DNA from: Flavobacteriales bacterium
GTDB lineage: Bacteria; Bacteroidota; Bacteroidia; Flavobacteriales; TMED113
Reading direction: 5' to 3'
DNA: 33,029 bases
NCBI GenBank assembly: GCA_002718035.1
Contig: PBCX01000019.1
Span: forward strand, 1-33,029
Position 1 is the stretch's first letter; every line of letters starts with the position of its first letter. Positions 1-33,029 of this stretch are shown here, piece by piece. The notes under the pieces were generated by a model, which made no database searches, was not told where the DNA came from, and saw only the letters and a program-made list of their open reading frames with translations. The translations under genes and the position numbers were made by a program.

Positions 1-20
1 ACAACAGATGAAAAGAGTAA

Positions 21-104
21 GATTCTTCTAAATGGTTCGAACTGAGGACGAGAGGGGGAGCAACAGATAAAGCATCTACGAAAGTAGGTGCTTTTATTTT
101 ATAA
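21..104 (+). other. tRNA-like / peptide-tail relic, copy A (repeat GGTTCGA-N13-GGGGGAGCA)
   Basis: After a TAA at 18-20, one plus-strand frame stays open to a TAA at 102-104 and encodes a tail containing W-F-E-x4-G-G-A (codons from 33). The core is GGTTCGA at 34-40, 13 bases, then GGGGGAGCA at 54-62. The same two words with the same 13-base spacing recur at 1249-1277. GGTTCGA matches the T-loop of tRNAs. From memory, some Bacteroidetes GIY-YIG nuclease genes end in such GGA-containing tails, so this may be the 3' remnant of such a gene entering from the left edge; that is unverified. A second frame, open from base 1 to a TGA at 43-45, has no recognisable content. Confidence 0.4.
69..95 (+). 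terminator. Intrinsic terminator hairpin, probably bidirectional
   Basis: The arms AGCATCTAC (71-79) and GTAGGTGCT (84-92) pair around a GAAA tetraloop (80-83) with one G-U pair. Flanking AA and TT extend the stem, and a T-run follows on the plus strand. It ends plus-strand transcription entering from the left. It also touches the stop codon of the minus-strand esterase, so it may serve that gene too, although the T-tract on that side is weak. Confidence 0.7.
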
Positions 105-1119
105 GATATTTTTTCTCAACTGTTCCATCTTCATAGATGTATAATTGGAATCCTTTATTAGTGGTTTCTCTTCCAAAGATGTCCATTGTAGTGATTAGGT
201 TTTCAGGACTGATACTATAAGGCTCTAAATCAGTTGTAGTATTACAACCAATCAAGCCATCTATGTTAAATTTAGACACAAAGTTCCACACCTCCGCAGT
301 TGCGTTAAAATCTTGATTTCCCCATGAAGCTAGTGGCGAAGGCCAATCATGCCCTCCATTTATAATTTTTAATTCTTCCACTGAAACACATCCATCTCCA
401 TTCATCCACAAATAACGCTCTACTGTACTTCCATCAAAACTATTTAAATCAGGGAGTGACTCAATAACTGGATTAATATCGGTATTATTGAAGGTTGACC
501 AATAATTATTAATCTCACTAACTGGATGATACCAACCGTCAAGATCATTATATGGATGAATATCATCATCTGTACCAACAATACTTTGAACCGCAGTTGG
601 ATGAACAAGATTGCAATTATAAAATGCACCTACAAATGCTGCGCCTGCCACTGAACTTATTGCAGCAATTCTATTGTTAAGCCTACATGCTAAATCATAA
701 GTAAACATACCACCTAAAGAATATCCACACGCATAAATTCTCTGTTGATCTATATTATAATTTAATGACACGTCATCTATTATAGCCTCAATAAAAAAAA
801 TATCATCGTGCTCAGTGGGCTCTTTATGTATCCAACTAGTATATCCGGTCTCTGGGTCTTCAAGTGCCTGGGGATAAATCAATATAAACCCAGAACTGTC
901 GGCAATAGAACGAAAATCAGCTTCATAATTCATAAAATCTAAAGCATATCCTGAGCCTCCATGAAGAGCAAGTAAAATTGGGACAGAATTACTATTAGAG
1001 TAGTTCTCAGAAACATAAATTAAGTATTCTCGGTTGTTGTTATCAAAATTTAAATTTTCTGTTTGTAATTGCCCAAAGCTCAATATTGGTATAATCAGTA
1101 GGAGTAGTAGTTTGTTCAT
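94..1119 (-). CDS. Secreted PHB-depolymerase/feruloyl-esterase-like alpha/beta hydrolase with short T9SS-type tail
   Basis: This is a 341-residue serine hydrolase of the LpqC/poly(3-hydroxybutyrate) depolymerase-like esterase family. Residues 1-17 form a signal peptide ending in FGQ. ALHGGSG near 51-57 is the oxyanion-hole strand. The nucleophile is Ser134 in GYSLGG, the acid is probably within Asp184-186, and the base is His257 in GGHDWPS. The last 40 residues (about 301-341) have the look of a short flavobacterial T9SS sorting tail, with a [VM]D-x-x-GRET core, a YIYEDGT strand and a basic end. The product is therefore probably exported through Sec and released or anchored by T9SS. The substrate cannot be read; polyester, feruloyl or acetyl-sugar esters are the family options. 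No gene lies immediately upstream. The stop codon abuts the terminator hairpin at 69-95. Confidence 0.85.
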   Translation of the reverse strand: MNKLLLLLIIPILSFGQLQTENLNFDNNNREYLIYVSENYSNSNSVPILLALHGGSGYALDFMNYEADFRSIADSSGFILIYPQALEDPETGYTSWIHKEPTEHDDIFFIEAIIDDVSLNYNIDQQRIYACGYSLGGMFTYDLACRLNNRIAAISSVAGAAFVGAFYNCNLVHPTAVQSIVGTDDDIHPYNDLDGWYHPVSEINNYWSTFNNTDINPVIESLPDLNSFDGSTVERYLWMNGDGCVSVEELKIINGGHDWPSPLASWGNQDFNATAEVWNFVSKFNIDGLIGCNTTTDLEPYSISPENLITTMDIFGRETTNKGFQLYIYEDGTVEKKYLIK

Positions 1120-1305
1120 ATTATAAATATAGTGGTTTAATTAAAGAAATGGAATAGTAACACATAATGATAGTGAATTAAGTTTCTAATTGAAATTCTG
1201 GAATCTCTAAAGATAACAGATATAACTGATGTGCATCTTTCCTTAATTGGTTCGATAATAGCTCAGTAGGGGGAGCAGGCGAAACTGCTACACGTCACAT
1301 TAACT
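1120..1305. other. Intergenic region with gene relic
   Basis: About 190 bases lie between the esterase start and the hairpin after the caspase gene. The stretch 1120-1229 carries stops in every frame and no motif I recognise. From 1230 it contains copy B of the repeat. No convincing TAnnTTTG box was found for the esterase on the minus strand. Confidence 0.4.
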
Positions 1306-1307
1306 AA
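1230..1307 (+). other. tRNA-like / peptide-tail relic, copy B
   Basis: GGTTCGA at 1249-1255 and GGGGGAGCA at 1269-1277 repeat copy A with the identical 13-base spacing, exactly 1215 bases away. In the same relative frame (TGG at 1248) it encodes W-F-D-x4-G-G-A and ends at a TAA at 1305-1307. Upstream the frame is closed by a TGA at 1227-1229, so no full gene remains. Bases 1259-1277 also match a tRNA D-arm consensus (TAGCTCAGT.GG..GAGCA) closely, with GCTC and GAGC able to pair. No complete tRNA can be folded around it. Confidence 0.4.
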
Positions 1308-1332
1308 AGCCCACCTTAATTGGTGGGTTTTT
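1306..1332 (+). terminator. Intrinsic terminator hairpin, probably bidirectional
   Basis: CCCACC (1310-1315) pairs with GGTGGG (1322-1327) around the loop TTAATT. AAAG (1306-1309) pairs with TTTT (1328-1331), giving a T-run on the plus strand and a shorter one on the minus strand. It overlaps the stop codon of the caspase gene by one base, the same layout as the hairpin at 69-95. Confidence 0.75.
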
Positions 1333-3319
1333 AATTAAAATTTTTAATAAAAGTGATTATTTCATCATTTAAATTACTTTTCCCATTCCATGGACTATTT
1401 ATTTGGGACTCAATACTTACAACGTCAGGATAAGCATCAAAGTAAAATTTTTTTAATGGTAATTCATTTTCTAAAATCACATTTATTATTAAATCTAAAT
1501 CATTAAAATCTTTAATTGGAAAATCAAAAAAAACTAAATATTTTTTCAACTCTCTAAATGCTAAGTCAGTAACTTCCAAATCTTTGTAAATCAAAAATTT
1601 GATTAATGCAGAATATCCCTCGAATTCGTTTAGAAAATCAAGTTTATATAGATCTTCCAAAGCAAAATACAACTTACCATTTGAATAATTAAAAATTGCC
1701 CTTCTTAATAAAGGTAAATGAGCATACCCTACCCTGTTTTTATCTAAATCAATAGATAAATTGAAAAATTTTAGTGCTTCATCATAATTTTTAATATAAT
1801 TATATAACTTCCCTAATTGCATATAAACATAACCTTCATCTGGCATCTTTTCAACTGAAACTTTATAATATTTTAATGCCTTTTTTATATCTCCTTTCAT
1901 CTCAAATAAAGATGCTTTTTGATAATATGACCAACCACTAACAGAACTACTAGAATGTTTTTTATCATATTTCAATGCCATATCAACTGATTTTAGAGCT
2001 AAATCAATTTCACTTAAAGATTCATAAATATAAGATTGATTGATGTAAATTGTGCCAAATAGATAATTGCCATTTATTATATCTTTTTCGAAAGTAATAT
2101 AATTGATTTCAGAATTTATAAAATTACGACTATCATCTAAAACATCTAATGCTTTACTAATTATATCAACAGATTCTCTCGTTTTATTTAATTCCCAATT
2201 ATAATATCTTGCTTGTTCTTGAAAAGCAATTGCATTTAATGAATCTAATTTAACCCATTGATTAAGATAATTTTCCTTCAAAGTAGAAATAGCTGATGTA
2301 TTAATAATTCCACAATCTTCTAAATTATTTTCAAAAACAATTTGAGTAAAATAAGCATCAAATTGATATGGATTAATTTCTATTGCTGTTGAATAGTCAA
2401 TTAAAGCATTAAATTGGTCATCCAATAAAAGATGTAAATGAGCTCTTTTGGTTAAAATTTTTGAGCTATTTGGATAAAATTTTAAGAGTGTATTGCAATA
2501 ATCTAAGCCTTTCTTAAAATCTTTATTCAAAATAAATTTATCAATTGTTTTTAATGATGCAGTGATTTTAGGTTTTTTAAAATAAAAGGTCCCGTTTGTT
2601 AATTTTGAATTTTCAACTGGACTTTGTTCTCCTTTAGAAATTTCCTCAACCTCTTTTCTAACGTTTTTAAACACCTGTTCTAGGGAAATATCCTCTTTTA
2701 ATAGATTTTTAGATAAACTTTTACAATAAATACTATTCTCTCTATCTCCATCAGCTGCAGTATCTCCTGCATCTGTTGAAAAAGCAATTAATGAACCCGA
2801 TGGCGGTGATATTTTAGCGAGTCCTGACCCTTTTCCAATTGACCTAGCCTTATTCCAATTACCTTCAAATGGATTGTCCCTACAAGCATCTAAAACAAGA
2901 ATATTTACTTGATCTGTGAAGGAATTCAAAAAAATTAATATATCATTTACATTTAGTCCAAAGAATTTAACTTTTTTTTCAGTATCAAAATTTACCTTTG
3001 TTGGTAGTAAATAGTTTTGTGAACCAATTTGAATTCCATGGCCAGCATAATAAACTAAAGCAACATCATAAAATTCTCTTTTGTCTCCAAATTCAAAAAC
3101 AGCATTTTTAAATTCCGCAAACGTTTCTATATTTTCTTTTAAAATAACATCAAAGTCAAGTTTTTCTAAAGTAGAAGCAATGAGCCTTGCATCATTAACT
3201 GGGTTATTTAATGGCCCTTTATCATAATTAGCATTTCCTATTACTAAAGCTAATCTCTTTTCGTCTTGCTGACATAAAAGAGTTAATGGTATAATCAACA
3301 ATAATAGAAATTTCTTCAT
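1331..3319 (-). CDS. Secreted caspase-like (peptidase C14) protein with TPR repeats
   Basis: A metacaspase-type domain fills about the first 240 residues. It has an N-terminal strand ALVIGNANY, then YYAGHG with catalytic His94, then LDACRDNPF with catalytic Cys146, numbered from the chosen Met. Both dyad residues are present, so it should be an active cysteine protease, possibly specific for basic residues as in metacaspases. The rest is helical TPR-like sequence, with recognisable repeats around 265-335 and 470-560, probably for partner binding. I chose the Met at 3319 because it is followed directly by the signal peptide KKFLLLLIIPLTLLCQQ; the frame stays open to another ATG at 3340, which would add seven polar residues. 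The gene follows the recombinase with a 9 to 30 bp gap on the same strand and may be cotranscribed with it. Secretion points to envelope or extracellular proteolysis rather than cytoplasmic suicide. Confidence 0.85.
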   Translation of the reverse strand: MKKFLLLLIIPLTLLCQQDEKRLALVIGNANYDKGPLNNPVNDARLIASTLEKLDFDVILKENIETFAEFKNAVFEFGDKREFYDVALVYYAGHGIQIGSQNYLLPTKVNFDTEKKVKFFGLNVNDILIFLNSFTDQVNILVLDACRDNPFEGNWNKARSIGKGSGLAKISPPSGSLIAFSTDAGDTAADGDRENSIYCKSLSKNLLKEDISLEQVFKNVRKEVEEISKGEQSPVENSKLTNGTFYFKKPKITASLKTIDKFILNKDFKKGLDYCNTLLKFYPNSSKILTKRAHLHLLLDDQFNALIDYSTAIEINPYQFDAYFTQIVFENNLEDCGIINTSAISTLKENYLNQWVKLDSLNAIAFQEQARYYNWELNKTRESVDIISKALDVLDDSRNFINSEINYITFEKDIINGNYLFGTIYINQSYIYESLSEIDLALKSVDMALKYDKKHSSSSVSGWSYYQKASLFEMKGDIKKALKYYKVSVEKMPDEGYVYMQLGKLYNYIKNYDEALKFFNLSIDLDKNRVGYAHLPLLRRAIFNYSNGKLYFALEDLYKLDFLNEFEGYSALIKFLIYKDLEVTDLAFRELKKYLVFFDFPIKDFNDLDLIINVILENELPLKKFYFDAYPDVVSIESQINSPWNGKSNLNDEIITFIKNFN

Positions 3320-3349
3320 AATGATAGTATTTAGGTACATAAATATAGA

Positions 3350-4561
3350 TTAAAAATCAAATTTTTCATCTCTTTTACTCATTGATAGAGCTAAAGATTT
3401 CATAGGCTCTTTTTTATTTTTCTGAATATAATTATGAAATTGAGACTCTGTTTTGTGCCCTGTAATTGAGATTATATCATAAGTATGGGTTTCTGTTTCC
3501 ATATAATAATTAGTGGCAAAGCTTCTTCTTGCAGTATGAGAGCTTACCCACTTATATTTTGGTTTAGAGACATCAACAATAGAGCCATTAACATCCTTTT
3601 TTAGCATTGTCATATCATCAATACCAGCCCTTTTACATATTTCCTTAATCTTCTTGTTGAATATAGGATTACTATTGAAGTTTGGTAAATCCCCATTGTA
3701 TTTATTTAAAATTTTATGCACCAATTTTGAAATAGGTATTGTTACTCTATGTTTTGTTTTTCTTGTCACAAGTGATAAAATTCCATTTTGAAAATCATCC
3801 TTTTTTAAACTTGTATAATCTTCAAATCTCAATCCAGTATCACAACCAATTAGAAATAAATCTCTAATTATATCTTCACGCTTATTCTCTATTTTTAATT
3901 TCAATATTTTATCATACTCTTCAAAAGTTAGATAAACATCATCGGTTGGTGAACTAGGTTTAGAATACGAATCAAAAATTCTATCTTTTATATATCCTCT
4001 TTTATGAGCAAAATTAAGTATTGACTTTAAATGCTTAATTCTATTTCCTATTGTATTATTAGCATAACCCTTTTCATTACGATAATAAGATATTAAGGAA
4101 TCATATAGCTCCATATTAAATGAACTAAATTGTAATTCTACTCCTAAGTGTTTTTCAAACTCTTTAAAGGTTTTTATGCTAGACTCATATTGTCTTATTG
4201 TTGCATCACTTTTATCATTTTTTGAATTTTCAATAAAATAATTTAAAAACTCTTTGAATGATTTTTGACTATGTGAGAGGCCTTTGATATCATCCATAAT
4301 CATTTTTTTAAATGTGGTTCGATCTGGAATTGAATCAAAGCTTATAATATTAGCATATAACTTCTTTATAGTGTTTTCATATTTATTCAAAACCTCATTA
4401 TATTCAAAAGCATTTGTTGATGCTGGTTTAAATCTTTGTTTTTGTTTTGAAAAGTCTGTTTTATTAACCCTAATGTTTTGAACTATCATAGTTACTCTTT
4501 GCAAATTGTATTGAAATGAGCATCTAATGTATTTATCTTGTTGTCTAAATTTTACATTCAT
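3350..4561 (-). CDS. Tyrosine recombinase / phage-type integrase with SAM-like core-binding domain
   Basis: This 403-residue site-specific recombinase has the usual Bacteroidetes layout: a short arm-binding region (about 1-60), a SAM-like core-binding domain (about 100-190) and a catalytic domain (about 210-390). All catalytic positions are visible: Arg245 in DTGLRFED, a Lys at 268 or 270 in TRKTK, His342 and Arg345 in SSHTARR, His369 in ITGHK, and nucleophile Tyr378 in FHNYIQ. It is therefore probably active. It lies 142 bp beyond the 3' end of tRNA-Arg on the same strand, the typical place for an integrase that uses the tRNA as attachment site. The region ahead of it carries a tandem TGGGCAAATA repeat and an AT-rich palindrome that may bind the recombinase. 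The caspase gene follows within 30 bp. Confidence 0.93.
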   Translation of the reverse strand: MNVKFRQQDKYIRCSFQYNLQRVTMIVQNIRVNKTDFSKQKQRFKPASTNAFEYNEVLNKYENTIKKLYANIISFDSIPDRTTFKKMIMDDIKGLSHSQKSFKEFLNYFIENSKNDKSDATIRQYESSIKTFKEFEKHLGVELQFSSFNMELYDSLISYYRNEKGYANNTIGNRIKHLKSILNFAHKRGYIKDRIFDSYSKPSSPTDDVYLTFEEYDKILKLKIENKREDIIRDLFLIGCDTGLRFEDYTSLKKDDFQNGILSLVTRKTKHRVTIPISKLVHKILNKYNGDLPNFNSNPIFNKKIKEICKRAGIDDMTMLKKDVNGSIVDVSKPKYKWVSSHTARRSFATNYYMETETHTYDIISITGHKTESQFHNYIQKNKKEPMKSLALSMSKRDEKFDF

Positions 4562-4571
4562 ATTAAAAAAT

Positions 4572-4593
4572 TGGGCAAATAGGTGGGCAAATA
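4572..4593 (-). repeat. Tandem direct repeat TATTTGCCCA ahead of the recombinase
   Basis: On the minus strand TATTTGCCCA occurs twice, separated by CC (plus strand TGGGCAAATA at 4572-4581 and 4584-4593), giving a 12-bp period 11 bp upstream of the recombinase ATG. The period is close to one helical turn, so two protein copies could bind the same face. Candidate roles are arm-type recombinase sites or an operator overlapping the promoter; each TATTTG also partly resembles the Bacteroidetes -7 box. The role is inferred. Confidence 0.5.
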
Positions 4594-4616
4594 TGCATTA
4601 TAAATGTTTATATATA

Positions 4617-4646
4617 TTTATATTAATATAAAGAATTTAATATAAA
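4617..4646. repeat. AT-rich palindrome and direct repeat between tRNA-Arg and recombinase
   Basis: TTTATATTAATATAAA at 4617-4632 is a perfect 16-bp palindrome. Its right part TTAATATAAA is repeated directly at 4637-4646, 14 bp on. The location in the probable attachment region suggests recombinase or excisionase binding, but such words also arise by chance in DNA this AT-rich. Confidence 0.35.
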
Positions 4647-4703
4647 CTTATCTGTTAAAAAGGATTTTTTGTAAAAATGAATAAATAAAAGAAAATATCA
4701 TTG

Positions 4704-4777
4704 TGACCCCGGCAGGATTCGAACCTGCAACCAACAGAGCCGAAATCTATCATTCTATCCAGTTGAACTACGGGGCC
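4704..4777 (-). tRNA. tRNA-Arg, anticodon UCG
   Basis: The cloverleaf folds fully on the minus strand. The acceptor stem GGCCCCG/CGGGGTC has one G-U pair, the D-stem is GTTC/GAAT, the anticodon stem ATAGA/TCTGT carries the loop TTTCGGC (anticodon TCG at 34-36), there is a 5-base variable loop, and the T-stem GCAGG/CCTGC carries TTCGAAT. The discriminator is A at 4704. CCA is not encoded. It reads CGA and probably other CGN arginine codons. Its 3' end faces the recombinase gene, making it the likely attachment site of an island. Confidence 0.96.
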
Positions 4778-4789
4778 CAAATGAATACA

Positions 4790-4797
4790 CAAAAGTA
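4790..4797 (-). promoter_or_regulatory. -7 promoter box (TACTTTTG) for tRNA-Arg
   Basis: The minus strand reads TACTTTTG, an exact match to the Bacteroidetes -7 consensus TAnnTTTG. It lies 12 bases upstream of the mature tRNA 5' end, so transcription would start about 5 bases before the tRNA. I see no clear TTG at the -33 position. Confidence 0.6.
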
Positions 4798-4843
4798 TTA
4801 ATTTTTTAATCATTACGTTATATCTTTATAATTTGGTAGAAAC

Positions 4844-7237
4844 ATGAAATATATTCTTTTTTACATTATAACAATTTGTTCATTTTCATTTGCTCAAAAT
4901 AGAGTAGGAGAATGGAGTGCGTACTTAAGCTATAATGAAGGAAATTTTGTCTATAACAAAGAAAATGTTATTTACGTAGGAACAAAATCTCAATATTACA
5001 CATATAATTTATTAGATAATAGTATTGAATCTTTTTCCAAACTAAACAACCTGAACGATATTAATGTTACTGCAATTAACTTTGATAATCAAACAAAAAC
5101 ATTAATTATTGGATATGAAAATGGTAATATTGATCTAGTCAAAAATAGACAAGTTATAAACATTCCATTCATAAAGAATTCAGCTAATATTATAGGTAGT
5201 AAAACAATTAAGAACATTCATGTATCAAATGGGTTAGCTTTTCTTTCGTGCTCATTTGGCTTAGTTAAGCTTAATATTAATCAAGCTGAAATATTGGACA
5301 CTTATTACTTTTGGAACAATGGTAGTTATGGTGAAGTAATTGATTGCTATGTATTTAATGAAATAAAAAACAATGATTTTCTGTCAAACAAAATATTTGT
5401 GGCCACCAACTTTGGTCTTTTTTCTTCTAATGTAAATGATCCAAATTTAATTGATCCTAACAGTTGGAATCAAGAATATTTAATTGAGAACGTAGTTAAT
5501 CAGCAAATAAATACTTCGTTTGAAAATGGTGTTAAAAAAATACTTGGTAGTAATGAAAACTTAGTACTATTTCCTAACGAATATAATGCTCTTGGAGGAG
5601 AAAATGGTAGTTGTGAAATTTTAATATATTCTAAAGAAAAGAGCAGATTTATTTCTAGAAATGTGCCAGAAATTTGCAATCAAAATGAAAATATAATTTC
5701 CGGACATATAGTAAATAATGAAGTAATGGGTTACAGTTATAGTAAATTATTTCATATTCATTCAATAGAAAACTTAACTAAACAGACACAAATTAACACC
5801 TATTCTATTCTTCCATTTAATTCACAAAACAATTTTAGAAATTTAACTTTTAGTAAAAGACAAAATGAAAATTCTCATGATGTGTTTTTCTCTCACTCTA
5901 ACTTAGGTTTAGTAAAATTTCTTTTAAATGAAAATTTAAATTTTGAGCAAAACATCAGTCCAAACGGTCCAGCAAGCAATACATTTTCTGATATAGAATA
6001 CAATAATGATCAAATAATTATTTCTCATGGTGGCAAAAATAGCTCCTGGAACAATTTATTTATATCAAAAGAACTTTCTTTTTATAAAAACAATAGTTGG
6101 TCAACAACTGATGAAATTAAGGATTTAAATATTTATGACCTTCAATCAATAGTTAATTATAATAACTCATTATTTGTAGGAAGTTGGAATAATGGTCTTC
6201 TTGAATTAAATGAACAAGAACTTGTTAACTTATACAATGAAAATAATAGTTCTTTACAGTCTATAACAACAGACGGGTGGATTCGTGTTGGTGGGTGCTG
6301 CACAGAAAATAATTTACTTTGGGTAACGAACTCAGAGGCTGAAAAACCAATATCACTTTTCAATAATACTAATTGGGAAAGTCTAAACCTAAACTCTATT
6401 TCTACGAACACAATGATTGGTAAAATTTTTTGCTTGAATAATGGTCAAAAATGGGTTCAAACAAGAAATGAGGGCATCGTTGTATTAACAAATAATGGTA
6501 AAAATTATATTGACAAAAAAATAACCTCCTCTGTTTCAAATGGTAATCTTCCAAGTAACACAATTAACGCAATAGCAGAGGATGCTAATGGTTATGTCTG
6601 GGTTGGGAGTACTAATGGTGTAGGAGTTTTTTATTCTGCAGAAAATATTTTTTCTAACAGCAATTACGATTGTGAAACTCCATTATTGGAAGTAGATGGA
6701 TACGTTGAAAGGCTTCTATTTAATACAAATATCTTAGATTTAAAAATAGATGGTGGAAATAGAAAATGGATAGCAACTGAGGGCAAGGGAGTTTTTTTAA
6801 TTTCGGAAGATGGAACTGAAGAAATATTTCACTTTACAGCTGAAAATAGTCCTCTATTAAATAATACAGTATTTAATTTAGAAATTGACTCTAAAACTGG
6901 ATCTGTGTATTTTGGAACAGAATCGGGATTATGCTCGTACAGATCAACTGCAACGGATGAGGCAGAAAATTTTGAAAACGTAAAAATTTTTCCAAATCCA
7001 GTTAAAAGAAATTATTCGGGATTAATTACGATTTATGGACTAACAAACGATACAAATATAAAAATTACAGACATCTCAGGGAACCTTGTCCATGAAACAC
7101 AAACTGAGGGCGGCTCCGCTTCATGGAACGGGCGGTCCTTTAATGGAAAAAAAGTTAAAACGGGAGTGTATTTATTTTTTTGTACCAATAAAGATTTTAC
7201 AGAGAGTTTAGTTAAAAAAGTTCTAATTTATAATTAA
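4844..7237 (+). CDS. porZ: Type IX secretion system protein PorZ
   Basis: This is a 797-residue secreted protein with a signal peptide ending SFSFAQ (residues 1-18). The N-terminal part begins with the PorZ pattern VGEWSAYLSYNEGN and continues as two beta-propeller-like regions with repeats such as VWVGSTNGVGVF, as in two-component regulator propellers. A T9SS type A sorting domain (about 715-797) begins at IFPNPV and includes a DISGNLV strand and a final KKVLIYN. PorZ is part of the cell-surface attachment complex that processes T9SS cargo and is itself T9SS-exported. The following recO overlaps its stop codon by one base (TAATG). The order porZ-recO-TonB receptor is, as I recall, conserved in Flavobacteriia and supports the assignment. 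It is divergent from tRNA-Arg. Confidence 0.88.
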   Translation: MKYILFYIITICSFSFAQNRVGEWSAYLSYNEGNFVYNKENVIYVGTKSQYYTYNLLDNSIESFSKLNNLNDINVTAINFDNQTKTLIIGYENGNIDLVKNRQVINIPFIKNSANIIGSKTIKNIHVSNGLAFLSCSFGLVKLNINQAEILDTYYFWNNGSYGEVIDCYVFNEIKNNDFLSNKIFVATNFGLFSSNVNDPNLIDPNSWNQEYLIENVVNQQINTSFENGVKKILGSNENLVLFPNEYNALGGENGSCEILIYSKEKSRFISRNVPEICNQNENIISGHIVNNEVMGYSYSKLFHIHSIENLTKQTQINTYSILPFNSQNNFRNLTFSKRQNENSHDVFFSHSNLGLVKFLLNENLNFEQNISPNGPASNTFSDIEYNNDQIIISHGGKNSSWNNLFISKELSFYKNNSWSTTDEIKDLNIYDLQSIVNYNNSLFVGSWNNGLLELNEQELVNLYNENNSSLQSITTDGWIRVGGCCTENNLLWVTNSEAEKPISLFNNTNWESLNLNSISTNTMIGKIFCLNNGQKWVQTRNEGIVVLTNNGKNYIDKKITSSVSNGNLPSNTINAIAEDANGYVWVGSTNGVGVFYSAENIFSNSNYDCETPLLEVDGYVERLLFNTNILDLKIDGGNRKWIATEGKGVFLISEDGTEEIFHFTAENSPLLNNTVFNLEIDSKTGSVYFGTESGLCSYRSTATDEAENFENVKIFPNPVKRNYSGLITIYGLTNDTNIKITDISGNLVHETQTEGGSASWNGRSFNGKKVKTGVYLFFCTNKDFTESLVKKVLIYN

Positions 7238-7956
7238 TGATTATTAACTCTAGTTGCATAATTTTAAATAATATTAGTTATGGTGAAAGTGACCTAATTG
7301 TTAAAATTCTAACACGAAAAAAGGGTCTCCTTTCTTTTTTAATAAAAGGTGGTCAAAAAAAGAAAAAAAAATATCTACAGCCTTTAATGAATGTTAATAT
7401 TTCATTTAATTATAAAAGTAAAACAGAACTATTCTTTATAAAAAGTATTGAGTTTAAAAGCATTATAAATAATATTTTAACTAATTATCGAAAGAGAAAT
7501 ATGGCGCTTTTTTTATGTAAAATAATTAGTAACTCTATTTCAATAAACCAAGAGGATTCAAAAACATATGATTTCATCGACAATAGTATTAGTTGGTTGA
7601 ATTCAAAGCACTGCTCAGGAAAATACTTTGAACTTTGGTTTTTAATTAACCTAACTAAATTCCTTGGCTTTGCTCCTGATTACTTAAACTTAAAGTTAAC
7701 TGCTAACTATAAATTTAACCCACAAAACGGTGAATTTTATTTAGAAAAAGCCAGCAATAATATAGAGCTTTGGAATTCAAAAATTAGTGAATACTTATAT
7801 AATTTTTTAATAAAAAATGTTGAAGAATTAGATAATTTTTCTTTAAGTTATGATGATTATAAATCTTTAATTGTAAAAGTGCTAAATTATTACGAATTAC
7901 ATATTTCTGAATATAACTATAAAAAGCTAATAGCAGTTTACACTGAATTACTATGA
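7237..7956 (+). CDS. recO: DNA repair protein RecO
   Basis: RecO loads RecA onto SSB-coated single-stranded DNA together with RecR during gap repair and also anneals strands. The 239-residue protein has the N-terminal OB fold with the diagnostic start SCIILNNISYGESDLIVKILT and a basic loop KGGQKKKKKYLQP (about residues 38-50). A helical C-terminal domain follows. The four-cysteine zinc motif of many RecO proteins is absent, which I believe is common in Bacteroidetes. The ATG overlaps the porZ stop, and its own stop overlaps the next start (ATGA), so all three genes are likely translationally coupled. Confidence 0.93.
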   Translation: MIINSSCIILNNISYGESDLIVKILTRKKGLLSFLIKGGQKKKKKYLQPLMNVNISFNYKSKTELFFIKSIEFKSIINNILTNYRKRNMALFLCKIISNSISINQEDSKTYDFIDNSISWLNSKHCSGKYFELWFLINLTKFLGFAPDYLNLKLTANYKFNPQNGEFYLEKASNNIELWNSKISEYLYNFLIKNVEELDNFSLSYDDYKSLIVKVLNYYELHISEYNYKKLIAVYTELL

Positions 7957-10409
7957 CAAAAAAAATAATCTACATATGTTTTTTTTTACTGTACCTATCT
8001 GTAAGTGCTCAAAAAGTAACTATAGTTGACTTAAATAATAACCCGGTAACTAATGCAGCTATATTTAATGGGGAAAAAACTATATATGTATTATCTGATT
8101 TAGATGGTGTAGTTAATCTTTCAAGATTTAAAGAGAATGAATTAATATATTTTCAACACCCAAAATATACTACCAACCCAATTCAAAAAAATTATCTAAA
8201 AGGTAGTTACTGGTTTGTAGAGGAAATGTTGTATGAAATTAATGAAGTAACATTACTACAAAACCAAAATCAGAACAACATTAAAAATAGCGCTGAAAAA
8301 AAAATATTTATTTCAAAAAAAGAAATAGAAAAATTAAATACTGAAAATCTAGCTGACCTATTAGAAAAAAAGGGTGGAATCAGTGTACAAAAAAGCCAAT
8401 TTGGAGGTGGAAGTCCAAATATTCGAGGATTTGAAGCCAATAAAATTTTATTAGTACTTGACGGTGTTAGGTTAAATAATGCAATTTATAGGTCGGGGCA
8501 TTTACAAAATATTATTACTATTGATGAATCGATTCTAGAAAACACAGAAGTTGTGTTTGGTCCTAGCTCAGTTCTCTATGGTAGTGATGCTCTTGGTGGA
8601 ACAATCAATATGCTAACAAAAAAATTATATTTCTCAAATGAACCCAACATTGAAAGTTCTTTTTTCACTAGATATGCAAGTGCGTATAACGGTTTTTCAA
8701 CACACCAATCGCTTTTATATGAATCTAAAAAGCTTTCAATTTTTAATGCAATCACTCTGAAAGATTATGGCGATGTTATAATGGGGCGAAATAGACTTCA
8801 TGGCTATAGTGATTGGGGTTTAATGCATTTCTATACAGACAAAAGTGGTGAGGTAGTAATGAACAATAATCCAAATATTCAAAGAAATACAGGTTTTCAA
8901 CAAATGGATCTTATAAATAAGATGCTATTTAAGATAAATAACAACTGGAGATTGACTTCAAATATTCAATTATCTACTTCATCAAATGTTCCAAGATTTG
9001 ACAAATTAAATGACGTGACAGATGAAATATGTAAACTGTGCGGTAATAATAAACCCAAATTTAGATATTGGTTTTACGGTCCTCAAAACAGATTTTTTAG
9101 CAGTCTGGGTTTGGAGGGATATGAAGATAGGTTGTTGTTTGATAAATCAGAATTTATATTGGGTTTTCAAAAAATTGAAGAATCTAGAAACTTTCAAAAA
9201 ATTAATGTAGATAGTTTGACAAAACGAAAAGAAATTGTCAATGTGCTAAGTTTAAATATGAACTTCAAAAAAGGTAATATTTCTTACGGTATTGAAACAA
9301 TACATAACGCAGTTTCCTCATCATCGAATGCCCAAGAAATTGCTTTAGGTTCAACGAGGTATCCAGCGGGCGGATCTAGCACATTTTCTTCAGCATTTTA
9401 TATTAACTATCTGAAAAATCTAAACGAGAAATTATTTATAGAAACTGGTTTAAGAAATACATTCTCTTATTTGTCTGCCAATTTTGATATAGACTCTATA
9501 CCGCCAAGATCACTTGGAATTAGTGATCAAAATGTAACTGCTAGCTGGACAATATTATCTGGTAATGCAAAACTTACTTATTACCCATCAGACTCTTGGA
9601 AAATTAGTACAGTATTTTCAAAGGGCTTTCACACACCAAATATAGATGATATGGCAAAGATTTTTGTCAAAAGTGGAAATCTAACTGTTCCTAATATAAA
9701 TCTCGGAGCTGAAACTGTTTTCTCTCAAGAAATATTTATTTCGAATGAAAATAAATTTGGTGTCTTTTATTTTAATGGTTTTAGATCTCAAGTAAATAAT
9801 GCAATAATAAAAGATACTATTTTAGTTAACTTGAATGCTTCTGCGCCACCAGGAACACCTGAGCTTTTGACAAATCAAGCACCTTATCAGGGTGAACTAT
9901 TAACAACATTTGCTAATCAAAATTTAAGTAGAGTAGATATTTTGGGCTTTACACTTGGGTTTGATTCAAAATTAATTAATAAATTTAATCTAAGAGGTGA
10001 TATTAACTACACTAAAGGCATTAACCTTGAAACTTCAATTCCAGTTGCGCACATCCCACCAGTTTTTGGTAAAGTTTCTATAAATCGGCTAGGAAATAGA
10101 GCATCTTATTTTTTAGACTTTCAATATTCATTTAAAAAAGAGGCAGGTGAATTTGATGTGGCGGGAACAGACAACTTAGACGAAACACCATTTGAAATAA
10201 CCAACCCCAATACTCAATCAGAAATAATTACATATTATGGTCTCCCATCCTGGTCTACATTAAACTTTTCTCTCTCTTATAAATTTTCTGAAAAAATTAA
10301 TGCACAATTTTCTTTAAATAATATTTATGATGTTCATTACAAAAGCTTTGGTTCAGGAGTTAGTGCCGCTGGAAGAAATTTTATTTCAACAATAAGAATT
10401 AATTATTAA
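7953..10409 (+). CDS. TonB-dependent outer-membrane receptor
   Basis: This is an 818-residue outer-membrane barrel. A signal peptide (1-19, ending VSAQ) is followed by a carboxypeptidase-D-like regulatory domain (about 22-90) and a plug domain (about 115-225). The plug carries GGGSPNIRGFEANKILLVLDGVRLNNAIYR and VVFGPSSVLYGSDALGGTINM, read here as separate short motifs typical of siderophore/haem/cobalamin receptors. A beta barrel fills the remainder and ends in an aromatic strand (FISTIRINY). The plug resembles haem receptors of the HmuR type most, but the substrate cannot be assigned. It overlaps recO by 4 bp, and its 3' end overlaps the convergent DUF4837 gene by 11 bp. Confidence 0.92.
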   Translation: MTKKIIYICFFLLYLSVSAQKVTIVDLNNNPVTNAAIFNGEKTIYVLSDLDGVVNLSRFKENELIYFQHPKYTTNPIQKNYLKGSYWFVEEMLYEINEVTLLQNQNQNNIKNSAEKKIFISKKEIEKLNTENLADLLEKKGGISVQKSQFGGGSPNIRGFEANKILLVLDGVRLNNAIYRSGHLQNIITIDESILENTEVVFGPSSVLYGSDALGGTINMLTKKLYFSNEPNIESSFFTRYASAYNGFSTHQSLLYESKKLSIFNAITLKDYGDVIMGRNRLHGYSDWGLMHFYTDKSGEVVMNNNPNIQRNTGFQQMDLINKMLFKINNNWRLTSNIQLSTSSNVPRFDKLNDVTDEICKLCGNNKPKFRYWFYGPQNRFFSSLGLEGYEDRLLFDKSEFILGFQKIEESRNFQKINVDSLTKRKEIVNVLSLNMNFKKGNISYGIETIHNAVSSSSNAQEIALGSTRYPAGGSSTFSSAFYINYLKNLNEKLFIETGLRNTFSYLSANFDIDSIPPRSLGISDQNVTASWTILSGNAKLTYYPSDSWKISTVFSKGFHTPNIDDMAKIFVKSGNLTVPNINLGAETVFSQEIFISNENKFGVFYFNGFRSQVNNAIIKDTILVNLNASAPPGTPELLTNQAPYQGELLTTFANQNLSRVDILGFTLGFDSKLINKFNLRGDINYTKGINLETSIPVAHIPPVFGKVSINRLGNRASYFLDFQYSFKKEAGEFDVAGTDNLDETPFEITNPNTQSEIITYYGLPSWSTLNFSLSYKFSEKINAQFSLNNIYDVHYKSFGSGVSAAGRNFISTIRINY

Positions 10410-11373
10410 TTAAACTAAACCCATTTGTTATTGCCTCAAAATCCAACAGTTGGCTGGCTTTATTTATTCCGGGTGCATATAAATATAATGAAACTAAAAC
10501 ATGATTTTCATTATATGGGTTATTAATTAAACTAGTGAAAAAACTACCTCCCATAAAATCTCCCTCCATCTTCCAAATGCCTTTTAAGTTTTTTTTATCA
10601 ATTAGTGTACTTGATAATGAATCCACATAAAGATGAGCCCTATCCTCAATACGCAAGTAAGCGCCCTCTATCTCACTTTTTATATTAAATTTTGCAATTT
10701 TATTTTGTTCTAAAATTATATTTTGAACTGTGGGTTTTAAATTAAATGAACTAATAACAATGCGCTGAGTTGAATTTTTTGAATCAGACCTGAGTACTAA
10801 ATGTGAATTGACCGTATCTGTTATAAAATAACTACTAGGTAAAGGAATATATAAATTAAAATTCTTTTCAGCATAAATTTTAATTTCTTGTGGTGTAGTT
10901 TCAAAAAAATTTCTTGTTCTTTTATCAACTTCAGAGTTTTTTATTTTTTCAGCAACTTTAAGAGCGGTGGTCTCTATATTTTTAGCATCTAGCTGTTCAA
11001 TCGAACAAAAATAAACTGTTTGATTTTTTGACCACAAATCTCTTTTTAATTTTACTTTATTAGTTTCTCCTGAATTAATAATTACAATATTTTTATGAGT
11101 TTTAAATATTGTACTAAAATCATTTTCTGAAATTGAAATAAGTGATAAATAATTTTTTTTTTCACCATATAATTCAGTTTCTAAAAGTGGCTTTTGGATA
11201 GAAAACAAATTTTTCTTAAATAAATTAAATGAAGCATTTGATAACTCATTGCCTTGAACCAAAATCACTTCTAGAGACTTGCCAGTAGCATTAGAATTTG
11301 TGCTGATTTCACAAGAAAAATTAAATAAAAGAACACTAAAAAGTATTAGTAAATATTTATTCGAAGTCTGCAT
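10399..11373 (-). CDS. DUF4837 family lipoprotein
   Basis: This 324-residue protein has an N-terminal signal sequence and lipobox-like end FNFSC (Cys21), so it is probably a lipid-anchored periplasmic or outer-membrane protein. Overall pattern and genomic position next to an MltD-type transglycosylase match the Bacteroidetes-restricted DUF4837 family, whose function is unknown. The N-terminal half has a Rossmann-like alternation (LEVILVQGNE, KNIVIINSG); the C-terminal half is beta-rich and contains GDFMGGSFFTS. Its start lies inside the end of the upstream transglycosylase gene (17-bp overlap), which suggests coupled expression and a cell-envelope role. Confidence 0.78.
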   Translation of the reverse strand: MQTSNKYLLILFSVLLFNFSCEISTNSNATGKSLEVILVQGNELSNASFNLFKKNLFSIQKPLLETELYGEKKNYLSLISISENDFSTIFKTHKNIVIINSGETNKVKLKRDLWSKNQTVYFCSIEQLDAKNIETTALKVAEKIKNSEVDKRTRNFFETTPQEIKIYAEKNFNLYIPLPSSYFITDTVNSHLVLRSDSKNSTQRIVISSFNLKPTVQNIILEQNKIAKFNIKSEIEGAYLRIEDRAHLYVDSLSSTLIDKKNLKGIWKMEGDFMGGSFFTSLINNPYNENHVLVSLYLYAPGINKASQLLDFEAITNGFSLINN

Positions 11374-12466
11374 TTACATAAATTTTTAAATATTTTCCCG
11401 CAATTATTCTTGTGCTTTTCATATCATTCCAAAGCAATATGTCTTTTATTCTACAATTAAATTTTTGTGCAATTTTTCCAACAGAGTCACCTGACTTTAT
11501 CTTGTAGTTTATTTTTTTTACCATTTCCTCATAAGCTGGTAAATTTTTTGATTTCTTGTTTCTATCTAGATTCTGATATATAGAATCTTTATTTGCTAAA
11601 AAAAATTCAATTGTATTAATTGGTAAATTAATATAAAATTTTCTTTCTTTAACATAAGGAACTACGCCAATTTTAAATGAGGGATTTAAGTCTTTTATTT
11701 CCGCTTCACTTAAATCAATTAGTTTAGATAATTCTTCAAAGTCTAATTTTCGCTCAATGTGTACAGAATCAATATCTTTATTAAAAATATTCGATTCATA
11801 GTTAGGATAAATACCATATTCTTTAGCATAATTCATTACATAAATTGCGGCAATTAATTTAGGTACATATTCTCTAGTTTCCTTAGGCAAAAATGGGCGA
11901 AAATCCCAATAACTTTTTTTGCCTCCTGATCTTTTAATAGCTTTTAAGACACCATATTTTCCAACATTATACGAAGCTATAGATGTGGTCCAATCATTAA
12001 ATCTAGAATTTGATTCCAAAAGGTATTGACAAGCTGCTTTTGTAGATTTAACTACATCCATTCGTTCATCAACATAGGAGCTTATAATTAAATTATATTC
12101 TTTAGCTGTATTAAACATAATTTGCCACATTCCCCTTGCTCCAACTGGTGACTTAGCGGTAGGGTTAAATCTTGATTCAATTACAGGCAAATACTTCAAT
12201 TCTAAAGGAATATTATAAGAATCTAAAATTGGTTCAATAACAGGGAAATAATAATTTGTAGCCGCAAGCATTGTACTAATACTAGATCTTCCTTTAAATA
12301 TATATGCCTTAATATGTTTAGCTACAGAAGAATTATATACTAATTCTAAAGGAGTGTTTTTATTAAGAATCTCCAGGCGATTTTTAACTTCATCTTCGTT
12401 AAATTTTACTTCTTGAGTAAAAGATAACTGAAAAAAAAACAGTATAATGGCAGTAAATTTATACAT
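11357..12466 (-). CDS. MltD-like lytic transglycosylase with LysM domain
   Basis: This enzyme cleaves the glycan strands of peptidoglycan to 1,6-anhydromuropeptides. The signal peptide is 1-18 (LSFTQ). The SLT domain spans about 75-215 with catalytic Glu97 in LPVIESRFNP, followed by SPVGARGMWQIM and the ASYNVGKYGV segment, all typical of family 1D (MltD). A LysM peptidoglycan-binding domain (about 318-366) has the pattern YKIKSGDSVGKIAQKF. There is a single LysM where enterobacterial MltD has two. The gene overlaps gatA by 8 bp upstream and the DUF4837 gene by 17 bp downstream. Confidence 0.92.
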   Translation of the reverse strand: MYKFTAIILFFFQLSFTQEVKFNEDEVKNRLEILNKNTPLELVYNSSVAKHIKAYIFKGRSSISTMLAATNYYFPVIEPILDSYNIPLELKYLPVIESRFNPTAKSPVGARGMWQIMFNTAKEYNLIISSYVDERMDVVKSTKAACQYLLESNSRFNDWTTSIASYNVGKYGVLKAIKRSGGKKSYWDFRPFLPKETREYVPKLIAAIYVMNYAKEYGIYPNYESNIFNKDIDSVHIERKLDFEELSKLIDLSEAEIKDLNPSFKIGVVPYVKERKFYINLPINTIEFFLANKDSIYQNLDRNKKSKNLPAYEEMVKKINYKIKSGDSVGKIAQKFNCRIKDILLWNDMKSTRIIAGKYLKIYVNADFE

Positions 12467-13886
12467 AGTTTTTCAAAATAAAATCCCCATATTCTAATAA
12501 TGTTTGATCAGACAATTTTTTTCCAATTAATTGTGCCCCAACAGGAGCATCATCTTTGTATTGAAAAATAGGAATTGATAAAGATGGGTGGCCAGACAAG
12601 TTCGATTGTACAGTAAAGACATCTTGTAAATACAAAACTGTAGGGTCTTTATGCTTTTGATTTAAATTAAAGGGTATCGTAGGGCTGGTTGGTAATAAAA
12701 TAAAATCAAACTCATTTAAAATTTCATCAGTTTTTTGTTGAACTATTCTCCTAATCTTTTGCGCCTTGGAGTAATAATTATCATAATAACCCTCGCTTAG
12801 AACAAAAGTGCCAAGTAATATTCTTCTTTTTACTTCTTTTCCAAATCCTAAAGACCTTGTCTTCTTTATAACTGTTTCCCAATGGTTAATTTCTTTTCTT
12901 TGAGTTTCGCCATATTTGATACCATCATATCTTGATAAGTTAGAAGAGGCTTCTGCAGTAGTTAATATATAATATGCAGGAACTAAATAATTAAGTACCG
13001 GCATACTAATTTGAGATATTTTATGCCCATCAGAAGAAATTGATTCAATTAATTTTGAAAATGATTTTTTTACATCTGCATGTAATAAATTATGAAAAGA
13101 AGCCTCTTTGATTATCGCTATTTTCATTTTACTTAAATCAAGATTAGAGTTTTCATAATCTTTTCTATCAAAAACACAGGTGGTATCATATTCATCTCTT
13201 CCTGAAATAATTTTCATAACAATATCAATTTCATATGAAGATTTACTTATTGGGCCAATTTGATCAAAAGATGAAGCATAAGCAATGAGGCCGTGCCTAG
13301 AAACCATTCCATAAGTTGGTTTTAAACCTATAACACCACAAAAAGAGGCTGGTTGTCTAATTGAACCCCCTGTATCACTACCTAAAGCAACATGACATAA
13401 ACTTGCTGCTACAGCAGCCGCACACCCCCCTGATGAACCACCAGGTGTTAAGTTATTATTTAATGGGTTTTTAACTGGACCATAAAAAGAATTCTCATTT
13501 GTTGAGCCCATTGCAAACTCATCACAATTTAATCTACCGATAATAATAGCATCCTCTTCAATTAGTCTTTCAATAACAGTGGCTGAAAAAGTGGACTTGA
13601 AATTTTTTAAGATTTTAGATGCTGCAGAAACATTGTGATTTTTGTAACAAATATTATCTTTTATGGCAATTATCATACCCGCAAGTTTTCCAGCAGATTT
13701 ATTAATAATTTTTTTATCTATTTGTTTTGCTCTTGAAATTGATTCTTCTTCAAAAACTTCTACGAAAATATTTAGATTATTTTTCTTTTCTATTCTATCA
13801 AGGTAACTTTTAACAACTTCTAAACAAGTGACATTTCTATCAAAAATATTTTTTTGACAATTTATGAAATCTGAATGTTTTTTCAC
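12459..13886 (-). CDS. gatA: Asp-tRNA(Asn)/Glu-tRNA(Gln) amidotransferase subunit A
   Basis: GatA releases ammonia from glutamine and passes it to GatB for conversion of Glu-tRNA(Gln) or Asp-tRNA(Asn). The 475-residue protein shows the amidase signature with the Ser-cisSer-Lys triad: Lys76 in AIKDN, cis-Ser151 in GGSSGG and nucleophile Ser175 in DTGGSIRQPA. GLKPTYGMVSRHGLIAYASS follows, as expected for true GatA rather than other amidases. gatB and gatC are not in the window, so the three subunits are encoded apart. It is flanked by tatA (5-bp gap) and the transglycosylase (8-bp overlap). Confidence 0.95.
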   Translation of the reverse strand: MKKHSDFINCQKNIFDRNVTCLEVVKSYLDRIEKKNNLNIFVEVFEEESISRAKQIDKKIINKSAGKLAGMIIAIKDNICYKNHNVSAASKILKNFKSTFSATVIERLIEEDAIIIGRLNCDEFAMGSTNENSFYGPVKNPLNNNLTPGGSSGGCAAAVAASLCHVALGSDTGGSIRQPASFCGVIGLKPTYGMVSRHGLIAYASSFDQIGPISKSSYEIDIVMKIISGRDEYDTTCVFDRKDYENSNLDLSKMKIAIIKEASFHNLLHADVKKSFSKLIESISSDGHKISQISMPVLNYLVPAYYILTTAEASSNLSRYDGIKYGETQRKEINHWETVIKKTRSLGFGKEVKRRILLGTFVLSEGYYDNYYSKAQKIRRIVQQKTDEILNEFDFILLPTSPTIPFNLNQKHKDPTVLYLQDVFTVQSNLSGHPSLSIPIFQYKDDAPVGAQLIGKKLSDQTLLEYGDFILKNYV

Positions 13887-13891
13887 GTAAG

Positions 13892-14086
13892 TTATTTTTT
13901 TTCCTTTTTTTCATTTTCAGAATCATCATCTTTTAGGCCTTTTTTAAATTCTTTTACCCCACTTCCTAAACCTTTCATTAATTCTGGTATTCTTTTGGCA
14001 CCAAATAATAATAAAATTGCAATTACAATTATTGCAATTTGCCAAGGTCCCATTTGCCCCAAAAATAATAAGCTATATATACTCAT
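13892..14086 (-). CDS. tatA: Twin-arginine translocase subunit TatA/TatE
   Basis: A 64-residue protein has one membrane helix (about 13-31, IAIIVIAILLLFG), the conserved FGAKRIPEL hinge, an amphipathic helix (about 35-50, MKGLGSGVKEFKKG) and an acidic-basic charged tail. TatA oligomers form the passage for folded proteins carrying RR signal peptides, working with TatC, which is not encoded nearby. It sits 5 bp before gatA in the same orientation. The family is short and the call rests on the helix-hinge-amphipathic helix pattern, which is clear. Confidence 0.94.
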   Translation of the reverse strand: MSIYSLLFLGQMGPWQIAIIVIAILLLFGAKRIPELMKGLGSGVKEFKKGLKDDDSENEKKEKK

Positions 14087-14123
14087 AATAAAATGTTTTT
14101 ATAAAATTAATCTTTTTTTGTAA

Positions 14124-15269
14124 TTATTGATTGTTATGAAGCCAATTCATTGGATTTAATTTTTCCACTCCTTTCCAAATTTGAAATCCTAACACACCCG
14201 TATCACTATCATCACTAGAAAAAACAATTCCAATTTTGTCCTGCGCAGAAACTATATCACCAATTTTAACACTTACATCTTTTAAATTGATGTACACGGT
14301 TAAGTAATTTCCATGTCGTATAATTATTGATTTTAAACCATTCTGCATAAATAAAATTTTTGAAACAACGCCCTCAAAAACAGATTGTACATTTTCATCT
14401 TTTTCTACACCAATTTCTATTCCATTATTAAATATTTTAATACCTGGTAAGTTTTTATGATCAGTGTGGCCAAATTCAGAAAGTAGAACACCCTTTTTTA
14501 CTGGCCAAGGTATATTTTTTATTTTAGCTTCAAATTTTATATCTAATTTTTGATAATTTTCACTTAACATCATTTGTTTTTGCAATTCAATAATTTCTGA
14601 TTCTATTTGTTGGGCTTCTTTTTTCTTTAATTTTATAAAATCTGATAGTCTTTTTTCCTGCTTTGTTAAACTAATGGTTAAATTTTCTTTTTTCTTTTTT
14701 AAAATTTCTAATGAATCTTTTTCTAAATTAAATTCTTTTAATAATGTATCTTTTGTATTAATGTTTGTATTTAAATTATTATTAAAACTAATTAATTCAT
14801 TTTGCAGATAATCAAGTTCATTAAGTAAATTCTGTCGATATTGCTCTTTTTCTTTATAATAAACGTATTTGCTAATTTTATCTTTAAAAGTACTTGTTGA
14901 AAAAATAAAACTAACTAAATTGATACCAAAATCATTTAAATATATTTCTCTAATAAGGCTTTTATATGACTGTTTAATAGAAGATATCTTTTGATTATTA
15001 ATTTGTATTTTATTCAAAATTTCTTGTTTATATAATTCAATGCTATCTCTTTGTTGAAGTATTGTGTTTTTTAAATTTGTTCGGACCTTTATATAAGCAT
15101 TTAAGGCCTGTAGTTCTTTCGTTGAAATAATTTTTTGATTTTTTGCGGAAATTAAAGTTTTTTTAGATAATTCTATTTCCTTTAATAAAATATTCTTTTT
15201 ATTAATTAAACTTTTCTCATCCTGAGAATAAACAGTAACAGAAAGTAATATTGTAATTAAAAAACGCAA
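14124..15269 (-). CDS. EnvC-like murein hydrolase activator with degenerate LytM (M23) domain
   Basis: The 381-residue protein starts with a signal peptide (1-16, VTVYSQ), followed by long coiled coils (about 20-110 and 145-245) and a C-terminal LytM fold (about 255-378). The metal ligands of active M23 peptidases are lost: the H-x3-D site reads NNGIEI (about 281-286) and the HLHF motif reads VLGF (359-362). A single His319 (RHGNYLTVY) remains. This matches EnvC, which does not cut the wall itself but activates amidases at the division site through its coiled coil and FtsEX. No ftsEX or amidase gene is adjacent. The downstream tatA fits, because amidases can be Tat substrates, though that link is inference. 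Confidence 0.85.
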   Translation of the reverse strand: MRFLITILLSVTVYSQDEKSLINKKNILLKEIELSKKTLISAKNQKIISTKELQALNAYIKVRTNLKNTILQQRDSIELYKQEILNKIQINNQKISSIKQSYKSLIREIYLNDFGINLVSFIFSTSTFKDKISKYVYYKEKEQYRQNLLNELDYLQNELISFNNNLNTNINTKDTLLKEFNLEKDSLEILKKKKENLTISLTKQEKRLSDFIKLKKKEAQQIESEIIELQKQMMLSENYQKLDIKFEAKIKNIPWPVKKGVLLSEFGHTDHKNLPGIKIFNNGIEIGVEKDENVQSVFEGVVSKILFMQNGLKSIIIRHGNYLTVYINLKDVSVKIGDIVSAQDKIGIVFSSDDSDTGVLGFQIWKGVEKLNPMNWLHNNQ

Positions 15270-15279
15270 AATAAATGTA

Positions 15280-17013
15280 TTATAAATTATTTATTTTTTC
15301 TTTTAAATTTTCGTTTGTAGGATCTTTTTTTATTGATATAAGCCAATTTTTTTTAGCGCCATCTAAATCTTTTAGTTCAAATAAAATGTCCCCATAATGC
15401 TCATACATAACAGCCGATTCTCCTCCGTTTTCAAAACATGAAATCATGATTTTTTTTGATGAATTTAATTTTTCATTTTTTTTATTAGAATCTTGCTCGA
15501 TTATACTTAGCTGAAATAAAACCCAAGCATAGGTATCTAAAAATGAAGACTGTGGGCTTTCTTTTGTTAAAGAAATGCACTTCTCAATCATTTTTTCTGC
15601 TTTTAACAAATTATCGCCCCCTCCCCTAAGCGACAAGTAATAACTATAATTATTTAAAACAATAATATAATTAGGATTTATTGACAAAGCTAATTCGTAT
15701 TGTTCATCAGATAAAATGCCCTTATTCATTCTGTGATATACATCACCTAAAGAAGCGTGGAGTTCCGACTTTAAAGTCAAATCATCAAAAACATATTCAA
15801 TAGCATTAATGAAGCTTTCAACAGATGATTCATAATTATTTAAATACATAAAAGCTATGCCTTGATAATAATAGAAAATTGGATTATAAGGGAAGTATTC
15901 TATCGACTCTTTGCTATACATTAGAACTTTATTAAATTCTTGTTTAACTAAATTTATATTTAAAATTTTTTCATACAACAATTTATCTTTTAAACCAAAG
16001 CTATATGCTTTTTCGTAATTATTTAAACTCTCAACAATATTATTATGAAGCAACTCGTAATCACCTAATAAAACATAAAATAACACTTGGTCTGGATAAT
16101 TAATAATACATTGCCTCAGGACTTGTGGAATGTAGTCTTTATATTTTTCGATTTTTTTATTGTCAGAAAAAATTTCAAATAAAACATTTATTTTTTGATC
16201 AACGTTTATTTGATCTGATTTAAATATTTTTAAAAATATTTCTAGTTCCTTTTCAAAATTAGATTGAGTTTGAATAATTTTATAGGAAGTTAATAATGCC
16301 GTAGAATTTTCTGGATCAAACTCTAAAATTTTATCGTACACTAAAAGCGCTTGTTTATACTCACTCTTTTGAACATAAATCTCTGATAATTTTTGTAAAA
16401 AAATTAAATTTTTTGGATCTTTTATATTAGCATCATTTAATAATTGAATGGCTTTTTCATATTGATTATTTATTAAATACGCTTCAGCTTCTAAAATTAT
16501 TAGTTCAGGGTTGTTGTTTTCAAATAACTTCTTGGCTTTTATTATTTCTTTTAATGCAAGTTTTATTTGATCGCTAGATAAATAATTTTTAATTAATTCT
16601 AAATAATAAATTTTATTTTGCGAATCTAAAGCAATTAATTTTTTCCATGTGTGCGCTTGGTTTTTCTTGTCAGATGTTTGGTAAAAAATTTCTTGTAAAA
16701 GAAATAAATACCACTTATTATTGGGGTTTAAGGAAGTGGCCTGGTTTATGAAATCTAGTGACTCTTCAATTAAACCTTGAGAAAAAAAAATCTTTCCCAT
16801 TTCGAAAAAAACACTTGACTCTTTCGGATTTAGCTTAAGACATTTCTCATATTCTAATATAGCCTTATCATATTCTTCTAGCACTTTATATTTTTCAGCT
16901 AAAAAAAAATGGTGAATAAATTTTTTTTCAATTTCACCCACAATAAAATTTTCTTGAGATATAGAAAAACAAATTGATAAAAGATGAAATATTATAATTA
17001 AACTAAACTTCAT
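15280..17013 (-). CDS. TPR-repeat protein, periplasmic
   Basis: A 577-residue protein has a signal peptide (1-20, CFSISQ) and then TPR units over almost the whole length, for example YDKAILEYEKCLKLNPKE (about 43-61), YKQALLVYDKILEFDPENS (about 218-236), and further copies near 395 and 440. It has no catalytic domain. The gene lies between a sugar nucleotidyltransferase (4-bp overlap) and the EnvC-like gene (10-bp gap), so it may act as a scaffold in envelope assembly. Such a protein at this place next to envC, rmlA-like and dut genes is, as I recall, common in flavobacteria, but its role is unknown to me. Confidence 0.82.
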   Translation of the reverse strand: MKFSLIIIFHLLSICFSISQENFIVGEIEKKFIHHFFLAEKYKVLEEYDKAILEYEKCLKLNPKESSVFFEMGKIFFSQGLIEESLDFINQATSLNPNNKWYLFLLQEIFYQTSDKKNQAHTWKKLIALDSQNKIYYLELIKNYLSSDQIKLALKEIIKAKKLFENNNPELIILEAEAYLINNQYEKAIQLLNDANIKDPKNLIFLQKLSEIYVQKSEYKQALLVYDKILEFDPENSTALLTSYKIIQTQSNFEKELEIFLKIFKSDQINVDQKINVLFEIFSDNKKIEKYKDYIPQVLRQCIINYPDQVLFYVLLGDYELLHNNIVESLNNYEKAYSFGLKDKLLYEKILNINLVKQEFNKVLMYSKESIEYFPYNPIFYYYQGIAFMYLNNYESSVESFINAIEYVFDDLTLKSELHASLGDVYHRMNKGILSDEQYELALSINPNYIIVLNNYSYYLSLRGGGDNLLKAEKMIEKCISLTKESPQSSFLDTYAWVLFQLSIIEQDSNKKNEKLNSSKKIMISCFENGGESAVMYEHYGDILFELKDLDGAKKNWLISIKKDPTNENLKEKINNL

Positions 17014-18023
17014 TTTTTTCTAAATTTTGAAAAAGGACCTAATATTATTGATTTGTTCATAGGGTTATAATCAGTAAACTTTCCGACAATAGACTTATTT
17101 AAATTGGCATTTTTTATTGTTACATTGCTTTGAACAATTGTATTCTTAAGTGAACTATTTTCAATAACACTATTATCTTCAATAGAAACATATGGTCCAA
17201 TTTTAGAGTTTTTAATTTTTATATTTTTACCCAGGTAGACCGGCTCAATAATATAATTTTTTTTATTACTAAGGCTACTATTATCTTTTTTTTGTCTTTT
17301 AAGTAAGTATTTATTTGTAGCTAATAAATTTTGAGGTGTTCCACAATCTAACCAATTGTCAACATTAACTGTTTTGAATTTGTCACCTAATTTCATTAGA
17401 TTTCTTAACGCTGTGGTTAATTGATATTCATTTTTTTCTATGATTTTTTTTGAAATTATATTACTTATTTCATCTTTTAAATTTTCTGCATTTTTAAAAT
17501 AATATACTCCAATTATTGCTAGGTTTGATATAGGTTTATTTGGCTTTTCAATAAAACTTTTTATAATTCCTATTTTATTCAGTTTCACAACACCATATGA
17601 TGATGGATCTTTTACTTCCTTGACAAAAATCGCACCATCGACATCATCAAATTGTTTAATATAAAAGGGTTTCTTTAAAAAAAACAATGTATCAGAAAAC
17701 ACTATTAATAATTTACCTTTTAATAATTTTTTAGCACAATAAATAGCATGAGCGGTACCTTCAGGTTTTTTTTGGTAAAAAAAATATACCTTAATAGTTG
17801 AGTTAAAATCCTTTGATATAGTTTTTTTTAAGCTTGTTTCTAATTCAATATTCTTGTCGTTTAAAATAAAGCCTATTTTTTTTAATTCAGTGTAAGTTGT
17901 TAATTCATGGATTATTCTATAAATTATTGTCTTACCCGATAATTTAATTAGAGGTTTAGGTGTAGTCGGTGTAATTGGTCTTAATCTTGACCCCGTGCCC
18001 GCCATTGGTATTATTACATTCAT
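17010..18023 (-). CDS. Sugar-phosphate nucleotidyltransferase with left-handed beta-helix tail
   Basis: This enzyme joins NTP and a sugar 1-phosphate to form an NDP-sugar. The 337 residues start with the signature IIPMAGTGSRLRPITPTTPKPLI (given as a motif over residues 4-26), with the GxGxRLxPxTxxxPKP nucleotide loop. FVKEVKDPSSYGVV and FIEKPNKP are typical of RmlA/GalU/mannose-1-phosphate enzymes. Residues about 255-325 form hexapeptide repeats (ENSVIENSSLKNTIV), as in GlmU-like enzymes. The sugar is not readable; glucose-1-P or mannose-1-P are the usual choices. Its neighbours dut and a flippase suggest supply to surface polysaccharide. Confidence 0.88.
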   Translation of the reverse strand: MNVIIPMAGTGSRLRPITPTTPKPLIKLSGKTIIYRIIHELTTYTELKKIGFILNDKNIELETSLKKTISKDFNSTIKVYFFYQKKPEGTAHAIYCAKKLLKGKLLIVFSDTLFFLKKPFYIKQFDDVDGAIFVKEVKDPSSYGVVKLNKIGIIKSFIEKPNKPISNLAIIGVYYFKNAENLKDEISNIISKKIIEKNEYQLTTALRNLMKLGDKFKTVNVDNWLDCGTPQNLLATNKYLLKRQKKDNSSLSNKKNYIIEPVYLGKNIKIKNSKIGPYVSIEDNSVIENSSLKNTIVQSNVTIKNANLNKSIVGKFTDYNPMNKSIILGPFSKFRKK

Positions 18024-18026
18024 AAT

Positions 18027-18464
18027 TTATCCGGTGCTTCCAAATCCCCCATCTCCCCTAATTGTATCATCTAAAGTGTCAACCTGATCCCAGGATATTT
18101 TTTCATATCTCGATAATACTAATTGAGCAATTCTATCTCCATTACAAATTTTAAAATTTTTACTTGAGTAATTTACTAATATAACACCAACCTCTCCTCT
18201 ATAATCACTGTCAATGGTTCCCGGACTATTTAAAACGGTGATTCCTTTTTTCAATGCTAATCCACTCCTGGGTCTCACTTGTGCCTCAAAACCCATTGGT
18301 ATTGAAATGTGAATTCCCGTTGATATTAACTTGATGTGACCAGGTTCTAATATTAATGGATTACTTAAATGAGCATATAAGTCCACGGCCGAAGAACCTT
18401 TTGTTTGATAGCTTGGTAGATTATTACCTGACTTATTTATAATTTTACATACCACATCTTTCAT
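18027..18464 (-). CDS. dut: dUTP diphosphatase
   Basis: Dut hydrolyses dUTP to dUMP and PPi, keeping uracil out of DNA and feeding thymidylate synthesis. All five motifs of the trimeric family are visible in 145 residues: AVDLYAH (I), RPRSGLALKKG (II), GTIDSDYRGEVGV (III), RIAQLVLSRYE (IV) and RGDGGFGSTG (V). The length is typical. It starts 17 bp after the flippase and ends 3 bp before the nucleotidyltransferase. Confidence 0.97.
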   Translation of the reverse strand: MKDVVCKIINKSGNNLPSYQTKGSSAVDLYAHLSNPLILEPGHIKLISTGIHISIPMGFEAQVRPRSGLALKKGITVLNSPGTIDSDYRGEVGVILVNYSSKNFKICNGDRIAQLVLSRYEKISWDQVDTLDDTIRGDGGFGSTG

Positions 18465-18480
18465 ATTAATTTTAATTATT

Positions 18481-19926
18481 TTATTTTGTTTTAAAAATTA
18501 ATTTTTCTAAAAATAACACAAAAGATACATATATAGTGATAATTACTATATTATAAATCCAATGGTTCATGTTTAAAAAATTACCAATTAAATAAATTAC
18601 TAACGTAAAAATAAAATAAAAACTTATTTTAATTTTTTCATATGGAATGAAATAGTACTTATTAGACAAAATAAATGAAACTAAAGCCATAGAAAAATAA
18701 CAAAAAAAAGTTGCCCACGCAGATCCAAAATAACCAATTCTGGGTATCAATAAAAAGTTTAATACGATAGTAATTAAAGCACCCATTATTGAAATGTATG
18801 CACCAAATTTAGTTTGATCTGTTAACTTGTACCATAGAGCTAAAATATAATATATTCCTAAAAATAAATGAGACATTAATATTATGGGTATTATGTTTAC
18901 CCCTTCCCTATACCCATATTGCTTACCTAATAATAAAATAATATAATCCTTATTAATTGAGACGACCAAAAATATAAACAGTGATATGAATACAAAATAT
19001 GTCATTATCTTTGAGTAGTTATTTTTGAAATCTTTTTTACTTGAATTATTAAAATAATACGGCTCAACTGTGTACCTATAAGCTTGAATAAATAGTATCA
19101 TAAAAATAGATAATTTATAACATGCGCCATAAATCCCAACCTCTTTGTTATCTAATAAAAGCCCAAGAATAATTTTATCAGCCACTTCATTAGTTGCATA
19201 CGCCAATCCCGCTATTATTAACGGTGAAGAATAACTTAACATTTTACTTACTAGAGAAGTGGAAAAATTTTTCCATAACAATAAATTATAAATTGAAGGA
19301 AATAATAATAGAAAAGTTACTCCACTAGCTAGAAGATTTGAAATAAAAATATAACCTATTCCAACTTCCTTATTATATAAAACATTAACCCATTCATATC
19401 TTAATGGTTCATGTTCAAGCAAATAAGGACAAATAACTAAAAAGAAAATATTAAAAGAAATATTTAATATAATATTAATAGTCTTTATTAAAGCGAATTT
19501 TTTTGCTTTCTCTTCTTGTCTTAATTTAGCAAAAGGCAATACACAAAGTGTATCTAAAAAAACAATTAAAAAAATCCATGTTAAATATGGAAAATACTGA
19601 CTTGTATGTTCAATTGAAAAAATAAATAACTGACCAAAAACTAAAATCAAAAATGAAGAGAAAATTAATAGCCAACCGACAGTTGAGTAAACTTCTTTTT
19701 TATTTTCTTCTTTGTTTATAAACCTAAAAAAAGTTGCCTCCATACCTAAGCTAGAAATTATAAATATAAAAACAATCGAAGAGTACATAACAGTAACTAA
19801 ACCATATTGATCAGCGGGAAATATATTTGTATAAAGGGGGACAAGAAAAAAATTTAGTACCCTTGCAAGAACTGAGCTTATTCCATAAAAAAAGGTTTGT
19901 GAAAAAAATGAATAAAAAGACTTCAT
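18481..19926 (-). CDS. Polysaccharide flippase (Wzx-like, MOP superfamily)
   Basis: This 481-residue integral membrane protein has about 12-14 hydrophobic helices. It begins FFSQTFFYGISSVLARVLNFFLVPLYT, a pattern (residues 6-32) typical of Polysacc_synt/O-antigen flippases of the MOP superfamily, and contains EKADYG-like ADQYGLVTVMYS. It likely moves lipid-linked oligosaccharide across the inner membrane. No glycosyltransferases or polymerase adjoin it, so this is not a full O-antigen locus; MurJ-type lipid II transport is a less likely alternative. One base separates it from the enoyl-CoA hydratase. Confidence 0.88.
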   Translation of the reverse strand: MKSFYSFFSQTFFYGISSVLARVLNFFLVPLYTNIFPADQYGLVTVMYSSIVFIFIISSLGMEATFFRFINKEENKKEVYSTVGWLLIFSSFLILVFGQLFIFSIEHTSQYFPYLTWIFLIVFLDTLCVLPFAKLRQEEKAKKFALIKTINIILNISFNIFFLVICPYLLEHEPLRYEWVNVLYNKEVGIGYIFISNLLASGVTFLLLFPSIYNLLLWKNFSTSLVSKMLSYSSPLIIAGLAYATNEVADKIILGLLLDNKEVGIYGACYKLSIFMILFIQAYRYTVEPYYFNNSSKKDFKNNYSKIMTYFVFISLFIFLVVSINKDYIILLLGKQYGYREGVNIIPIILMSHLFLGIYYILALWYKLTDQTKFGAYISIMGALITIVLNFLLIPRIGYFGSAWATFFCYFSMALVSFILSNKYYFIPYEKIKISFYFIFTLVIYLIGNFLNMNHWIYNIVIITIYVSFVLFLEKLIFKTK

Positions 19927-19927
19927 G

Positions 19928-20689
19928 TTAAAAATTTGGTTTTCTCTTCTCTAGAAAGGCTGAAACACCCTCCTTAAATTCATTGGTTGCAAACAAAGAA
20001 CCAAAAGCTTTTTGCTCGAATTGCAATCCCATATTATCAAAATTTTTATTTATACACATTATTGCTTTTTCTAAAGCCTTTGGAGAGTTCTTGACACAAG
20101 CATTTGCTAAGTTAATCGCCCCATGCATTAATTGATCAGGATTAAAAATTGAACTAACAAGTCCAATTTTTTCAGCATCTTGTGCATTAACTATTTTAGA
20201 TGTTAATATCATTTCACTTGCTTTAGATTCCCCAATAATTCGAACTAAGCGCTGGGTTCCACCGTATCCAGGGATTAGTCCTAAAGAACATTCAGGTAAG
20301 CCCATTTTAGCATTAATTGAAGCAATACGAATATGACAGGCCAAGGCTAACTCCAATCCCCCACCTAAAGCATAACCATTAATTGCCGCAATTACTGGTT
20401 TATTAAAATTTGCAATTTTATCAAATAAATAATCATGGCCATTTTTACTTAATAACTCACCCTCTTCTTTGTTAAAATTGGCAAACTCTTTTATATCTGC
20501 TCCAGCAACAAAAGATTTGTTACCTTCTCCACTGATAATTACTACCCTTATTTTTTCATTTGATCGAATTAAATCTAATTTATTTGAAAGCTCTTCTATC
20601 AATTTTTGATTGAGTGCATTTAAATATTTTGGCCTACTAATTGTCAATATGGCTATATTAGATTCAATATTTATGTTTATAAATTTCAT
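19928..20689 (-). CDS. Enoyl-CoA hydratase/isomerase (crotonase family)
   Basis: The 253-residue crotonase has both catalytic glutamates: Glu113 in ALGGGLELA and Glu133 in LPECSLGLIPGYGGTQR. The oxyanion-hole segment SFVAGADIKEFA (59-70) and Gly110 are also present. It should therefore hydrate 2-enoyl-CoA in beta-oxidation or a related acid degradation route. There is no thiolase or dehydrogenase nearby. It lies 6 bp after the histidine kinase gene in the same direction. Confidence 0.93.
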   Translation of the reverse strand: MKFININIESNIAILTISRPKYLNALNQKLIEELSNKLDLIRSNEKIRVVIISGEGNKSFVAGADIKEFANFNKEEGELLSKNGHDYLFDKIANFNKPVIAAINGYALGGGLELALACHIRIASINAKMGLPECSLGLIPGYGGTQRLVRIIGESKASEMILTSKIVNAQDAEKIGLVSSIFNPDQLMHGAINLANACVKNSPKALEKAIMCINKNFDNMGLQFEQKAFGSLFATNEFKEGVSAFLEKRKPNF

Positions 20690-20695
20690 ATTTTT

Positions 20696-22132
20696 TTAGT
20701 TTAAATTGAATTTGGGAATTTGAATAAAAAACGTAGTTCCTTTACCTAACTCTGTCACGAATCGAATATTGCCATTAAAGTCATTTACAATATTTTTTAC
20801 CATTGCTAAACCAAGACCCATTCCTGAGTTTTTAGTTGTAAAGTTTGGTTCGAAAATTTTCTCTCTGTTTTCTTCAATTATACCTGACCCATTATCTGAA
20901 ACAGAAATACACCAAAAGTCTTTATCATCAACTATATTGATTTTTACAATAATTTTATCTTGATTTGAAATAGATTGAATTGCATTTTGTATTAAATTAT
21001 TTAAAATTCTTGTTAAATGGGTCTTGTCTATTTTAACAAAACAATTTTTAGGCTTGTTAATTAAAACAACACCATCTTTTTTATATAATTCTACTATTTT
21101 ATCAACCTCTTCCTCTAATTGAAACTTTTCCAAAAACTCATTTGTCAAAGAAGCAAAGTTTGAAAAAGAAGAAGCAACAGCAGACATGGTGTCTATTTGT
21201 TGAAGCATTGTTGAAGTGAACTCATTAAGCTTTTTTAAGGCTAGATCATCATTTGTTGCGATGGTTTTAGCAAAATGTTGTACACTCAACCTCATTGGTG
21301 TTAATGGATTTTTAATTTCATGAGCTATTTGACGTGCCATTTTTTTCCATGCAGATTGCCTTTCACTTTTTGCTAATTTATCCGCCTTATCTTTTAACTC
21401 TTCTATTAATTTATTGTACTGCCTAATTAACATTCCTAGTTCATCATTTACAGCCCAAAATATAGGCTCATTTTTTTTTGAAATTTCTACATTTTTTAAT
21501 TTTTGAGTTACTATTTTAAGTGGTTTGGTAATTTGATTTAATAAAAAAACAGCAACTAAGCCAGCTATTAAAAATAAAAAAGAGTAAATCTTTAATAAGA
21601 CAAGTACTTCAGTTCTAATCTCTTTATTAACATCATTTAAAGTAGTTGAGTCATAAGGAATGTTAAGTATCCCGTAAGGCTGGTTGTCTAAATACAGTAA
21701 TCTATATATTTGTAATAACTCCTTTTTATCATCTATCTCTCTTATTATTTTTTCTCCTGAATTTATTTTTCTAGCAATATTTGTAATTACTTTTTTTGAT
21801 AAGTTACTGGTGTCTGTATTTGATGTAAAAGAAGTTGAAATAAATGATCCATTAAGATCATATATATTTAAATTTAAATTGTGAATATCTGATAACTTAT
21901 TTAACAACGGGGAATTTAAAAATTGATCTTTTATTGAACGTTTTTTGGGGTTAAACATGTACTCAATTGACTTAACGACAGCCCTATCTTTTCTTTTCAA
22001 CCTTTCTTTATGATATTCTTTGTTTTTAGTTTGATATCTGAATATTGTTGTTATACCGACAGCTAAAAATGAAAAAAAAATCAACACTAACATAGACATA
22101 AAAATTCTATGGCTTAATTTTAATTTTCTCAT
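20696..22132 (-). CDS. NtrY-like sensor histidine kinase
   Basis: A membrane kinase of 478 residues. TM1 (about 11-31), a periplasmic sensor region (about 32-176) and TM2 (about 177-198) are followed by HAMP (199-250). The dimerisation domain has phospho-acceptor His271 in IAHEIKNPLTPMRLS. The ATPase domain has N-box Asn383, G1 DNGSG (413-417), F-box FEPNFTT (427-433) and G2 GMGLGL (437-442). The H-box wording is that of NtrY-type kinases. No response regulator gene is in the window, so the partner is encoded elsewhere. The sensor region shows no recognisable ligand pocket. It sits 45 bp downstream of atpG. Confidence 0.92.
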   Translation of the reverse strand: MRKLKLSHRIFMSMLVLIFFSFLAVGITTIFRYQTKNKEYHKERLKRKDRAVVKSIEYMFNPKKRSIKDQFLNSPLLNKLSDIHNLNLNIYDLNGSFISTSFTSNTDTSNLSKKVITNIARKINSGEKIIREIDDKKELLQIYRLLYLDNQPYGILNIPYDSTTLNDVNKEIRTEVLVLLKIYSFLFLIAGLVAVFLLNQITKPLKIVTQKLKNVEISKKNEPIFWAVNDELGMLIRQYNKLIEELKDKADKLAKSERQSAWKKMARQIAHEIKNPLTPMRLSVQHFAKTIATNDDLALKKLNEFTSTMLQQIDTMSAVASSFSNFASLTNEFLEKFQLEEEVDKIVELYKKDGVVLINKPKNCFVKIDKTHLTRILNNLIQNAIQSISNQDKIIVKINIVDDKDFWCISVSDNGSGIIEENREKIFEPNFTTKNSGMGLGLAMVKNIVNDFNGNIRFVTELGKGTTFFIQIPKFNLN

Positions 22133-22177
22133 CCTTAAAAATAAGTTATTTATAATATAAACGGAAAGAGTAATTAA

Positions 22178-23032
22178 TTATTTTTTTAAAGCCTCGGCAC
22201 CGGCGACAATTTCTAGTATTTCATTTGTTATAGCAGCTTGTCGTTGTCTGTTATAACTTAATTTTAATGATTCTTGTAGATCTTTCGCGTTATCAGTTGC
22301 TTTATGCATAGCAGTCATCCTTGATCCATTTTCCGAAGCTATTGACTCTAAAAGGGACTTATATGTTTTAATTTTAACACTTCTAGGAAGAAGTTCTTCT
22401 AAAATTTCAAAACTAGATGGCTCAAATTCATAAGAGTTTTTTTGTGCTGACAAATTTTCCCGTTGTATTGGTAATAATTGCTCATGAAACGGAATCTGAA
22501 CTGCTGCGTTCTTGAATTTATTGTAAATTAAAATAACAGAGTCATATTCCCCTGTAAGAAATTTATTCATTAAAGAATTTGATAAATTTACTGTCTCTTC
22601 AAAGTTGGGACTATCAATTATAGCTTCATGAACTTCCTTAACATTAAAACCCTTTCTTTTTAAAATTGGCTCTGCTTTTTTTCCTAAGCATATAATATCA
22701 CTTTTGATATTTTTAAACTTAATAGAATTTATTTCTTCTAAATATTTTACAAGAGATGTGTTAAAACTTCCACAGAGACCTTTGTTTGAGGATATGAATA
22801 CAAATAATATTTTTTCTTTAACCCTTTCGTTAGTAAGCCCACCTGAATTTTCATCATTTGAGCTTAAATCCGAAATCAATAGATTCATTTTTTCAGCATA
22901 TGGTCTCATTTTCTCGATGCTATCTTGTGATTTTTTTAATCTAGCCGCTGAAACCATTTTCATAGCACTAGTAATTTGCATCGATTTTGAAATAGATGAA
23001 ATTCTGGTTCTAATCTCCTTAAGATTTCCCAT
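22178..23032 (-). CDS. atpG: ATP synthase F1 gamma subunit
   Basis: Gamma is the central rotor shaft linking the c-ring to the alpha3beta3 head. The 284-residue protein has the conserved N-terminal helix ITSAMKMVSAARLKK (about 21-35), the Rossmann-like middle (FVFISSNKGLCGSFN) and the C-terminal helix RQAAITNEILEIVAGAEAL. The C-terminal signature is intact and the length is normal. It follows atpA directly with no spacer. Confidence 0.97.
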   Translation of the reverse strand: MGNLKEIRTRISSISKSMQITSAMKMVSAARLKKSQDSIEKMRPYAEKMNLLISDLSSNDENSGGLTNERVKEKILFVFISSNKGLCGSFNTSLVKYLEEINSIKFKNIKSDIICLGKKAEPILKRKGFNVKEVHEAIIDSPNFEETVNLSNSLMNKFLTGEYDSVILIYNKFKNAAVQIPFHEQLLPIQRENLSAQKNSYEFEPSSFEILEELLPRSVKIKTYKSLLESIASENGSRMTAMHKATDNAKDLQESLKLSYNRQRQAAITNEILEIVAGAEALKK

Positions 23033-24610
23033 TTAAATGTGATTTTTTTTAATTTTTTCGCATGTTTTTTCTAGAGTGTTAACGACATCTTCAGTAAGCA
23101 AACCGTTGCGTATTGCTTCTAATACATCTACACTTTCGCTTCTTAAACTAGACAAAAAATCCTCTTCAAAAGATTTTATTTTATCAATTGGTATGTCATT
23201 TAACAACCCCTTAGTTCCACAATAAATGATAGCAATTTGATTTTCAACAAGCATGGGTTCATTTAAACCTTGTTTTAAAATTTCCACATTTCTTCTACCT
23301 TTTTCAATAATAGAAGTTGTAGCCGCATCCAAGTCTGATCCAAACTTAGCAAATGCTTCAAGTTCTCTATATTGCGCTTGATCTAATTTTAATGTTCCTG
23401 CAACTTTTTTCATAGACTTGATTTGCGCGCTTCCACCAACTCTTGAGACAGAAATTCCAACATTTATAGCCGGCCTAACCCCAGAATTAAATAAATCAGA
23501 CTCCAAAAATATTTGACCATCAGTAATTGAAATTACGTTAGTTGGAATATAAGCAGAAACATCTCCTGCTTGTGTTTCAATAATAGGTAACGCAGTTAAC
23601 GAACCACCTCCCTTAACCATTCCAGAAATAGATTCTGGTAAGTCATTCATTTTTCCAGCAATTTCATCGGAGTTAATGATTTTTGCCGCTCTTTCAAGAA
23701 GCCTTGAGTGTAAATAAAAAACATCTCCAGGGTAAGCCTCTCTTCCTGGTGGTCTCCTTAATAATAACGAAACCTCACGATATGAAACCGCTTGTTTAGA
23801 CAAATCATCATAAATTACCAGAGCATGGGATCCCGTGTCCCTAAAAAATTCTCCTATTGAAGCGCCAGCAAATGGAGCATAAAATTGTTTAGGCGCTGGG
23901 TCTGAAGCGTTTTCCGCAACTATAACAGTGTAATCCATAGCACCATTTTGCTCGAGTGTTTTTTGAATATTTGCAACAGTGGATCCTTTTTGCCCAATAG
24001 CAACATAAATACAGAAAACAGGCTTGCCATCTTCATAAAATTTTTTTTGATTTATTATAGTATCGATTGCAACGGATGTTTTTCCAGTTTGCCTGTCTCC
24101 AATAATTAATTCTCTTTGGCCTCTACCAATAGGAATCATTGAATCTATTGCCTTAATTCCTGTTTGAAGCGGTTCACTTACGGGCTCTCTAAATAATACC
24201 CCAGGTGCTTTTCTCTCAAGTGGCATTTCATGTGTTTTTCCTTCAATTTCACCTTTTCCATCAATTGGTTTTCCTAAACAATCTACCACTCGTCCTAACA
24301 TTCCCTTCCCAACTTTAATAGATGCTATTTTTCTTGTTCTTTTAACAACATCTCCTTGTTTGATAGATTGTGAAGAGCTCATTAAAACGGCACCCACATG
24401 GTCGGACTCTAAGTTTAAGACTATGGCCTGTGTACCGTCCTTAAATTCTATAAGCTCTCCTGATTGAACATCACTTAAGCCATAAATTCTTGCAATTCCA
24501 TCACCAACCTCTAAAACTACTCCAATTTCCTCAAACTGTGAGGCGTTTTCTAAACCTGCTAATTCTTTTTTTAATATTTCGGTTACTTCTGCTGGTCTAA
24601 TTTCTGACAT
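23033..24610 (-). CDS. atpA: ATP synthase F1 alpha subunit
   Basis: Alpha is the non-catalytic nucleotide-binding subunit of the F1 head. In 525 residues the P-loop GDRQTGKT lies at 171-178, [15 protein letters not shown] carries the Walker B strand, and the family signature is [13 protein letters not shown] with the arginine finger in SRVG. The N-terminal barrel starts with [12 protein letters not shown]. It starts 12 bp after atpH and ends next to atpG. Confidence 0.98.
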
Positions 24611-24621
24611 AACTATTTATT

Positions 24622-25149
24622 TTAAATTTTAAAACTACTTTTTATTTTATTTATTCTATTTCTAACTGTAGAGTCATATTGTTTATCCTCAATTTGTAAT
24701 AAAACACCACCCATCAAACTTTTATTTACTTTTTCATCAAGTAATATTTTTTTTTCATTTCCAACCTTAGAAATAATTGCATCTCGCAATTCATCACTTA
24801 TATTACTTGCAGTTGTCAACTCTACTTTTATGATATTTTTTTCTACATGAAATAAAGAATTAAACTCTTCAAAAATTTGAATTAGTATATTTGTTCTTTT
24901 GTTTTTTATTACAAAAAACATTATTGATTTAATAAAGTTCGTACAATTGGAACCAAACATTTTTTCAAAAACATCCCTCTTTTTATTATTAGACAAAACC
25001 GGGTTATTTAAAAAATTTAAAACTGACTTTTCTTTTTTAAATATTTCTAAAAAAGAATTTACTTCTTTATAAGTTGTCTCTAAATTATTTTTCTCTTTTG
25101 CTAAATCAAAAAAAGACTTTGCATATCTTTTGGCTACAACTACACTCAT
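24622..25149 (-). CDS. atpH: ATP synthase F1 delta subunit
   Basis: Delta links the peripheral stalk (b subunits) to the F1 head. The 175-residue protein begins with the family pattern AKRYAKSFFDLAKEKN and ends with the diagnostic GGVLLQIEDKQYDSTVRNRI. It overlaps atpF by 4 bp. Confidence 0.95.
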   Translation of the reverse strand: MSVVVAKRYAKSFFDLAKEKNNLETTYKEVNSFLEIFKKEKSVLNFLNNPVLSNNKKRDVFEKMFGSNCTNFIKSIMFFVIKNKRTNILIQIFEEFNSLFHVEKNIIKVELTTASNISDELRDAIISKVGNEKKILLDEKVNKSLMGGVLLQIEDKQYDSTVRNRINKIKSSFKI

Positions 25150-25640
25150 TTAATATCTAAATTTTCTAAGCTTTTATTTATAATATCTTGTTGAATTGAA
25201 CTTTCTTCTAATTTTTTTTCTAAAATTTTTTCTGCAATTTCTACTGATAGAACGGCAACGCTCTTCTTTATAGATTCAACCGCACTTTGTTTCTCTCTTT
25301 GAATAGCTTCTTGCACGCTTGATAACCTTTTTTCCATCTCTAAATCAATACGTTTTTTTTGTTCAGATTTATAATCTTCAACAAACTTTTTTGACTCTAA
25401 GATTAAGGCCTCTCTTTGTGCTCTTGCTTCTTTCTCTAAATGCTCCTGATTTTGCTTAATTGAATTGATTTCCTCTCTGGCTTTTTCTGCTGAATTTAAA
25501 GCATCTTGGATACCCTTTTCTCTCTCGTTCAAAGCGGATAAAATTGGACCCCAAGCAAATCTTCTCATAATTATTAATAACATAAAAAAGCAAATTGTCA
25601 TCCAAAAAAGTAGACCGATATCTGGTTTGACTAATTCCAT
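25146..25640 (-). CDS. atpF: ATP synthase F0 b subunit
   Basis: This is the peripheral stator stalk. The 164 residues comprise one N-terminal membrane helix (about 9-26, LLFWMTICFFMLLIIMRRF), the FAWGPILSALNEREKGIQDAL junction and a long charged helix (about 35-160) for dimerisation and delta binding. There is only one b-type gene here, so the stalk is probably a homodimer. It starts 17 bp after atpE. Confidence 0.95.
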   Translation of the reverse strand: MELVKPDIGLLFWMTICFFMLLIIMRRFAWGPILSALNEREKGIQDALNSAEKAREEINSIKQNQEHLEKEARAQREALILESKKFVEDYKSEQKKRIDLEMEKRLSSVQEAIQREKQSAVESIKKSVAVLSVEIAEKILEKKLEESSIQQDIINKSLENLDIK

Positions 25641-25657
25641 ATTACAATATTAATTTT

Positions 25658-25909
25658 TTACTTTGTGAAAATTACTAATAGCCCGATAACCATTGCGAAA
25701 AATGCAGCACCCTCAATTAATGCGGCCATTAAAATCATGTTAGATCTTAAATCATTAGTTGCCTCAGGTTGTCTTGCCATAGCTTGCATTGCGCCATTTC
25801 CGATGTGCCCAATTCCTATACCAGCACCCAAAGCAGCTATACCTGCTGCGATTGCAGCTATACCATATCCCGATATATCAGCTGCAAGTAAAATTGTTAA
25901 AATTTCCAT
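25658..25909 (-). CDS. atpE: ATP synthase F0 c subunit (proton type)
   Basis: An 83-residue hairpin of two membrane helices (about 13-42 and 56-81) with the polar loop ARQPEA (45-50). The ion-carrying carboxylate is Glu66 in ALIEGAAFF. Compared with the sodium-type c subunit of Ilyobacter, the helix-1 glutamine is replaced by Ile34 and the residue after the carboxylate is Gly instead of Ser. The ring should therefore carry protons. It lies between atpB (38-bp gap) and atpF. Confidence 0.96.
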   Translation of the reverse strand: MEILTILLAADISGYGIAAIAAGIAALGAGIGIGHIGNGAMQAMARQPEATNDLRSNMILMAALIEGAAFFAMVIGLLVIFTK

Positions 25910-25947
25910 TTTTATAAAATTTAAAGTTAGTATTCATATTAAATAAT

Positions 25948-27021
25948 TTAATGCTCTTCTAAAGCTGCGCCAAAATACATGGCCGCCAACAATGTAAAAA
26001 CATAAGCTTGTAAAAAAGCTACAAGTAATTCTAAGGTCATCATAAACAACACAAACAAGCCGGAAAAAACCGAAACGCCATAACCTGCCGCAGGGTGCAT
26101 TTCACCAAAAATAAATATCATACTAAAAAATGATAAAATGATGATATGACCAGCTGTTATGTTTGCAAACAACCTTATCATTAAAACTAAAGGTTTTAAT
26201 AAAACCCCTATTATTTCTATTGGGGTCAAAATTAACAACACGGGTTTTGGTACACCCGGCATTGCAAAAATATGTTTCCAATAATATTTTGTTCCACTTA
26301 AAGTGGTTATAATAAAAACTAAAGAAGCAAGTACCATAGGAACTGCTATATTTCCTGTTAAATTTGCCCCACCCGGGAAAAAGGGAACAAGGCCCAGTAA
26401 GTTGTTTAAAAAAATAAAGAAGAAAACTGTTAATAAAAAACTAAGATACTTTTCGTGGTGCTTTTCGCCAATAGCTGATTTTGCTATATCATCTCTAACA
26501 AATATAATGATTGGTTCCAGCAAAGATTGAATTCCTTTAGGTGGTTGGTTTTTTTTATTTTTATATCTTCTTGAAATTGTAATAAATATTGATAAAAGGA
26601 TTAAAATACTAAACAATAAACTAAAAACATTTTTAGTAATTGAAAAATCCCAAATCATACTTGTTTGTATATTGTCTACTTGTCCCCCGTCTCCAATAAA
26701 AACAATTTTGCCATGATCAAGCTTATAATTATTATACACACTCTTGCCGTGATTAAACTTTGTTGACATAAAAATATCAAGGCCTTTTTCTTCATGAAAT
26801 ATAATTATAGGCAGTGGTATCGAATAAGACTTTCCCTTCCAATCAAAAACGTGCCATTCGTGGGAGTCATAAATATGATGAAGTATCATTTGACCAGCAT
26901 CAAATCCATCTTTTCCGCTTGGGCCTGCAGAAAAAGCATTTTGAACAAATAAAAACATGAAAACTAAAACAAGAATGTTTGTTCTTTTTTTTAATGACCT
27001 TATTGTTTTTAGTTGGCTCAA
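25948..27021 (-). CDS. atpB: ATP synthase F0 a subunit with periplasmic N-terminal extension
   Basis: Subunit a forms the proton half-channels beside the c-ring. The essential arginine is Arg283 in MIRLFANITAGH, and the C-terminal helix carries LLVAFLQAYVFTLLAAMYF. At 357 residues it is about 90 longer than the E. coli protein. The extra part is a signal-like N-terminus (1-32, ending NAFSA) and a domain of roughly 90 residues with a His-rich stretch HHIYDSHEWHV (48-58). Such an extension is usual in Bacteroidetes. A TAATTTTG box lies about 35 bp upstream, so the F0F1 genes may have their own promoter besides readthrough. Confidence 0.96.
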   Translation of the reverse strand: MSQLKTIRSLKKRTNILVLVFMFLFVQNAFSAGPSGKDGFDAGQMILHHIYDSHEWHVFDWKGKSYSIPLPIIIFHEEKGLDIFMSTKFNHGKSVYNNYKLDHGKIVFIGDGGQVDNIQTSMIWDFSITKNVFSLLFSILILLSIFITISRRYKNKKNQPPKGIQSLLEPIIIFVRDDIAKSAIGEKHHEKYLSFLLTVFFFIFLNNLLGLVPFFPGGANLTGNIAVPMVLASLVFIITTLSGTKYYWKHIFAMPGVPKPVLLILTPIEIIGVLLKPLVLMIRLFANITAGHIIILSFFSMIFIFGEMHPAAGYGVSVFSGLFVLFMMTLELLVAFLQAYVFTLLAAMYFGAALEEH

Positions 27022-27055
27022 GTGGATATGTTTTTAAAAACTAAAATATCGAAAA

Positions 27056-27063
27056 CAAAATTA
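27056..27063 (-). promoter_or_regulatory. Possible -7 box (TAATTTTG) upstream of atpB
   Basis: The minus strand reads TAATTTTG, matching TAnnTTTG, in the 83-bp gap between atpZ and atpB, the largest gap within the minus-strand gene run below sprE. The predicted start would leave a leader of about 30 bases. No TTG sits at the expected -33 distance, so the support is modest. Confidence 0.35.
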
Positions 27064-27104
27064 AATTATTTTATCGTTTATAATAGTTTTTTTGAATTTA
27101 TTTT

Positions 27105-27290
27105 TCAACCTTTTTTTACTTTTTTATACAATGTGTATAAAGAAACAAGAATTCCACAAAAACTAAAAAGAATACTAAATAGTTTGGTCTGAAGTTTTTC
27201 ATCTAATTTTAATCCAATTAAAAAAAAAACCAAAACTGTGATTATTATTTCAAAACCAACCCCGATAAATTTAAAAACATTTTTTTTCAT
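27105..27290 (-). CDS. atpZ: AtpZ/AtpI-family small membrane protein
   Basis: This 61-residue protein has two membrane helices (about 7-27 and 36-55) joined by GLKLDEKLQTK, and a basic tail YKKVKKG. Size, two-helix layout and the position just before atpB match AtpZ, a small accessory protein of F-ATP synthases linked to c-ring assembly or Mg2+ entry. It overlaps the upstream membrane-protein gene by 4 bp. The symbol is by family and context. Confidence 0.8.
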   Translation of the reverse strand: MKKNVFKFIGVGFEIIITVLVFFLIGLKLDEKLQTKLFSILFSFCGILVSLYTLYKKVKKG

Positions 27291-27652
27291 TTCTTTTTAT
27301 TAAACATAAATCCAATAAAAGAAGTGTAAATAAGGTAAAGAATAAAAAACCAAATAAAAAAAGAGGGTTCCGCCCCATCAGCTTTAAGCGTTCCATATGT
27401 TATTATAAAAAACGCCGAACAAAAGAGTTTAGCAATCGTTAAAATCAAATATACTTTAACAAAACTGGCACCTTTGTTAATATTTTTTTCTAAAACTTCT
27501 AACTTAAAATATGAAAATGAAAAAAAAAACATAATAGCTAAAGAATACCAACCATCATTTTTTAATTCTACTTTAAACAAAGCATCAGATAATGTTAAAA
27601 TAAAAAACAAAAAGAGGGTTAAAAAAAATATTAACTTAAATTTTCTTTTCAT
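27287..27652 (-). CDS. Four-helix membrane protein, possibly DUF6168 / AtpI-like
   Basis: The 121-residue protein has four hydrophobic helices (about 7-24, 35-52, 65-85 and 96-116) with lysine-rich ends. No enzymatic motif is present. Lying between a bactofilin and atpZ and overlapping both (17 bp and 4 bp), it stands where other bacteria keep atpI. A small uncharacterised family (DUF6168) of this size occurs, as I recall, at this place in flavobacteria. A helper role for ATP synthase assembly is plausible but unproven. Confidence 0.7.
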   Translation of the reverse strand: MKRKFKLIFFLTLFLFFILTLSDALFKVELKNDGWYSLAIMFFFSFSYFKLEVLEKNINKGASFVKVYLILTIAKLFCSAFFIITYGTLKADGAEPSFFIWFFILYLIYTSFIGFMFNKKK

Positions 27653-28094
27653 TATCTTTTTTGTTGCTTTCTTTTTTTTGATCTGTTGTGGTTGTTTTTG
27701 TTTTATCGTTGCTCATAAAAATATTAGCAGCTTGTTGCTTTAAACCACCTGGAGAGGGGCCCATTTCACACCTACCACTAAACATTGCGCCTGGCTCTAT
27801 AGATATTTTTTCTGTTTTTATGTCGCCATACAATTGGGCTGTTTCTTTCAAAATTAAAAGATCCTTAGAGGTAATATTAGCCTTAAGTTCTCCTGAAATA
27901 ACAGCCGACCCACATTGAACGTCGCCCTCAATTTTTCCACTTTTACCTAACACTAAGCGCCCACCTGCAATTAAAGCACCTTTAACCACCCCGTCAATCC
28001 TAATGTCCCCAGGTGCATTTATAGAACCATCTAAAACACTTCCTTTTCCAATACTATTAACGGATTCGTTACTGTTTTTTTCTAATATTTTCAT
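27636..28094 (-). CDS. Bactofilin (polymer-forming cytoskeletal protein)
   Basis: The core (about 15-125) is a right-handed beta-helix with short strand repeats such as GKGSVLDGSINAPGDIRIDG and GKIEGDVQCGSAVISGELKANI. Bactofilins polymerise without nucleotide into filaments and recruit wall enzymes. The C-terminal tail is lysine- and threonine-rich and disordered. I prefer the Met at 28094 (MKILEKN), which starts the usual short N-terminal tail; an ATG at 28133 in the same frame would add 13 atypical residues. sprE lies just upstream and an M23 peptidase gene beyond it, fitting the known link of bactofilins with M23 enzymes. Confidence 0.92.
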   Translation of the reverse strand: MKILEKNSNESVNSIGKGSVLDGSINAPGDIRIDGVVKGALIAGGRLVLGKSGKIEGDVQCGSAVISGELKANITSKDLLILKETAQLYGDIKTEKISIEPGAMFSGRCEMGPSPGGLKQQAANIFMSNDKTKTTTTDQKKESNKKDNEKKI

Positions 28095-28148
28095 TTGTGG
28101 GTGGTTTTGGTTATAATCAAATATACAAATCAAAAATTATTACAACGT

Positions 28149-30689
28149 TTAGTTTAAGTATTTTTCATTAAAATATATTTTATAATCTTTTATTGTTTTT
28201 TGATTTAATAAATTAACAAAATTTGATTTGGAAATTATCATTTTATCAACCCCCTTTTGGTCATAAATTTTCATGTAGTTGGCATCCTTTAATGTAGACT
28301 CATAATAATTTAGCGCTTCTTTACCATTATTAAAATCACTTATTTTAATAATTTGCGTTTCCTTATTTAATAATAAATTTGTAATCTTTATTTTAGAGGA
28401 ATTGTAATTTTTATTATTAAATTTTGTTATAATATTTTGAATTTCTGGTATGTCTACCTGAAGACTTGAAACAGTAATAATCATGTGATGTTTAGATTTT
28501 GGCTCCATTTTATATAAATCATCTTCGGTTTCATAAAAGGATCCATACAACACATCTAGTATTTCAGAGCTCTTTTTTGCGTGGAGTGTATTAGGGTTGT
28601 TTTTTACTATAAGCTCAAGCGCCTCTATATATTTCTTTTTCCCGTAAATCTTTGACAAACAAAACGCCTTTATCATTTCAACATTTAATTTATCCTTTAG
28701 TTCAATTTGTTTGGTTTTGCTTATCAACTCTAAAGCTTCGTTATAGTTTTCTTTTTTATATAACTCATATATTAAATCATAATCATCTTTTTTATTACTT
28801 TTTTCGTTATTAATTATTTCCCCTGTTTGTGTGTTAATATATTTGTTGTCTGGAAATTCTTTTTGTAAAAAACTTAAAATATCTTTTTTAGCCCCGTTTT
28901 CATTAATTATATCATACAATGAGATTAATTGTATATAAACAAGTAATTTATATTCCGTGTCCACAAACCGGTTTAACATTTCTTCAAAAACATCAATCGA
29001 TGATTGGTAATCATCAAAATTATTTTTAAAATGTGCGCCTAAATTATAGTAAGCGTTTTCTATTTTTTTTAAAGTAGAATCTTGTTGACTCTTCGTAATT
29101 GGTATTTTAGAGAGGTAGTAATCGCGACTATACCTTTCTTTAACACTAGGGCCATCATCCCCTTCTTTTTCTTCAAGTTCATCATCGTTTATTTGAGTTT
29201 TATTTTTTCTTCTCCAATTATCTTCATTTTTTCTGTTTCCCCACCTAGTAAGAAACTCAGAAAATCCAAAACTCATAGCTGTTGGGTTATAAAAATACCA
29301 CCCACCACCAACAGGTAAATTATTTTGATTTTTATTATACTCATATAAATTAAAATTACCTGAGTTTCTTTCTTCTTCTTTTTGGGCCCTTTCTTCCATA
29401 TCTTTTTGTTTTAATGAGGCTATATAATCATCTATTTTCTTATTTCTTTCTTCTTTTGTCATAAGGCCCAAAGACAACAAACTATCTTTTTCATGAATAA
29501 TGTTCTTGTTATCAACAATATCTTTTAAATTTTTGTGAGTTTTTTTAATACTTACATAATTTGCGTGAGTAACATCAATTAGCATTAAAATTGAATCTTT
29601 TTGATTATATGTCTTTTCATATAGTTTTTTTTCAAAATATATTTTCGCTAACCTTTGATGTGTTTGTAGTTTTTGATTAACATCAAATAAAAAACTATTT
29701 ATTGATCTTTGAAAGTTTAAAATAGCTGAGGTTGTATCTCCGTCATTTAGTTTAATCTCTCCAATAGCATAATATATTTGATCTCTATAATCCTTATTTT
29801 TAGCATCTTTTAACATTTTTCCATACTCTTTCAGTAAAATACTTGATTTACCAGATGAATATGTATACGAGTTTGCTTTATTTAATGCAGCCCTGAAGCT
29901 CATTTCATACTCTGGGTTTGATTTTATTACATTATTATAGTTTAAAATCGCTTTGTCACCCTGTTTTAACATTTCATTTAATTGGGCCAAAACAAAATAA
30001 TATCTTGCCTTGTCCTTATTTTTTTTGCTCAACGCTATAGCTTTTTTTATAGAAGTTATTGCTTTTTGATAATTTTTCTCATTTATACTTATTTCGGTAA
30101 GCACCAAATTAAAATCAACAGTTTGTTTTTTTGTTAGTTTTTTTTCATTTATATAAGAATTGAGTGTTTTTTTGGCAGCTTGTGCGTTGTCCAACCTTAA
30201 GTCGCATTTTGCGGACCAAATGACAGAGTTATTAAACAAGGTGCTTTTGGGAAAGCTTCTGATGAGAAATTTAAATGTGTTTTGAGATGCTAAATATTCT
30301 TTTTTATAAAAACGAGCCTTTGCCATTAGATAATAGTTATCATCAATCCACTTGTTTTTTTCCTTATTATTAATTTCCATGGAATGACGAGTTATCATTT
30401 TGGTGGTTTTTTCGATAGCCCTGTCCATGTTAGGAAAAACCTGCCCTGGTAAATCTAATCTGTTAATTTTATCGATTGATATTACTTCTTGATAATTATC
30501 TTTATGGGCGTCTTTAATTTTCTGAAGCCCCCTTTTCACGCTTTCATTTGCGTTAAAATAACCATTATACTTTGTGGTTGTCTGATGATATGTTCTGCTA
30601 AAAAAATTATCTCTCGTTGTTGAACAGCCAGACACGATTAACACTATTATTGCCAAAAAAAAGAAAGTATGTGTTTGTTTTGTGTTCAA
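28149..30689 (-). CDS. sprE: T9SS-associated TPR lipoprotein SprE/PorW
   Basis: An 846-residue lipoprotein has a signal peptide and lipobox IVSGC (Cys22). The mature start CSTTRDNFFSRTYHQ continues into TKYNGYFNANESVKRG, the pattern of SprE/PorW, where it resembles known family members (S-R-x-x-H-x-x-x-x-x-Y-N-x-x-F-N). TPR helices fill about 100-370; a Gln/Asn/Lys-rich linker lies near 420-520; more TPR-like sequence and a small C-terminal domain (about 745-846) follow. SprE/PorW is a periplasmic lipoprotein needed for T9SS secretion and gliding and thought to connect the inner-membrane motor with the outer-membrane translocon. In Flavobacterium the gene also lies near the atp cluster, bactofilin and M23/GH3 genes, as I recall, which strengthens the call. 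Confidence 0.85.
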   Translation of the reverse strand: MNTKQTHTFFFLAIIVLIVSGCSTTRDNFFSRTYHQTTTKYNGYFNANESVKRGLQKIKDAHKDNYQEVISIDKINRLDLPGQVFPNMDRAIEKTTKMITRHSMEINNKEKNKWIDDNYYLMAKARFYKKEYLASQNTFKFLIRSFPKSTLFNNSVIWSAKCDLRLDNAQAAKKTLNSYINEKKLTKKQTVDFNLVLTEISINEKNYQKAITSIKKAIALSKKNKDKARYYFVLAQLNEMLKQGDKAILNYNNVIKSNPEYEMSFRAALNKANSYTYSSGKSSILLKEYGKMLKDAKNKDYRDQIYYAIGEIKLNDGDTTSAILNFQRSINSFLFDVNQKLQTHQRLAKIYFEKKLYEKTYNQKDSILMLIDVTHANYVSIKKTHKNLKDIVDNKNIIHEKDSLLSLGLMTKEERNKKIDDYIASLKQKDMEERAQKEEERNSGNFNLYEYNKNQNNLPVGGGWYFYNPTAMSFGFSEFLTRWGNRKNEDNWRRKNKTQINDDELEEKEGDDGPSVKERYSRDYYLSKIPITKSQQDSTLKKIENAYYNLGAHFKNNFDDYQSSIDVFEEMLNRFVDTEYKLLVYIQLISLYDIINENGAKKDILSFLQKEFPDNKYINTQTGEIINNEKSNKKDDYDLIYELYKKENYNEALELISKTKQIELKDKLNVEMIKAFCLSKIYGKKKYIEALELIVKNNPNTLHAKKSSEILDVLYGSFYETEDDLYKMEPKSKHHMIITVSSLQVDIPEIQNIITKFNNKNYNSSKIKITNLLLNKETQIIKISDFNNGKEALNYYESTLKDANYMKIYDQKGVDKMIISKSNFVNLLNQKTIKDYKIYFNEKYLN

Positions 30690-30803
30690 TTTATTTTTGA
30701 TAATTATATAAATCTTAACTTGATATTTTTATTTTTATTTTAAAATATAGTTTATTCTTATCTTTAAGAACAGCTAACGTTAAAATAAATTTTTAAAATT
30801 GCC
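30690..30803. promoter_or_regulatory. Divergent promoter region between sprE and the M23 peptidase
   Basis: The 114 bp of very AT-rich DNA separates two oppositely directed genes, so it should hold at least two promoters. On the plus strand TATTTTTG (30692-30699) fits the -7 consensus, with TTG at 30675-30677 at a rather short 14-bp spacing, possibly for the peptidase gene. I find no good box for sprE. Confidence 0.35.
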
Positions 30804-31634
30804 ATGAAATCATTTTTAGCAAAATTACTAATAAAATACCGAGTTGATATAATTAATAAGAATACTTTAGAAAAAGCCACTAGTTTTTATATGAAAAAAA
30901 TTTACTTTTTTGTGGTTGGTTTTATTTTATTTTTCATATCATTTTTACTTAGTTTAGTGATTTTATTTTACACACCAATGGGAAACAAAGTCTATGACTA
31001 CTCAAAAAAAAATGAAATTAATGACTTGTTTTTAACTGTAGATTCACTTGAAAACATCGTCAACCTTCATTTAGATTTCTCAAACAACTTAAGGCTTATT
31101 CTTAATGAACAAAAAGAGCCCTTAGAAGCTGGTGATGATGGGGTGGTTTTTTCTATTGATGATATAAAATCAATGAATAAAAATAGAGACTCTCTTTTAG
31201 TTGACTATATTAAAGGTTTAGATGAAGTAAGTATTACTAAATACAATAAAAATATATTAAATAAATTGAAAATTTCTGAGCCAACTAAAGGAATTGTAAC
31301 CTCAAATTTTGACACATCAACTAATCATTTTGGCGTAGATGTTGCCGCTGAAGAAAATAGTGAGGTTTTTTCTGTTCTTGATGGTGTGGTTCTTTTTTCA
31401 GGTTATTCTAAAAAATTAGGAAACTTTTTAATTTTACAACACGACCACCGTTTTTCCTCTATTTATTTACACAACGCCCAACTATTTAAAAAAAGAGGTG
31501 ATCTTGTTTATTCAGGAGAAAAAATCGCCCTAGTTGGTAGCACGGGAGAACTTTCTTCCGCACCTCATCTTCATTTTGAACTTTGGAGCGGCGGGGGACC
31601 AATCGATCCAAAAAAATATCTTCAATTCAATTAA
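30804..31634 (+). CDS. M23 family endopeptidase (membrane-anchored LytM)
   Basis: This 276-residue peptidoglycan endopeptidase has an uncleaved membrane helix (about 33-55), a periplasmic linker (56-160) and an M23 domain (161-275). The zinc site is complete: His175 and Asp179 in HFGVD, and His257 in HLHFE, with His223 and His255 as catalytic histidines. It should cut peptide cross-links. Unlike the LytM protein at 14124-15269, this one is catalytically intact. The GH3 gene starts 2 bp after its stop. Conserved proximity to bactofilin and SprE suggests a wall-shaping role. Confidence 0.93.
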   Translation: MKSFLAKLLIKYRVDIINKNTLEKATSFYMKKIYFFVVGFILFFISFLLSLVILFYTPMGNKVYDYSKKNEINDLFLTVDSLENIVNLHLDFSNNLRLILNEQKEPLEAGDDGVVFSIDDIKSMNKNRDSLLVDYIKGLDEVSITKYNKNILNKLKISEPTKGIVTSNFDTSTNHFGVDVAAEENSEVFSVLDGVVLFSGYSKKLGNFLILQHDHRFSSIYLHNAQLFKKRGDLVYSGEKIALVGSTGELSSAPHLHFELWSGGGPIDPKKYLQFN

Positions 31635-31636
31635 AT

Positions 31637-33029
31637 ATGTTTTTCAAAAGATTAATTGTTTCTTTTTTAGCTAGAAAAAATAAAAAAGCTGTTGATGCTT
31701 GGTCAAAAAAATCAGTAGATAATCAAGAAAAAATTTTCACAAAACTTGTAACAACGTTAGCTGAAACTAAATACGGGAAAAAAATTGGGGCAAATGAAAA
31801 AATGTCTCTTTTTGATTTTCAAAAAAAATCACCAATCAACTCGTACGAAGATTTATCGCCATACATAAAATTAATATCTATGGGCGAAAAAAATGTTTTG
31901 TGGCCAGGTAGGCCAGCCTATTTTGCAAAAACTTCAGGAACAACAAGTGGTGTTAAGTTTATTCCATTAACTACGGAGATGTTAAAAAACCAAATAAACT
32001 CATCAAAAGAGGCTTTATTGTTATATGCTTTTTATCAAAAAAAATTTGAAGCAATTAATGGAAAAATGATGTTCGTACAAGGATCTCCCATTTTAAAAAA
32101 ATACGGCAAAATTAAAACTGGAAGGTTATCGGGAATTGTGGCCAACCACATTCCTTTTTTTCTACAATCGAACAGGCTTCCTAGTTTTAAAACAAACTCT
32201 ATTGAAAATTGGGAAAAAAAAACAGAAAATATAATTAATGAAACTATAGGCTGCGATTTAAGGCTTATAGGTGGTATTCCCCCTTGGGTAATTATGTATT
32301 TTCAAAGTATCCTAAAAAAAACCCACAAAGAAAACATAAATGTTGTTTTTCCAAATCTTTCACTTTATGTACACGGGGGGGTTAATTTCAAGCCTTATAA
32401 AAACACCCTTAGATCACTATTGCCCAATGTTGATTTTTTAGAGCTTTACCCGGCTTCAGAGGGGTTTTTTGCTTATCAAGATGATATTAAAGATGATGCT
32501 CTTTTACTCCTTACAAATCATGGTGTTTTTTATGAGTTTATTGAAAGTAATGAGTTTTTAAAAGGGGAAGGACAAAGAATAACACTAAAAGATGTGGTCT
32601 TGGGTAAAAATTATGTTTTAATTATAAGCACCTGCTCTGGATTGTGGTCTTATAATATTGGTGACACTGTAATGTTTGTTAATTTAAACCCATACAAGAT
32701 TGTTATAACAGGGAGAATAAAACATTATATTTCAGCCTTTGGTGAACACGTAATTTCAAAAGAGGTTGAGACGGCGTTGGATTTGTGTTTAACGAAGTTT
32801 GGTGGTGAGGTTTTTTCATTCACAGTTTGTCCTAACATCAGTCCTGAAAATGGGTTACCTCACCACGACTGGTTCATTGAGTTTGTAAAAAAACCCACAA
32901 ATTTTTCTTCATTTTGTGAATATTTAGATGCTAGCTTAAGAAAACAAAACATTTATTATAACGATTTAGTTAAAAACAATATAATTAAACCATTAGTTGT
33001 TAATTGTGTAAAAGTTGGTAGTTTTAATA
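31637..33029 (+). CDS. GH3 auxin-responsive-promoter family acyl-adenylate enzyme (3' end missing)
   Basis: The frame is open from ATG at 31637 to the right edge (464 codons plus one base), so the gene is cut by the window; bacterial homologues have about 500 residues. ANL-type motifs are present: FAKTSGTTSGVKFIP (about 95-109, phosphate loop), LYPASEGFFAY (about 271-281, adenine binding), and WSYNIGDTV (about 337-345, ribose-binding Asp). GRIKHYISAFGEHV follows as the hinge to the C-terminal domain. Plant members join amino acids to hormones such as indole acetate or jasmonate. The substrates of the bacterial family are not known to me. It is likely cotranscribed with the M23 gene, 2 bp upstream. 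Confidence 0.9.
   Translation, partial: MFFKRLIVSFLARKNKKAVDAWSKKSVDNQEKIFTKLVTTLAETKYGKKIGANEKMSLFDFQKKSPINSYEDLSPYIKLISMGEKNVLWPGRPAYFAKTSGTTSGVKFIPLTTEMLKNQINSSKEALLLYAFYQKKFEAINGKMMFVQGSPILKKYGKIKTGRLSGIVANHIPFFLQSNRLPSFKTNSIENWEKKTENIINETIGCDLRLIGGIPPWVIMYFQSILKKTHKENINVVFPNLSLYVHGGVNFKPYKNTLRSLLPNVDFLELYPASEGFFAYQDDIKDDALLLLTNHGVFYEFIESNEFLKGEGQRITLKDVVLGKNYVLIISTCSGLWSYNIGDTVMFVNLNPYKIVITGRIKHYISAFGEHVISKEVETALDLCLTKFGGEVFSFTVCPNISPENGLPHHDWFIEFVKKPTNFSSFCEYLDASLRKQNIYYNDLVKNNIIKPLVVNCVKVGSFN

Follow-up and report, generated by a model that had tools for sequence, protein, structure and literature searches.

Copies of a tRNA-Asn 3' end as probable attachment sites in an additive hypervariable island of a Flavobacteriales family

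Two copies of a short motif in a Flavobacteriales genome are, in our assessment with a probability of roughly 85%, attachment sites that go back to the tRNA-Asn 3' end, at which mobile units build up an additive hypervariable island. The window in which they lie, 33,029 nucleotides long, is contig C13 of this genome (here G000), taken from contig base 1. Comparison with related genomes reveals the identity of the site, the independent assortment of its two halves, breakpoints at or near a common core and a conserved chromosomal context. Since the core of the motif is a tRNA-Asn end, this end recurs within a 51-bp repeat in relative G006, and the halves pair freely, nearly always at the core, we read the copies as attachment sites.

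Results

The motif and the end of tRNA-Asn

The motif GGTTCGA-N13-GGGGGAGCA occurs twice in the window with zero mismatches in either copy and, as a preliminary description of this DNA had stated, with identical spacing (Table 1). A pattern scan allowing up to 3 mismatches still returned just these 2 copies against 0.02 expected. The same description saw in them a repeated module of motif, terminator hairpin and stop codon. Each hairpin does reach a stop codon on the minus strand: the first, with a stem of 11 bp and a T-rich tail, overlaps that of the esterase-like gene (94-96), and the T-run behind the second abuts that of the caspase gene (1331-1333). However, the two hairpins have no sequence kinship and follow the motif after 6 nt and about 32 nt, respectively; motif and hairpin are therefore not one fixed module. 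As the window begins at contig base 1, its left side was explored via relatives only.

What had been overlooked is that both parts belong to tRNA-Asn, the core being its 3' end and the first hairpin its terminator. Indeed, GGGGGAGCA is the tRNA-Asn 3' end, the tRNA-Asn of G006, G000 and others terminating in ...AGGGGGAGCA. The array of G006 terminates at the tRNA-Asn gene, where tRNA 3' end and terminator together read GGTTCGAGTCCTAGAGGGGGAGCAACAGATAAAGCATCTACGAAAGTGGGTGCTTTT, and hairpin 1 of the window is this same terminator (R1). Here an exact 51-bp direct repeat, made up of the tRNA-Asn end from the acceptor stem plus the terminator, recurs 727 bp apart with a single gene inside the unit that it bounds; as looked for in a tRNA-targeted island, a tRNA 3'-end direct repeat thus stands at the far end of the inserted unit. 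The conserved border tRNA with variable genes 3' of it, likewise looked for in an island, was also found: across 10 genomes the 5' side of tRNA-Asn carries the same core genes and the 3' side is variable. The conserved gene order beside the tRNA is kinase, rnhA-like, formyltransferase-like, acyl carrier protein, ketosynthase and pyruvate kinase (names by sequence recognition). In these 10 genomes GGGGGAGCA of tRNA-Asn is directly followed by R1 (five genomes), R4 (two) or R2', R5 and R6 (one each); the tRNA-Asn of G073 has GGGGGAGCT in place of GGGGGAGCA before the downstream half. A reading of the module as an independent small RNA was abandoned after the tRNA-Asn match, and Rfam held no known RNA family for it.

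Table 1. Features at the left end of the window
Feature	Position	Strand	Basis or remark
Arm A, truncated by contig start	1..33		Arm and site 62/62 identical to two G073 copies
Site A (motif)	34..62	+	APPLVLSSN... on the minus strand, in frame with the recombinase
Core GGGGGAGCA of site A	54..62	+	Identical to tRNA-Asn 3' end
R1, native tRNA-Asn downstream sequence and terminator (hairpin 69-94)	63..100	+	Same sequence after tRNA-Asn in G006, G050, G032, G020 and G058; terminator scan
Esterase-like secreted protein gene	94..1119	-	Only cargo of the 1,215-bp unit between both cores
Arm B and site B, 141-bp element	1137..1277		98.6% identical to the G032 copy
Orphan reading frame APPTELLSNQLRKDAHQLYLLSLEIPEFQLET, followed by a stop	1178..1276	-	Predicted native serine recombinase C-terminus, from frame continuity
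Site B (motif), core 1269-1277	1249..1277	+	Motif scan and half-site comparison
R2 half-site, hairpin 1310-1327	1278..1330	+	Close variant after tRNA-Asn in G073
Caspase-TPR protein gene	1331..3340	-	PF00656, E=1.1e-35
Tyrosine recombinase of the tRNA-Arg island	3350..4561	-	PF00589 and PF13102
tRNA-Arg(tcg), insertion point of the island holding the two sites	4703..4777	-	3'-end repeat in L011 and L075

Re-pairing of half-sites among relatives

All genomes compared are draft single-cell or metagenome assemblies, one per species, with contigs that often end at the repeats described here. Allowing one mismatch at most, we found the motif in 6 of 12 family genomes and a reversed control pattern in none. 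A GTDB scan with an extended pattern, covering one genome per species, gave matches in this family only (AG-333-I18, AG-343-M05 and MAG NAT88). A viral origin of the motif was considered and rejected, the 14 IMG/VR matches having unrelated, coding-like flanks and being judged chance; a match in G239, in an unrelated context, was set aside.

By comparison of flanks, the sequence left of the core belongs, besides tRNA-Asn, to one of three arm types (A, B, C) and that to the right to one of six types (R1-R6), and the two sides combine independently. Thus tRNA-Asn pairs with R1, R2', R4, R5 and R6, arm A with R1, R2 and R3 (the last marking, in G073, the joint to the end of the tRNA-Arg island), arm B with R2 and R4, and arm C with R1 and R2'. 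The change of partner falls nearly always at the core, as is characteristic of halves exchanged at one shared point. R2 junctions break 7-8 nt off the core, and the sequence right of the core is unconserved; these breaks may involve another activity.

The further copies that the preliminary description proposed to look for are present, with exchanged flanks; its reading of them as recombination sites at unit ends is supported, and the genes between the sites vary. The esterase-like gene has a counterpart in G073 that is 84.7% identical at the nucleotide level and has different flanks, and the G032 copy of the element formed by arm B and site B sits between unrelated genes. Arm B is 98.6% identical between G000 and G032 as against 63% amino acid identity for PorZ, arms being more conserved between species than genes. 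Because arms are nearly identical between species, movement of the units appears to be recent.

Separately, R2 half-sites join at a small palindrome, TAGCG-nnn-CGCTA (L128 290-360; window 1278-1330), and one R2 joint, in front of the serine recombinase unit, lacks the GGGGGAGCA core. The palindrome may represent a further type of recombination site.

Gene arrays around the sites

The genes around the sites are small, often encode secreted proteins and form long, mostly co-directional runs. These arrays differ between genomes, having gene families in common in a different order. Homologous array genes match from start to stop codon and differ in their flanks, which is weak evidence alone because intergenic DNA diverges quickly. 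A second point overlooked earlier is that the site is present at only some junctions: most have no recognisable one, so the units are not tagged singly as in an integron. The cassette array first suspected here stands as regards sites at unit ends and variable genes between them, but not as regards a site after every gene or a tyrosine recombinase as its partner.

A candidate serine recombinase at tRNA-Asn

A 511-aa large serine recombinase abuts tRNA-Asn in G000 (G000:C3). It matches PF00239 (E=1.8e-35), the phrog_95 integrase (E=5e-83) and, above cut-off, PF07508; with PF13408 present below its cut-off, the protein combines a resolvase catalytic domain, a recombinase domain and a zinc ribbon, the last at sub-cut-off level. 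The gene is adjacent to the attachment site both here and at G097:C53, the only two tRNA-Asn loci at which it was seen, in the latter as a mere C-terminal fragment. Its phage and plasmid relatives are all less than 60% identical. Searches of viral contigs found nothing close to the recombinase or the R4-core junction, and searches of phages, plasmids and viral contigs nothing close to the arm peptide.

The reading frame of the recombinase is open for 503 codons to the core, passing through the R4 hairpin and on into the tRNA antisense. The protein ends in ...TRLSSN/APPLGLEPRTL before the stop, and the G097 fragment has the same tail. In G032 the same hairpin frame (KNTRLSSY) extends across arm B, where it reads APPTELLSNQLRKDAHQLYLLSLEIPEFQLET; related endings in that frame are encoded by arms A and C, and the arm frames have APP..L.SN.L in common. 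Of the 21 variable columns in arm C, most (13) are third codon positions (p=0.007), and the arm A copy at G073:C3:60102 has a stop codon within the recombinase frame. None of the genomes examined yielded a full-length recombinase that ends in a native arm. On the simplest reading of these frames, arms A, B and C would be orphaned native C-termini of the serine recombinase. To judge from its sequence and position, this tRNA-Asn-directed enzyme is somewhat likely to be the catalyst, and it is a better candidate than the tyrosine integrase of the window.

Discussion

How the island may grow

We envisage that the target of mobile units, often of a single gene, would be the 3' end of tRNA-Asn or a copy of it already in place. 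Each unit would supply a terminator that re-closes the tRNA transcript, and its far end would be left with an arm and the tRNA-like tail GGGGGAGCA. Repeated rounds of insertion would produce an additive island, with arms and terminators changing partners at the core. Because the recombinase gene appears to span the core, integration would swap its C-terminal tail and orphan the native tail as arm A, B or C; the small units would be non-autonomous and moved in trans. Several observations weigh against this picture: most junctions lack a site, R2 breaks lie off the core, the sequence on its right is unconserved, the recombinase was seen at two loci only, and the window's own copies sit in a tRNA-Arg island. 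We put forward only tentatively, at somewhat under even odds, the fuller proposal of an integron-like serine-recombinase system, in which the recombinase gene crosses its own core, integration at tRNA-Asn replaces the tail APP..L.SN.L...LL..EI with the tRNA-encoded APPLGLEPRTL, possibly switching activity, and the same place gathers single-gene satellites that carry just arm and core.

Alternative explanations

Ordinary tandem tRNA islands, brought in by various integrases of helper phages or islands, could leave a similar picture, with sites that are mostly dead relics and the serine recombinase as one visitor. The many junctions without sites, the occurrence of the serine recombinase in two genomes only and the service of tRNA-Arg by a different (tyrosine) integrase in the same genome would all fit this explanation. 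It is nonetheless unlikely, since it does not account for a recombinase frame that is unbroken through hairpin and core and has both tRNA and arm endings, for the codon-position bias in arm C, or for the near-identity, and hence recent movement, of arms between species.

Spread of intergenic modules through homologous recombination or gene conversion between repeats, with no site-specific recombination, strikes us as improbable. Homology blocks often confined to single genes would agree with it, as would array-specific leaders upstream of many unrelated genes: the leader CTTTCAATACTAAAACCANTATATTTGAA occurs 25 times in five genomes, solely in array contigs (reversed control, 0). However, exchange is concentrated at a core of 9-11 nt that is also present in tRNA-Asn and is too short for efficient homologous exchange, and tRNA-Asn itself takes part.

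Very improbable is the reading originally proposed for this DNA, in which the neighbouring tyrosine integrase drives a cassette array. The adjacency in the window is real, but the integrase adjoins tRNA-Arg and has its own att repeats, the tRNA-Arg 3'-end repeat AATCCTGCCGGGGTCACAATGATATTTTC marking island ends in G073 and G000 (window 4562-4777; L011 8548-8580; L075 7440-7530). Moreover, the other genomes with the motif hold nothing closely related to it (a single 25% match in G020), and G032 carries the motif though its tRNA-Arg locus is empty. The window's motif copies lie within the tRNA-Arg island, the copies having opposite orientations in G000 and G073; a second internal copy of the tRNA-Arg repeat in G000 suggests two islands in tandem. 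The sober alternative of that description, relics of convergent GIY-YIG genes, drew only on a C-terminal resemblance and can practically be dismissed, as this genome has no GIY-YIG (PF01541) match and the sequence belongs to tRNA-Asn, as its 3' end and terminator.

Relation to known systems

Additive flexible islands that carry gene cassettes and show repeats of a tRNA end are known from Ca. Actinomarinales (PMC7771536), Ca. Methylopumilus (fGI-2; PMC10872708) and Alteromonas (fGI1; PMC4119200), and the tRNA-Asn system belongs among them. The islands are alike in having a tRNA gene as target, cassettes that are added and a tRNA-end direct repeat at the cassette end, and in two of the three cases the hosts are streamlined aquatic bacteria. 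A lack of sites at most junctions is reported for other islands too, the latest insertions remaining identifiable by the tRNA repeat (PMC7771536), and inter-genus transfer is reported for Actinomarinales. The present case differs in that the tRNA terminator forms part of the repeat, half-sites have visibly changed partners, the arms are coding-like and the frame of a serine recombinase runs across the core; the terminator in the repeat, the half-site mixing and the frame across the core are not described in the available portions of PMC7771536, PMC10872708 and PMC4119200. What is new here is a tail-swapping recombinase, as predicted from its frame, together with mix-and-match half-sites, as a variant of known islands.

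Tycheposons (Prochlorococcus; Methylophilaceae, PMC10872708) are likewise tRNA-bounded cargo islands of streamlined aquatic bacteria, but they are described as having a tyrosine recombinase and a size of 4-200 kb, whereas the units here can be 0.7-1.2 kb. At the tRNA-Asn border we looked for a tyrosine recombinase and found one of serine type.

As in integrons and CALIN, there is a co-directional, mostly single-gene array with recombination sites and a fixed primary site by conserved genes; unlike there, a tRNA end serves as the site, and it is absent from most junctions. The integron integrase model IntI (TIGR02249) gave nothing above cut-off in 12 genomes, the proteins found being mostly of Xer length (~300 aa).

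In mycobacteriophage integration-dependent immunity the attachment site lies within a coding sequence, and integration alters the C-terminus of the protein. The gene concerned there is the repressor, whereas here it would be the recombinase itself.

Streamlined ocean bacteria have tiny genomes, yet their accessory genes vary. For this Flavobacteriales family, that variation can now be tied to a docking site that is identifiable, to unit ends that can be read and to a candidate enzyme, and the arrangement accounts for a tRNA gene that retains its terminator across repeated insertions. The tail swap, if true, would be a simple built-in switch for the direction of recombination.

Leaders and recurring cargo

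A near-identical leader of 37-45 nt, with promoter-like TATATTTG/TATATTTA and a start codon, was noticed in the L010, L012 and L041 arrays. It stands before unrelated genes, in arrays only, and often provides the stop codon of the preceding gene. Caspase-domain proteins are a recurring, possibly defence-related cargo (window 1331-3340; L075 7592-9406; L039 2082-3404; PADLOC caspase model). A small cold-shock-like gene is repeatedly reversed in the arrays (G073:C3 near L010 8277-8465; G032:C19; G020:C36) and is 89% identical at the nucleotide level between two species.
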